Positions 1-64,000 of a stretch of DNA of 64,000 nt are shown piece after piece. The translations under genes and the position numbers were made by a program. The stretch is from Aphrocallistes beatrix (Eukaryota > Porifera > Hexactinellida > Sceptrulophora > Aphrocallistidae). The first letter of the stretch is position 1. Each line of letters starts with the position of its first letter. The notes under the pieces are model-generated. The model saw nothing but the letters and a program-made list of their open reading frames with translations. It had not been told where the DNA came from and did not search any database. The stretch spans positions 806,001-870,000 of the forward strand of contig OY725489.1 in assembly GCA_963281255.1 (NCBI GenBank), in the 5' to 3' direction.

Positions 1-248
1 ATTTGCATCTCGGTATACGATTTTCCAACCAGCCACAATTTTTGTATTCAATATTTTGAATTGTAATGTCATTCACGAGAATCACAAGATTCAGAACAAT
101 TATAGCCAATATACTTTTCATTTCAATGAGGTTAAATAAAACTCGGTTAAAATTTGTCAGATATTTATTGACTAGAGTGTAAGCTGTAGCCAATATATTA
201 TTATAAGCTATAAGCTTCTATTTATCTCATATCAGTTTTAACTTAATA

Positions 249-430
249 CAGTCAGGGTCGCTTATTATGAACCCGCTTAATATGAACATTCGTTCATTAT
301 GAACTAACCTCCTGCTCCGAATCTCATTTTCTAGATAGGATTTGTAATGAACCAAATTAGCTTAATATGAAATATCTCTATTATGAACATATTTTTTGGT
401 CCTCTGGTGGTTCATAATAAGCGATCGTGC
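249..430. mobile_element. MITE, family CAGTCAGGGTCGC (copy 1)
   Basis: The left terminus CAGTCAGGGTCGCTTATT follows a TA. The right end carries the inverted motif TTCATAATAAGCGA and then runs directly into the 39-bp minisatellite, so the last bases are lost or altered. Two more copies of the family lie at 47564-47733 and about 59517-59677. TA flanks and inverted ends point to a non-autonomous Tc1/mariner (pogo-like) element. No transposase is present. Bases 1-248 before it are AT-rich and show no gene. Confidence 0.7.
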
Positions 431-1640
431 ACTAGGTGGATATTTGGCATTTTGGCTTGCTCTTTGTGAACTAGGTGGGGATCTGGCCTTTTTGGTTACT
501 CTCTCATATACTAGGTAGATATTATGCATTTTGGCTTACTCTTTGTGTACCAGGTGGAGATCTGGCATTTTGGCTCACTCTTTGTGCACTAGGTGGATAT
601 TTGCCATTTTGGCTTACTCTTTGTGCACTAGGTGTAGATCTGACATTTTGGCTCACTTTTTGTGCACTAGGTGGCTATTTGCCATTTTGGCTCACTCTTT
701 GTGCACTTGGTGGATATTTAGCATTTTGGCTTGCTCTTTGTGAACTAGGTGGAGATCTGGCATTTTGGTTACTCTCTCATATACTAGGTAGATATTTGGC
801 ATTTTGGCGTACTCTTTGTGTACCAGGTGGAGATCTGGCATTTTGGCTCACTCTTTATGCACTAGGTGGAGATCTGGCATTTTTGCTCACTTTTTGTGCA
901 CTAGGTGGATATTTGGCAATTTGGCTTACTCTTTGTACACTAGGTGGAGATCAGGCATTTTGGCTCGCTTTTTGTCCTCTAGGTGGATATTTGCCATTTT
1001 GGCTTACTCTTTGTGCACTAGGTGGAGATCTGGCATTTTGGCTCACTTTTTGTGCACTAGGTGATTATTTGCCATTTTGGCTCACTCTTTGTGCACTTGG
1101 TGGATATTTGGCATTTTGGCTTGCTCTTTGTGAACTAGGTGGAGATCTGGCATTTTGGTTACTCTCTCATATACTAGGTAGATATTTGGCATTTTGGCTT
1201 GCTCTTTGTGCACCAGGTGGAGATTTGGCATTTTGGCTCACTCTTTGTGATCTAGGTGGATATTTGGCATTTTAGTTTACTCTTTGTGCACCAGTTGGAT
1301 ATTTGGCATTTTGGCTTGCTCTTTGTGAACTAGGTGGAGATCTGGCATTTTGGTTACTCTCTCATATACTAGGTAAATATTCGGCATTTTGGCTTACTCT
1401 TTGTGCACCAGGTGGAGATCTGGTATTTTGGCTCGCTCTTTGTGGACTAGGTGGAGATCTGGCATTTTGGTTACTCTCTCATATACTATGTAGATATTTG
1501 GCATTATGGCTTGCTCTTTGTCCACCAGCCGGAGATCTGGCATTTTAGCTTAGTCTTTGTGACTAGGTGGACATATGGCATTTTTGATTCATTTTTGTGC
1601 ACTAGCTAGAGATTTGTTGGTATTTTGTGTTACTCTTTTC
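430..1640. repeat. 39-bp minisatellite array
   Basis: About 30 imperfect copies of a 39-bp unit (CTAGGTGGAGATCTGGCATT followed by a TTGGCTCACTCTTTGTGCA-like half) run head to tail. A minor variant of the unit has TTGGTTACTCTCTCATATA in its second half and recurs every few units, so there is a higher-order pattern. Because 39 is divisible by 3, long frames stay open on the plus strand (475-1275 and 1303-1548) and would encode 13-residue hydrophobic repeats. I read the array as satellite DNA, not a gene. The last units, to about 1640, are degenerate. Confidence 0.9.
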
Positions 1641-2250
1641 TCTACTATTTCGGATTTCGCATTAAACCTTACTCTTTTGTTCATTATTCAGAAACCGGTC
1701 ATTTTGACTTTCAATTTTGAACCATCTCTCTACCCGCGTCGCGCCCTTTTGCATAACCCGCAGAATCGGCATTTGCTTTATCTTTTTGGTTATTCCCACC
1801 ACTTGGTACATCCTTTAGTTTTATCCCGTGTTGGGGCATTCTCTTTGGCTTACCCTCCTTGAACATGCCTACTAAGGTGTTCCTTTTTCTGCTTCTTTCT
1901 TTGTGCTGCCATTTTTTAAATTCTTGTTTTTGATTTTGCTAATGCTTTCTCCCTCTTTCTGCAAAGCTTTCTCTTTCTTATCTCTTTGCTTCTTTTCTGT
2001 CAAACCTACCCAGTTCCTGTCATGCATTTTTGATCTTCCTTTTCCTCGTTTAACACTTAAATATTTTTAACATTTAAATATTGTGCTTTCAATGTCTGTG
2101 TAATTCCTTTTCTTTTTGTAATGATTTTGATTTGCATTTATTTCATCCTTTTGCTTTGAATTACTCTCATTTCATTTGCTGCTTATTTTTTAAGCAGGTA
2201 GCATTTGATCTATCTTAATATCTTTCGGTTTTTTATTGTTTTAAATTTTT
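1641..2250. other. Pyrimidine-rich spacer, no gene seen
   Basis: T- and TC-rich sequence with repeated CTTTCTC/CTTTTT runs follows the minisatellite. I see no coding exon, no RNA gene and no clear inverted repeat. Confidence 0.5.
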
Positions 2251-2254
2251 GTGA

Positions 2255-2595
2255 CACATTTGGGATTCGAACCCGCGCCACTTTGTTATTAACTCAGTGC
2301 GCTAACCATTCGGCCATGAGGTCTTCAGTCTTAAATATTTTCTAAATTTATATTTATGTTTGTTACTTTGAATTTTTTAAAATTTGTTGACTTTTCTGGG
2401 ATTCGAACCCGCGCCACTTTGTTATTAACTCAGTGCGCTAACCATTCGGCCATGAGGTCCTTAGTCCTAAATATTTTCTAAATTTATATTTATGTTTGTT
2501 ACTTTGAATTTTTTAAAATTTGTTGACTTTTCTGGGATTCGAACCCGCGCCACTCTGCTATTGACTCAGTGCGCTAACCACTCGGCCATGAGGTC
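2255..2595 (-). repeat. Three tandem tRNA-like units (136-bp period)
   Basis: Near-identical tRNA-like segments lie at about 2255-2323, 2391-2459 and 2527-2595, exactly 136 bp apart, joined by an AT-rich linker. Read on the minus strand, each begins GACCTCATGGCCGA and contains an A-box-like TGGCCGAATGG and a perfect B-box-like GGTTCGAATCC. The acceptor, T and anticodon stems do not pair well: only GGG/CCC closes the TTCGAAT loop. These are therefore unlikely to be working tRNAs. A tRNA-derived SINE head that was amplified in tandem fits best. Confidence 0.65.
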
Positions 2596-3461
2596 CAACT
2601 TATTAAATATGTTCTCAAATTATCTTCATATTTGTTACTATCATTTTTCAATCATTTGGACTGTTTCATTTTGCAATTCTTCCATATTTGGAATTATTAA
2701 CTAACTTATACAATCGGATATATATATATATATACCAATCGTGAGGATACCTGTGACTGTATTGACTCGTGCTGACAATGAGTCCTCTTTTATCTATCAT
2801 AGATAACACTAATGTTGTTATTTTCACCTTCTGAATTCCTTTCAGAAAAGATTTCCTTGCCTTGAAGTTCAGTGCCAAATATATATTTGTACTTCCATCC
2901 TCATCAACACCACATTCCTACAATTATATAAACATAGGAACTATATCTCTACTTATTTCGGGTATTTACAGGGTGATCCAAAAGTGGATTGGTGAAAGTA
3001 GCCATGTTGGAAGATTCCACTATTGACCATCATACAAGTATTATGGATGAACCGTTTGCATTTGAGGAAACTGGACATTTGCTGCGAAACACTACAGGGA
3101 TATGCTTGCTATTCATAACTTTAGTTGAATTAATCTAAATTTAGGAGATATCAAAGAACATAAGTTGTATCTCATGCATTCATAATATTATCCTTACTAT
3201 TAAAACTCGATTAATGTATATTTATTTATATATTTATTTATATATATATATATATACGTATATATATCTCTGTAACGAATTGATTGAAGAAAGTGTCTGC
3301 CAGCCTCGCAGCGCAAGCAAGCGAAGCGCGCTTGTATTAAACAAAACATATAAACAACAAGTGTCTTTGTATATTGTACCATGAAAAGCTCTAAAACAAA
3401 ATATAAACACTGGATATGAGAAATACAAAGTCTACGCGATTGCTTATATAATTCATTCTAG
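2596..3461. other. AT-rich spacer with TA microsatellites and a short transposon-like remnant
   Basis: TA dinucleotide runs lie at about 2719-2733 and 3237-3270. From about 3186 a TATTAAAACTC-like start, an AATTGATTGAAGAA motif and the GC-rich hairpin GCGCAAGCAAGCGAAGCG (3301-3336) resemble the two ends of the element at 33446-34379. No coding exon is visible. The stretch is probably the last intron of the FYVE gene or its upstream spacer. Confidence 0.4.
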
Positions 3462-3756
3462 ATACGATCCTTCGTCTTGGAATTCTGGCTATCTCGCCGA
3501 AGAATCTCCTGAGAATTCAAACCAGAGCACAGTTGGAAAGGCGGTAGTCTGGGAAGACGGGAGAATGATATACAAATGCCAGAAGTGCAGTGTTCCATTC
3601 ACGCCCATTAGACGCAAACATCATTGCAGAGCTTGTGGTCAGGTGGTATGTGCCAAGTGCAGTGTTAAGAGCTGTGTACTGCCGCAGCTGCAGTATCATT
3701 CTCCTGTCAGAGTGTGTGACGAGTGCTTTGAGAGATATAACCATTCAGATGCATGA
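3462..3756 (+). CDS. FYVE-domain protein, terminal exon (partial)
   Basis: This is the last exon of a gene that binds phosphatidylinositol 3-phosphate on endosomes through a FYVE zinc finger. A likely acceptor (CATTCTAG) ends at 3461 and the frame then runs to TGA at 3754-3756. The frame holds CxxC (KCQKC), the signature RRKHHCRACG, then VCAKCS, LPQL and RVCDEC. These are all eight zinc-binding cysteine/histidine positions plus the basic patch that contacts the lipid. The N-terminal part must lie in upstream exons that I could not find, possibly beyond the window edge, so the gene cannot be named. The frame also has an ATG at 3565, but starting there would remove residues just before the finger. 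Domain call is certain; exon start is inferred. Confidence 0.8.
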
Positions 3757-4410
3757 TTTTATTTAGAATTCCGGTTTTATATTTTGTCTACTTGTAAATA
3801 GAGCTTGTTTTTGCAATTAATCGCCCCATTGTAACTATTTTGTGTACGCATTCAGTTTTCCGATATTTTAGCAATTATGTATTTCAATTTATTGATTCTC
3901 AAACTACCCAAAACTCTGTATTTGGCACGCATTTCATTATAAATACCCTCATATGACTCAAGAGTAGAATCTGTGTCTGAGTTACCACTACCTATTTCGT
4001 GGAAAGGAATCTTTCCAAATAAGCAGACTCATAGGAATTATTATTCCACTAAAACTTGCAACGTGTATTATATTAGCTAGTTAGTTAACATCAGTTTAAT
4101 GACGGTAGTTATTCTGCCACATATAATATATGTAGTTGTTTCTCATTCTGATTTACTTGAAATTAGGAAAAGAGGTAACAATTAACTAAGGCATTTTTTA
4201 ATAATTTGCTTTATTAAACTGGGTGCTGTAAGACTGCTGTTGCCTATCGGAGAGCTGCGTCATAAACTCTAAACTATGCTAGAGATATTATTGCCAAAAT
4301 ATGAGATTGGATATCTTCTCGATGAATATCCTAGACATAAAATTCACGGAGAGGTTTATGGATAGAAATACCAAGGTTACCTTGTCAATTCCTTCAGCTT
4401 AATTAGACCA
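3757..4410. other. Intergenic, no feature seen
   Basis: AT-rich spacer between the FYVE exon and the CaaX protein. It should hold the 3' UTR of the first gene and the promoter of the second, but I see no recognisable element. Confidence 0.5.
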
Positions 4411-4827
4411 ATGGCTACTGTGACAAAAACTAAGACAAAAACAACCAAAATGACTACCACCATCAAACCGAAACCCCGGGCCGCCCAGCACAAGTACGCG
4501 ACCAGTCCTCGGGCAGGGAGGGCCGAGGGGGACAGACCTCACAAGTACAAGCGTGTACGCACGGACCTGGAGCCGTTAGTGTCGGGGGGTAGGAAAGGGA
4601 GTGGGACAGACAGCGACACTGAAGAAGAACCGTTCTTCTACCGCGGAACCTACATAGCAGCTCGATACGGTCGCACCAGCATGAAGAAGAGTAGAGCGAA
4701 CAGCGAGCGCACGTACGTCATCGATGACCTGTCCGAAGATGAAGATCTAGACCTGATAATGCCGAGACCAAGTGCTAGTCGCTATCAGTACGGATCTTGC
4801 TGTGCTTGTGCTTGCACTATTCTCTAA
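4411..4827 (+). CDS. Small basic protein with C-terminal CaaX prenylation motif
   Basis: A 138-residue single-exon protein with no family I recognise. The N-terminus is Lys/Thr-rich (TKTKTKTTK) and the middle is basic with an acidic patch (SDTEEEP). Near the end is a second acidic stretch (DDLSEDEDLD). The protein stops with SCCACACTIL. The last four residues, CTIL, form a CaaX box. A terminal Leu favours geranylgeranyltransferase I, and the clustered upstream cysteines are typical palmitoylation sites, so a membrane-anchored regulator like a small-GTPase tail is likely. Base composition is clearly more GC-rich than the flanks, which supports real coding. The start is the first ATG after stops in all frames. 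Function unknown. Confidence 0.7.
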   Translation: MATVTKTKTKTTKMTTTIKPKPRAAQHKYATSPRAGRAEGDRPHKYKRVRTDLEPLVSGGRKGSGTDSDTEEEPFFYRGTYIAARYGRTSMKKSRANSERTYVIDDLSEDEDLDLIMPRPSASRYQYGSCCACACTIL

Positions 4828-5341
4828 CATGCTAGCTGTCACTTGTTTGTTTCTATATTCTCTGTAATCCATTGGTTAATCTGTATAATTAAATTATTTT
4901 CATAGTACATACGTTTGTATACATTATTTTAGCGAATTCTTTCATTTCACACTTCCATACGCTAGCTTCATATCACAAGGGAATTTTGCCAAGGCTGATT
5001 CTAGCACACAAATAAGGAGATATCGTTATCTTACCAGCTTGGAGATATCTACGTTAATGGTGTGACAAATCTTAATTAGTGTAGGTAGTTTCCAATTTAA
5101 TTGCAATTTGGAGTAGTTACGATTCTCGGATATCAAACTGGATGAATATTCTATTTCATTTAGTTTCAAGAGTTCAATTTTAATTAACTTTAATTAACTC
5201 TCTTAGAGTACCTCTTTGAGATGCGATATAGAAAAGATCACTGCAATCCATAAGAATAGATTTGACTTAGAATTGTATACTTCAGTTAGGCCAATCGAAA
5301 AATATTGTTATTTCAAAATATTAGCGTGCTTATCTTCTAGG
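4828..5341. other. Intergenic, likely SCYL1 5' region
   Basis: AT-rich spacer. The SCYL1 frame is open upstream to 5216 but has no ATG and is AT-rich there, so I treat 5216-5341 as 5' UTR. Confidence 0.5.
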
Positions 5342-7453
5342 ATGTTCTCTAAGGTTTCTTCTTACCTTTGGCGGCAAGCGTCCGGGCCGCCCGGGTACGA
5401 AATGAAAGAGGAGACGAGTGAGGAATTAAAATCTAACATTTGGTCGCTCCACTCGGGCGTTAAAAAGGTGTCAAAAGAAGAAGTTAGTATATTCATGTGC
5501 GAGCTGAAGTCTAAATCTCCCGAGCAAATCCAGCTAGCCAAGAACTCAATCCAGAAACTGAAGACACTGAAGCATCCTTCCATTCTCCGGTTCCTAGATT
5601 CCAGCGAGACCTCCGAAGCTCTCTTCCTAGTTACGGAGCCCGTCCTATCGGTATGCAGCGCTTCTATGCGGTCCAGTGAGGTGACTTGCTACGGACTGTA
5701 CAGCATTGCGAAGGTGCTCGCTTTCTTGAACGAGGACTGCGGGGCTGTTTTCGGGAATCTTAGTCTGAATTCAATCTTCGTTAGTCCGTCACTTGACTGG
5801 AAACTTGGGGGCTTCGAGTATTTCACGAAATTCGATTCGGAAGTGACCGAATCTCTCCCAAAAGGTGAGATGTTCTCACCTCCAGAGGTGACAAATTCCA
5901 CAGGTCGCACCACACAGCACACGATAGACGCTTGGGGCTTGGGATGTCTGATATGGCAGCTGCACAACGGAGACTTGGACAGGCAAGGACAACTCAAGAA
6001 TCCCGGATCCATCCCACCCCTTCTCTCCCCTCTGGTCGCCCAGTTGCTGCACACACGTGTCGGCAGCAGACTGACCGTACGGGCGTTCCTGGAGCGAGGA
6101 GAGGCGCCCTGTGCCTACTTCGACAACTGGTACGTCAAGCTGAACAAGTGGATCGAAGAGATGCAGATCCTCTCTGCCGACCAGAGGCAAGGCCTGTACG
6201 AAACCATTTCCGAGCGAGCTGAGCGTCTCGAGTCTGGATTCTGTCGCTTCAAAGCGCTGCCTACTCTCGTGCACGCGTTCGATTTCTGCGGGGCACAGTC
6301 GCTAGTGCTTCAGCCTCTGCTCAAGATCGGGAGCAAAGTCGGAGAGAGCGACTATCAGACCCGGATTGTGCCTTGCCTGGTCAAGATGTTTGTGTCGCCA
6401 GATCGTGCCACCCGTATCAGCCTCCTGCAGACAATATCCACCTACGTTGCATTCCTAACACAGGATGTGGTTTCCAACCAGATTTACCCTCACCTTATGC
6501 ACGGTTTCAACGACACTTCTGTTCCAATTCGCGAGCACACCATTCACGCGATAGGAGTTCTGGCGCCTAAACTTTCCTCAACACTAATAAACCAGAATCT
6601 CCTCAAACACCTCGCCAAGTCCCAAATGGACCCTCAACCGACAGTCCGGAACAAGACGAACGTCTGCCTAGGCAAGCTATCCCCCTTCCTCGACGTGTCC
6701 ACGCGCAGCAAGGTTCTCTGCTCGGCGTACACGCGGGGACTCAAGGATACGGACGCTCTGGCTCGAGAGACCTGTCTGACTGGACTGGTTGAAGGCACTC
6801 GCTACCTGACCGCTCACGACATGGCACACCTCGTCATCCCTTCTCTCTCCCCTCACCTCCTGGACAGCGACGAGTCCTTCCGTGCTAAGGTGTCAGAAGG
6901 AATTGCGCATTTCGTCCAGACGGTAAGTGCTCAGGCCAGCGACCCCGAGGCGCTCAAGCAACAGGGACTGGAGACGGGCGGGGAGAACACTTGGACCTCG
7001 TGGGCCCTGGGTTCCATATCTGGACTGTACAAGACTAAACAAGGAGCAGCGGTAGTGAATGAAGCACAAGACGTGCCTCCTCAACTATCTGCTCCTGATC
7101 CTACCAGCTCTGTAGAGAGCTCCTACTCCAGTATTGAGGATACAGCGACAAAGTCTCAAGCAACTCTCAAACTCTCTGCACACAATTCTCCTATAAATAT
7201 CCCGGCGGTGGAGAACAATGGTGATAATTCGGACTCGGATTACGAAGCGGGCGGATGGGGCGATGATTGGGGGCAGATGCCACCTGCGAAGGACACTTCT
7301 TGGGAGGATTTTGATGTGGTGGAGAACAAAGGAAGCGAACTGGAGAGAAAGAGGGAAGAGAGAAAGTTGAAAAACGAAAAGGCCCGTGAGGAAAGACAGG
7401 TGAGTCGAGGTGTGAAACTGAAAGGGATCGGAGCGGTTAAGAAAGTTGATTGA
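5342..7453 (+). CDS. SCYL1: SCYL1-like pseudokinase (COPI/Golgi trafficking)
   Basis: SCYL1 scaffolds COPI coat traffic between Golgi and ER. The 703-residue single-exon protein follows the family layout. An N-terminal kinase-like domain (about 1-290) lacks the catalytic motifs: SIFMCELK replaces the VAxK lysine context, and no HRD or DFG is seen. HEAT-like helical repeats (about 330-560) follow, including VPIREHTIHAIGVLAPKL. Then come an acidic Trp-rich stretch (GGWGDDWG) and a basic coiled coil. The protein ends KKVD, a dilysine KKxx motif that matches the RKxx/KKxx COPI-binding tail known in the family. I chose the ATG at 5342 because MFSKVSSYLW aligns with the usual SCYL1 N-terminus; the open frame before it lacks an ATG. 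Human SCYL1 is about 800 residues. Confidence 0.93.
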   Translation: MFSKVSSYLWRQASGPPGYEMKEETSEELKSNIWSLHSGVKKVSKEEVSIFMCELKSKSPEQIQLAKNSIQKLKTLKHPSILRFLDSSETSEALFLVTEPVLSVCSASMRSSEVTCYGLYSIAKVLAFLNEDCGAVFGNLSLNSIFVSPSLDWKLGGFEYFTKFDSEVTESLPKGEMFSPPEVTNSTGRTTQHTIDAWGLGCLIWQLHNGDLDRQGQLKNPGSIPPLLSPLVAQLLHTRVGSRLTVRAFLERGEAPCAYFDNWYVKLNKWIEEMQILSADQRQGLYETISERAERLESGFCRFKALPTLVHAFDFCGAQSLVLQPLLKIGSKVGESDYQTRIVPCLVKMFVSPDRATRISLLQTISTYVAFLTQDVVSNQIYPHLMHGFNDTSVPIREHTIHAIGVLAPKLSSTLINQNLLKHLAKSQMDPQPTVRNKTNVCLGKLSPFLDVSTRSKVLCSAYTRGLKDTDALARETCLTGLVEGTRYLTAHDMAHLVIPSLSPHLLDSDESFRAKVSEGIAHFVQTVSAQASDPEALKQQGLETGGENTWTSWALGSISGLYKTKQGAAVVNEAQDVPPQLSAPDPTSSVESSYSSIEDTATKSQATLKLSAHNSPINIPAVENNGDNSDSDYEAGGWGDDWGQMPPAKDTSWEDFDVVENKGSELERKREERKLKNEKAREERQVSRGVKLKGIGAVKKVD

Positions 7454-8323
7454 TGCGTGTAAGTATGAGATTGTTTTATATTTGTTGCTTGCTTTATTTT
7501 GATATCAAACACCGCCTGAATCGCTCACTCACGAGTGAGTGAGAATTAAACAGGGTTAATACAACCTATTCCTTGGTTAGAATATACTACAATATACTAC
7601 TTGGTTAGAATATACTACAACTAACACTTTACTCTTCATAGTTCCACTTTTCAAAGAGAGAGTTGTCAAATTAATTAAGCATGTCATCGAGGTATAATTC
7701 TCCATCCAACCACATACGTGACAACTTGAACCATGATAACAGCGGGACGCAATGGAAAGTATTATGCATGCAAATTCAATCCATAAAATCGGGACATAAT
7801 GGAGAGATTTCATTAAAAAATGGGACAGTTTGGATGTATGCAACCATTACAAATTTCTAATTACGTACTAAGTTTAAATATTCAAAGTAACCTTTTATTT
7901 TTTTTAATGATTTATATACGTATTCAGTATCGATGATAGCACTTCCTCCGTTTCGGATATTTGAGGCTGCAATATTGTGTTGAAAATAATGAACCGTAAT
8001 TTTGTATAATTTTAGATGATTTAACAGGAAGATTAGTCTAGTCCACAATTTTTATGATCCAATTACCTCATCTCCGAGTACATCTAATCGACTCAATAAT
8101 TTATCCAACTTAACGTTGCATTGCATCTCTAATTATATCTCACCACGGTAACTCAATAGCTCACATATACGCACTAACCTCCTCATTCCCCATCATGTGA
8201 TTACACTCCCAATTACAATGCCAATACACAGGATTATCTCAAGATAGGCCTCATAGTTATATATATCATATTCTATACAAATAGTATCATAAAACTTAGT
8301 GGATTTATTTGTACTTAGCGATA
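7454..8323. other. Intergenic spacer containing one MITE
   Basis: A direct repeat of TTGGTTAGAATATACTACAA occurs near 7575-7612 and a small palindrome, CTCACTCACGAGTGAGTGAG, near 7522-7541. The MITE at 7713-7840 lies here. No gene is visible. Confidence 0.5.
7713..7840. mobile_element. MITE, family CATACATGCCAACT (copy 1)
   Basis: It begins CATACGTGACAACTTGAACC and ends CAGTTTGGATGTATG, the inverted complement. The interior shares AGCGGGACGCAATGGA and GGGACATAATGGAGA with the copies at 19884-20076 and 63544-63762. It is a short non-autonomous inverted-repeat element of unassigned superfamily. Confidence 0.7.
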
Positions 8324-8656
8324 ATGGATATTTACCTGACAATCCGTCGCAAAAAGACAACTATTTTCGTTGATACAAAGGAAAATACAACCGTCCTTGA
8401 GTTTAAGAAGGTGCTTGGCCCCCTGGCGAAGAAAGAACCTGACGAAATAAGGGTGTACAAGGACGACGCCCCACTTGATGATAACAAAACCTTGAAGGAA
8501 CAAGGGATTAGTTCTGATAATGCTAAGCCGCAGGAGCCTATGACCCTCTTCATGCAGTTTAAGGAAGAAGGACAGTGGGAAGCGTTTGAAAAAGCCATGA
8601 ATTATACTTCTCCCCCTGATCTACCGGAAGTGATGAAACCTGCCGAAAACAAGTGA
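8324..8656 (+). CDS. ELOB: Elongin B
   Basis: The ubiquitin-like subunit of elongin BC, which is an adaptor for cullin-2/5 ubiquitin ligases and part of the elongin elongation factor. It is 110 residues in one exon, close to the usual 118. The start MDIYLTIRRKKTTIF matches the family N-terminus. YKDDAPLDDNKTL is the conserved second half of the ubiquitin-like fold, and the C-terminus SPPDLPEVMKP is the conserved tail. The ATG at 8324 is chosen because it aligns with the family start and no earlier in-frame ATG exists. Confidence 0.96.
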   Translation: MDIYLTIRRKKTTIFVDTKENTTVLEFKKVLGPLAKKEPDEIRVYKDDAPLDDNKTLKEQGISSDNAKPQEPMTLFMQFKEEGQWEAFEKAMNYTSPPDLPEVMKPAENK

Positions 8657-9016
8657 CAAAAGTTGTGCACAGCTACACTCGAATATAGCTTTATCACTAG
8701 TAATTTCTCTCTACAAATTCTGAATAAATAATAGTTGATTTTGAATTCTAGTATATAAGTCTGGGTGATATAGTACTAAGATGTGGAGTGTAGCAGTCAT
8801 TCAAACTATATTCATGTTATGCATTACTCATCCATTCATTATTACAGTGTTTTTACTTTAGAGATGTAATAAATGTTCACTATCTAATCTATTATAGCAG
8901 CTCAGGTCTTAGGTCAGGTGTGATGGAATGTTGTGATGCCTGAAACTCTCCTTCTGGGTCATGTGTATAAATGTACAAGAGATGTCTGTCTAATCATATA
9001 TTCCGGGCACCAAATA
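8657..9016. other. Intergenic, no feature seen
   Basis: AT-rich spacer after elongin B. I see nothing beyond a probable 3' UTR with AATAAATAAT near 8722. Confidence 0.4.
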
Positions 9017-9186
9017 CAGTCGAAACCGGTTTTTTCTTTCTGTTTCTTTACAGGTTCAAACAGTAAGAAAAACCCCGATGGAAATTAATATAGATTTAGA
9101 ATATTTTACATAATTAAGATTCTGAAATAGTAAGAAAAACCGATAAGTAAGGATAAACCGGAGTGAGAAAAAACCTGTTTCGATTG
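9017..9186. mobile_element. MITE, family CAGTCGAAACC, TA target duplication
   Basis: 170-bp element flanked by TA on both sides. The left end CAGTCGAAACCGG and the right end CCTGTTTCGATTG are inverted complements with two mismatches. The interior contains further internal copies of AGTAAGAAAAACC. Tc1/mariner (pogo-like) non-autonomous element by its ends. Confidence 0.75.
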
Positions 9187-9397
9187 TACGTACTAAAGAT
9201 CTAAGAAAGGGAATTTCTCTTCATTTTTCAAAATACAATTGTCATTTACAGTGTTTTAACTGTAAAAGCTTTCCCAGCGAAACACATATAAATTATTATA
9301 TTAAAATGCTCCCCAATTTTTCTGCAAATCAAAATCCTGATGAATACTCCGTGTGTCAATACAGATATGCTTGCGATATGGAACATATTGTAATATA

Positions 9398-9923
9398 CAG
9401 TGAAACCTCCGATAGTGAACACCTCTGTTTAGTGAACACCTCTGTGTATAGTGAACACCTCTGTTTAGTGAACACCTCTGTGTATAGTGAACACATCTGT
9501 GTATAGTGAACACCTCTGTGTATAGTGAACACCTCTGTGTATAGTGAACACCTCTGTTTAGTGAACACCTCTGTGTATAGTGAACACATCTGTGTATAGT
9601 GAACACCTCTGTGTATAGTGAACACCTCTGTGTATAGTGAACACCTCTGTTTAGTGAACACCTCTGTGTATAGTGAACACATCTGTGTATAGTGAACACC
9701 TCTGTTTAGTGAACACCTCTGTGTTTAGTGAACACCTCTGTTTAGTGAACACCTCTGTTTAGTGAACACCTCTGTGTTTAGTGAACACCTCTGTTTAGTG
9801 AACACCTTATTTCGAACACAACTTATATATATCAATTAAAATGAACCTCTGGCGAATGAACACCTCGATATAGTAGACAAAAACTCGGGTCTCGAAGTGT
9901 TCAATATAGAGAGAGGTTGATTG
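9398..9923. mobile_element. MITE swollen by an internal minisatellite
   Basis: The left end CAGTGAAACCTCCGATAGTG follows TA. The right end GAGAGGTTGATTG is followed by TA. The end motifs are inverted complements, imperfectly. Nearly 400 bp of the interior is a tandem expansion of the subterminal sequence AGTGAACACCTC, listed separately. The open frames across it are by-products of the repeat and not genes. Confidence 0.75.
9412..9807. repeat. 17/19-bp minisatellite inside the MITE
   Basis: About 20 copies of TCTGTTTAGTGAACACC (17 bp) and TCTGTGTATAGTGAACACC (19 bp) alternate in an irregular order. A longer block made of several units repeats about three times, so expansion has occurred at two scales. 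Confidence 0.9.
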
Positions 9924-10003
9924 TATTTACTTTTTAATCAAGCAATTCTTCAGAATCAGTTAATCCATTCTGAATTATCCACCTACTTTTACACCATGGA
10001 AAT

Positions 10004-10195
10004 CAAGGGATTATCTAGGAGCGCGATACGCTCCTTTAGGCGTATGATTTTAAGCCTCAAAGTGTTTAGGAGCGTGAAAATCCAGAATAATACATAATTT
10101 ACTCTGTATTATAATGTTATTTATCGATTTAGGCGCATTAAAATTTAGGTGTTTGGAATTAGGAGCGTAACTCTTGAGAGCTGTATAATACCTTG
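10004..10195. mobile_element. hAT-like MITE, 192-bp family (copy 1)
   Basis: The ends CAAGGGATTAT and ATAATACCTTG are inverted. The element is flanked by a perfect 8-bp duplication ATGGAAAT (9996-10003 and 10196-10203). The 8-bp duplication and CA-GG ends are hAT hallmarks. The interior carries GGAGCG/CGCTCC motifs. Other copies: 50676-50867, 53797-53989 and 55909-56041. Confidence 0.85.
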
Positions 10196-10594
10196 ATGGA
10201 AATGATCTACATTGATATGTGTAATACTTAAAATCTAAGTTGACTAATTCATTGAAATATGATGAAGAATTATGAATTATTCAATTAATGAATTATTCAA
10301 AATCTCAAACATTAGTGCAGATTCTATGCCCAAAAGTGGTTAAAAGGTTGCACATGTTATTTACCTCTAACATTGCTCAGTCCCTAAGAGAAATATCAAA
10401 TATTTATTTCATTATCTTATTTTCAAATTTTGAGTAATTCATTGATAATTCATGAATTAGTCAACATATCACGAGTTTTCTATCTCTAAATATAGGTTAC
10501 AAACTACAAAGGTTGAAATTCTACTCCTACACTAAGATATCCATAGACATAGTTCACACACTTTCAACCTTCTCTAATACCAATCACGAGACTC

Positions 10595-11398
10595 TTAGAA
10601 ATACTTTTCCTTGTTTTTCTTAATTCGTTTTCCGAATTGTTCCACTGCGATCCAAGTTCCGAGCATTGGCGCCACACTGTACACTATAAATAGCTCAAAA
10701 TATCCCCAGCCTTTCCCGTACAAATGTAGAAATATGACTGCGTTGAGGGGATTAATGAAGAAACCGGTTTTAGCGACAAAGAAAATGTTGAGCAGGAGCA
10801 CTTGTAGAAGTATCAGGAAGATGATTAAGAGTTTGTTTTCTGTGTAGTAAGGCGTCGCACTGAGTAAGCCAGGGCCTAGCATTTCGATGAAGAAGGCTTG
10901 ATAGAAAGGGACATTGAGAAAGTTGACAGGTCCGTGATCACAGGCCATTGCCCATCCATCCCAGATGTGGGATCTTGTGTAGCAAGTGTATAAATAGAAG
11001 TCTGCGAGTAAAATTCCGATTGGCGCACTTAGGAATTGCAAAACAAACAACAGAAGAGTCTGGCTTGCGTTTATTTTCCGTTCTAAATAGCCACTGAATA
11101 CGCCACAGGGGGAAAACGCTGCCTCGTTGAATCCGAACACAATGACCAGTACCTGTACCACTACTATTATTAGAACGAACCCAACTGGAACATCTCTACT
11201 CATGAAAAAGAGTAGGATCGACCAGGAAATAAAGTTGACTGTACGCGCAACTGTCATAATAGCCACTTTATAAGTCACATTCCTTACAAACCGTTGTGTT
11301 GTCATCGCGACTAGTGTGCATGTCAGGTATGTCAGTACCATTCCAAGTATCCCACCGCGTAGTTGGGCACCGTAACCAGCATCCTGTGTGTTCTCCAT
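10595..11398 (-). CDS. Aquaporin-11/12-like channel with divergent NPA boxes
   Basis: A 267-residue membrane channel protein with about six hydrophobic spans, one exon, ATG at 11396-11398. The two pore loops are recognisable but unorthodox. The first reads AFSPCGVFSGYL (SPC at 96-98 where AQP11 has NPC). The second reads TGFFINPLNAVIFLH (NPL at 216-218 in the TG..FNPA context). This places it near the AQP11/12 ('superaquaporin') group, which sits in intracellular membranes and conducts water, glycerol or peroxide. What it transports cannot be told from sequence. It is convergent with nothing upstream and divergent from p23, whose start lies 365 bp away on the plus strand. Confidence 0.75.
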   Translation of the reverse strand: MENTQDAGYGAQLRGGILGMVLTYLTCTLVAMTTQRFVRNVTYKVAIMTVARTVNFISWSILLFFMSRDVPVGFVLIIVVVQVLVIVFGFNEAAFSPCGVFSGYLERKINASQTLLLFVLQFLSAPIGILLADFYLYTCYTRSHIWDGWAMACDHGPVNFLNVPFYQAFFIEMLGPGLLSATPYYTENKLLIIFLILLQVLLLNIFFVAKTGFFINPLNAVIFLHLYGKGWGYFELFIVYSVAPMLGTWIAVEQFGKRIKKNKEKYF

Positions 11399-11762
11399 TA
11401 TTTGTTAATTGCTGAGTAGACTTTATAATAACGGAGATAAGAGCCTGCATCCACGAGTCCAGTGTGGGTTTATTATATTACACACATCTTTGTGTTTTTC
11501 AAAAGGGATTAAAGAAATATAATTTCAAAAGGGATGAAAAGAAATATATATACGTATATGAGCTATTCCCAAAATTCCCATTTATTCCCAATGTGTCTCT
11601 CCTTCAGTTAATTCGATTTAATAAACTACCAAATTTCGCAATTCATTTTACATTCTTTATAATTATATAACAAGCTCGTCACTACTCAAATTTCTATCAA
11701 TTTTTAATAAATTCATCACATTTATCTATATTACATTTGTGATCTGTGAGAGATTAGCTAAG
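11399..11762. other. Divergent intergenic region between aquaporin and p23
   Basis: AT-rich 364-bp spacer between two head-to-head genes, so it probably contains both promoters. I see no specific site. Confidence 0.4.
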
Positions 11763-14700
11763 ATGGCCATTTCAGAAGAACTGACTTCAAGGTGAGTAGC
11801 TTGACACATTTATTCTACAGTTTATGAGATTCTATTTATACTTCTCTCACAGTTCCACCTTCTCCTGGGAATGGGCGCCTCGCAATGATAAAGTATACCT
11901 CACAGCGAGAATAACCGAACCAACTGACCCTAAGATCCAAATCGAAGCAGACTCCATCACTTTCAGGTGACATTGATACTGCTTATACATATGTATATTT
12001 GGTATGGTGGAAATAGTTCGCAAAAAAACGAAAATAGTTCACATATAAACCACCATTAATCCTAATGATAAAAAGTCGAACTATTTCCTAAATCTGCGAT
12101 TCGAACTATTTCCTTTTTCGAAAAGTCGAACCATTTCCGCATTACCTGTATATTTGTTTCGTTTCTCTTTTAACAAGTTTGCCCATTCGCAATCTCGAAA
12201 AGATTTAGACTTTTTATTAGGCAAATTCCACCTTTATTCAAACCCAGTTTTAAGAATAAAGTTAAACGTGCAATCCTTGATTAGTGCGACTGACTTAAAT
12301 GGACAACACCACGAGTCCACACTCTACCTATTCGGGGAGATAGTTCCTGAGGACACCATTCAAACGAACATGTCCCGCGGATACGAGATCATAGTGAAGA
12401 GAAAGACAGAGGGAGACTACTGGGTCCGGCTCCTGAAACAGAAACAAAAGGTGTGAACTGTTTATTTTTAACTCAAACGTAGAAACTTAGGTTATTGTTA
12501 TTTCCATTTTAGGCGCATTACGTCAAGACAGATTTCTCGAAATGGAAAGATGAGGATGATGATGAGAATGACTTTGATGTAAGTATGCAAATTCTGTTTA
12601 TTTAGCTTCTCTGCTTTAAATAATCAGTTCTACCTATGTTTCTAGCCCGAAGGAATGGCAGGAATGGGAGGCATGGGAGGAATGCCAGGAATGGGAGGCA
12701 TGGGAGGAATGCCAGGAATGGGAGGTATGGGAGGAATGCCAGGAATGGGAGGTATGGGAGGCATGGGAGGCATGGGAGGCATGGGCGGGATGGGCGGGAT
12801 GCCAGGCATGGATGGAATGGACTTCGGAAACTTAGGGGTAAGCTTCAATACTATTATTCATTATGCACAAATACAAATTCTGAGAAGTAACCAATTAATC
12901 TCTAACTCCGCTCGCGTTAGGATCTGCCAATGGATGATGCTGACGGAGAAGACAGCGATGATGATGGTTTGTTATTTTACATCTTTTATTGCTTAGTTGA
13001 AAGGGCATTCGGGCAGCTGGCAATTGCTCTATAGACTGCCAAAGCCGTTCTGCCAACATTTTCCGTTTAAAATTATTCTTAGTGTGCTTCGTATACTTTT
13101 ATTTATACTGAGAGATCCATACACTCCTTTGTCCCTCCTCAAAAATTGATAAAATTAGCCACAATGCTTAGTTTAGTACACTCCTCGCCAGCCTAAGTTA
13201 ATCCTGAAAAGTATGGACGTAAGGCCTTACCTTGAGATCAGCTGTCGCTTATTCATCAAAGCACTTCCTGTCCAATTCTCTCCAGAAGACACGATCGATT
13301 TCCTCCGCACTTTCGGCGCTATTCACGTTGAGCTGATGTCTCCATTCGGTAAGATGAAGCACACCGCATTCGCTAACTTCATAAATCGAAGTGAGGCAAA
13401 GCGCGCTATGCACAGACTACACCAGCTAGAGGTGTTAGGCGCCAGATTGATTGTGCTCTGGGCTACAGCTAAACTTGAGAAAGAATCAAACAGTTCTGTT
13501 TTCAATTCTTCTCGTGTCACCTCGGAAAATGCCCCTCCTGACATTCCTAGACATTTCCCTATCCCAAACTCCGGAATATTAGCTCAGATTTCTAAATGCT
13601 TGGCAGTTAACAACGAATTCTATACAGAAGTTCTGCACTTAATGGAAAAGATGCAGCTTCCATTTCTGCCCGAGAAGATACACTCCCCTGTACCCGTTGA
13701 GTCGCAGGCTCAGATTCAGAGTGGCGATGAGAGTGATGAGTCGTTGGCCCCTTTAAGGGCCAGATACTCTCCAGTGAGGCATGCCGCACTCTCGATTCCA
13801 GGACTCTTGGCTAAGCACACTGAGTCTATTGCCGTCGAATCTAGCGTATTGACTAAGAGGAGGAGGATTGAATTCAATCTAGCCACTGAGCAGGATTTAC
13901 CAAAGACAACCCCACCTCTCTACTCAACATTTGACACCCCACTCCCAATCGGAACCCTTTCAAAGCATCACGTCTCCCCTGAAAGGATAAAATCGCCCTC
14001 CCCCGTCCCATCACTCCAGTTAGATTCCTACATTTCAGACTTTGAGTTGAGACACGGTAGACTATCAAAATCTGAAATGAGACGGAATGCTCTATTCAAG
14101 TCCTATTCCAGAGGAGACGCCTCATCCCGCCTCTACCTTAAGAACCTAGCTAAGAGCGTGACGGAGCGAGACATCAACTTCATATTCGGACGTTACGTAG
14201 ACTTTAGTCGGGATGAGGATAAGCGCAGTTACTTGATAACTCTAATGCGGGGCGGGAGAATGCGTGGGCAGGCGTTCGTCGGTCTCCCCAGTCCAGAGGT
14301 CGCCCTGAGAGCACTGGAGGACACCAACGGGTGCATCCTACACGGGAAACCAATCGTGGTGACATTCGCACGGTCTGCTATCGCGAAGAAATGAGTCCAT
14401 GTATCCTCTTTTAATTAATTAATTAAATACAGGTCTATTTATAGTACATATATATACCTAGGCTGTTGGTGTCAGGAGTTGAGTCGGAGTCCATAGTGTT
14501 ATGAACATGAGCTTAATTCCTAGCAAATTATCTCTCCGATTCCAAGCGTGAATATGAAAAGAGGTTTTGTGTTGAGTTAGCTAAGTGCTAACTTTCTTTA
14601 TTTAAATCAGGGAAATATCGCTGTTACTATTAGATTTATCTCAAATAATTTTGTCCCATTTTATATTTTTTTCTTTCAACAGTTATCCCCGAATTGGAAA

Positions 14701-14801
14701 AGGACAAGGGACCGCTTGACCCTAAACTCTCTCCCAAGGATTTGGAGAACCCTCCTCTCGATCCGGATTCCGCCCCTAGCAACGGAGCCACAGAAAAGTA
14801 A
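11763..14801 (+). CDS. PTGES3: p23-like Hsp90 co-chaperone with Met-Gly repeat; hosts RNPC3 in its last intron
   Basis: CS-domain co-chaperone that stabilises the closed Hsp90 clamp. Exons: 11763-11791, 11853-11966, an exon ending at 12450, 12513-12578, 12646-12837, 12921-12966 and 14683-14801 (TAA). The protein shows FSWEWAPRNDKVYLTARI, then VKTDFSKWKDEDDDENDFD (the family's NNWKDWEDD signature). A run of about 50 residues of GMGGMGGMPGM repeats follows, then DLPMDDADGEDSDDDG joined to VIPELEK. This last junction matches the DLPEVDG...PDLE tail of animal p23, which proves that the last intron spans RNPC3. The start of exon 3 is uncertain: AG at 12177 breaks the frame, while AG at 12125, inside a MITE, keeps it and gives 296 residues in total. 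Other junctions are in phase. Confidence 0.88.
12001..12146. mobile_element. MITE in p23 intron 2
   Basis: The left end GGTATGGTGGAAATAGTTCG and the right end CGAACCATTTCCGCATTACC are inverted complements with few mismatches. The interior repeats GTCGAACTATTTCC several times. Its right arm contains the only upstream AG (12124-12125) that keeps the p23 frame. Confidence 0.75.
13213..14394 (+). CDS. RNPC3: RNPC3 / U11-U12 snRNP 65K protein, nested in p23 intron
   Basis: Minor-spliceosome protein that bridges U11 and U12 by binding U12 snRNA with its C-terminal RRM. It is 393 residues, in one exon. RRM1 (about 10-85) has RLFIKALP and MKHTAFANF, with the family's LHQLEVLGARLIV. A middle segment ILAQISKCLAVNNEFYTEVLHLMEKMQLP matches the human protein's Pro-flanked helix. 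RRM2 (about 305-390) has SRLYLKNLAKSVTERDINFI, FGRYVDFS and MRGQAFVGLP. It lies wholly within the 1.7-kb last intron of p23 on the same strand, so its sequence is also in the p23 pre-mRNA. The human protein is 517 residues; the linker here is shorter. Confidence 0.94.
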   Translation: MDVRPYLEISCRLFIKALPVQFSPEDTIDFLRTFGAIHVELMSPFGKMKHTAFANFINRSEAKRAMHRLHQLEVLGARLIVLWATAKLEKESNSSVFNSSRVTSENAPPDIPRHFPIPNSGILAQISKCLAVNNEFYTEVLHLMEKMQLPFLPEKIHSPVPVESQAQIQSGDESDESLAPLRARYSPVRHAALSIPGLLAKHTESIAVESSVLTKRRRIEFNLATEQDLPKTTPPLYSTFDTPLPIGTLSKHHVSPERIKSPSPVPSLQLDSYISDFELRHGRLSKSEMRRNALFKSYSRGDASSRLYLKNLAKSVTERDINFIFGRYVDFSRDEDKRSYLITLMRGGRMRGQAFVGLPSPEVALRALEDTNGCILHGKPIVVTFARSAIAKK

Positions 14802-15042
14802 TGCTAGATAGATCTATTTCCATTGTGTTAGCTGTCCCGAGAAGTTTAGTTAGAATTGAATATACCTAGATTTTATTCTTAATTTTTAGAATTGCTCAGT
14901 GATTGATTGATTGTATTAGACTAATGAAACAATTAAATCAAATCTTATCATGCAGATGTCAGGGAATGCATGTATTATCGCTTATAACATATGGCATTGA
15001 AATTAAATATACACAAAATTCAATTGAATTAATAGTGAGTGA

Positions 15043-17178
15043 ATGGAGTCGGTAAATGAAAAGATTGAGCTAATCGGTTCAATCGACCAGGGCACTTCGA
15101 GTTCAAAGTTTTTTCTCTTCAATCGCGCCGACGGATCTGTTTTCAAGTCCTTCCAGATCGACCTCGGACACGAGTGTCCGGAGGAGGGCTGGTTCCAGCA
15201 GAGTCCGGACAGCATCCTGACTACCGTGCAGGACTGCATCACGGGGGTATTCGATCAAGGCGGCGTTACGAAGGAGCAGGTGCGAACGGTCGGCATCACG
15301 AACCAGAGGGAGACAACGATCCTGTGGAATAAGAACACCGGTGTGCCCCTCTACCCTGCTATCGTCTGGTGCGACGCTAGAACAGCCGCTCTGGCCGAAG
15401 AGTTCATCCAAAAGACGGAAACGAAAGATAAAAACGCTCTAAAAGAATTATGCGGTCTCCCAATCCATTCGTACTTCAGCGCTCTCAAGATCCGCTGGCT
15501 CATCGACAATGTAGAGCGAGTGCAGGAGGCGATAGAAGATGGTGTTTGTGCGTTCGGAACAGTGGATACTTGGTTGCTATGGAATTTGACTGGTGAGCAT
15601 GTAACTGACGTTACAAACGCTAGTCGGACGATGTTGATGAACATCAACACGCTACAATGGGACGAAGGCCTGCTGGCTTTCTTTGAAATCCCGCGAGAGA
15701 TCCTCCCGGAGATCAAAAGTTCGTCTGAGGTGTACGGACAGATCGTGGGAGGGGAGTTGAGGGGGGTAACCATCAGCGGGTGTCTAGGGGACCAGAGCGC
15801 TGCTCTGGTAGGACAAGGCTGTTTCGCAGTCGGACAGGCTAAGAACACGTACGGGACTGGCTGTTTCATGCTGTATAACACCGGCTTCCAACCGTTCTTC
15901 TCGAATCACGGCCTCCTCACCACCGTTGGCTACCAACTGGGACCAGGGGAGAGAGCCGTGTACGCTTTGGAAGGTTCCATAGCTCAGGCCGGAGATATTG
16001 TGCGCTGGTTCCGGGACAATTTGAACTTGATCGATGACTCAGATCAAATCGAACATTTAGCGACGCAGGTGAAGGATACAGGCGGAGTGTATTTCGTGCC
16101 CGCTTTTTCAGGTTTATACGCGCCTCATTGGGCCTCGGACGCCAGAGGCATGATCATAGGACTGACGGCTTTCTCGGACAAGCGACATCTGGCCAGGTCC
16201 GTCCTGGAGGCCGTGTGCTTCATGACCAGAGAAATCCTAGAAGCGATGACGCAGGACTCCGGCATACACCTCGCTTCCTTGCAGGTAAGTCCTGCTTAAT
16301 GATCCGTGAGGTTCTTATACTGCATAACCATGGATGGTTTTGTAGTGAAGAATACTGAGATTATCCGTAGAATTGTGAGATTTTGTTTCGCTTACTCAAA
16401 TGGCCTTATGGTTCAATCGGTTTCATCGTAACTTGATAGCCATCGCCACCAAAATGTGGCACGCGACACAATTTGGTGGCGATGGTTATCAAGTTACGAT
16501 GAAAAAATCTCACAATTCTACGGATAATCTCAGAATTCACAATCCATGGTTATGTAGTAAGAATCTCACGGATATATGCAACAGTCCTCACTGGCAGCGC
16601 TGCCACTAAAATTATGAGCGTGGTGGCTAAGATAACCACATCCAAATATTTGATTTTGTCGAGTCTCCTCAGTATTGTATAGTTTACTATCTTCTGGGAC
16701 AAATTATATCTAAATTTTATTCAGAAATAAGCCAGGCGAGAACCTTTATTTATCAATATTGAACTACTATGTGATGTAGGTAGACGGTGGGATGACAGCT
16801 AATGACCTGATGATGCAGATACAGGCCGACATCTTGGGAATACAGGTGGTGAGGCCTGTCATGAAGGAGAGCACAGCCCTGGGTGCAGCAGTCGCCGCAG
16901 GATTTGGAATAGGCGCGTGGGATACAGAACTTCTGAAGAACAGACCCTGTGAAACTTTCCTGCCCGCGATCACCTCTGAGAGTAGAGACGCAATTTACGC
17001 GCGTTGGAAGCGAGCGATTCCCCGCGCGAAAGGATGGGCCTCGAGTGAAGAACCCTCCTCCCCTCCCCCCTCCCCCCCTGCCGCCAGGAGACGGCTCGTC
17101 GTGGGGGGAGCCGTTGGGCTGGGCTTCATTCTCGGGGTGGGGGTAGCCGCAATCGCGATGTGGCGGCGAATAAAATGA
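15043..17178 (+). CDS. GK: Glycerol kinase with C-terminal membrane anchor
   Basis: Phosphorylates glycerol with ATP to glycerol 3-phosphate. Two exons, 15043-16284 and 16780-17178, join in phase 0 at LASLQ/VDGGMTAND. FGGY-family features are DQGTSSSKF (nucleotide loop), NQRETTILW, GCLGDQSAALVGQ, NTYGTGCFML and FVPAFSGLYAPHW. The total is 546 residues. A Pro/Ser stretch near the end is followed by RRRLVVGGAVGLGFILGVGV and a short basic end, WRRIK. This is a tail anchor like the one that places animal glycerol kinase on the mitochondrial outer membrane. The 495-bp intron holds a 272-bp foldback element. The kinase core is complete, so I expect a working enzyme. Confidence 0.96.
16302..16573. 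mobile_element. Foldback/MITE in the glycerol kinase intron
   Basis: Long imperfect inverted repeat. The left arm starts ATCCGTGAGGTTCTTATACT and the right arm ends GTAAGAATCTCACGGAT. Arms of roughly 110 bp pair through GAGATTATCCGTAGAATTGT and GCGATGG..TATCAAGTTACGATGAAA. The inner GCCACCAAA/TTTGGTGGC motif resembles the large foldback at 43670-44049. Confidence 0.8.
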
Positions 17179-17348
17179 ATGTTTACTATAAATGTATGGC
17201 GATTTATTGTGTGTGATTTCTAGGCCACTTCTTTTCAATTGTGTAATTATACATACATTGCATGATAGATATCCATCAGTGGAAATTGATTGAAAAGGTG
17301 TAAGGATGGATGTTTATATCTAACTTCCTGCTCGAATTAGTTTTTTGA

Positions 17349-18359
17349 ATGTCAAAGCAGAAGTGTCTGGTGATAGGAGGGTGTGGGTTTCTCGGGAGGA
17401 ACCTAGTGGAGGACCTCCTAACACGCGGTTACTCTGTGAATGTATTCGACATAAAAGTGTCCGATTATAACCAGAGTGTCACATTCTATCAGGGAGACGT
17501 GTGCAGCATTCCAGACCTTATGGAAGCACTGAAAGGCTGTGACACTGTCTTCCACTGCGCATCTCCTCCTCCTTCCCTTGGCAAGAGAGACCTGTTCCAC
17601 AGAGTTAACGTAGTCGGGACATGCACCCTTATAGAAGCGTGTAAACGCTGTGGCGTTAGTAAGCTCGTGCTCACCAGCTCTGCCAGTGTGGTGTACTGTG
17701 GCGTGGATATCAAAGCTGGCTGTGAGGAGCTGCCTTATGCCAGTAGTCCCATTGATTACTACACCAAGACAAAGGCGATTCAGGAAGAAACTGTTTTGAA
17801 CGCAAACTCGCCTGAGCTTTTGACCTGTGCAATTCGTCCCCACGGGATTTTCGGGCCTGGAGACGTTCAATGCATTCCTGGCATTGTGCAAGCTGCTCGC
17901 GCTGGGAAGACGAAATATAGAATTGGAGATGGCTCCAATTTAGTCGACTTCACATACGTCGCTAACATTACGCACGGAATGATCTTAGCAATGGAAAGTC
18001 TAGCTCCCAACTCTCCATCTTGTGGTAAGGCGTACAACATCACAAATGATGAACCGATTCCATTCTGGGATTTCATGGCCAAGATTCTAACCGGACTCAA
18101 CTACCCAGCTCCCACTAAGTCCCTCCCTTACAAGTTCGTCTATTTCATTGCTTGGTTAACTCAATTGTTGTGTTGGGTCATTAGTCCATTCATGAAAATA
18201 ACCCCGACACTCACTCCACTCAAAGTGGCACTGGCAGGGACACATCACTACTATTCCTGTGCTCGGGCTAAGGAGGACATCGGGTATTCTCCTAGTGTGG
18301 GGCTGGATGAAGGCGTCGATAAATCTTTGCAAGCCTTCAAACATTTGAAGAATATTTAG
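17349..18359 (+). CDS. NSDHL: NSDHL-like sterol-4-alpha-carboxylate 3-dehydrogenase
   Basis: A 336-residue, single-exon short-chain dehydrogenase of the 3-beta-HSD group. NSDHL oxidises and decarboxylates C4-carboxylated sterol intermediates in the ER membrane. The N-terminal NAD-binding loop GGCGFLG (10-16), the following FDIKV acidic end and the catalytic Tyr/Lys in YYTKTK (Y138, K142) are present. TSSASVVY precedes them with the catalytic Ser. IRPHGIFGPGD and VDFTYVANITHGM are family signatures. A hydrophobic segment FVYFIAWLTQLLCWVI (about 260-275) matches the ER-association region. Closely related 3-beta-HSD family members cannot be fully excluded. Confidence 0.88.
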   Translation: MSKQKCLVIGGCGFLGRNLVEDLLTRGYSVNVFDIKVSDYNQSVTFYQGDVCSIPDLMEALKGCDTVFHCASPPPSLGKRDLFHRVNVVGTCTLIEACKRCGVSKLVLTSSASVVYCGVDIKAGCEELPYASSPIDYYTKTKAIQEETVLNANSPELLTCAIRPHGIFGPGDVQCIPGIVQAARAGKTKYRIGDGSNLVDFTYVANITHGMILAMESLAPNSPSCGKAYNITNDEPIPFWDFMAKILTGLNYPAPTKSLPYKFVYFIAWLTQLLCWVISPFMKITPTLTPLKVALAGTHHYYSCARAKEDIGYSPSVGLDEGVDKSLQAFKHLKNI

Positions 18360-18880
18360 GTTTTACTCTAGGTCTCTTAGGTTTAGCCAATATTTTATTT
18401 TATATTTTATACGAATTTATTTATTTATTAATTATTTATTATTATTACTGAGTAAACGATAAAATTGCTCTTATTTACTACCAATTTAAATTAAAAGGGC
18501 ATGCCTAATTTCCGGGATGGGATCCCGTCCCTGAAATTAGGTACCTAGATTTCCGGGATGGTCACGCCCCGTCCCGGAAATTAGGCATGCCCAAATTAAA
18601 ATACGCACGAATTAACGGGACTGAAAAATTCGATGAAATATAACAATTCATTCTATGCATTGTTTGCATTGCTACGAGTATTCATTCTGTGTGTACTGAT
18701 CAAACGGTGCAGCGCTAAGATCTAGTTATCAATCTGGTTAGATCTGGGATTCAGGATGAATATCGAGTACTTACGAATGCCCAGGCTTCCTTGTATGTCC
18801 ATCAACAATAATACTAATGTAGGGACTGATCATTTTATTCATAACAGCGAATTCGTATTGATACAGTACTAGCAACTAAA
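18360..18880. other. Intergenic with a perfect-arm palindrome
   Basis: Apart from the palindromic element at 18497-18592 and TTA-rich runs near 18410-18450, I see nothing functional. Confidence 0.5.
18497..18592. mobile_element. 96-bp palindromic MITE
   Basis: The arms GGGCATGCCTAATTTCCGGG and CCCGGAAATTAGGCATGCCC are perfect inverted complements. A second pair, GATGGGATCCCGTCCC / ATTTCCGGGATGG, lies between them. It can fold into a long hairpin. Similar AAATTAAA sequence flanks both sides. Confidence 0.8.
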
Positions 18881-19426
18881 ATGTCAGAAAACACAGTTCC
18901 AACTCAATCGGCGCCGACACAAGACCCTAACGACATGGGGATCTGCTGCACCCTCTTGATCCGACTGTGGGGCATCGTAGCGGCCATCCTGATCATCCTC
19001 TGCGGGGTAGTGCGAGTGTTTTCAATCTCTCCGCTCTGCATCGGAGCTGGTGTCTACCTCATGGTGTTCGGTATCGTCACTTTTCTCCTTGAAGCTCCTA
19101 TCATACTTTCTTTCATCCCCACCGCCGCTCCCATCTACCTCTTTCTCAACAGATATCTGCGTCCCTGGGTCCGCTGCATCATCTACTTCTTACTCATCAT
19201 CACGCCTCTCGCTCTGTGTCGCACTGTCACCGTCTTCCTCGCCGCCATGCTCTGGTTCGTGACGTTCGCACTGAACGCTGTGTTGGTGATTGGAGCTAAA
19301 GGGAAGGGAAGGGACACCACTGTCCCGCAGAGAGAGGACTTCTCTTTACGGAGTGTGGCAGGAGGGAAAGGCAAATCAGAAGACACATCAACTCTGATTG
19401 GTAACCTGGAAGGAGATGAAGTGTAA
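18881..19426 (+). CDS. CACFD1: Flower (CACFD1-like) calcium channel protein
   Basis: A 181-residue membrane protein of the Flower family, which is linked to synaptic-vesicle endocytosis and cell fitness. Three to four hydrophobic spans lie between 23 and 145. The conserved block GAGVYLMVFGIVTFLLEAPI aligns with the family's AAGVW...LLCEAPF segment that carries the glutamate proposed to act as selectivity filter; here it is the Glu in LLEAP. The cytosolic tail is basic then acidic, ending LEGDEV. One exon, ATG preceded by AAA. Confidence 0.85.
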   Translation: MSENTVPTQSAPTQDPNDMGICCTLLIRLWGIVAAILIILCGVVRVFSISPLCIGAGVYLMVFGIVTFLLEAPIILSFIPTAAPIYLFLNRYLRPWVRCIIYFLLIITPLALCRTVTVFLAAMLWFVTFALNAVLVIGAKGKGRDTTVPQREDFSLRSVAGGKGKSEDTSTLIGNLEGDEV

Positions 19427-20504
19427 CATCAACTCACTTGCATTTCTCTACTTAATTGTTATGCCAGTATCGTACTCATTAATTGTTCGTTGTTTGTATG
19501 TTTGTATGTTTATTGAGCTTAATTGGCTGTGAATACTAGCTAAAGTGCTGTAGATATGATTTGTTTGATTCTCTATCTCTTCTAATTGTACTCAGGGGGA
19601 GGACCAGTGTTTCCCGCCAAGCGCGCTATTTAGCACTCTTAGCTTGTCGAAAACGTGATTTTGTTGTTAAATAATGGAATTTACCCGAATAAACCGCACA
19701 AAAATTGCAAAATTAACGCGCTTTCCAATAATCCTGAGGGAAACACTGGGAAGGACGTACTCAGAACATTTTTACGCATATATGAATTCTTGTATTTGCA
19801 TGCACTGCCCATATATGGTCATACAAAAGGCCTGTGATTAAATCCAACCTTCAAATCAAAAGTGTTACACGTAGATGTAATATCATACATGCCAACTTGA
19901 GCCATGATAAAAGCGGGACATGGCTGGACGCAATGGAGAAGTATTATACAAGAATAAAGATGGCGGGACATAATGGAGAAATTTCATGTAAAAGCGGGAC
20001 ACTCGTGAAAATTAGCTCAATAGAAGAGTGAAAAAATCGGGACGTCCCGCCAAAAACGGGTCAGTTTGCAAGTATGAATAAGGGAGTTAGTGCTCGCATA
20101 CGTGTACGTTATACGAGGAAGTGCAATTATGTTGCTGTTGTGAATACTCGATACTCTGTAAGAAACCATTCCTTCTGTGTGTGTTGCTTGAACAAGAGAT
20201 TCAATGAAGTGTTTAATTGCTGGGAATAATTCTATGTAGGAATACTACTGAACTAAAACTCAAATTTCTTACAAGTTAGCTTCGTCTCTTTATCTTGACT
20301 GGATCAATATTGCCGGTGCGTGACACTAGTCAGATCGACTACTCCACAGCCCTATCCACTGATTAGGAAGACCACCCTTGTGAGGGTATTCTGAGACATT
20401 CCACACCCTAGCAACCACTGCCACCTGACCACCTGTCACTCAGTAGCACACTCCAGGGCTGAGAAGAAGATAAGAAGAGACTAGGACAACTCCCGCCATG
20501 CAAG
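19427..20504. other. Intergenic region upstream of NFX1 with one MITE
   Basis: Contains the MITE at 19884-20076. The last 150 bp before the NFX1 ATG are less AT-rich and may be 5' UTR. A short upstream ATG at 20498 is out of frame with NFX1 and terminates quickly, so it is a possible leaky-scanning site. Confidence 0.5.
19884..20076. mobile_element. MITE, family CATACATGCCAACT (copy 2)
   Basis: The left end CATACATGCCAACTTGAGCC and the right end CAGTTTGCAAGTATG are inverted. The interior has repeated AGCGGGACA-type motifs shared with the copies at 7713-7840 and 63544-63762. Confidence 0.75.
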
Positions 20505-23500
20505 ATGGCTACATTTTCAGACGGAACAGACGCACCCCTTCACTCACAGAGTAACGAGTTCAGACCCATCCGTGGGAGTAGGCAGTCGAGGAATGATAAT
20601 TTCCGAGATTACAATCAACACAGCACAGGCTATTATGGGTCAAACCAGTATTACGGAGAAACGCACTACCAGCAAGGCTACAACACTCACAATGAGTACG
20701 CATACGTTGATGATACTTGGAGATATGAGAGCGATGTTAGGAGATATGATAACGTGTATTACGAGGGAGGTTATAGAGGAGGAGGAAGCTCCGGGAGAGC
20801 TAAGAGGGGTAGAGGGGGGCGGAGTAAAAGGGGGACTGGTAGAGGAGGGGGAGGGTGGAGAGACCAGAACTTCGCTTCAGAGGTAAGTAATCCCTTCCGG
20901 CCATGGGGAAATGGATATTATTAATTCAATAATCATGTTTTCTCTGTTTATAGAGGGAAGGCGAGTTTTATGAACACACGCAAGAAGCAACCTGGAGTTC
21001 TTACGAGCATGCCAGCCCGAGGAGAGAGAAGGAGAGCAGGGGCAGAAGGCAGGACTATGGACTGGGTGAGGAGTACGGGAAGAGGAAAGAAAATCCATAC
21101 TCAGGTTTATAACTACGAATTTGTTTCAACAACGTTTTGATTCGAGTTTCATTTGAAAATGATCAACGATTGTGGAGTGGAGTCAAGTGCAGTTTTATGA
21201 TACTAAATGAAGCGCTTTACAATTACCTAATGACGTCATTAACTTCTATAGTAGTGTGGTATACAAGTGACTCCGCTTAATCGGGGCATTTTGGTCCCGC
21301 ATATTTTGTCCAGATTAAGCGGAGTTCCCAATTAACCGATTAGATTTAGTATTAGCTTCTATGCAGAATTATCGGTATTGAATGTAGATCAGAAGAGTAA
21401 CCGAGGCAAGACCCACTTCGGACACAACTCTACTCATCGCGGCTACAACAGGGAGTGGCGTGAAGATGTGGCGTGGAGAGGTGTTGAGAAGTTAAAAGGC
21501 GCAACCGCACAAGCAGAAGAGCTCACACAGCAAATCATGCAGCTGACCTACGAGTGTGTGGTACGTAGAGAGTGTATTGTGCAGTTCTTCAGTATGATAA
21601 TGTGTCATTTCTCTTATTCAGGTCTGCTGTGAAATTGTCAAACATGCACAGGGGGTCTGGTCCTGTCAGGAATGTTTCCAGATATTCCATCTCTCCTGCA
21701 TTTCCAAGTGGGCCACAGCTCCCAACTCACTCGCTGACATTGAACACCCAGGTACTTATCTATTCACTCATACGCGTCCCATTTCTCTTTAATATTACCC
21801 ATTTTCTAGAAAAAGGTTGGAAATGCCCTACATGCAGACACTCCCACACAAAGGTGCCTGAGAAATACAAGTGTTTCTGTGGTGAAGTAAGTAAAATTGC
21901 TCGTAACATTTCAGAAAACGACGAGTTGTATATTGTTTTCACAGTTCATTGTGTTAGGGATAGATTCCATACCTCACTTTCAACAGGTCTTGCCATGGAC
22001 AGCAGCCGTTTCTCGCTTTATTTTTCTTCGCTAGAGCTTTGTCCACTGCTCCCTTGGATATCGAGTAAGCGTTGAGTATTTGGCAGTAATGCAGCTTCAG
22101 GAGTCGGGATCGAATCTTGTCGATATCGAATAGATGCGGGTTCCGCTTGTACACCGTCTCCTTGCACTTGGTCAGTCTCTTCTTGTACTGGTCCTGTGCC
22201 TGCGCCACCTTGGTTCTGATGGCCGGGAGGTCGTCTATGGTGAGGTGGGATTTGGTTTGGTTTCGGATGTCAGAGGCGTTGACGAACGGCATTTGTGTGA
22301 GCGGTTTGACGTCAAGACGGGTCGCTCTCTCTCGGCTCAGTTTTCTACTTAGAAATATGAAATAAATCATATTCCCGATCTTGGGTATATACGTATTTAT
22401 ACGTACAGGTGACTCCGCTTAATCGGGACACTTTTGTCCAGGATATTTTGTCCAAAAATAAATTTAGTATTAGCTTCTATGTATGGGAACCATTCCATTC
22501 CTGGAGACTTGTCCTGATTAAGTTAACACGTCTGTATTTGATTCTAATCCTATTTTCGAGAGTTGGAACTTACATTCGATTTGCGAAATCCTTCTGCAGT
22601 TGGTGTCTCAGGTTCCTGCCTTTCTTCTTATGCGAGGTGCTCTTCAGTGAGTTTGGGAATTTCACTTTAAGTCGAATCTTTCCTTTCCCTTTCCCTTTCT
22701 TCTTCCTCTTGCTATCCTCCTCCGGCAGCTTGCAGACGGGCTGCGAGTAAGGAGAGTCCCCCTGTGCACACTTGAATGGGAGACTCGCCAAGTGCGCGGC
22801 CATCTGTTTCTCAGTTAGTCCGATTACGCGCGCTCCAGCCGCATAGTGCGCTACCACGTGAGGCGCCTTCCGAACTTTGTTATGATAATATCTATACGGG
22901 CAGAGGTGTAATGTGGATATAGCGTCTTGTATATTCTTGAAATATGTTTACTTTATGGATATATTGTAAGCAAGAACAAACAAACTATTTGGTATGAACC
23001 TTTGAAAATATTATTATCTGCATCTACACTCGAAAACCTCGAGTGTAGATTTAAATTATATTATAGTTCAAAATTAGTATTGAATTTCATAAAAGAGTCT
23101 AGCAACTCACCGTTCAATTTCGCTGAGAGAAGAGAGAGCCGACTTTCGCATGAATCTTGTCAGTGCGTTGAATAGTATACTCTGATAGCTATTGCGCCTT
23201 TTGTCACCTATTGTGGCTAGAAACTTTTCAGTTGATGTCATCAGATTTAAGAACTCATCGAAATCGATTTCTCCATTCCCATCCTCGTCAATAACACACA
23301 GAACATCTTTCAACTCGGCGATGGTCAGGCAGATATCGACTGAGCGCAGTGCTTGATCCAATTCCGAAGCGTCAATGGTCCCACCTCCGTTTATATCGAA
23401 TAGAGTGAAAACCTCGTTGAAAGCTTCAATCTGATTCTTTGTAAGTCCATACACTTCATCTGGGGCTCCTTTTAGCTCCTCTGTGTTGATGCCAGTCTTA

Positions 23501-26500
23501 GATAACCTAGGCTTGCATTGCGCATCCGGTCTGCCTTTCCCAATTTTTTCACTTCCTGAATCAGGCATTATAGCAGATCTCCTCTGTGTCAGTTGAATGC
23601 TCTCCTTCAAAGTTAGATGACTCTTATCAACCTCAATTTTCTCCATTTCATTTTTATCCGTGTCTGAGTTTGTCGAGCTAGCGGACTCTTTCCGTTTATG
23701 AGCAAACAGAAGACGTTCCTCACTGGTTGTCGTTTCGACTCCCAAATCTGCTAAATTGAACTCCTCTTTCACGTCACCGCATGTTGTCACTATTTTCACT
23801 TTGGGGGCTGACATGACCGTAAGAGAATGAGGGAGGATGTAAGAATGTGTTTGCGTGTTTGTCTCGCTATTTATACCAAACTCCTTACGGCTTAACCAGC
23901 AACCAATCTGATTGGCGGGATATTACATACAGTCAACTCCCGTTAAACAAGTTGGATACAACGACATATCTGGTTACAGTAGAACCTGCGTAATCCAACG
24001 CTAATTATGGTAGGAAACAGGTTCGGTCTCCCAGATTATGGAGGTTCTACTGTACGTATAACGAAATTTTTTTGTCTGGTGTAGTATTATTTTTTATAAA
24101 TCACTTCTTTATATCGGGAGTTGACTGTATATTTAGTTTATTTTCACCATCTGTCTCTGACCATGGTAAAAATTTTTCAGTGGAATTTCTTTTTTCGTTT
24201 AGAATAACTAATTGCTAACTTTTATTACCTTAATAAACCGGAGTGAGATTGTAGCATTTTTTTTGTCGTTTCCACCCCTGCCTATTTTCCCATTTGAGTT
24301 TGCCTTGATGTATAGGTAGAAGATCCAGTTTGGAAGAGAGGGGCACTACCTCACAGCTGCACTGAGATATGTGGGAAGAGCTTGAACACGGATCCTGAGA
24401 GGAGTCTCTGTCAGCACAAGTGCAAGCAACTCTGCCATCCTGGGCCCTGTCCCCCCTGTGCCGCCATGGTTCAAGTGTCCTGTCCCTGCAAAAAATCTAC
24501 GTATCCTCCCTCCATGATATTAATACTATTTAGAACCTAACACAGATAGACCAGTTTCCTATTTAAAATAATAGTTTTAGATTCTTGATCTTGTATGCAA
24601 AAAACTCCGATTCTATTCTGGATTGGACATACAATCTCTTGGTGCATGTATTGACTAACTAAATATAGAATCGTTTGGAAATTGTGAATGAATATTCCTT
24701 GACTTGTTCAAGTATGGAGATGCGTTGTAACATGGCAGTTAATGTAGCGCCTTGTGACGCTTTGTGTGAGAAACTTCTCTCTTGTGGACGTCACTGTTGT
24801 CAACAGCAGTGCCACCATGGTAAGTTCTCACTCACACCATAGTCCTAGGCATAGCTAGCACTTCTCCTTTGGGGTGCAGGCAACCTCATTTGGGGTTTTG
24901 ACAGTGGAAACTATTAATAATTGCGGTTGCTAATAGACACAGCCTTCCAGTGGCAAAGCTCCTGGGAGCTAACAACATTTGTATCATAATTTGCACATAT
25001 TCATCTAATTTTGAGGTTCTAAAAATACAAATTAACTTCGATGACACTCCCTTCCATCATTATTAAATAATTGAGTAAATATATAATGATTTTATCCAGC
25101 CAGGGGGGGGGGGTAACTGGTCCCCCATGACCCCCCCCTCCCTATGCCCTTGCACTGGGGTTGCCAGCCACCCCTAGCTACCCCTATGCCAATGGTACGT
25201 AATACGAAATAATTAGTAACGACTTTATTCGATTTCCACGGCTCAGACAAGGCTGAAACTAGTAGACAGAATCATTTGCTCATAGCTAGCCATCATCATT
25301 GCCTCTCTCATTCAGTTTATTATTAAACGTATGAAGGCGAGAGAATAGCTAAGTTAAGGGTCAGTACAATCTCGTTCTAATGATTTTATTTCTTCAAGGT
25401 GAATGTGAGACCTGTTGCTTCGAGTTATTTCAGAGCTGTTATTGTCACAAATCGAAGAGGAAAGTCATTTGTTGTGATCTAGAGACAGGCGTTTCAGTTG
25501 AAGATGGAGAGAAGATTGAGTTCTCTTGTGGTCAACCCTGCTCGAGGTAAACCCATTATAAGCTAAGATTCTTAAATTCATTATGTAGACTTTTGTATGA
25601 ACAAAATATTTCCTAATGAGTACAAGCTATAAATTCCATTAACTTACACACGTTTTGAAATTCTCCTGATGAAGCATTAACTACACAAATATCCTTTAAG
25701 ATTTGTATCAAAATCACAACGAATATTCTACAATGTCTATAGGTTGATGGGGTTTCGATTAACCTAGTCTATTACCTAACCTAGCCCTATATCAGAATAT
25801 CTGCAGCATACCACACTTCTTATCAGTGCAGACTGACACGATTCTTTTGTCGCTCAGTATCCCGACTCCTTGTGGTGTCATGAACCCTCCTTTGTCCGTA
25901 CCGACCTGTCCTAACGTTTGTAACAGCTCCCCTTGTGCCGTATACACACGCAAGCAATGCGTCACAACATCTGAAATGATGATCAGATTATTCTCTCTGT
26001 TGATGGTGAAAAAGTAGCCCCATTTTGTCATCATCGCTTCTTGCCCTACTCCCTGTATCAAGCTGTGGATTTTCACACCTTGGAGATTGAACAGCTGTAG
26101 ACAAGGGTCGCTTGAATCTAACACGAGCACCATCTGGTCTCTGATTTTGACGTCATCAGGACGTACTACCTGACATTCACATTGATTCTTGATGAAATTT
26201 AACTGGGCGTCCAAAACAGTTATTCTGTCATTGAAGCAGTCACAAACGAATATCTCCCCTTCCTTGCTAACATCAATCCCATGCGGGACATTAAACTGTC
26301 CATTTCCTGTTCCTTTCCCACCCATTTTCTTCACTAACCGCCCGTCACTTACCGTGAACCAGAACACGCCGTGTTGTCCTGCGTCTGTGACATAAGCGTT
26401 GTCCCCAGTTATCGCCACGCTCCAGGGCCCAGTCAAATGTTCATCTCCGAAGTGTTGCATATATTGGCCATCGTTTGAAAATATCTGAATTCGTTTGTTA

Positions 26501-29500
26501 TACTGGTCGCAAATGTAGATGTTGTCTTGGGAGTCAATTGATAGGCCCCTCGGCCCGTTCAATTCTCCAGGGAGATGGCCCTCATTGCATCCACTGATAG
26601 GAATGACTGTATTTTTTTCTTGTTTGATGAAAAGTGTATTATCGATACTAAGCAGATTCGTGAGAACGGTTTCAAATCGAGTCAAGTCGAAGTTCAGTTG
26701 TATCTTTCCTCCTATTTTAGTTTGGTTCTTTTCAAGCTCTCCTCTTGTCAAGTTTGAAGTGAAGATGTGATTTCTGCTCTGTCCTAGCTGTTCTAACTCA
26801 GACCATCCCTTCTCCTCGACATCTTGAGCCTCACTATGGCCTGCTAGCATCTCGCTCAGTATCTTATCCAGATCATGGCTCAGCACTTGTTCGTACTGGT
26901 CTAGCCTGGAGTGAAGGATTCTAAAATTCGCTATCAAGTTGTCTTTCAGTTCTGTGATCCTAGACACAATATCGTTTCCAGCCATTTTACAGTTAATACC
27001 ACTTCGAGATAATATTATTACAAATTACTATATCATTGACACCTTGTCATCACCATTGGATGTTTAATTATGGTCTTGTTAGAATGAGTCAAGGGTAAAT
27101 GACTAAATTAACTTGGGCAAGAGATTTGGATTACCTCATCAACATACATATGTATCTATAAACTCAATGGTTGTGTGTTTATTCGTTTTTGTAATTATCT
27201 GAAATAGGCGGCTGTTGTTATTGGATTAGCATAAGCGCCAGCCGCGCAGCGCAAGCAAGCGAAGCGCGCTTGTATACTTTTAATTAGTCTCTTAACATTA
27301 CCTCATAATTAGTCTTAGACAATTTAACATCAATCTTATTAATCCTGCTAATTCATAGGTTGTCTGATTGGTATTAACATCTAATTTGATACACTTTACT
27401 CTGTCTCAGTTTGGTTGTGGACTGAACCTAGAATATTGCACTTACACCTGTTAATAACCTGCTTTTTATTTTTGTAATGCAGTGGAGTTTCCGGATAACG
27501 GACACATTGGGGACATGGCTTTTGTCCGTTAGAGAGTGTCCACTTCTCGGAGAGTGCTTAACTATTACATACGTATATGGTAAATTCACTCCCTCCCACG
27601 AGGTTTGTCCGTTGTAGATGGGTTGTCCGCTTTTCTGAGTGTCCGTTTTGGGAGACTCCACTGTATTTTATTTCAAGGTAAATAAGTCCAATTTTGTTTC
27701 GTTGTATTCAAACAATTTTGTTGATCAGCACTGACTTTTTGTAAATGCATTTCAGTGTATTGGTTAACTATTCTACACATACATATTTATGAATTTGTAT
27801 ATTTCCAAATCTTGAGAGCAATCGAAAGTACACTAGTCATAGTAACTAGTGCTATGTTATACTGTATAAGTTTCTGTATCAACGACCAAGTTTAATAACC
27901 TTACAAAAGTTATTTAATTATCACACAAAATATTTCACGCATCAACGACTATATAGCATTACGTAAAGTACAAATAATTCTCTCAACTTGCAATAACAGA
28001 TAATACAACACTAAAATGCTGCAACTGCTAACTACTACATACTTGTAGTGTTAATTTGTTTTCCCAGCAAAAGTACTAATTGTTCCCATTGCCTTTTGCT
28101 TTATCTTTCTCGTGCAAGTGTAAAGGGGACCGTTTCCAATCGTCACACATAGTATGATTAGCCACGCCATCCGTACCAGTATCGGATTGAAAGGAATGAT
28201 GCATGGGTAGTCACAGGGCGGAATAAGGTTTCTCAGACGTGGAGGCAACAGATCAGAAACGATTGTGGCATTGGCATGAGCTGGTATGGAGTTGTTGTAT
28301 TGGGCAGGAATAATCGGGCTTCCCAGTGCAATGCAAGCTCCATACGCTCTGTTTTCTAAGTTCCACTTTATGGTGAATCCAGCCCAGGAAGCGTATACTG
28401 TGCGGGCTATGAGCAGAAATATGTAGAACGCACCTACGCCAATGAATCGTTTCTCCAGCGGACTCATCTGTACTCTGGTCGTTTTATACTTCTGCGAGTT
28501 GAGGACTGCCCAGCGAATCTTGTGGAATAGAAGCAAGAAAGTCGTGAGGATGAACCGGTATAGGACGTAAATAGGGGCGGCAATAATATACGCCCCGGAG
28601 CCGAAATTATAACTCGGAGGTTCAATCGCGTTCTCAAGGTTGAACCGTCCTCCAGTAGCGATAAATGCACTCAAGATGAGGAGTGGAACTCCCCAAGCGA
28701 TCAGTGCCTCAACGATTCCCAGTTTCCAGTAGAAAGACTTCGATTGTAGCCTTGGAGATAGCGGGAAGAAGGCAGACAGTGATATGTTGATAAGCGTAAA
28801 CCAAATCCAGAATCCCAACGAATAAAACACATATGCCAACACCCCGCCGTATATGTGTACATGGAGATGGGATTCTCTTCTCACTGCGTCCCATTCCTTG
28901 TCTTCGTTCGAACAAAACAGGTATTTCTGTCCTGGAAAATCAAGAGCAGCGAAAAATAGAGACGGAAGAATGGACATGACAATGCAAATGAAGACAGCAA
29001 ACTGTTTCCAATTGTATTGTTTGTAGTTGATGATCCAGCTAATGATCCCATACACCCCTAGCACGATTCCGATGATGTCTAGCAATATTAAGAAATACCG
29101 CTCAATGTAGTACATCACTGGACCACAGCTCCCCCATTCACCGCACTTGGGTGTACAAGTTCTGGTTCGGGGAGTGTAGATGTACATAGCTGGGCATTGG
29201 ATCGATTGATTGGTTAAGTTAGCGTATGACAGCAATCTCTCAGGGCGAGTGACCAGATTTGCAATCGATATGTTACTTCTCTGTAACTTCACCCGCGCAT
29301 ACCCTTCATAACCCAGTAGGAAACCCAGTGACAGCCATATTATCGCGATGCCAACAACGGTGAATATGCTCAGTGCAACTTTCTGGCATTTGATGGGCAA
29401 GCAGAGTTTGGGTTTTGTCATGTTTTCCATTGTCTCTTTATCAGTTTCAATAATCGAGAAAATGCTAGACTTGCGTCTTGGCAAGCTAGGCCGACACTCA

Positions 29501-32500
29501 TCTGTGACAGAATCCACAGACTCACTCGTTTTGTAAAGTGAGTTTTTTGTGATGTCATTTCTCTCTCTGTTTTGAGCTCCAATGACTCTTGGGTTTGAGT
29601 AGATGCTTGTGTTTTTGTTTTCCATTTGGAACTTTTCTTGATTTTGAATTCTTAAAACCCAATCCTTTATACTCCACATAGCTAACAGAGCACCCTTTCC
29701 TGATATGCTTGATCTGTTTGGTCATTAATAGTGAATTGAATTATGGCTTAGAAAGTAATTAATTTCAGTCAGTGTCAATGTCTGATTGATTCTTGAGTTT
29801 TGAACTTTGACATTTACTACGTTACAGACTCCCACCAATGATGTAAGAATATGGATAGGTTCTTTCAACTTCTTTTAGAAATATATCATATCAAATTATA
29901 TGAAAGCGGTTCCTAATTAGAGATGAATATATTACTTAGGGCATTCAAAAAGTTCTCATCCCAAATCTGTATCTCAAATGATAGTGAAAATAGGATATTT
30001 TCTATTTGTCTATTGTATTCCTTAGGGGATCAGCTTCCAATTTGTATATTGGTTTATTTTACAAGGACAATTGTTGTGGTTCCTACATTATATTTTTGTA
30101 CATCGGTTTAAGGTAGTCCCTTTGAACGTGATTTTTCGGGTTCCCTTTGATATATTTCAGTTCTGAGCAAATTTAACTGATCCCTCCATCGAATTCTACG
30201 CATCAACTAACATATAGATTGACTTCTCTAAAGTATCCTAGTTTTAGGCTGAGGGAATAATGTGTTTTGAAGTGGTTTACTACTATTACTTTTGTCCCAC
30301 TTTTTATGTGGCGAAAATTAGCCAAAAATCCATTAAAAGTGACATGATATTTTTTCAACACGAACAATTCTATTGAACACCTCCCGTTTACTCTTTCACA
30401 TTGGTTCTTAATTATTTAACCTTTTAATGATCTTATTTTACGATTTTCACAAATTTTTTCTCCTTAACTTTTCGACACTACTCTAAACCGATGTACAAAA
30501 ATCTAATGTAGGAACCACAATAATTGTCCTCTTAATATAACCCAATATATAAATTGGGAGCTGATCCCCTAAGGAATACAATGGACAAATCGGAAATATC
30601 CTATTTTCACTATCATTTGAGATACAGATATGAGATGAGAACTTTTTGAATGCCCTAAGTACTACTATACATACAGCACACACCATGCTCTCCTTTAAAT
30701 ATATTATTAACTCATCAATATTCACATTTGTCTCTTAGCCCAAATAGTTTATGCAGGAGAGAGAGAACAGTCATCACCATTTATTTAGAAGTGGTCTGCA
30801 GTAGAGGGGTCTTTGTCCGTAATTAAAGTAATCCGTTATGATTTGAACAAACTGTTTGTTAAAAGTCTCTGGATGGAATATCAATTGCATTCATGTTTGT
30901 TTGTTTTTTCAATGATAAAGATTGCATTTCTCCTCTACTAAATGAAGAATATTTAACAGAGGAGAAATGAAATACAACTACATAGTATGATAAGCAGAAG
31001 CAACTAAGTATGGCAACTTAATGTGCCTGGAGCCAGATAGACTAGAATGCATTCTGATTTGCTGTGTCAGCTTCTTTGGAAAAAGAGCATTAGTTTAGGT
31101 AGCCTCCTGCTCAGATCCTATGAGCAACGCTCCATGCATGCCAAGATTGCATCCATTTCTAATGACATTGCTGCAATAGAATCAACCATCCTTACTATTA
31201 CATAGATCTGTGTATTTTTGAAATTAATATCTTCTAGAATCTTCTAATTTTAGATCAAGGTGCGAGTATAATTATGGAACAGTAGAAAAAGTAGCATTTG
31301 ATGCTGTCTTTCTTGTCTAACTTCAAGTATATACTATGCCCACCACAGACTTGAAGTTTAGACAAGAAAGGCGGTATCAAATGCTACTTTCCTACTGTGC
31401 TATATATTTTTACTTGGGCTTTGATTTAAAATTCAGAATAATTACTGCTAATAATTTAGTTTTGTGTCATGGATATCCTCGATAGACACACTACTAATGT
31501 AATAAAAGTTTGTAGTATTTAGTAGAAAGCTTCTAAAATTGGTCATTGGAATGTGGACACTAACAATTGCCATGCAGACAAACTTGTTCATATAAGGTTG
31601 ATACCTATATTAATAAATTGTCCATCTGTTTCGATGGAAATGCATTTGAAGCAGTTTGCGGGCTTTTTTACTACTAGAAAATCTACTTCTAGTAGAAATG
31701 GTCACTACTTATCTACAACTCTACCTTGTTATCTTGATGAATGCTGGCAGTAGTTGAGTAGAAAATTTTGAAGAATTATCATAACGATTATGTATAAATG
31801 AAAAATGGAAGACCTAAGAGTGTTTATAATTGTTAACAGCAGCTCCTAATTTGCATTGAATATCAATCACCATCATACCATGAGTGATAATATCCTCAAG
31901 ACTTGCATTGTTAAAGGACACCCTAGACAAAATAGTAAATTTGTTGAGGATCATTATAGGAAGCCTCGAGGGCTACTTGAAGGAATGCGCAGGGTTGATT
32001 CTACAAGCAAAAGGGAAACAAATTTTACGATTGAAAATCAACATAAGTGGAATGAATTAAAGAATCGCTTTCTGGATCAGGTATTTTCTTTTAAAGAAGT
32101 TAATTCTACAAATGTAACAGTCACTATCGATTTTGATTTATTGAAGACTCAAAGTTTTGAAAATCGACGGGAATTTTTTACTTTGTGTAAGCAATCATTT
32201 AAAGTTCAAGATTATACACGCATTAGAGTTGAATGGAAGCGATACAGCGCGAGAGATTTTAAAAGTAAGAAGAAAAGTAGAAGTGTTAGTGCTTCGCTCA
32301 CTCAGAGCCATTTTACAACTCAGCACCTCTTCGTGGGACCTGCGCATCCACCTATATCCGGTCCCGATACTTCTATCCCTGACGGATATCGAGATCAGAT
32401 TCACGGACCGATTGCGAATGGTCCTCTTCAGCCCCCAAACACTTTCTGTCCTAGCACTTATAGTGGTGGGGGACAAGGATCTCAATACTCTCAAATGACT

Positions 32501-35500
32501 CCAGATTATTCTCATGCGTACCCACCTAGAATCAATCCCACTACTTCTATTCATGGCGGACATCAAGGTCAGATTCATGGGCCGAATATGGATTATCCAT
32601 CCCAATTTACCAGTCCCACGAATCATAGTTTTAGGAGACAGGGGAATGAGGTCTTCCCCAATGCCATGATGTCGGAACATCAGCCACCTATGTACCAGCA
32701 GAATATCAGTTCCAGTGTTTATAATTTTGGGCAGTTTGGTAATGATCGTTGGTAAGATCCACAACTGATGTCATAAGGTTATTTTCTAGCAAACTATGCT
32801 TATAAGGAACATTTTGTCAGTAATTTAGATTTAGCATAATTTATACCTTTAGAAAATATCATGTGTTATGTATTTCTCTGCAACACTCTTTGTGTATAGA
32901 AGTATGATGCTATCTAGATATAGCTGATCCTGTTGTCAACTAGTTTATTAGCTAGTATGTATCCCTTGCATTTACTCTTTGGTGTACATATTTACTCTTC
33001 ATTAAACAAACATATCTATTATTAATACTTAAAAATGCATGGAATAATCATCTCTCTGTTGCGACACTTAGTTACTATCATTGAATATTACCTTAGGATA
33101 TCTGTTTGTCTAAATTTTACTGTTTCAAATCTAAAAGAAAGTTCTTTATAATATTATGCAACAAAACATTATGTAACAATATACTCGTGTATCTTATATA
33201 TTAAAACTCTAGGATTTTGTTTGTTTGTTTGTTTGTTTGTTTGTCTGAATTGATTGAAGAATTGGCAAGTCGTAGAGATACGAAAATTGGCATGTAGGTT
33301 TCAAATGATGAATCTAGGATTAAGTTCGAAGATCTAAGCAAAATGTTCACACCTCGCCGAGATAGGTGACAAAATGTCCTGACCAATCAAATTCGATTAT
33401 TTTATAATGCAAATACATTGGAATAAAATCGTAGTGACTTATGCATCTTATATATTAAAACTCCAGGATTTTTTTGTTTTGTTTTTTTGTTTGTTTGTCC
33501 GAATTGATTGAAGAATTGGTAAGTCGTAGAGATACGAAAATTGGCATGTAGGTGTCAAATGATGAATCTACGATTAAGTTCTAAGATCTAAGCGAAATTT
33601 TCACACCTCTGCAAAAAAAATGGAAAACAATTTTTCGCACCTTTTCTATACAAAATAAATGACTACACTATTACAATAGAAATCATTGTACAAGTACGAC
33701 ACTACAATAAATAGATCGTCATTGTTATTAATACTTCAAAGCCACAACTTATGTTTGATATCTTAAATGTATTATAGTGTATGGCTATAAAAAAGATTAT
33801 CTGCATATTTTCACACCTTTATATACATATTTTCACACCTTTTGATGAATTTTGAAAATAATGCTAGAGACTAGCTTCCAACGGTTGACATGCGGTTTTC
33901 AGGGGTGTAGATTTCGAATATCATATTTTCAGATCGATATGATAAAATATTTGTTTACTTTTGTTTACAATATATACATAAAGTAAACAAATCTCAAAAA
34001 TATGCTAGAAACTTGATTTCAACAGTTGACATGGGGTTTTTAGGGGTGTAGATTTCGAATATCATATTTTCAGATCGATATGATAAATTATTTGTTTACT
34101 TTTGTTTACAATAGATACATAAAGTAAACAAATTACAAAAATAGGCTGGAAACTAGCTTCCAACGGTTGACATGGGGTTTTTAGGGGTGTAGATTTCGAA
34201 TATTATATTTTCAGATCCATATGAGAAATTATTCGTTGACCTTTGTTTACAATATTTATATTAAGAAATATAATTCCCAAAATATGTTAGATTAGGTAAC
34301 TCCAGGCGCCCGCAGGGCGACTCTGCGGACACGCAGTGTCCGCAAGCCGCGCAGCGCAAGCAAGCGAAGCGTGCTTGTACAATCAAAAGAACTATTTTTG
34401 ATTGAAATTCATTGGTTTATGTGAACCAATCAATTATCAGCCTTTTATAATGCCATTCACACGATTCTATTTCATATAAATGATTGAATACTGCTATTTT
34501 GAGTCTATAATTTGATTGTTAACAACAATTAAAGTGTGTTATATGCTACGATCAATCAATTCGATCATAAAATAACTTTTAACGACATGGACTGGAATTG
34601 ATTATTTAAGTACAATAATCTTAAGCAATGTGAACTTTGTGTATTCAAATTGAGCTTACATTCAGGATTAGTTGACTTAAGTAAATTATATTTATCACGA
34701 AACATAATTTCTGCTACAATTCTGATTTCATTAATGTCAGTGCATAGACAAATGACAATTCAGCGTACTTAGTATAAAACAAGAATGCGACGTATTGTTT
34801 CTCTAATATCCGCAAGCGCTCACTGGGTAAATCTGCAGACACGCAGTGTCTGCAAGCCGCGCAGCGCAAGCAAGCGAAGCGCTTGTCACCATAAAGTAGT
34901 GAGTGTAATGTTCTATTTTAGAGAAAGAGTTGCTAATTAAAGACGTTAAAGACGCGTGATATTTTTGAATTATGCAAACTAAGTCGTTAATAATGAAACA
35001 TGAATGATATGATACAAAATATTTCAACAAATATAATTGACCAGAATACAAATAAATTCAGGATAAATTGTCTACATAATAGTACATAGAATTCCTGGCA
35101 CAAGAATAAGTGGGCCAAATTATAATAATAATTATAGAATCAATGAATGATGTTGACCCGGAATTCCCGAACATTCAAGAGATTCATTTCATTTGTTCTG
35201 GAATTTTTGTTGCAGCAAAGCTGTGTTTAACAGAAATTCCAGAACCTCTTGAATATCTAGGGAATTCCTGACGGTTGGTTCGTAGGCATTATTTATGCTT
35301 GTTTATAATATAAAAATGAACATAAGTTTATAATTGTTAACAGCAGCTCCAAATTTGCACTGAATATCAATCACCATCATACCATGAGTGAAAATATCCT
35401 CAAGACTTGCTTTGTTAAAGGACACCCTAGAAAAAATATGAATTTTGTTGAGGATCATTATAGAAAGCCTCGAGGGCTACTTGAAGGAATGCGCAGGGTT

Positions 35501-38500
35501 GATTCTACGAGCAAAAGGGAAGAAAATTTTACGATTGAAAATCAACATAAGTGGAATGAATTAAAGCTTCGCTTTCTGGATCAGGTATTTTCTTTTAAAG
35601 AAATTAATTCTACAAATGTAACAATCACTATCGATTTTGATTTATTGAAGACTCAAAGTTTTGAAAATCGACGGGAATTTTTTACTTTGTGTAAGCAAAC
35701 ATTTAAAGTTCAAAATTATACACGCATTAGAGTTGAATGGAAGCGATACAGCGCGAGAGATTTTAAAAGTAAGAAGAAAAGTAGAACTGTTGGTACTTCG
35801 CTCAGTCAGAGCCATTTTACAACTCAACGCCGCATCGAAGGACCTGCGCATCCATCTAATTCCGGTCCTATTACCTCCAGTCATGAAGAACAAGGGGATC
35901 AGATTCTCAACCCGATCGTGGATCGTCCACTTTTGTTCCCTTTGAATCTCCTTTATATCCATGAAGGCAGCGAGGTCAGGTCCACCTGTATGATCCCTCT
36001 ATATATAATCATGAGGAATGAGGTAGGACAAACCCAACTGATGCCAGAGTATTCCATGTTTCCAACTAACTAAATGGTCCAAAGAAATATTTTATCAAAG
36101 ATAAATTTGGTGCATATTTTTTGTGATATATTATTTTTAGTTATTCTTTGTTAAAAATACGTATCAATTAAATTTATATTGATAAAGAAACTGCCAGTCA
36201 TAGAACTGAGGGCATGAGTGACTAGAGCAAGTTCAAGTCTCAGGCGAGAATGTCAACTCATCACATAATGTATGACGCTATCATATCCTTTCTTTATGTG
36301 GACACGAAGTATTGTACATTTTAAAATGACGCCATAATATCATAAGAAATAATAACAGCAAAATTTAATGAAAAAAACTAATACTTATGTCACTAAGAGT
36401 ACTACTTTGAGAAAACGAACACTTGACTCGATTCGATTATTTGGTGCTTTCAAAAATTCGGTTATACGTGTATTCTTATTTTTTCCTATATTTTCTTATT
36501 TCTGAATGTCTTGAGCAATATTGAACGCCAGACCTTGAGAGAAGGGTTAGTCGTAATGCTGAATACAATGATCCAAGTAAGCCGAATGAGGATAGTCCTA
36601 AACGGAATTATGCAAGCGTGTGTGCACTCAGATATTTGATCTTGCAGCTCTGTATCCAGTAAATCGGCTACCAAGGAGCTGTTAGGAGGTGTGATAGTTG
36701 AGCTCGGCGAGAGTAGAGAAAACAAGCTCTTTAGCGTAATGCAGGCAGCGTACTCTCGATTCTGAGCTTCCCATTGAGGGCTGAAACCGATATATGTGCT
36801 GTACACCCCACGCAACAACATTACGGACATGTAGCATATGGACACGACTATGAAACGTCTCTCCGGGCCACTCATTTGGAGCGGGGCAGCCGAGCAAGTT
36901 TGAAGGTGCAACCTTTCCATCTGAGTTTTGTACAGAATCACTAGAATAGTCGTAACGCAAGCTGCAAGAATGAAAATAATGAAATGGATGGAAAAAAAAT
37001 TGCCTCGATTATTTCCTATACTCGGATATTGGATTACAATCTCCAAATTATACCTCTCACCAATTCCGAATTACCCTCCAATTAAGAGTATTGGGATTCC
37101 GAACCCGAATAAGAACTCGAATGCAAATTCTTTCCACAGAAATGACTTTGATTGGAGTCGAGCTGATAATGGAAAATATTGGAGGAAAGCGATGTTAAGG
37201 AGAGCGAAGAATAACCACAGGACAAAAGAGGTTGAAACATAGTGTAGTATTACGCCGAAAATTTGTACCTGGATATTATCTGCCACTTTCACTTCCTCCA
37301 ATGCCACTTCTTCCCCTAAACAGTATAAATATCTCTGTCCGGGTAGATCTAATGCTAGGAATATCGGAGAAAGCAAAACTCCCAAATGAGCCGTGATAAT
37401 GATTCCAAACTGTTTCAGTTGCCATTCTTTAAAGACTACAATCTGACTGATAATCCCAAAAGCCCCAAATAGGAGCCCACAACAATCGATAATGATTAGT
37501 GCATACCTCTCTACGCAATACATAATGGCGCCACAGCCACTCCAGAAACCACATTTTGGCCTACACGAATTAGCAGCAGGTAAGAAGATATACATTTCGG
37601 GGCATTCAACTGATTTTTGTGAAAAATTAACAGTTCTAAGTAATTTTTCCGACAATGAGAGATTACTATTGACTTGAATAGAATAATTATTTGCTATTTC
37701 TTTATATAATCCGTGCACGATTGGAGGTATCAGGATCAGCCAAACGAATACGATGGCTATTGGTAGGGCTATTCTCAGAGTAACAAGCTGGCAAGAGATA
37801 GGGAGAAAAGGTTTATACTTTACGAAGGCTTTTATCGGTGCTTGATCATTGAGGATCGGTAAGATGCTCGATTTCCGACGATACTCCATTCTATGTGTAT
37901 ATTCTTCAGATGGAAGGAAATTGTTGCTCTGTTTCCTTTCTGAATATTTGGAATAATATTCGATTTTTTTATCCTTTTTATTTTCTGTCTTTGCAATTTC
38001 TTCCATTTTTGAACTTTCTTACTGTATTAGTGTGTAAACAATGGAAATTCCATTCAAATACCATTGAGAAGCGTGGTTACGTTTTATACTCAACGAGTCC
38101 AGTTACTGATGTATATTTATTTATTCTTTACAATCGAGGACACATGTCTACTGGTGGTTGTTAAATATTTAGTAAATAGTTCAATTTCATAAAATTAATA
38201 ACCATCAAGACATCTATTCTCAATATTAATTTCGATGGCGTTTTAAAATTCGAATAATTTCTGAATCTTCATTGCTGAAACCGCAGCTTTTGTTATCTGA
38301 TCCCAAAATGGTTGTCCTGCGACAGACGATGTTTTGATTGCTACATCACATTATTGACTGATTCAACATTTCAAAAGTACCTTCAGAATCTGCAGTTGTA
38401 GACTTAGAGAATGACCGTGTATTTTAATATTTAATTAACCTTTAAATGGTGCTAGATTTTTGCTAACCGGTTAAGTCATTTTGGGCGGGGAAACCTTAGA

Positions 38501-41500
38501 AGTGTGGGGTCTTTGCTATAAATAGAAATGACCCCAGGTAATTTAAGGGATAACATTAATTGTCTGTCTCTCTCTGTGAATCAGATTTCCCAATAATAGA
38601 TTCTGAAATTCTAGAGAAATTCTCGGACAAAATAATTAACATGTGGTTTATGACTATATTATTTAAAGATTTAATTACGCACTTGATCAAGCAAGAATAT
38701 ACTTTGATTGCTGTCACAAATAATCTCTTATATCGAAACACACTTAACTATCCTAACTCACGACTAAAGTTTACATACCCAAGAGATACATAAACATACA
38801 ACTCAAACTATTGACAACAATCAATCTTTGCTGTTTAATGCTATGTTCACACGGCACTTCGCATCTTGAAATACCCTTTGAGCGTTTTGAAGAGACCACC
38901 AGGGTTAAATTGAGGAATCAACACCACGAAAACCGACACCCATATTAGCCGTAGTGAAATTGTTGACATGATGAACAGGAACGATGGGTAAATATCTTCG
39001 TTTTGTTGTAGGTAATTCTGACACGGTAGTATATCTCCCTCATCGTAATACTCAGAGAATAAGTTTATTAGTTCTAAGCTCTTTCCTCTGTGCACCTCTC
39101 CATCAATCACGTACGTGATGTTACAGTCCAGTGTTACGCATCCAATAATCTCCTCCAAATTCCAATAATAACTGTAGGTGACAAACCGATATGCAATGAC
39201 GGTCGTGTTTATCAATACGTTTAATATTATAAGAATGATTGAGTGGATCATGAAACGCGTTTCAAATCCGCCGATTTTCTGCGTTCGCCCTGATAAATCC
39301 TCTTGCCGTAGCAAGTACAGTTTGAGTTTCAGCACGATCACTACATTGAATACCAGGATGATGCTTAGACAGGCGAAGTGCGGCCATTCGTAGAGGACGT
39401 TATAGAGGTTGTGATCTCTGATGATGAGGATTCGATATATCTGGAGTGGCCCGTAGGCTGTAGTGTATTCTCCGTTATAGTCTGGTGCATTGGTAGCGAG
39501 GATGAGAGCAATAAATGGGGTCAGTAGGGAGATAGAAAACTCAAATATGAATATGTATCTTTTTGTTTTGAGATTAGAACATATTTGTAGAGGGAAGAGC
39601 AGAACTAGGATTATATTCAGCCAAGAGAATATAGTCCAAAGCAAATAAGTCAGAGTAAAGTAGTGGAATAAAGCACCGTAGAATTCAATAAGTCCGTTGT
39701 TATGAGGGGAGACTAGAGAGAAATCTATTCCCAATTCAGAAGTGGTTGTATGGCAGAATATTTCCTTTTGATCTGGCACGTCTAGCATTGTATAGAGAAG
39801 GATCAGAATTGACACACTCAAAAGTAACATGAATAAACTCAACCTGGGGAGATTTAGATCCAGGTCTTCGAGTGAAGTTGGTCTCTCCTTGATAAGATGG
39901 AGGATAAATGGCAATACCCACGCACATATACTCACAATACTGAGTAGAATGCCGGATAGATCTATTATGTTTAGTATCGCTTTCTGTGCTGTGAACGCAG
40001 CTGGGCCGGCTGGATGCCAATTGCAGGGAGGCAGGCAGAAGTAACCGTTGAATTCAAACCCCAAACTACAGTTAGCCTCCAGTAACTCCGCTTGTTTGTA
40101 GTATCTGATCAGTGCGAGCTCAGTTGCCTTCTCCCAAAGGGAATTATTCTGATTCGGGATTCCCTTTGGGGGTACTTTTGATAGAACGAGGGGTGTGAGC
40201 GCCAAGATAACTGCCAGCGCTATGACAAGTATAGATAGTATCTTCCAAGACAGTTTGATGCACCTTGGAGAACATTTTCTGCTCTTTCTGTTACTATTAC
40301 TATTTCGTGGTCTCATGTTGGTACCTTGTTTCTCTAGAAGCCTTTTCATCGAAAACATTCCTTTATCAACGCGGTTATTGCCGTTGTTACTGCCGCGTCC
40401 TTCATCGGTGTTTTGTACCACTTGAGTGTTGACGAATGTGCTGCATTTCTCGCCGATCTCTTTCATTACAATCGTACTCATTATCTCAATTTATCGAGAC
40501 TAGTTTTTTGTTGAGTTTACCTATCAAGTCTTTTTATATTGCTGTTATACTGAGTGCAGCTTTTGTTGAATGTATTGGAATGAAGTTGCTCATAATAATC
40601 AATGCTACAATACTAATTGATTTGAATATGATTTTTTATTCTATTTTTGTAGGCAAATTTCATGTGGTAACCATCTTTGTGAGAGAGCATGTCATTATGG
40701 TGATTGCGGAGGGTGTAATTTGGCGCCTGAAGTCATCACCACCTGTCCATGTGGCGCCTACCCGATAGAGAAGTTGATGTCTGAAGGAGAGGAGAGGACA
40801 TCTTGTCTGGACCCTATTCCTGTCTGCCATTCTACCTGCAATAAAGTTCTCCTCTGCTCCAAACTCGGTAATGTATTGTATTTACCAGAAATAGGATATT
40901 GTTAAGTTCTTATGTCAAAGCTCAAGTGAAAGTAAAAGTAAATTAGCGAGGGCGAAATCTCATGGAACGTTCTTAGTGCCCTTACCCCCAAGGACTTAAG
41001 TTAAAACTCCATTCATTTCAAAAATACTTTTGTCACAATTTTAGCCTTTTAAGAAGTGTTTAAAAGAATAAATTGAAATGATAAGTTACATTTTAAACCT
41101 CAATTTCAAAAAACGTTTTTCCTAAACGAGCTTAAGCCTTTCAGACTTGGCAGGTATAACACGTATCATGTTATCACGTAGATGATCCCAAATCTCATCG
41201 TTGCGAGTTAAAATGCCACACTGAAGATTGTAACATTTGCGAAAAGCAACAGCTGGTGCAGTGTCGATGTACGAAATCGCGACTTTTTGTGCCTTGCAAA
41301 GATCTCAAAGTTGGGACACCTGATCAGCTGCCGAAGTGTGACAAGCTTTGTAACAAGAAGATGGAATGTGGGAAACACAGGTGTCAGAATAAATGCTGCA
41401 TCAACTCATCCCATCAATGTATCGTCATTTGTAACAAGAGATTGCACTGCGGACATAAATGCATGGAGGTATGCCACACTCACAGATGCCCACCTTGTCC

Positions 41501-44249
41501 TAATACTGGTCAGTTGATTTAAATTCTCGCAATGTGTTATAGAAATATTTACGTTTGTGCGTACGTAATTAGGATATGATGAACTGTATTGTCATTGTGG
41601 AAAAGAGGTGATATTCCCGCCAATTCCCTGTGGCACCAAACCTCCGATTTGTAACGAGCTCTGCACACGGAATCACCCATGCGGCCATCCCCCTCGACAC
41701 AACTGCCACTCAGAGAAAAACTGTCCACCCTGTGCCGATCTCGTTGAGAAGATCTGCATGTGTGGGAAAGAGGTAATTTCTACACGTTTGAGTGCTATAT
41801 TTAGGCTGTCAATATCCATTTTAAGGAAAGCATTTACTCTACTTTATCGAAACTCTTGACTAAATCCCTTAACCCAGCGGTTTTCAACCTTTTTTGGCTG
41901 TGGACCCCCTGATATCTTCTGTGGACCACTAAGGGGTCCATGGACCCCAGGTTGGGAACCACTCCCTTAACCTCTGGAGAAACTCGAAACACTTAAAACA
42001 ATATTTTGATAAGATTAGCTACTGTATCCTTTCCTAGTCTCTCTGCAACGTTCCTTGTTACCAGAAAGACCCATCTTGTGGCAGGACCTGTGGTAAGCTG
42101 CTGAGGTGTGCAGTGCACCATTGCAATAAACTGTGCCACCGCGGACAGTGTCAGACGGAGAAGGACAGCTGTGTGCAGAAGTGTCTGCATGCGAGGAAGC
42201 TGTGCGGACACTCGTGTGGTGTGCCATGTCATGGCAAGTCTGCTTGTCCCCCATCGCTGTGCAGTGTGTGGGTAAGCTGATGGTTGAACGAATTTAATGC
42301 CACTTTTACCTGGGGTCGATTCTATTTATAGTCTGGACCTCAAATTTATATGGCTTCCCCGCCCAAAATGGCTTAAACAGGAACTGACGCTACACATTCC
42401 TGGTATAGGCGGGGTTAATAATATTATATATCCCAGGGACAACTTGGGGTCATTCTATTTATAGTAATAGCCACAAGTTTTATGGCTTCCCCACCCAAAA
42501 TGGCTTAACCCGGAAATGAGTAAGCATAATTCAAAGTTTTTCCCGTGTTTTAATACAATCAAATGCTAACCAAAATAGTTATCAATTCCATGCGACTATG
42601 CCTTCAATAATATGTAGCTTCTTTAAAAATTGAATGAATATCGCCATCATATATCGTACAATTTGTTTACTATTGTGTGATGACCGAAATTTTTTTGTTT
42701 ATTTTAAATTGCAAGTTTGCAGCTGACGTTTTTAGATATTGTTTGTACGCTATATGTATACGTTAAACTAAGGTAACTGTGAAATGCAACTGCGGCCGAA
42801 AATCTTCCCAAATGATCTGTCCGCTCGGCAGCGATAATCCGGATATCCAGAAACGCATCAGAGAGAAAGGCCTTTCCGGAGTTGTGAGTAGTCTTCTCAG
42901 TGGGAAGAAAGTCGATATAGGCAAGTACATGGAGCTAAAGAATATAGAGAATCTGGACTGCGATGAGGACTGTCAGAAAGAAGATTGGAAAAGGTATTTT
43001 TTTATTAAAAATATTTACTATTATTTGTATTTAGTTCAAATTAAATACAGTCGACTCCGCTTAATCAGGTCACCGTTTAATCGGGTCAACCGCTTAATCG
43101 GGACATTTTTGGCAGGACCGGAATAGCTCTCACACATAGAAGCTAATACAAAATATTTTCGGTTAATAGGGTTCTTCGCTTAATCAGGGCAAAATATCCT
43201 CTGACCGATGTGACCCTATTAAGCGGAGTCAACTGTATTCGTGTAATGGGCCTATTTCGTGAACAGTTGTATTTATAGGAAGCTGGCAGATGCCTTCGGT
43301 GTGGACACGAGCTCTTCAAGCGATCAAGCCATCCGTGAGATGTACAATCCCTTCCTGAAGGAACAAGCTAAGCTAGAGCCTGCGTTCACCAGCCAGCTAG
43401 AAGAGCAGTTCAAAAAGCTAGTGCAGACAGCTTACGCCAGTCAGGCCAAGTGTCAGCAGCACGTGTTCCGCCCCATGAAGGGGAACCACAGACGGATAAT
43501 CCACGAGCTAGCTGCCTACTACAACTGCCAGACCTGGTCCCTGGACCCCGAGCCACAGAGACAAGTTGTTGTCCTCGCTAACAAGTCAGTCACACTTCAT
43601 GTCATGTTCACCAATAGTGTTGTTGTATGCGAGAGGTTTCCTACCTCTATTAATATGTGATAGATTTATTATCATTAGTTTAGCCAAACAATCGCCACCA
43701 AATTGTGTCGAGCGTCACACTTTGATGGCACGCGACATAATTTAGTAGAGACTATATTTTGATCAGAAAACCAATGTGGAACTTTGATCAGAAATGTGGT
43801 ATTTGAATTAATTAGTTTTGAAATTCAACATTTTCTGATCAAAATTCTGCATATTTTCTGATCAAAATTATACATATTTTCTGATCAAAATATACAGTCC
43901 CAATTTAGTATGGTAAGACCCCAAAATGGACATTTTTAAAAATTCATTCATGGTCCATATGGGTCTTAGCACACTAAATTATGTCGTGTACCATCAAAAT
44001 GTGACACTCGACAAAATTCGGTGGTGATTGTTGGGCTAATCTAATGATAGTAACAATATCATGGATCAGAACTAGGATAATCGCTATGGTAGTAAAACCG
44101 TCTTACAACAATACTAAGCAGATCTAGTTAGGTCTCAAACATGCTAACACAGCTCTTTATTTAGATCTTCTGTGATTCCGACTACAAGTCTGTCAGAACT
44201 AGTGCACGGATCCAAGAAGATGAAGAAGCCGTTACAGCCACTGAGTTAG
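20505..44249 (+). CDS. NFX1: NFX1 zinc-finger protein spanning 23.7 kb in 15 exons
   Basis: Nuclear NF-X1 family protein (RNA/DNA-binding, RING-type E3 candidate). Exons: 20505-20882, 20954-21104, 21388-21560, 21622-21751, 21810-21886, 24316-24500, 24713-24819, 25399-25546, 40653-40867, 41182-41508, 41573-41772, 42038-42271, 42773-42993, 43279-43584, 44165-44249. All junction phases agree and give exactly 979 codons. Order: a PAM2-like PABP-binding motif LHSQSNEFRP (12-21), a Gly/Arg region, a RING-like domain (YECVVCCEIV...WKCPTCRH), a row of NF-X1 fingers of the type CGKSLNT...CHPGPCPPC, and an R3H domain (HRRIIHELAAYYNC). The tail SSVIPTTSLSEL aligns with human NFX1. Introns 5 (2.4 kb) and 8 (15.1 kb) contain other genes. 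Intron 6 looks U12-type. Confidence 0.95.
21270..21375. mobile_element. MITE fragment, family GACTCCGCTTAATCGGG (copy 1)
   Basis: In NFX1 intron 2. It carries GTGACTCCGCTTAATCGGG and the inverted AGATTAAGCGGAGTTCCC, followed by TTTAGTATTAGCTTCTATG, which is shared with copy 2 at 22407-22534. The order is rearranged relative to the intact copy at 43048-43235. Confidence 0.6.
21954..23814 (-). CDS. EFCAB3: EFCAB3-like EF-hand protein, nested antisense in NFX1 intron 5
   Basis: A 471-residue calcium-binding protein in three exons on the minus strand: 23814-23111, 22891-22574 and 22347-21954, joined in phase 2 at both introns (SEIE/RYYHNK and ANR/IRKLSR). Two EF-hand loops, DINGGGTIDASE (140-151) and DEDGNGEIDFDE (176-187), have the expected acidic ligands. 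The part after them matches the layout of human EFCAB3: ILFNALTRFMRKSALSSLSE, then ALKxx...GDSPYS, then a helical C-terminal region with LTIDDL. The Lys-rich insert KRKKKGKGKGK is not in the human protein. All of it sits inside the NFX1 intron between exons 5 and 6. Family assignment is moderate; EF hands are certain. Confidence 0.8.
22407..22534. mobile_element. MITE, family GACTCCGCTTAATCGGG (copy 2)
   Basis: Starts CAGGTGACTCCGCTTAATCG after TA and ends near CACGTCTG, again before TA; the right terminus is degenerate. It lies in intron 2 of the EFCAB3-like gene, which is itself inside an NFX1 intron. Confidence 0.6.
23930..24127. mobile_element. MITE, family CAGTCAACTCCCG, carrying a nested MITE
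   Basis: The ends CAGTCAACTCCCGTT and ATCGGGAGTTGACTG are inverted and flanked by TA on both sides. A second element lies inside it at 23977-24052. It is located 115 bp upstream of the EFCAB3-like start, in NFX1 intron 5. Confidence 0.85.
23977..24052. mobile_element. Nested 76-bp MITE, family CAGTAGAACCTGC
   Basis: The ends CAGTAGAACCTGCGTAATCC and ATTATGGAGGTTCTACTG are inverted with TA on both sides. It is inserted inside the element at 23930-24127, so this insertion is the younger one. Confidence 0.85.
24820..25398. other. NFX1 intron 7, G/C runs
   Basis: 579-bp intron. It contains a run of about 10 G near 25105 followed by C-rich tracts, and weakly inverted GGCATAG/CTATGCC segments near 24847 and 25190 that may be the ends of a degenerate element. 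No coding sequence seen. Confidence 0.4.
25792..26985 (-). CDS. NHL-repeat protein, nested antisense in NFX1 intron 8
   Basis: A 397-residue, single-exon protein. Residues 1-60 are a predicted coiled coil (ELKDNLIANFRILHSRLDQY). From about 130 to the end come NHL beta-propeller repeats: LNGPRGLSIDSQDNIYICDQ, then RIQIFSNDGQYMQHFG, FNVPHGIDVSKEGEIFVCDC and FMTPQGVGILSDKRIVSV. This resembles the C-terminal half of TRIM2/3/32/71-type proteins, but RING and B-box fingers are absent. A role as a protein- or RNA-binding adaptor is likely but not shown. It starts 245 bp after NFX1 exon 8 on the other strand. ATG at 26983-26985. Confidence 0.85.
   Translation of the reverse strand: MAGNDIVSRITELKDNLIANFRILHSRLDQYEQVLSHDLDKILSEMLAGHSEAQDVEEKGWSELEQLGQSRNHIFTSNLTRGELEKNQTKIGGKIQLNFDLTRFETVLTNLLSIDNTLFIKQEKNTVIPISGCNEGHLPGELNGPRGLSIDSQDNIYICDQYNKRIQIFSNDGQYMQHFGDEHLTGPWSVAITGDNAYVTDAGQHGVFWFTVSDGRLVKKMGGKGTGNGQFNVPHGIDVSKEGEIFVCDCFNDRITVLDAQLNFIKNQCECQVVRPDDVKIRDQMVLVLDSSDPCLQLFNLQGVKIHSLIQGVGQEAMMTKWGYFFTINRENNLIIISDVVTHCLRVYTAQGELLQTLGQVGTDKGGFMTPQGVGILSDKRIVSVCTDKKCGMLQIF
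27240..27273 (+). repeat. GC-rich hairpin repeat (GCGCAAGCAAGCGAAGCG)
   Basis: The same 30-bp sequence, ending GCGCGCTTGTA, occurs at 3301-3336, 34347-34379 and 34856-34886. It stands out from the AT-rich surroundings and can fold CAAGC against GCTTG. It looks like the 3' end of a transposon family (see 33446-34379). Confidence 0.7.
27480..27663. mobile_element. MITE, family CAGTGGAGTTTCC
   Basis: 184 bp. The ends CAGTGGAGTTTCCGG and GGGAGACTCCACTG are inverted. The right flank is TA, the left flank TG. Internal GGATAACGGACAC / GTGTCCG motifs also pair. Confidence 0.8.
28051..29679 (-). CDS. Frizzled-like multi-pass receptor candidate 1, nested in NFX1 intron 8
   Basis: A 542-residue membrane protein with no introns. 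The N-terminal 95 residues are polar (cytosolic by inference). One hydrophobic span follows (101-123), then a loop with N-glycosylation sequons and the cysteine pattern CPAMYIY...CTPKCGEWGSCG (162-186). Seven more spans follow at about 195-218, 225-246, 278-303, 322-345, 365-387, 411-434 and 499-516. DFPGQKYLFC after span 3 and the W-rich span 4 recall the Frizzled/Smoothened seven-pass region. No Frizzled cysteine-rich Wnt-binding domain is present, and the extra first span is unusual. Two relatives lie at 36486-38006 and 38847-40481. The Frizzled link is a suggestion; the topology is clear. Confidence 0.6.
   Translation of the reverse strand: MWSIKDWVLRIQNQEKFQMENKNTSIYSNPRVIGAQNRERNDITKNSLYKTSESVDSVTDECRPSLPRRKSSIFSIIETDKETMENMTKPKLCLPIKCQKVALSIFTVVGIAIIWLSLGFLLGYEGYARVKLQRSNISIANLVTRPERLLSYANLTNQSIQCPAMYIYTPRTRTCTPKCGEWGSCGPVMYYIERYFLILLDIIGIVLGVYGIISWIINYKQYNWKQFAVFICIVMSILPSLFFAALDFPGQKYLFCSNEDKEWDAVRRESHLHVHIYGGVLAYVFYSLGFWIWFTLINISLSAFFPLSPRLQSKSFYWKLGIVEALIAWGVPLLILSAFIATGGRFNLENAIEPPSYNFGSGAYIIAAPIYVLYRFILTTFLLLFHKIRWAVLNSQKYKTTRVQMSPLEKRFIGVGAFYIFLLIARTVYASWAGFTIKWNLENRAYGACIALGSPIIPAQYNNSIPAHANATIVSDLLPPRLRNLIPPCDYPCIIPFNPILVRMAWLIILCVTIGNGPLYTCTRKIKQKAMGTISTFAGKTN
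29935..30659. mobile_element. Mariner-like non-autonomous element with ~175-bp inverted ends
   Basis: Flanked by TA on both sides. The ends CTTAGGGCATTCAAAAAGTT and AACTTTTTGAATGCCCTAAG are perfect inverted complements. The arms continue to about 30110 and back to 30485 with roughly 90 percent pairing. The terminal sequence resembles mariner TIRs (TTAGG...CAAAAAGTTC). The 370-bp centre has no open frame, so it depends on transposase from elsewhere. Confidence 0.85.
31280..31397. mobile_element. 118-bp palindromic MITE
   Basis: The left arm CAGTAGAAAAAGTAGCATTT and the right arm AAATGCTACTTTCCTACTG pair. Arms of about 48 bp continue through GATGCTGTCTTTCTTGTCTA. The loop is short. Confidence 0.8.
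31880..32755 (+). CDS. Unknown protein A (paralogue of the gene at 35384)
   Basis: A 291-residue, intronless gene on the NFX1-sense strand inside NFX1 intron 8. Residues 1-140 form a conserved, basic domain: VKGHP, EDHYRKPRGLLEGMRRVDS, IENQHKWNELKNRFLDQVFS, VTIDFDLLKTQSFENRREFF and TRIRVEWKRYSARDFKSKKK. The tail is Pro/Gly/His/Ser-rich and probably disordered, with two loosely repeated blocks built on S(I)PDGYRDQIHGP / SIHGGHQGQIHGP. I do not recognise the family. The alternating beta pattern and basic end suggest nucleic-acid or protein binding, but that is a guess. ATG 31880 was chosen because the paralogue starts at the same MS(D/E)NILKTC position. Confidence 0.65.
   Translation: MSDNILKTCIVKGHPRQNSKFVEDHYRKPRGLLEGMRRVDSTSKRETNFTIENQHKWNELKNRFLDQVFSFKEVNSTNVTVTIDFDLLKTQSFENRREFFTLCKQSFKVQDYTRIRVEWKRYSARDFKSKKKSRSVSASLTQSHFTTQHLFVGPAHPPISGPDTSIPDGYRDQIHGPIANGPLQPPNTFCPSTYSGGGQGSQYSQMTPDYSHAYPPRINPTTSIHGGHQGQIHGPNMDYPSQFTSPTNHSFRRQGNEVFPNAMMSEHQPPMYQQNISSSVYNFGQFGNDRW
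33192..33362 (+). mobile_element. Truncated Helentron-like 5' end
   Basis: Starts TCTTATATATTAAAACTCTA, then a GTTT run, then AATTGATTGAAGAATTGGCA. The same 165 bp restart at 33446 with about 90 percent identity, which marks the 5' end of a repeated element. Confidence 0.5.
33446..34379 (+). mobile_element. Putative Helentron/HINE-like element
   Basis: Begins TCTTATATATTAAAACTCCA, has a TTTG microsatellite near the 5' end, an internal 141-bp tandem repeat, and near the 3' end a perfect hairpin GCGGACACGCAGTGTCCGC (34325-34343) followed by the GC-rich CGCAAGCAAGCGAAGCGTGC and CTTGTA. TC start, central tandem repeats and a 3' subterminal hairpin resemble HINE/DINE-1-like non-autonomous Helentrons. 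The 3' motif recurs at 3301-3336, 27240-27273 and 34856-34886. There is no Rep/helicase gene. Assignment is tentative. Confidence 0.45.
33861..34285. repeat. 141-bp tandem repeat, three units
   Basis: Units share GTTGACATGGGGTTTTTAGG, GTGTAGATTTCGAATATCAT and TTTGTTTACTTTTGTTTACA. The GTTGACAT landmark falls at 33884, 34025 and 34166, exactly 141 bp apart. The third unit is the most diverged. Confidence 0.85.
34833..34886 (+). repeat. GC-rich hairpin repeat, isolated 3' end copy
   Basis: CTGCAGACACGCAGTGTCTGC hairpin-like core followed by CCGCGCAGCGCAAGCAAGCG. It matches the 3' end of the element at 33446-34379, with compensatory changes in the hairpin stem (GCGGACAC/GTGTCCGC versus GCAGACAC/GTGTCTGC). 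Confidence 0.65.
35158..35274. mobile_element. Small inverted-repeat element
   Basis: The left arm CCGGAATTCCCGAACATTCA pairs imperfectly with the right arm ending GAATATCTAGGGAATTCCTG. Inner TTCTGGAATTT/AAATTCCAGAA also pairs. MITE-like, 110 bp upstream of the second paralogue. Confidence 0.6.
35384..36073 (+). CDS. Unknown protein A paralogue, shortened tail
   Basis: A 229-residue intronless gene, a close duplicate of the gene at 31880. The first ~145 residues are about 90 percent identical, and the 60 bp before the ATG (GTTAACAGCAGCTCC...) are duplicated too. After about residue 165 the sequences diverge. This copy loses the Pro/Gly/His repeats and ends HMFPTN-like after a different stretch, possibly because of a frameshift or replaced 3' end. 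Both lie in NFX1 intron 8, in the same direction, 2.6 kb apart. Most substitutions in the domain are conservative (for example VFSFKEV/VFSFKEI), so both copies may still be under selection. Confidence 0.6.
   Translation: MSENILKTCFVKGHPRKNMNFVEDHYRKPRGLLEGMRRVDSTSKREENFTIENQHKWNELKLRFLDQVFSFKEINSTNVTITIDFDLLKTQSFENRREFFTLCKQTFKVQNYTRIRVEWKRYSARDFKSKKKSRTVGTSLSQSHFTTQRRIEGPAHPSNSGPITSSHEEQGDQILNPIVDRPLLFPLNLLYIHEGSEVRSTCMIPLYIIMRNEVGQTQLMPEYSMFPTN
36074..36485. other. Spacer between convergent nested genes
   Basis: AT-rich, 412 bp, between the plus-strand paralogue and the 3' end of receptor candidate 2. No feature seen. Confidence 0.4.
36486..38006 (-). pseudogene. Frizzled-like receptor candidate 2, interrupted by one in-frame stop
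   Basis: The frame from ATG 38006 is open to a TAA at 37073-37071, and the same frame then continues without a shift to the end at 36486. Laid against receptor 1, residues align without a gap across the stop: IPILLIGG, stop, FGIGERYNLE against VPLLILSAFIATGGRFNLE. The stop falls where receptor 1 has Phe, in the span-5 region. Everything else is intact: first span, CPEMYIF...CRPKCGFWSGCG loop, LDLPGQRYLYC, FPLSARLQSKSFLWKE and MSGPERRFIVVS. Length would be 506 residues. A recent single-base pseudogenisation, a null allele, stop readthrough or an assembly error are all possible. Confidence 0.7.
38007..38846. other. Spacer between receptor candidates 2 and 3
   Basis: AT-rich. It contains a minus-strand copy of the GGCTTCCCC repeat at 38455-38537. 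No gene seen. Confidence 0.45.
38455..38537 (-). repeat. Dispersed GGCTTCCCC repeat (copy 1)
   Basis: Contains the reverse complements of CCCAAAATGACTTAACCGG and of TGGGGTCATTTCTATTTATA, shared with 42306-42530 and 47877-48012. An AT-rich dispersed repeat of unknown class with weak inverted ends. Confidence 0.6.
38847..40481 (-). CDS. Frizzled-like multi-pass receptor candidate 3, nested in NFX1 intron 8
   Basis: A 544-residue intronless membrane protein, the most diverged of the three relatives. It keeps the same plan: a long polar N-terminus (Asn/Arg-rich), a first span (about 79-103), a loop with CSLGFEFNGYFCLPPCNWHPAG and NNS sequon, then seven spans. The shared motif LDVPDQKEIFC replaces LDFPGQKYLFC, and GGFETRFMIHS replaces SPLEKRFIGVG. 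Acidic loop (about 475-495) before the last span. It starts 172 bp before NFX1 exon 9 on the other strand. Receptor function and Frizzled relationship are inferred from topology only. Confidence 0.6.
   Translation of the reverse strand: MSTIVMKEIGEKCSTFVNTQVVQNTDEGRGSNNGNNRVDKGMFSMKRLLEKQGTNMRPRNSNSNRKSRKCSPRCIKLSWKILSILVIALAVILALTPLVLSKVPPKGIPNQNNSLWEKATELALIRYYKQAELLEANCSLGFEFNGYFCLPPCNWHPAGPAAFTAQKAILNIIDLSGILLSIVSICAWVLPFILHLIKERPTSLEDLDLNLPRLSLFMLLLSVSILILLYTMLDVPDQKEIFCHTTTSELGIDFSLVSPHNNGLIEFYGALFHYFTLTYLLWTIFSWLNIILVLLFPLQICSNLKTKRYIFIFEFSISLLTPFIALILATNAPDYNGEYTTAYGPLQIYRILIIRDHNLYNVLYEWPHFACLSIILVFNVVIVLKLKLYLLRQEDLSGRTQKIGGFETRFMIHSIILIILNVLINTTVIAYRFVTYSYYWNLEEIIGCVTLDCNITYVIDGEVHRGKSLELINLFSEYYDEGDILPCQNYLQQNEDIYPSFLFIMSTISLRLIWVSVFVVLIPQFNPGGLFKTLKGYFKMRSAV
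41875..41964. mobile_element. 90-bp hAT MITE with exact 8-bp duplication
   Basis: In NFX1 intron 11. Starts CAGCGGTTTTCAACCTTTTT and ends AGGTTGGGAACCACTC. Flanked by CCTTAACC at 41867-41874 and 41965-41972. CAGCGGTT.TCAACC ends are typical of hAT (Charlie-type) elements known across animals. Confidence 0.85.
42306..42530. repeat. Dispersed GGCTTCCCC repeat (copy 2, two tandem units)
   Basis: In NFX1 intron 12. Two units carry TGGGGTC.ATTCTATTTATAG, ATGGCTTCCCC.CCC and AAAATGGCTTAA. The same motifs occur at 38455-38537 and 47877-48012. Confidence 0.65.
43048..43235. mobile_element. MITE, family CAGTCGACTCCGC (intact copy)
   Basis: 188 bp in NFX1 intron 13, flanked by TA. The ends CAGTCGACTCCGCTTAATC and ATTAAGCGGAGTCAACTG are inverted. 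The interior has three more CGCTTAATCGGG-type motifs. Related fragments are at 21270-21375 and 22407-22534. Confidence 0.85.
43670..44049. mobile_element. 380-bp foldback element in NFX1 intron 14
   Basis: The arms are about 75 bp: left TATCATTAGTTTAGCCAAAC and right GTTGGGCTAATCTAATGATA. Pairing continues through ATCGCCACCAAATTGTGTCG. The centre has three copies of ATATTTTCTGATCAAAAT. The GCCACCAAA motif is shared with the foldback in the glycerol kinase intron. Confidence 0.8.
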
Positions 44250-44723
44250 CATAGCATGAGGTGGTAACGCTGTTATGTGAGATTGTACTTGATGCTTGTA
44301 GAGCTGGAAAGATATTTATTTTATTGTTAGGTTTTTCTATTTACATTCTACTATTATCGTCTGCTGGTTCAAGTAATACATTGCTTTTGATACAGGGATC
44401 ATAATTTTACACTTCATTATTCATTTGGAGTATTACGGCTTGCATTATACGTACGTAATAATTAAAATGCCTTCATATTTCCTGATTAGGAGAACAACAG
44501 AGATATTCACATAGCTGAATCATCGACTCACTCAAGTTTAAGTAATAGCCATGACCAAATTAAGAAATTCTGGTTGATCATTTCTTTATTCGTTGTGTTA
44601 TTGGAAGTATGATCTGGTAATTTCATCGATCACTTCCAGGCAGTAATCTTGAGAGAATTCTATTGGTACATATATAAACTGCGTTTCTCTTACATACGTA
44701 CCAATATATTCACATAATAATTA
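44250..44723. other. NFX1 3' flank
   Basis: AT-rich spacer with NFX1 3' UTR and the likely promoter of the small gene at 44724. No specific element seen. Confidence 0.4.
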
Positions 44724-45020
44724 ATGTCAAAAGTTAGCCAAAAAGCCTCTCGACTCAGCTCTAAGAGATATTATGCCCACACAAGTGGAGACAGATGGAT
44801 AATTCAGTCCCTGAAATCGACCCTTGAAGATCTGGAGAATATCCAACGTGAGAAATACGGCCATCCCCATATAGCGATAACAAAATCGAAATCTAAAGGC
44901 TGTGCGGGGAAAGATAACCACCCGCCCAGTGCTAACAGCTCTTCAGATTTCTTCCTATGCGTGTGTGAGCCTGAACTAGATCCCGCCTCCACAAGAAATC
45001 TTTTCAAACAGTTGAAATAA
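44724..45020 (+). CDS. Small unknown protein, 98 residues
   Basis: Intronless frame with ATG preceded by TTA, better codon use than its flanks. The N-terminus is Ser/Lys-rich, followed by a helical segment (WIIQSLKSTLEDLENIQREK) and a C-terminal CVCEPELDP motif with LFKQLK at the end. I do not recognise it. It ends 262 bp before the convergent SRRD stop. It could be a small conserved protein or a chance frame; composition favours real. Confidence 0.5.
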   Translation: MSKVSQKASRLSSKRYYAHTSGDRWIIQSLKSTLEDLENIQREKYGHPHIAITKSKSKGCAGKDNHPPSANSSSDFFLCVCEPELDPASTRNLFKQLK

Positions 45021-45281
45021 ATTACCATTCATTAATTGTGGAAATTGTTTCCGTTGTTTTTGCCTGATTATTGAATTAAACTAATATATTTGGTTAATAA
45101 TTATGCAGATACATGTACGTACGTTCCTCATTCCAACCCCCCCCCCCCCCCCACCATTAAAAAATCCTATTAGTGTGATTGTTAGTATTGATGTGTTTTT
45201 CTATTATTTACTCAAGACTGTCAATACTTGATATTATTTCCCCATACAAGTACGTACTAGAATCACACACATCGCAATTAC

Positions 45282-45947
45282 TTATGCTACAAACCATTGC
45301 AAAGCACAGCAATCGAACACACAGTCTTTATAAAAAATATTCTCGAGTCTGATTTTCTTGATAGAGTCCAGTACGTGCAGATGTTTGAAGTTATACATCG
45401 TATCCAAATCGTTTCCCAGTATGGACACGAGATCTAAGTTAGCTATATTCGCCTCTATCAAGTTCTCAAAGAGGAATTTTTCAGCATGGAACATGACGAA
45501 TAGAGTTCTCACATCAACCTTCCGCTTGGCTTCTTCGTTAATCGCGATATCTTTGAGTTTGTAGGATTGGATTGCGTCTATTTCCACCTCACTCAAAACA
45601 GGATCATAGAAAAGTGGATTCTCGATTTTCAACATCTCCATGATGTACAGCAGTGCGGCTAACTGGTATTTAGGCGCCTGACTGTACAAACTGTCCATCT
45701 TTCCAATCCCATAGCAGACTACGTCTACTGGTCGTAGTTCCGTCTGCAGACACCCTACAATGGAATCGATTTCTTTCATAAACGCGCTTTTTCTCAATTC
45801 GATTCGGCATCTCTCTACACTAGCCAAGATCTGATCTTGAGTACTGTCAGCGGATAGTTCGTGCGGCGAATAGCCCTTATGAAGTTTAGTTTTGGATTTT
45901 CTAAAGCCTCTTTTCTTGGACACTAAAGTGAACCCGTCATCCTCCAT
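45282..45947 (-). CDS. SRRD: SRR1-like protein (SRRD)
   Basis: A 221-residue SRR1-domain protein, related to the plant circadian/light regulator SRR1 and linked in animals to haem metabolism and rhythm. The frame shows VVCYGIGKMDSLYSQAPKYQ LA-type block (CYGIG core), YDPVLSEVEIDAI, then VRTLFVMFHAEKFLFENLIEANI and SILGNDLDTM. These match the ordered SRR1 motifs (CYGIG, DP.F...E, F.MPHC..L..NLL, GNS). The His of FHAE replaces the usual PHC Cys context. The end CALQWFV matches the family's HWF. Single exon, ATG at 45945-45947. Confidence 0.88.
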   Translation of the reverse strand: MEDDGFTLVSKKRGFRKSKTKLHKGYSPHELSADSTQDQILASVERCRIELRKSAFMKEIDSIVGCLQTELRPVDVVCYGIGKMDSLYSQAPKYQLAALLYIMEMLKIENPLFYDPVLSEVEIDAIQSYKLKDIAINEEAKRKVDVRTLFVMFHAEKFLFENLIEANIANLDLVSILGNDLDTMYNFKHLHVLDSIKKIRLENIFYKDCVFDCCALQWFVA

Positions 45948-46517
45948 TTTTGTTCATAAACTTGGTGAATTCTGATTGGTTAATATTCTAATTATCCTAA
46001 GCCTAAACCCGTGTATTCTTGGTTAATTCATCAGATGTGAAGAAGCATATATCATAAATACGGTCGAGACAATCATGTAAAATAATATACTTACAATGAT
46101 TTTTCTGTCCAATTTTAGCCTCCATCTGGACAATGGTATTCATCGAGGTATTGTTATATATGGACATACCACTATACAGCTAACACTTATAGAAGTTCCA
46201 ATATGCAGATATAGTATACGTGGTTATTCAGAATTTATAGAACACTCAATGCTTTTTGTCCAATGTATCATAAAATATTCAGTATACAAAAAGGTAAATT
46301 CAACATTTAAATAGTAATTATTAATAAAAAGTTAAAAAAAAACGACCAAATTCCTAATTTCTATAACTTATTATTGATAACTAAGTAATTCGTTTTATAT
46401 TTTTGATAAACAAGATCCAGTTTTATTCTTTTTATATAAGAGATTTATTCCCTAATTGTAAATTTCTCTTATTTCTTGGTTCTAAGATTAGCTACTCGTC
46501 ACATTCAGGATACTCAT

Positions 46518-49500
46518 ATGGCCACAGCTAGCCTCTTACCTGACATTGTACCAGTGCATGTACGTTCTAATGACGCTGACTGCTCAGAACTGGAAGTGCA
46601 GTGTGAGAGAGAATGGAATGTGGAACGTGTGAAGCAGGAAATAGAACGGAAACACCCTAAACATTACCCTACACATTCACAGGTTAGTTGATATGATTCA
46701 GATATGTATTTAAATCAAACATTGTAGTGTAACTATTTTGAAATAACATATATTTTGTCTAAATCTCTTCAATTCGACTTTTTCATTCTAATTTTTCGTT
46801 TCTTCTTTGGAATTGAAGAATCTTGTACGTCAAGGAAGTCCATATTGGGACCTTTTTTCCGTTTCAATTTCCTCTGACTACAGAAAGAGAGAATTACCTT
46901 CTAATAATACTCGTACAAATTCTGTTATGAATTACCTCTCCGCCATTTCGTTATCAGAAACGGATTTCTCGCTGTCTGAACTCTGTTCCCCTCTTTCCTC
47001 GCTCCCGATAGCCGCCATTTCCTTCTCGACATCGCAATTAAACTTTCCAAACGAGAAGTGTCCATTCTCTACCAGCTCCATACAGCCCGCATAGCTCAGT
47101 ACGTCCGTTTCGGTTCCTCTCCTGTCCACTTCCGGAGGGCTACTCGCGTACCAAGCATCCTCTGGTGCTATTCTGTTCTCCTCTGCTGCCTCCTCATTGG
47201 CCATGCGTCTCCGCATGAACTTCAGACCCATGAGGGTGCGAGACAGCTGTTTCGGACCTTTCTCTCTTGTGCCTTTCTTTAGAGAAGACATTTCTAATAT
47301 CTAACAACGTTCATAAGGGACGGAGCAGTTTTGAGTGGTCAGACCTGACTGCCTAACCGATTCCACCGGTCTGGATATTGCATTTCTGCGAAATAATAGC
47401 CTACATATTAGTACCATTGATACTTTCATTTTGTAATGTATGAGTAAATTTCTCAAATATACAATTACATTCGAAGTCATTTTTTTGTTCAATTGATTTC
47501 ATAGCCTCGGCGACAAAAAAAAACGACGGACAAAAAAACTTTTTTGTAATTGAGTTACTAATACAGTCAGGGTCGCTTATTGTGAACCACCAAGGGGTCA
47601 AAAAATCTGTTCATAATAGAGATACTTCATAGTAAGCGAACTTGATTCAATACAAATCCTGTCTAGGGAATGAAATTGGGACCAGGAGGTTAGTTCATAA
47701 TAAACGAATGTTCATATTAAGCAACCCTGACTGTAATAATAAAACAATGTTTTTTCTAAGTCGTTTTACAGCGACCAAGAAAACACAATCCCGACTTAGA
47801 CGATATTCCTAGGAATTTGAACTTCCGGTCTGCAGAGTTAAACTAATTGTATACTTAGCTATGAATAGAATGGACCCAGGTCATTAGTGTTATTAACCCT
47901 ACTTGGACTTGGGGTATTTTCTATTTATAGTAAATACCCCAAACTTGTATGGCTTCCCCATTGAAAATGGCTTAAACCGAAAATGACGCAACACGTTCCT
48001 GTGGCAAGCGTGGGATTATAACAAGTGTTTATCATAGGATTTATTTACATGTCGGCTGCCGATGATACTTATCTTGTAGAGGGTTTTTTGTCCGATAGAA
48101 ATCAAATCAGGCTTCAAAGCTTTTAAAATCTCATCGATATATAAGATAGAATATGTTAATAATAACTTTATATGCAAAGAACGTGCATGTAGTATGCCCC
48201 CGAATTTACTGTAATCTTCCATTTAGTATTTACGTACTTCACGAAATCAACATTTCATAAAATTAATAATATGAATGGCTAGCTAATGCAGTAACAACAC
48301 AACTAATGCTATCATTGTTCTAAACTCAGCTTCCTTTATAAAAAACATCAAACCTCACTCTGATGACTTGAAAGAAGTGTGACAGTTGTTAAATCAATAA
48401 TTAAGGCTTTAATAAAAGGAGCAAACCAATTTCTTAGTCCCATTTTAAATGCAAATGTATAACACTAGAGCGTAGGTGGAATGGACAGTTGATTCTCCCA
48501 CTCGAACAAGGAGCTGTACGGACTGATCACGAGTGTAGAGTTCTGGATCACGACTGGGGTTTCCCAACCATGGACCACTCCATCCTGTGTCGAGACACCT
48601 TCCTGGGACTTGTGAGGGAAGGGACTGGGAGGCCGTGGAGGGGTAGCGCCTAGCGGACTCGGTGTCCCTTGTTCCCTCACCGGTTCTAACGATGTGTCTG
48701 TGGTTGGTTTATATTGTAAGTGTGTATTTGTTCTCGCTGTAGGCTCGAATCCCGCATGTGGGAGGTGTTCATTGCGGTTTATTTGTGTTTGAGAATTGAT
48801 ATAATTATTCTTTTTATGCGTGGCCTTCTCAAAAAGTGTTTTCGAAGGTTTCGCGTGCTCATGGTGCGTGGATGTGTGATTCATAAGATGAACTTTGCTG
48901 AGTGGGATCGAGACTAGAAATGAAGATTGTGAATAAGTCGTGGCTGTAGAGGAAGATGGTAACGTGTGATAATCATTGGAATGTACTCGAGTTATATGTG
49001 TAGTAGTAGTAGCTTCATGCAGTCTGTGTGGGAGTCGCCTGTCTCCGTTGACGAGTCCAGTTTTATTGTTGGTCCCCTGTCGACGCTGTTGCTCCTCAAA
49101 CCAAGAACGGACTAACCGCTTTAGTCGCTTGGCCAGAGCTTTATCTTCCACATTTTTTCTAATAGCATTGATCTGAGTCAAAATTTCCGTTTTTTGCATC
49201 AGGTCATCCGAGTTTTTGTCATAACCTTCAAGGAAATCGACTACTTTGACAAACATCGCAAGGTCCTTAATATGCCCTGTGCTGAAGTTAACCGATATTT
49301 TAAGCTGATCGATGTAAGTGTTGAGATTGCCAGAGGCTGACATCTAGCACTCTGAACTATTCATGCGATACAGTGGACACTGTAGGCTAGTGGGACACGA
49401 ATTGGAGTTGTCAGATATAATGTTATGCCTCAAGTAAGCTAAGGGGAAACTCCTAAATCTCTAAATTTTGGTTCTATTTGCCTACGACGATCAGTGGTCA

Positions 49501-51795
49501 AAAAGAACATCGAAGCTTTAGCAAAGATTAAAGTTTCAATCTTGTTAATTTATGCAAATTTTTCGGTTAAAAACTAGTGCAATATTCAATTCTTTTAGTC
49601 AGTATTCCTCCTTTACGCTCTACTATACTAGTTCTCTCTTAATTTGTCTAGAGCTTTGTAAAATTTGTGCCCTAAGGCTTCATAACATATACCCACCCCT
49701 CCTACCCTCAAACTTGGAGTTGATACCCATTTTCCTCCACTAATACGTTCCTTTCAAAATGTCCCACTTCACCACTAACTTAGACAATTTACAAAATTAC
49801 CTGTTTACTATCTCGCCATTCTTACCACTTTTGCCACATATAAATACAAACAATACAATTATAATACAAATTCGCCACTTAGACTTGAGTTGAATATTCT
49901 AAGCCCTTCTATTTGATAATTTCACTATTGCTTAGTGAAATGGTAATATAAGAAAGAGCAGAAGAGATGGGATGTTTCATAGCTTCATTTACTGCTTCTA
50001 TTTGTGTTATAAGTAAACTGTTAATTTTACTTAACGATTTGCAAACATTTACATCATACACTATTTAAATTAGAGCATTTCGAGAAAACTATTTTTGGGA
50101 AATATTTACTTAGATATTTACAGTTATTGATACAGAATGAACAATCGACTGGAGCATGGGTAATTCAATGATAGAAACTTGACACAGTTTGTATATAGTC
50201 CATCTTTTAATGTGAATAGACTGTGTTTCAAGGTGATCTACTATTGCGGACATCGCGTTTCAGATTCAGAATTATTGGTCAACTTATTCCAAACAGAACA
50301 CAACCAACATCCAAATAGCAACCCTCAGCACACCCTATGGTTGGGTGTTGTGATGGAGAATAAGGTGTTCCAAGAGTTCCTATCTCTCCCCAAGCCGGAC
50401 ACTGCATATCCTGAGCCTGAGTACCCTTGCATGGACAGTACACACCCCTACTTCTCTGCTCTCAAGTACTATAACTACCTAACTAGCGCGCAGACTCAAA
50501 TGAAATCGACCTTTCAAGATGTTAACACTACCAGTCCGCAAAAGAGTATGTTACATTTTTTTAATTAATAAGCTTAGTGATCTTCTGGTACCAGTAAAAA
50601 TATAGGTTGGAGTGTTGGGGAAATTATCTGAGTAACTGGAATAGATATAGGCCTGAGGGGTTACCAATCTACCATCAAGGAATTATCTAGGAGCACGAGA
50701 CGCTCCTTTAGGCGTATGATTTTAATCCCGAAAGTGTTTAGGAGCGTGAAATTTTAGAATATTACCCAATTTACCCTAGATTATAATGTTATTTATCGAT
50801 TTAGGCGTATGAAAATTTATGGGTTCGAGATTAGGTTCATGTCTATGGAGGGCTGTATAATTCCCTGATTACCATATACTTAGTTTCCAAGAATTTCTAC
50901 TGGCATTCCCATACTATTCTCATAGAATTATAATTCATCGAAACTCTGTGAAAATAATTAAGGAAATCCCTATGATGTATGTAGTATAATCATTTGTGAA
51001 ATTATTATAAGAAATAATTAACTTAGCGCATTGATTAGTAAACAAATGCGAATGAGAATCAGAGATATTACTGTGTAAGTTTGATCTTTCATAACTGTAA
51101 CTTATTTCCCAGCTGAAATTGCCGAAGCAGAGACTGCTCCCCCTGTCAGAGAGGCAGAAGTTAATCCAGAGGGACCCCGCGCCGATCAGAGAGGGGAGGG
51201 AGGCCCGGAACAAGAGGGGGACGATTTCAACTTCTTAGGAGGCCGTCTAGACAGAGCACAGGGGATAGGGGCAGAAGAAGTTCAGGAACAGAATGCGATT
51301 ATCAACGCAATCACCTTATTAGTCCGTCTGTCACTCTTCCTGTACATCACCTATCACTTCGCGCCTCAGTACAAGTTCTATTTGGTTATCGGGTTCAGTG
51401 TTGTCATGTTCATATACCAGCTCGGCCTGTTCAGAATTAACCGAGTCAACATACGGAGGTACCAAGTGGTTGAAGAAGAAGTGAGAGTGAGGGGGGAAGA
51501 GAGGAGGAATAATGATAATAATCCCGAACAAAGTACGGATGTGAATCCAGGGGAAACTACACCCAGCGAATCTGTACCTACAGCCACTGAAGTAGCTCCA
51601 AATACAGATGGAACAGGAACAGGAGGAGAGAATGCTGAAATCAGTATAGCCGGACCGGAAGTGCACGAAAATACACCGATCCCGGAAGCGAACCCTGGCA
51701 ACAGTATAATAGGAGTTCTGAAATCTGTAGTCACTCTACTCTACAATCTCTTCTTATCGTTCAATCCTGAGTTCAATGTTCAAGAAGTTCAGTGA
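46518..51795 (+). CDS. HERPUD: HERPUD-like ER stress protein; intron 1 hosts two genes
   Basis: Ubiquitin-like ER membrane protein that supports ER-associated degradation. Exons 46518-46682, 50233-50545 and 51113-51795 join in phases 0 and 1 to 386 residues (human HERPUD1 has 391). The ubiquitin-like domain spans exons 1-2: VPVHVRSNDADCSELEVQCE, then VIYYCGHRVSDSELL, aligned with the family's RLIYSGKLL. The middle has NYLTSAQTQM. Exon 3 has a Glu/Pro/Gly linker, two adjacent hydrophobic spans (ITLLVRLSLFLYITY and FYLVIGFSVVMFIYQL, about 222-262), and an acidic Pro-rich tail ending in a VVTLLYNLFLSF segment. Intron 1 (3,550 bp) holds MPHOSPH6 and MED26 on the opposite strand. Confidence 0.88.
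46769..47291 (-). CDS. MPHOSPH6: M-phase phosphoprotein 6 (exosome cofactor), nested in HERPUD intron 1
   Basis: Nuclear RNA-exosome cofactor (Mpp6) that tethers the MTR4 helicase for rRNA processing. Two exons on the minus strand, 47291-46936 and 46877-46769, joined in phase 2 (NEMAE/SQRK), encode 154 residues (human 160). Motifs: LSRTLMGLKFMRRRM at the N-terminus (the MTR4-binding arch motif), PEDAWYA, the core GHFSFGKFNCDVEKEM (family: GRMSFRGFNPEVEKLM), then DNEMAERS and a Lys/Arg-rich C-terminus KKKRKIRMKKSN. It lies 86 bp downstream of HERPUD exon 1, opposite strand. Confidence 0.92.
47564..47733. mobile_element. MITE, family CAGTCAGGGTCGC (copy 2, intact)
   Basis: 170 bp flanked by TA. 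The ends CAGTCAGGGTCGCTTATTGT and ATTAAGCAACCCTGACTG are inverted. Internal TTCATAATAGAGATACTTCA is shared with copies at 249 and 59517. In HERPUD intron 1, between MPHOSPH6 and MED26. Confidence 0.85.
47877..48012 (+). repeat. Dispersed GGCTTCCCC repeat (copy 3)
   Basis: Has TTTTCTATTTATAGTAAATA, ATGGCTTCCCCATTGAAAAT and GGCTTAAACCGAAAATGACG, matching 42306-42530. The internal GGGGTATTTTCTATT / AAATACCCC arms pair. Confidence 0.6.
48013..48464. other. Spacer in HERPUD intron 1
   Basis: AT-rich, between the repeat at 47877 and MED26. No gene seen. Confidence 0.4.
48465..49343 (-). CDS. MED26: Mediator subunit MED26, nested in HERPUD intron 1
   Basis: A 292-residue single-exon protein. MED26 links Mediator to TFIID and elongation factors. 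The N-terminal TFIIS-N (LW) domain at about 25-95 reads MFVKVVDFLEGYDKNSDDLM, LTQINAIRKNVEDKALAKRLKRLVRSWFE, matching the four-helix bundle with its LVRSW signature. A Thr/His/Ser-rich linker (about 95-240) has no clear domain. The C-terminal DGVVHGWETPVVIQNSTLVI SPY is similar to the conserved MED26 C-terminal helix region that docks on Mediator. Much shorter than vertebrate MED26 (about 600). TFIIS-N domains also occur in TCEA and elongin A, but the lack of their other domains and the C-terminal match favour MED26. Confidence 0.8.
   Translation of the reverse strand: MSASGNLNTYIDQLKISVNFSTGHIKDLAMFVKVVDFLEGYDKNSDDLMQKTEILTQINAIRKNVEDKALAKRLKRLVRSWFEEQQRRQGTNNKTGLVNGDRRLPHRLHEATTTTHITRVHSNDYHTLPSSSTATTYSQSSFLVSIPLSKVHLMNHTSTHHEHAKPSKTLFEKATHKKNNYINSQTQINRNEHLPHAGFEPTARTNTHLQYKPTTDTSLEPVREQGTPSPLGATPPRPPSPFPHKSQEGVSTQDGVVHGWETPVVIQNSTLVISPYSSLFEWENQLSIPPTL
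49344..50232. other. Rest of HERPUD intron 1
   Basis: AT-rich. It should include the MED26 promoter near 49344. A C/T-rich stretch near 49690-49740 is noted. No further exon found. Confidence 0.4.
50676..50867. mobile_element. hAT-like MITE, 192-bp family (copy 2)
   Basis: In HERPUD intron 2. The ends CAAGGAATTATCTAGGAGC and GGCTGTATAATTCCCTG are inverted. Flanks TCTACCAT and ATTACCAT agree at 6 of 8 positions. Same length as the copy at 10004-10195. Confidence 0.8.
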
Positions 51796-52520
51796 TGCTC
51801 TCTGCTCTGTTTTTATAATGTACATGTATACGTATGCATATAGTGTTTGTATACATAAATAATCAATGAGTAGTATTAAATAAAGCCAGATTAATTCATA
51901 ATAATAAGATCCCATTCACAATGGTTCACTTTTCCGTTAGTGACTCGTTGATTTAAAATCTAGTTTTCTCAACTAATCAAGCATGCTATTATTAATGGTA
52001 TGGTATTATTAAACCATATGATATGAGTGGAACTCTCTAATCGGGGGGGGGGGGGGGGGCTTGGGTCCCATAATTTGGATACTGATCCCAATTTCCTATT
52101 TCTGGGAGATGAAAATTGTGACTAATTTTAATTATCTGAAAAATATAATACACTTTCTCTTAGTTCGATTGTATCTCATACCTATGGCACTATGGAGCAC
52201 TTAAAAGCAAAGTAGAAGTGCTAGGAGATGTTGGAATGACTTAGGCCAAAGCCTTAAAGCACAGACTAAAATTGAAACAGACTAAAATTGATAAAATAAA
52301 CAATAAGTCCGTTCATAAAAGTTAATTTAATGGAATTAGATAGTTTCATCAAATGATCTCACCATTCGGAAAGGTTCCCCATCACCAGAGGCCCATTCAT
52401 AGAAGTTCCACGATATATAACTTACTGTATTCATGCACACATACATATGGAATTTCTCTACACGTATATAACAATACAACATATAAGTAGGACTATATGT
52501 ACTCTGAGCTCAAGACAAGG
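51796..52520. other. Convergent intergenic region with a G homopolymer
   Basis: Lies between HERPUD and RNF217, whose 3' ends face each other. A run of 18 G at about 52042-52060 is present. Otherwise AT-rich and featureless. Confidence 0.5.
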
Positions 52521-53426
52521 TTAATAGTGCTGTGTGTCCCAGTGAAACTTAAGCTTGTTCAAGAGCTTATGAAATGCCACTGATATCAGAATGGTCCCGC
52601 CCAATATCACCACAGCCGGAACAAATGGGATGATTAGGAACATAAAAGGCACAGTGAATAACACGATCAGCACTATCTGTGTGATGAAAATGCCTCTTCG
52701 AATCCTTTTCGTAGCCTTCAGGTCCCCTCTGATTAGTTTCCAATCACTCGTACAACCGAGTATACTGTATTTATCATCATGATGTCCGATCAACGGAATG
52801 AAAAGCTGCGACTGTTTCCCGCATAGGTAGCACCAGTGAGTATGACAGCGACTACATGTCATGTTAGGACAGCCTCCGCTCCTCTCGATGAATATTCCAC
52901 AGTAAGGGCAGGGAAACGCGTTCCGTTGTTGTCTGTTCGTTGTCTTCTGCTTGCTCCATTCTTCCACCAGGTTTGATCTTGAAGTCGCGCTTTTGCTACC
53001 TTTACAAGTTGCCCCGTGATGCCAAGGAGCATAGCAATAGAAGCACCAGCTATAGACACAGCCATCGCAGATAACGAGAGAGTTTGGGTTTTCAATAACG
53101 TTGGCTGTCCTTTTCATTCTTCGCAGCTCTTTCTTTGTGCGGGTCGTAATCAAATTACATCTTGGACAGAGTTTCACAGTTGGATCCTTCTTCATGTTAA
53201 TTTTTAATACTAATTGCTTCGCTTCCATACTGCTGGTCATTATTCTCCTCATTATCTGGTTGTTTAAAGTCTTTGTACACTGAAACCCAGGGCAATTTAT
53301 CTTGACATTCCCCTCTCCCAACTGTGTGTTGACATACTGCTTCAGGCAAGGGTCACATATCAGTGAGGAGCAGCAAGGGAGGTTGGTGAGGTCGTTATCA
53401 GGATAGAAGCACACCACACATGTCAT
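52521..53426 (-). CDS. RNF217: RBR E3 ubiquitin ligase, RNF217-like
   Basis: A 301-residue single-exon RING-between-RING ligase. RING1 starts at residue 3: CVVCFYPDNDLTNLPCCSSLICDPCL. The IBR has LCPRCNLI, ICDGCVYSWCFYCYAPWH and CKG. RING2 reads CPYCGIFIERSGGCPNMTCSRC HTHWCYLC, with the catalytic cysteine in GGCPNMTC. After RING2 comes LIGHHDDKYSILGC, which matches RNF217's GDHTSNLSIFGC. A C-terminal hydrophobic hairpin (about 245-290) anchors it in a membrane. The RING2 pattern and length fit RNF217 better than RNF19 or RNF144. ATG at 53424-53426. Confidence 0.9.
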   Translation of the reverse strand: MTCVVCFYPDNDLTNLPCCSSLICDPCLKQYVNTQLGEGNVKINCPGFQCTKTLNNQIMRRIMTSSMEAKQLVLKINMKKDPTVKLCPRCNLITTRTKKELRRMKRTANVIENPNSLVICDGCVYSWCFYCYAPWHHGATCKGSKSATSRSNLVEEWSKQKTTNRQQRNAFPCPYCGIFIERSGGCPNMTCSRCHTHWCYLCGKQSQLFIPLIGHHDDKYSILGCTSDWKLIRGDLKATKRIRRGIFITQIVLIVLFTVPFMFLIIPFVPAVVILGGTILISVAFHKLLNKLKFHWDTQHY

Positions 53427-54276
53427 TGCAAAGCTTAATTAACAGTATTAACACAGTATTTAATTATTATACTCTCTCTGTTATATATTAGCCTTGGAGT
53501 ATATACAACAAAATCTTTTATATAGATACTCCTTGATCCTATGAGAATGATTGAGTTACCATTGTAGGATTAATTTCCAGTAAATTCAATCTCTAATGCA
53601 AGTTCGATATCACTTATGAAATTTATACAAACTTATCTTAGAGTTTTACAACTGGCTTAATAATGCAATTACGGTCAAATGAATATTGCAAATCTACGTA
53701 CTAGTATATATACTATGCAGTATATCTTATCCGATTGGATAACATTATTATTCCTATATCTCTACATTATTATGGTTGAGATAATTTTCAATTGATCAGG
53801 GCATTATACATCCCTCCTAAGATACGCTCCTAGTCTCAAACCCATACATTTTCATACGCCCAAATCTCTAAATAACATTATAATCTAGGGTAAATTGGGT
53901 TAATATTCTAAATTTTCACTCTCCTAAACACTTTCGGGCTTAAAATCATGTGCCTAAAGGAGCATCTCGCGCTCCTAAATAATCCCTTGCAGTTGACCAT
54001 ATGACTGCAATATCTGTATGCATACATATAATGATCATAATCGCACTAATATGTATGCATTTATATGTACGAGTATACTAAATGTCTTCATTACATGATG
54101 GATCACGAGAAGATGTAGGTTTTATGTAAAACTTGCACAATATCTTACAGCAAAGCATCCTATGTAATCATAATTTATTCAACAGAAATCATTTTGTTAA
54201 TCCTTTCATTAATGGTTGAATCAACTGATTTTGATCACATTTGTAAGGTAAAATGCATCACAGAATAGAACTCGGT
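53427..54276. other. Intergenic with one hAT-like MITE
   Basis: Upstream of RNF217 and downstream of the orphan seven-pass gene. The MITE at 53797-53989 is the only element seen. Confidence 0.5.
53797..53989. mobile_element. hAT-like MITE, 192-bp family (copy 3, inverted)
   Basis: Reverse orientation. Starts CAGGGCATTATACATCCC and ends AATAATCCCTTG. Flanks CAATTGAT and CAGTTGAC agree at 6 of 8 positions, consistent with an aged 8-bp duplication. Confidence 0.8.
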
Positions 54277-55419
54277 TTAAACTCTATTTTCAATCAGAAG
54301 GGGCCTTGACTCGTTGGCAGGAGTAAAGGTGATCCTTTTTACTTTCTTCAACTTTTTTCCGATTTTTTGCTTTTTATGGAACTTGTAAATTAAGAAAAAT
54401 GAATACACACTCAGAGATATTACCAATCCGCGACTTAGGCAGATAACAAGACGAGTTGCTATCAGAGAGAAGAGTTGAGTTAAAATCATATTATGTGTCT
54501 CTGTGTAACTGAGTGTAATCCAGTTTTCAACTTCTTTATCATACAATTGTTTTATCCAACAATTCGAGAATAAGAACATTGGCAATATGAACTGGACAAC
54601 GAAAAACTGTAGCAGAGTAGCCATCATGATGATTAAGAGCAAGCTTGAGATGCTAAATAAGATCCTAACCTTGGAGACGAATTTACTATCTGCCGCATCC
54701 ATCTCATCTAAACCACTCAAAATTCCTTCCAGATTATTTTTAATGACACAGTAAGCCGAACCGCAATGGTACATAATAAGAGCCCAGTCGAATAAGATTA
54801 TTAAAGTGGTTAGCACAATGGCCAATGGAATAGTATGTGGAACCAACCACAAAGTACCAATGATAACACTACGGAGTCCAATGAAGGCCAGTACACTGAA
54901 ATCCCGGTTAATTTTAATTGGGCGTGAGCTGAAGTAAGATTTCACAGCGATGGGTATGAGGGCGAGGCTCCAGTAGAATCCCTGGGATAACAGCAGTGTT
55001 GGAGTGAACCAAAACATGTACCACTCGTATTTCCTGTAATAAAACCACTGGCCGGTTTCGTATCCACTTCCATTTGTGGTTTTATTCATCTCGAAAGCGA
55101 CGTAGATATCATACCCGGTCAAACATGCTGTCGCTATTTCCGTCAGAATCCATGCAAAGGCAATTAGTAGAATTGCATATTGTATTATGCGTTTTCTGTG
55201 TAGAGCAGTGACGTAATGCACGCGTAAGGAGTCATTGGGAATGTGACCAGATGTTTTTCGGCATGCGTCCCTTTTCCTTAGCAGCCATAGCGCTATGATA
55301 ATCCAGACTACACAGCACACGATGGAAAGAGGGAGCAGCATCAGCTCTACCCAAATGAGGACAGCCATCATACATTTATTATATATTTCTTCGTAAAGAT
55401 CCGTAGTAGAGTTCTGCAT
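54277..55419 (-). CDS. Orphan seven-pass membrane protein
   Basis: 380 residues, intronless. Seven hydrophobic spans at about 20-48, 77-98, 130-155, 172-195, 200-225, 255-280 and 318-345. Short polar N-terminus with an NST sequon. The loop between spans 2 and 3 has NKTTNGSG sequons and a Tyr/Trp-rich stretch (WFYYRKYEWYMFWF). The cytosolic tail is very basic (KFHKKQKIGKKLKKVKRI). I do not recognise a GPCR family: no DRY or NPxxY motif is evident. It is not clearly related to the three receptors in NFX1 intron 8. I chose the ATG at 55417-55419; the frame is open a little further upstream without an ATG. Confidence 0.6.
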   Translation of the reverse strand: MQNSTTDLYEEIYNKCMMAVLIWVELMLLPLSIVCCVVWIIIALWLLRKRDACRKTSGHIPNDSLRVHYVTALHRKRIIQYAILLIAFAWILTEIATACLTGYDIYVAFEMNKTTNGSGYETGQWFYYRKYEWYMFWFTPTLLLSQGFYWSLALIPIAVKSYFSSRPIKINRDFSVLAFIGLRSVIIGTLWLVPHTIPLAIVLTTLIILFDWALIMYHCGSAYCVIKNNLEGILSGLDEMDAADSKFVSKVRILFSISSLLLIIMMATLLQFFVVQFILPMFLFSNCWIKQLYDKEVENWITLSYTETHNMILTQLFSLIATRLVICLSRGLVISLSVYSFFLIYKFHKKQKIGKKLKKVKRITFTPANESRPLLIENRV

Positions 55420-55908
55420 TTGATGTTGTGTTTTGGGTGATTTCAAGACTATTTAGTTGTGTATATTTATACCATTAGACACCATGATGATGTGATCTGA
55501 AAATATCTCGTGAAACATTACAAAATCAGTCATCTGTCTCTAGTCTGCATATAAATGGAACTCCAGTTCAAAATGATTTAATGGATTACTTGCTGTGTAT
55601 AATACTCATTTATGGAAGTTTAATGTTCTGCTGGTACTCGTAATCCGATTCTCGTAATTACGGATAGAGTCAGGAGACTTGGCCTGAACTTGCATTCATT
55701 TCACAGGTTTTAGCACAGATAATTTTGTCCTTTAAACCAATCCAATCTCAAGTAGTGTGTTTTGACCATATATGGAATAGCTTGACTAGGGATAGCCTCA
55801 TTTATACCCGCTGAATTGTAGACTTTTAAAACCCAAGTGTCCAATCAATTATGAGTCTCTAAATCACATTTTAAATGCTGGCCACATACGTAAATAGAGT
55901 ACAAATTT

Positions 55909-56041
55909 CAGGGTATTATACAGCCCTCGAGAGATACGCAGGTAAATTGGGTATTATTCTGGATTTTCACGCTCCTAAACACTTCGATGCTTAAAATCAT
56001 ACGCCTAAAGGAGTGTCTCGCGCTCCTAGATAGTGACCTTG
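55909..56041. mobile_element. hAT-like MITE, 192-bp family (copy 4, internally deleted)
   Basis: Starts CAGGGTATTATACAGCCCTC and ends CTCCTAGATAGTGACCTTG. It lacks about 60 bp of the middle that the other copies carry. No clear duplication remains. Confidence 0.75.
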
Positions 56042-56412
56042 AATGACCTTGAGTACAATGTATTAGTAATCACATGGCATCAAGCGTAGGGATAAAATGA
56101 ATCGACTGAATATTGTCTTCCCAGCATAATTATGATCAATAAATTTTATTGCTTCGTGCCGTATGTATAGATGTGGCACGCCGTCTATGCATGAATGCCT
56201 CTTCCTATAGAAACTTCACTAAATAGCATACATATTTAACCGTACGTACGTCTATCTGTGAAATCTAGCGTAATGAAAAGTTCATTGTATATGTATCGAT
56301 ATGTTATCATATTTTAATTAAATAAAACCAAGTAAGAGTGTGATGTAGTCTAGCCACTGGTTTATGGACATGATCGACTGGGAATACAATTTTTCACCGG
56401 GAACGGGATTAG

Positions 56413-56630
56413 CAGGCCTCTCAACTCTCACGATTTCGTCTTGTGTCTCACGATTTATAACCATTGTCTATAATACTATATTCTCTTATGTCACGATTTA
56501 TAACCATTGTCTATAATACTATATTCTCTTATGTCACGATTTATAACCACTGTTCGTATACTATTTTCCCACATCTCACGATGTCACTTGCCATCACACG
56601 ATTTAGTTAAATTGCAGGTTGAGAGGCCTG
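56413..56630. mobile_element. MITE with internal 43-bp tandem repeat
   Basis: The ends CAGGCCTCTCAAC and GTTGAGAGGCCTG are perfect inverted complements. Inside, CACGATTTATAACCATTG recurs at 56449, 56492 and 56535 with a 43-bp period. hAT-like ends (CAGG); no exact duplication seen. Confidence 0.75.
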
Positions 56631-56764
56631 GATTAAGTGACATTCCCGGGAAAACATGGATATTTATCAGGACCGGGACAAAAACCGGGATCCCGGTCGT
56701 TTCCTAATAGACAGACAGCACAGGATATGTTCTAAAATGTGTTAAATCCTGATTAGCTGACTCT

Positions 56765-57280
56765 ATGAAGCGTCGAATTGACAAATTCCACGTATCGCAG
56801 ATAATTCGCCACACCGAGTCTCACAATCGAGCAAAGGAAGAACAGTATATGTGGTTACACAGAAGAGAGGATCGAAGAAAATATGAGGAGAAGAGCAGAG
56901 GATATTCTAAACCTGAGGATAGAAGCAGTAAAAGAGCCAAGTTTAGTTACGATTTAGAAGAGAAGAGCGCGAGGAAGGTAGGAGGCCCAGAGGATGATGT
57001 CAGTAGATGGGGACATGAAGGATATTGGGAGCTCTACCCTTGTGGGTTGAGTCCCAGGGTTGAAAAAGAAAAATCGCGTGACAGACATGAATTGAAGAGT
57101 GAAAGAAAAGGTACTATAAAAAAGAAAAAACACAGACGCGATAGGAGACCTAAGAAAGCCAAAAGAAAAGAAAAGCGAAGCGAATCAGATCTGCCAGCTA
57201 GTGAGTTAGAAATAAGTGCTGAGAGTGAATTAGATGACGCGTCTAATAGGAAGACAGCATCTAACCAGCAATCTGTCTGA
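56765..57280 (+). CDS. NKAPD1: NKAPD1-like protein
   Basis: A 171-residue, single-exon nuclear-type protein. It matches the NKAP-domain protein NKAPD1 (C11orf57) in two anchors: VSQIIRHTESHNRAKEEQYMW near the N-terminus (human VIRHTDAHNKIQEESDMW) and SRWGHEGYWELYP (human DRWGHSGYKELYP). The rest is Lys/Arg/Ser/Glu-rich, as in splicing-associated proteins, with KKKKHRRDRRPKKAKRKEK. Shorter than the human protein (about 290). Function in animals is poorly known. Confidence 0.85.
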   Translation: MKRRIDKFHVSQIIRHTESHNRAKEEQYMWLHRREDRRKYEEKSRGYSKPEDRSSKRAKFSYDLEEKSARKVGGPEDDVSRWGHEGYWELYPCGLSPRVEKEKSRDRHELKSERKGTIKKKKHRRDRRPKKAKRKEKRSESDLPASELEISAESELDDASNRKTASNQQSV

Positions 57281-57643
57281 CTCCATAATTGACTCACCAA
57301 ATCTACATTGCACAACAGAGATACAACTCATCATTCCATCTATAATTTGCAACGTCCACAATTGCTCAACCGGAAGTATCCCATTGCAATGCCTACGACA
57401 GTAGTAAAGTAATGTCTTTTAAGTCTGAATTTACAACTCATCCATTTTGCACACATACCAAACCTATCTCATTATTTTTTGTCTCGTTGTTAATATTTAT
57501 TCACTATTCTAATATCATTGTTTTTTAATCCAACTCTTTTCATTGATAATGCATTCCTATTGTAAGATCGACAGCGAATTAGGTTTAGTGAAGTGTTATT
57601 ACTGATTAGTTCTTCTACTAGGCTACTAGGGTATTTGCATGCC
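57281..57643. other. Intergenic, PFKFB 5' region
   Basis: 363 bp, AT-rich. The PFKFB frame is open from about 57593 but has no ATG before 57644, so an upstream exon with an alternative start is possible. Confidence 0.4.
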
Positions 57644-59170
57644 ATGCTTAATCCGGATCCAGACAGAATAAATAGCGAAGCAATCGACGATGCAGAGCTA
57701 ACAACTAGATTTAAATCTTGTCCGAATTTCAGAGATATCGATACTGAATCTTTTCCAAGCATCACTCACAAAGACACATACACAAGCACTGAATCGTTGG
57801 ATATGTCGATTGACTCTTCAGGACTAGACTTGCTTAACCTCTCGAATGGACAGCACATTTCGAGCCACAGTTTAACCCCGACCAGACTCACCCCCTGTCC
57901 TACCTGTCCTGAAATGCTCAAAAAGCCGTTGGCCATCGTCCTAATCGGCCTGCCAGCTCACGGGAAAACCTATCTCGCGAAACGTCTTTGGGGGTATCTA
58001 CGTTGGATTGGGTGTAATACGAAAGTGTTCAATTTCGGTGAGTATAGGCGTAAACATGTCGGTAGACAGAACGCAGATTTTTTCGATCCAAATAATGAAG
58101 AGGCGAAAAGTCAGAGAATGGGTTTCGTCCTTAAAGCTTTGGAAGATTCGCTGAAATACATTCTAGAAGAAAACGGGGGAATAGTATTGCTGGACGCTAC
58201 CAACTCCACTCGAGAGAGAAGGGCTTTCATTTCTGATTTCCTGGATAGAAATGGCGTCGATAAACTGTTCATCGAACTGATAACAGACAATGAAGAGATC
58301 ATTCGGGAGAATATCAAGAATGTCAAACTTAATTCGGACGATTATAAAGCTATGGATCCGGATGAGGCATTGAAAGATTTCATGAAACGTCTTGAGAATT
58401 ATAAGAAAGCATATGAAGGCCTCTCAGAGAAATTAGACAGTCAGTGGTCCTATATAAAGTTCGTGAACATGGGAGAGCGTTTGCAGACGAATCGGATTCG
58501 AGGCACTGTCCACAGTCGTATCGTTTACTTCCTGATGAACTTGAATATCAAAACACAGCGAGCTATTTACATCACGCGTCATGGAGAGTCGCAGTATAAC
58601 CTCGACATGAAGATAGGAGGGAACGCCCCACTGTCTTCGAAGGGGAGAGAGTACGCGACGAAGCTAAAGGAGTTTTTTGATAATAACCAGACACTCGAAA
58701 ACTTTGAAGTTTGGACAAGCCACATGGTGCGAACCATCCAAACAGCGAAAGAGTTAGAGAAGCAGTATCCAGTGATCTCTTGGACCGCGCTCAATGAGAT
58801 CGATGCTGGGATTGGAGATGGAATGACTTATAAAGAATTCCAGAAAAACTATCCTAAAGATTTCGATATTCGCAAACAGAATAAGCTGAAGTACAGATAT
58901 CCAATGGGCGAGTCTTATGAAGATGTTGTGATGCGTCTTGAGCCGTTAATAATGGAGCTGGAGCGAAGAGAAAACGACATCCTCATAATCTGTCACCAGG
59001 CTGTGATGAGGTGTATTATGGCATACCTGAGCCACACACCTCTCGATGATATGCCGCACATGAAATGTGACCTGCATACGGTGGTGAAAATAATCCCTGG
59101 AGCTTATAGCAATTCCATTTCCAAGTTCAATTTGGATGTGGCTGCGGTAGACACTCATGCCACCTACTGA
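57644..59170 (+). CDS. PFKFB: 6-phosphofructo-2-kinase/fructose-2,6-bisphosphatase
   Basis: Bifunctional enzyme that makes and breaks fructose 2,6-bisphosphate, the main activator of glycolytic PFK1. 508 residues in one exon. Kinase half: Walker A GLPAHGKTY (102-110; the usual GLPARGKT has Arg where this has His), FGEYRRKHVG (132-140) and LDATNSTRERR (183-193). Phosphatase half: RHGESQYN (312-319) with catalytic His313, the acid region NEIDAGIGDGMTY (384-396), and ICHQAVMRC (449-457) with the second catalytic His. The N-terminal 90 residues are Ser/Thr-rich and unique, a likely regulatory extension. The tail after VVKIIPGAYS is short, without the C-terminal phospho-region of vertebrate isoforms. 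A decayed partial copy lies at 59989-60197. Confidence 0.95.
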   Translation: MLNPDPDRINSEAIDDAELTTRFKSCPNFRDIDTESFPSITHKDTYTSTESLDMSIDSSGLDLLNLSNGQHISSHSLTPTRLTPCPTCPEMLKKPLAIVLIGLPAHGKTYLAKRLWGYLRWIGCNTKVFNFGEYRRKHVGRQNADFFDPNNEEAKSQRMGFVLKALEDSLKYILEENGGIVLLDATNSTRERRAFISDFLDRNGVDKLFIELITDNEEIIRENIKNVKLNSDDYKAMDPDEALKDFMKRLENYKKAYEGLSEKLDSQWSYIKFVNMGERLQTNRIRGTVHSRIVYFLMNLNIKTQRAIYITRHGESQYNLDMKIGGNAPLSSKGREYATKLKEFFDNNQTLENFEVWTSHMVRTIQTAKELEKQYPVISWTALNEIDAGIGDGMTYKEFQKNYPKDFDIRKQNKLKYRYPMGESYEDVVMRLEPLIMELERRENDILIICHQAVMRCIMAYLSHTPLDDMPHMKCDLHTVVKIIPGAYSNSISKFNLDVAAVDTHATY

Positions 59171-59289
59171 CATAATTTCTCACCTCATCTCCTAGCTAGA
59201 CATATCAACGTCTGTGTATTTATTTGTTTGCATCATCAAGGATTATATCTATTCTTCGGATTCTATACTCAGACACTCATTGATGAATA

Positions 59290-59345
59290 CTTATATATAT
59301 TTATATATATATATTGTGTACATATATATATATATATATATATAA
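59290..59345. repeat. TA microsatellite
   Basis: Alternating TATATA blocks separated by short interruptions, about 55 bp. Confidence 0.85.
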
Positions 59346-59516
59346 GTCATCAAATTGATTATTACACTTATTTGTCCTTATGAACTGGTTCGTACAGGTT
59401 GAGACAAAAGGGGAATTAAAAAGTGACACATATAAATTGGGTAAATAGTTTGATATTTGTATTATTACAGTTGATATGAACAAATATCAGCAGTATTCCC
59501 TGGTTCCCAGTTAGCT

Positions 59517-59677
59517 ATAGCCAGGGTCCATTATTATGAACACCAGACCAGGGGAACAAAAGAAATAAAGAGACTTCATATTAAGCGAACTCGACTTGAT
59601 ATTAATCCTATGCAAACAGTAAAATTGGGGTAGAAAGTTAGTTCATAATAAACGTTCATAATAAGCGACCCTGACTG
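59517..59677. mobile_element. MITE, family CAGTCAGGGTCGC (copy 3)
   Basis: The left end is degraded (AGCCAGGGTCCATTATTATG); the right end ATAATAAGCGACCCTGACTG is intact. Internal TTCATATTAAGCGAACT is shared with copy 2. Confidence 0.7.
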
Positions 59678-59988
59678 ACTGTGTATAGTACACGTTGCAA
59701 TTCTAGATTGGCGTAGGATGTGTTTCTCCTCTGCCATGGAAAATCTGATCTGATAAAGCTAAAGTTAAGTGCACATATAGACAAATTGCTGCTTGAGTTA
59801 AACGTGTTTCTCTAAGCTCATGTCTTCTCATTATTTTCTAAACTAGCTCGCACCTCTGATGTGCTTTGCTATGCTTTTTTCTGATTTTTACTTTTTGAGT
59901 CAGGAATCGCGTAGGTTGATGCAGACACGAACTGCTGTGTAAGGTAAGCGAGCGAAATATCACGTGACGGTCAGCCCATAATATTGCT

Positions 59989-60197
59989 GCCTGCTGCAAC
60001 ACTACCAACTCCACTCAAGAGCTTTCATTTCTGATTTTCTGGATAAAAATGACGTAGATAAGCCGTCGAACTGATAACAGACAATGAAGAGATCATACGA
60101 GAAGAATGTTAAATAAGCTTAATCAATTCGGAGGATTATAAAGATTATGGACCCGTCGAACTATTTTTTGAAAGATTCAGAAATGAGAATCGAGTAT
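59989..60197 (+). pseudogene. Decayed partial copy of PFKFB
   Basis: Runs parallel to PFKFB positions of about 58190-58400. Shared blocks include CTACCAACTCCACTC, GCTTTCATTTCTGATTT, GAACTGATAACAGACAATGA and AGAGATCAT. It has lost an 8-bp piece near the start (GAGAGAAG), lacks CTGTTCAT, and has several other indels and in-frame stops. It covers the kinase region from the LDATNSTRERR motif to the DPDEALKDF segment. No poly-A or intron loss can be judged because the parent exon is intronless here. A local segmental duplication, same orientation, about 1.8 kb downstream of the source. Confidence 0.85.
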
Positions 60198-61184
60198 AGT
60201 TCATTTATTTTGTATTTCCGATGTATTTTATATTCCAACTTTCCCGTCAATTATGAAATTTATTGAAATAAGAATGTTTCAATTAAATACTATCACCTCA
60301 TGTTTATCAATTTGTCTATGTAAAGTTTTCTGGACTTAGATCACTTCTTCAAGAACAAATTTGTTGTCTCGTGTCTGACTTTCGCTGAATTCCCATCTTA
60401 CTAATACCAGCAGTTACTGATTCATTTACACTGTGAATGGCATCACAGAGGAATTTGAAAGTAAAAGTTCATGAAAATGATTACGGTACTTTCATTATGT
60501 CCAAATTTTTGTTGAGACAATCAACTACCACATGCACACTGCACAGCAAGTTCTTACTTGATGCTTGGGAATATTCAAATGTCTCACCACTTCCCTAAAA
60601 CGGGCTTAGTTTTATCTAAACACAGTCAATAGCATGATGTCGTATTTATAGGCTTTGTTCTTATAAGAATTAGGAGTTTTTATGATTTTAGAATGAACAC
60701 TGGTTTCCTATATATCATAGCACTGGCTTCGTCGATGTAAATTTGGCTACCTTTTAAGTCTGGGAATAGGCTGTTTTCTGCTAAAAACGAAAAACGGCAG
60801 CACTCACTATTTTGCTTGGAAAATGCATTGAGTTGATGGTGGCCAACAGCTAATTAGTTTTGTGAATGAATGAAATTGGTACCACTGTCTTCAAACTCAA
60901 ACTTGAAACAAGAGTTTAGTGATATCGACTTACTTCATTGACCTTATCAATTGAGATGGTAATTATTGTAGGCCCAGACAGTCAGATAAAGCAGTTTAGA
61001 AAATTGTCTTCAATGCATTAAATTTTTACTTTGAACCTAACTTGAGCATTCAAGCATATTATTTTTCACAAATCGCTTACTTCCGAAAACTCACCTGTGC
61101 TGTTATTAGTCCTACGATCTATATATAATTACAAAAAAGCCTTAGAGTAATTTATAATATCTAGCTCATAATTCAAATTCTACA
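60198..61184. other. Intergenic, no feature seen
   Basis: 987 bp of AT-rich sequence between the PFKFB fragment and profilin. No exon, RNA gene or inverted repeat stands out. Confidence 0.45.
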
Positions 61185-61598
61185 ATGTCTGAGGCCTGGG
61201 ACACCTATATTAAAAATAACCTCGTTAACCTGAGCGAGGGACATGTCGACCAAGCGGCAGTAATCGGCGTCGAGGATTCCATTCGATGGACTACAGACAG
61301 ACAAGGTCATTGTCTGAAGCTAACCTCTGGAGAGATTCAAAATATTGTGAACGCCTTGAAGAGTGGGAACATGTCAGGTTTCTATGCCACTGGCTTACAC
61401 GTCGCTGAGGTAAAATACAACTTCTTGCGGGGGGATGACAAAATGATGATGGCCAAGAAGAAAGATCACGGAGGGTTGTACATCCAGCGTACGAAACGGA
61501 CCGTGATCGTCGCACACTACCCGGAAGGGAAACAACCCGGGAGCTGTAACAAGGCCGCGGGCAAACTCTGCGATTGGATGGAACAAAACGAGTTCTAA
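61185..61598 (+). CDS. PFN: Profilin
   Basis: A 137-residue actin-monomer-binding protein that promotes ATP exchange on actin and feeds formins and Ena/VASP via poly-proline. The N-terminus SEAWDTYIKNNLV has the aromatic Trp/Tyr pair for poly-proline binding. The middle FYATGLHVAEVKYNFLRGDD matches animal profilins. The C-terminus CNKAAGKLCDWMEQNEF is the second helix that packs against the first. Single exon, ATG after ACA. Confidence 0.93.
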   Translation: MSEAWDTYIKNNLVNLSEGHVDQAAVIGVEDSIRWTTDRQGHCLKLTSGEIQNIVNALKSGNMSGFYATGLHVAEVKYNFLRGDDKMMMAKKKDHGGLYIQRTKRTVIVAHYPEGKQPGSCNKAAGKLCDWMEQNEF

Positions 61599-62606
61599 GA
61601 AGGGCGACTTCGCTCCTCGCCGGGCTCAATCCGTAATTGCAATATAGTAGGTGTGTTTGTTTGGTACTTGTATGTATATTATTAATATTCTTATTACTAG
61701 TATTCTCAGTGTTGTTATTCTGTCAAATAGAAATTAAATCACGGCATGGGACTAGCCAAGGAAGGGGGCATTCTACGTCATTATAAAATTATATATATAC
61801 TTCAACCATCCCTCCCCTCATTCTTTTCATTTACTTTTTCCGCTTTTTCGTATTGTGCTGTCACTTAGCATAAAAGTTCGGTGAAGTTGGCTAGACTGTA
61901 TGGGCATTGCCGGACCGCTTTTCGCTTTCATTTATTATGGCAGAAATACTTCCCACAGCGCTATAATGCGGTCAGACCATGCCTTATAATCGCTATAGTG
62001 TCAGATCTTTCCCGCTCGCTCTGCGTTTCGCTTTTGTCGTTCAAATGCACCTTCACAGTCTTACCATGCACCGTCCTTAGAAGTATAATGTTTGAATGCC
62101 TCTACACAGTCTTTGCAGGCTGGATAGATAAGAGCGCTAGTGAGATAACTTATTCTTTCATCTTTATCTCAAAGTCGAATAAAACAAAGGAGATTTTATT
62201 ACGATTGGTCAAAGATATCTCCTATAGTGTTATCGATTCAAATGAGATGGTACAATTGTGGTTTGTAGTAAGTGTTAGTCAATTGACTAACAACTTTGTA
62301 GTGGCTTTATTTTAAAAGGATTGAATTAAGTAGGCTAGACTGTATTATTGAAATATGAAAACCGACACGCTAGTGTTACCACAGTTGATATCCCAAACCA
62401 TTCACATGTTCACATTTCTAAGGAAATTAATGACTCAATTTCGTTATTAAAAGCTCATTTATATGACATTAACGTTTTAATTCTAAAATTAGAATATTCT
62501 TACAAATATCTAAATCAATTACACCTCAAGGTTATTTTGCAATTCTATTTGATATAAAAAGATTTTTTAACAAAAAAGTTCTAATTCTATTCAGAATTTA
62601 GAAAAT
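61599..62606. other. Intergenic with a direct repeat
   Basis: A GTTGGCTAGACTGTAT-like motif occurs at about 61887 and, as TAGGCTAGACTGTATT, at 62331, bounding a 440-bp segment. The bases between are slightly more GC-rich at their start and open in one frame (GTG at 61881 to 62315), but no ATG or known domain supports a gene. It could be a repeat element. Confidence 0.4.
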
Positions 62607-63380
62607 ATGAATTCAGGGTACAAGAGTGTCAAACTACAAACAAATCTTCGTCTCTGCGTGAGCAGGTACGAACTTTTGATCAAGAAGAAAACGGAACAGT
62701 CCCAAAGGGCCCGCAGGGAGATATCCGATCTCTTGAGGACAGGCCGATATGAACGCGCCCGTATCAAAGTGGAGCATATCATCCGGGAAGACTACATAAC
62801 AGAAGCGATGGAGATAGTCCAGCAATACTGCGACCTCTTGCTTGCACGCATCGGCCTACTAGACACGATGGCGTACTGTGATGAAGGTCTGCTCGAGTGT
62901 GTCAACACTGTCATCTGGATCACCCCCAGACTCCAGCATGATGTACAGGAGATGGCGGAGGTAGAGAAACAGCTGGGGAAGAAGTTTGGGAAAGCTTTCG
63001 TGGAGCAAGCGCATGGCAACAAGACTAACATTGTGAATGAGAAGGTGGTGCATAGGATGGGTGTTGTCCCGCCCTCTCCCGTGTTGATAGAGCGGTACTT
63101 GGAGGAGATCGGAAAGAATTTCGGTATCTCCTACACACCGGATGCTCAGGCATTGCTAGCCAACACCGTGCCGGAACCGTTATCTGATAAATTCGTGAAA
63201 AATCTTGAGAACGAGTCGGGCATACCAGCGGCTACCATGGATACGCAAGGTGCCAATGCTATGCCGAATCTCCCTCCGCCCCCGGTTCATGATACCTCCG
63301 AGGAGAAAGGCAAGGAAGGTAGCGGAGATGAGGAGCTAGACGATCTGTTGGATCGCTTCAACGCGCTCAAGAAGAAATAG
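62607..63380 (+). CDS. IST1: IST1 (ESCRT-III associated)
   Basis: ESCRT-III-like protein that regulates VPS4 in cytokinesis and endosomal sorting. 257 residues, single exon. The N-terminal helical core has LQTNLRLCVSRYELLIKKKT EQ, ARREISDLLRTGRYERARIKVEHIIREDY and CDLLLARIGLL, all ordered IST1 signatures. The second half has VEKQLGKKFGKAF and RYLEEIGKNFGISY. The C-terminus EELDDLLDRFNALKKK is a MIM1-type VPS4 MIT-interacting helix. The human protein is about 365 residues; the Pro-rich linker here is shorter (LPPPPVHDT). Confidence 0.94.
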   Translation: MNSGYKSVKLQTNLRLCVSRYELLIKKKTEQSQRARREISDLLRTGRYERARIKVEHIIREDYITEAMEIVQQYCDLLLARIGLLDTMAYCDEGLLECVNTVIWITPRLQHDVQEMAEVEKQLGKKFGKAFVEQAHGNKTNIVNEKVVHRMGVVPPSPVLIERYLEEIGKNFGISYTPDAQALLANTVPEPLSDKFVKNLENESGIPAATMDTQGANAMPNLPPPPVHDTSEEKGKEGSGDEELDDLLDRFNALKKK

Positions 63381-64000
63381 AGAGGTGTATAATAATAATA
63401 ATAATTATATATTCTTATTTGTATGGCCTGCTTTACACTATATTTATATTTATGCATGTAATCCATGGTTGTATGCTCTGGTGTGGATTTTGCTATGAAT
63501 CAATTGAACAGTTCCATGCAGTGCAGTGGATAAGTACGAAGGACATACATGCCAACTTGAGCCATGATAAAAGCGGGACTCGGCGTTGAATTCCGCGAGA
63601 CATGGTGGGACGCAATAGAAAAAAAGAAAATAATCCATAGAATGAAATAAAGCGAGAACATGATGGGGAAATTTCATGTAAAACGGAATCGTGAAAATTA
63701 GCTCAATAGAAGAGTGAAAAAAAGCCGGACGCCCGCTAAAAATGGGACAGTTGGCATGTATGGAATTCCAGGATACACCTTGTAATAGTTTTTTCCAGGC
63801 CCTAAATCGGGACTATTAATTTTTTAAATTCTTATATAGTGTATCCGCTGTAGTATAAGCAGGGATAAACATATTTCCTTTTGCTTGAAGTACTTCAGAT
63901 ACATTAGTCTTCACCCACATTTTCTCCTTATTAAGTAGAGTTGACCAAACCTAAATCCTTGGCGACATTTTAAGGAATTATCTACGGAACATTTTTCCCC
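63381..64000. other. IST1 3' flank to window end
   Basis: ATA microsatellite at about 63388-63405 and the MITE at 63544-63762. Nothing else seen up to base 64000. Confidence 0.45.
63544..63762. mobile_element. MITE, family CATACATGCCAACT (copy 3)
   Basis: The ends CATACATGCCAACTTGAGCC and CAGTTGGCATGTATG are inverted complements. It is the longest of three copies and has an extra GTTGAATTCCGCGAGAC segment. Confidence 0.8.

Follow-up and report, generated by a model that had tools for sequence, protein, structure and literature searches.

A probable U12-type intron in the NFX1 gene of Aphrocallistes beatrix and a plausible co-adaptation of its donor with an altered U6atac

Our analysis suggests that intron 6 of the NFX1 gene of Aphrocallistes beatrix (24501–24712, + strand, 212 nt, phase 2, GT–AG termini, C at -1) is very probably a true intron of the U12 type, spliced out by the minor spliceosome. 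As a lone U12-type intron it is ordinary; its donor, GTATCCTCCC (24501–24510, + strand), opens with the RTATCCT-type core GTATCCT at +1 to +7 and continues with CCC at +8 to +10, so that +8/+9 are CC where the consensus has TT. The U6atac encoded in the same genome carries GG at the nucleotides facing these two positions, and the sequences make a co-adaptation of U12-type donors and U6atac in this species plausible. Positions are those of the window, the whole 64-kb stretch of DNA analysed, which corresponds to C2:806001-870000 of the genome scanned (100.5 Mb, 28 contigs).

The host gene (20505–43657, + strand) was modelled with 14 exons, open throughout and encoding 975 amino acids, with an R3H domain near the C-terminus. 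In Pfam, the protein matches the R3H domain (E 2.7e-13) and, marginally, the NF-X1 zinc finger (22.4 bits against a cut-off of 22.7); from these matches, together with its similarity to the human protein, we take the gene to be NFX1. Exon 6 (24316–24500, + strand) encodes a cysteine-rich NF-X1 region and ends in CPCKKST with its last codon split, and exon 7 (24713–24819, + strand) reads MEMRCNMAVNVAPCDALCEKLLSCGRHCCQQQCHH. The borders are TAC|GTATCCTCCC at 24501 and TTGTTCAAG|TAT at 24712, and joining 24500 to 24713 keeps the frame open as CPCKKST|MEMRC, presumably retaining the C-x-C-x8-C spacing of human NFX1. The acceptor at 24712 is thus fixed by the reading frame, as a preliminary description of this DNA had proposed. 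That description also called the donor close to the U12 consensus, a wording that reflects the CC, rather than TT, at +8/+9, the only two bases at which it departs.

The branch motif TTCCTTGAC (24695–24703, + strand) matches TTCCTTRAC exactly. It had been placed ten bases before the acceptor; the motif is indeed present near the acceptor, but nine nucleotides follow it, so the stated distance was off by one. Counted from the branch A (24702), the last base of the intron is 10 nt away, which is short, one below the 11–13 nt given as the optimum in the excerpted text of PMC3584512. The 3' end (TGTGAATGAATATTCCTTGACTTGTTCAAG) has no polypyrimidine tract. Both phase 2 and a base other than G at -1 are typical of U12-type GT–AG introns (PMC7367187, in excerpt). 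Neither an RTATCC donor nor TTCCTTRAC in the last 40 nt occurs in the other 12 NFX1 introns, whose donors (GTAAGT three times, and GTAAGC, GTAAAC, GTAATG, GTAATT, GTACGT, GTACTT, GTCAGT, GTTTAT and GTATTT) are all U2-like, in agreement with the preliminary description. Among the matches listed for open-licence literature, none was found to report a U12-type or minor intron in NFX1. Opposite-strand open frames lie within two long introns of the gene, intron 5 (21887–24315, 2.4 kb) and intron 8 (25547–40652, 15 kb). The former holds an EF-hand-like protein (23107–23922, by eye), the latter an NHL-repeat protein (25858–26985) and membrane-protein-like frames at 28054–29721, 37074–38018 and 38850–40490, these last with no Pfam match.

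How readily could such signals arise by chance? Of 20,000 dinucleotide-preserving shuffles of the intron body, 7 placed an exact TTCCTTRAC in the right zone, and 10 of the 6,953 GTs on both strands of the 64-kb window begin GTATCCT; the product of the two rates gives a joint chance of about 5e-7 per intron. A scan of the window for RTATCCT paired with TTCCTTRAC (no more than one branch-motif mismatch, AG in place, 50–1000 nt) returned a single pair, NFX1 intron 6. Genome-wide, motif pairs are no commoner than their reversed-pattern controls, with 14 matches against 15 for RTATCCT...TTCCTTRAC at 51–111 nt, scored without coding evidence, and six against eight for RTATCCTYY...branch pattern at 165–225 nt; a count of 19 pairs against 14 controls in 262,045 bases comes from a sample partly chosen for such pairs. 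Motifs alone are therefore no proof, and evidence from the reading frame is needed.

Inspection by eye showed no real intron behind any of the 14 paired donors of the 51–111 nt pattern; one of these loci (L014) does hold a real U12-type intron, with a different donor. Of the six RTATCCTYY matches, four were rejected as U12-type introns: L050, an open frame, LINE-like by eye, whose endonuclease/exonuclease match is marginal (24.2 bits, cut-off 24.5); L052, where a single open frame of 515 residues, ADCK-like by eye and with no Pfam match for its first 100 residues, contains the motif; and L054 and L055, where coding flanks are absent by eye. Chance donor matches at L005, L009 and L015 share a stretch that ends in GGCGGTATCCTT, perhaps a repeat resembling U12 donors. 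The window itself has coding-like repeats at 1–1860 and 9304–9724 (FWLTLCALGGYLP..., CSLYTEVFTIHRGVHYTQ...) with the look of tandem arrays.

The search for minor-spliceosome snRNAs that the preliminary description had called for found three of them above their Rfam cut-offs, each at one place among the candidates scored: U11 (92.4 bits, cut-off 39), U12 (65 bits, cut-off 53) and U6atac (67 bits, cut-off 33). The U4atac candidate, at 40.3 bits, falls under its cut-off of 53. It is nevertheless credible, because its GUCCUUAUCGAGGG is the exact complement of the species' own U6atac over 14 bases (candidate at L003 1501–1621, U6atac at L002 1501–1603). Their helix departs from the consensus on both strands, and its computed energy is -29.9 kcal/mol, compared with -23.5 when U4atac is replaced by its consensus and -30.8 when both partners are. 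The own U12 contains GUAAGGAA, complementary to the branch motif TTCCTTGAC. Upstream of the U6atac gene, at about 30 nt, is a TATA-like stretch, and T7 stands at its end; no upstream word longer than 8 nt is common to the four snRNA genes. A mir-232 match in L001 (32.1 bits against a cut-off of 67) was taken as a chance hairpin.

A protein component of the minor spliceosome is encoded in the window as well, as had been noted beforehand. The RNPC3 product (P0001), from a single open frame at 13213–14394 (+ strand), has a match (E 3e-35) to the solved chains 3egn/5obn of RNA-binding protein 40, which we take to be human U11/U12-65K. By eye, this frame appears to sit inside an intron of another + strand gene. 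An autoregulatory element of RNPC3, the USSE, is made of tandem U12-type donor sites (PMC5473595, in excerpt). Tandem U11-binding sites of the USSE kind are absent from the 406 nt past the RNPC3 stop, where there is one TATCCT (14402) and the only other TATCC is a TATCCC at 14684. The lone GTATCCTCTTTT site at 14401, 6 nt past the stop, is single, unlike the USSE tandem.

A second U12-type intron came to light at L014, in a RAB5 gene of seven exons whose product matches Rab-5A in the PDB (E 1e-94). Its third intron (L014 reverse complement 1412–1607, G000 C11 near 200039; 196 nt, phase 1) reads ATATCCTCCC ... TTCCTTAAC TGGTGGCAA|GG. When the possible ends were tried, AT–AA kept the frame and AT–AG gave a shifted, broken protein. 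Read from the frame, the AA 3' terminus is of a rare type: the excerpted text of PMC8280824 names AT–AC, AT–AA, AT–AG and AT–AT minor introns, and the RAB5 intron resembles this AT–AN class in its AT start and a 3' end other than AG, with the difference that AT–AA is deduced here from the reading frame only. The donor ends in ATCCTCCC, the same as that of NFX1 intron 6, and the spacing from branch site to intron end is also the same. L014 had been retrieved with a pattern that placed no constraint on +8/+9.

The U6atac of A. beatrix reads GUGUUGUAAGGGAGGAGAGA, compared with GUGUUGUaUGAAAGGAGAGA in the Rfam consensus, so that the donor-recognition stretch is GGGAGGA rather than GAAAGGA, with GG in place of AA at nucleotides 11–12. 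The register of pairing is set by suppressor experiments, in which donor CC5/6 pairs with U6atac GG14/15 (PMC4980772, in excerpt); in this register, donor positions +8 and +9 face U6atac nucleotides 12 and 11, both G here. With CC placed opposite this GG, the NFX1 donor should be able to make seven Watson–Crick pairs, from +4 to +10, with nucleotides 16 to 10 of its own U6atac. Predicted duplex energies are -15.3 kcal/mol with the own U6atac versus -7.0 with the consensus for the NFX1 donor, -14.5 versus -6.4 for the RAB5 donor, and -6.8 versus -8.4 for a TTT donor. The 5' end of U11 is unchanged (AAAAAGGGC), and its predicted pairing is slightly weaker with the NFX1 (-5.3) and RAB5 (-4.5) donors than with the TTT donor (-6.1).

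Following the established mechanism, U11 and U12 would recognise the donor and branch site of NFX1 intron 6, bridged by the U11/U12-65K protein, and U6atac would then take the place of U11 at the donor. Since GGGAGGA in U6atac meets CCC at +8 to +10 of the donor, the resulting helix would hold G–C pairs where the consensus helix has A–U, and would be strengthened by them.

CCC occupies +8 to +10 in each of the U12-type introns found (n = 2). In the RTATCCTYY search at 165–225 nt, coding evidence identifies two of the six matches as real introns; these two carry CC, which is seen in none of the four rejected matches; by counting arrangements, this split has a chance of 1 in 15, the sorting into real and rejected being our own. 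CC at +8/+9 is expected by chance at 1 in 25 given the window composition, or 1 in 16 with equal bases. Because the hypothesis arose from NFX1, RAB5 is the sole independent test of the match to U6atac. On balance, we lean towards a scenario in which U6atac A11–A12 became G11–G12, followed (or preceded) by a T-to-C change at +8/+9 in the surviving U12-type donors, turning the helix from A–U to G–C with U11 unchanged, and giving an intron-depleted lineage its own donor consensus, RTATCCTCCC. Such a joint change with U6atac would be eased if few U12-type donors remained. Co-adaptation is plausible and, with only two such introns found, unproven. A donor/U6atac change of this kind is not described in the U6atac and co-evolution literature, as judged by title or abstract start of the open-licence papers among the matches listed.

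The same introns could instead be genuinely U12-type while the CC of the donors and the GG of U6atac reflect unrelated drift, TT donors still being served through G–U pairs, a possibility that we take seriously while thinking it the wrong side of even. Drift is compatible with just two known introns and with a TTT donor that still pairs with the own U6atac at -6.8 kcal/mol, and the CC of NFX1, having been noticed before U6atac, provides no independent test. It sits less easily with the RAB5 donor, which also has CCC although it was retrieved by a search free at +8/+9, with the presence of CC in two of two real donors against none of four rejected ones, and with a computed gain of about 8 kcal/mol in both NFX1 and RAB5.

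More doubtful, and in our judgement improbable, is a regulated switch, in which the use of AG 24668 or retention of the intron would yield an NFX1 message with an early stop in some conditions. Minor splicing is slow, and AG 24668 is preceded by a good U2-like branch sequence, TTGACTAAC; a join to this AG would give the junction codon, five further codons (IVWKL) and then a stop, as expected from the earlier remark that the nearer AG is out of frame. Such a switch would require the donor to work with a U2 acceptor, to which it is ill suited. Least credible of all is the view that the intron is of the U2 type, with a weak donor, and carries U12-like motifs by chance; the GT–AG termini and the same U2-like branch sequence ahead of AG 24668 would allow it, but against it stand a donor without +5G and -1G, the broken frame at AG 24668, the absence of a pyrimidine tract before 24712 and the joint motif chance of about 5e-7.

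In search of further U12-type introns, we considered gene families known for minor introns elsewhere. In human, such introns are abundant in the GPN, MAPK, PLC, E2F and voltage-gated Na/Ca channel families (PMC6865273, in excerpt), and Na/H antiporters have minor-intron positions common to animals and plants (PMC2426677, in excerpt). In A. beatrix, three of the four matches to GPN-loop GTPases are strong, with the domain covered in one frame each, and no U12-type intron was found in GPN, these three being each one frame. Three of ten PLC matches span the whole X domain in frames of 1099–1273 residues, the others being pieces of intron-bearing genes. The NHE family gave nine matches. In each of six, a single frame spans 330 or more of the 375 profile positions; the remaining three are neighbours on C18 and look like fragments of one intron-bearing gene. 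Among 116 kinase matches, the 15 best each have 284 or more of the 360 query residues within a single frame. A single frame of 2203 residues also encodes a four-repeat ion channel (C1:6833441–6839308); further example loci of single-frame genes are L028–L030 and L034–L036. The genome thus looks intron-depleted in the families sampled. A partial look at the intron-bearing E2F, NHE, PLC and kinase genes, by motif scan and with some donors read by eye, found no U12-type intron; for PLC, NHE and E2F it covered the introns of some members, with intron ends resolved in part, and for the kinases, including a JNK-like gene, it consisted of the motif scan only. This suggests that minor introns may be scarce in A. 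beatrix, with the snRNAs and RNPC3 nonetheless kept.

In the families sampled, introns seem to have been lost where human relatives are rich in minor introns, while the minor spliceosome is kept, and A. beatrix may help to test what sustains this machinery when its targets are few. Should the paired change in U6atac and donors prove true across the genome, it would be a natural compensatory-mutation experiment, the same step having been shown with engineered RNAs in the suppressor work (PMC4980772, in excerpt); it would also mean that the minor donor consensus can be shaped by pairing with U6atac, and not only by pairing with U11.

With the GT–AG U12-type introns of animals and plants, NFX1 intron 6 shares the RTATCCT core, TTCCTTRAC near the acceptor, phase 2 and a base other than G at -1, and the minor snRNAs and U11/U12-65K that accompany such introns are also present in A. 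beatrix. It differs from the usual U12-type intron in having CCC, rather than a T-rich stretch, at +8 to +10, complementary to the altered U6atac. In Physarum polycephalum, Larue et al. reportedly found in 2021 an expansion of minor introns with loose motifs. This transformed minor-intron system (cited in PMC10228655, in excerpt) likewise belongs to a lineage with departing minor-intron signals, whereas in A. beatrix the signals remain strict, with a shift in a single U6atac:donor stretch.
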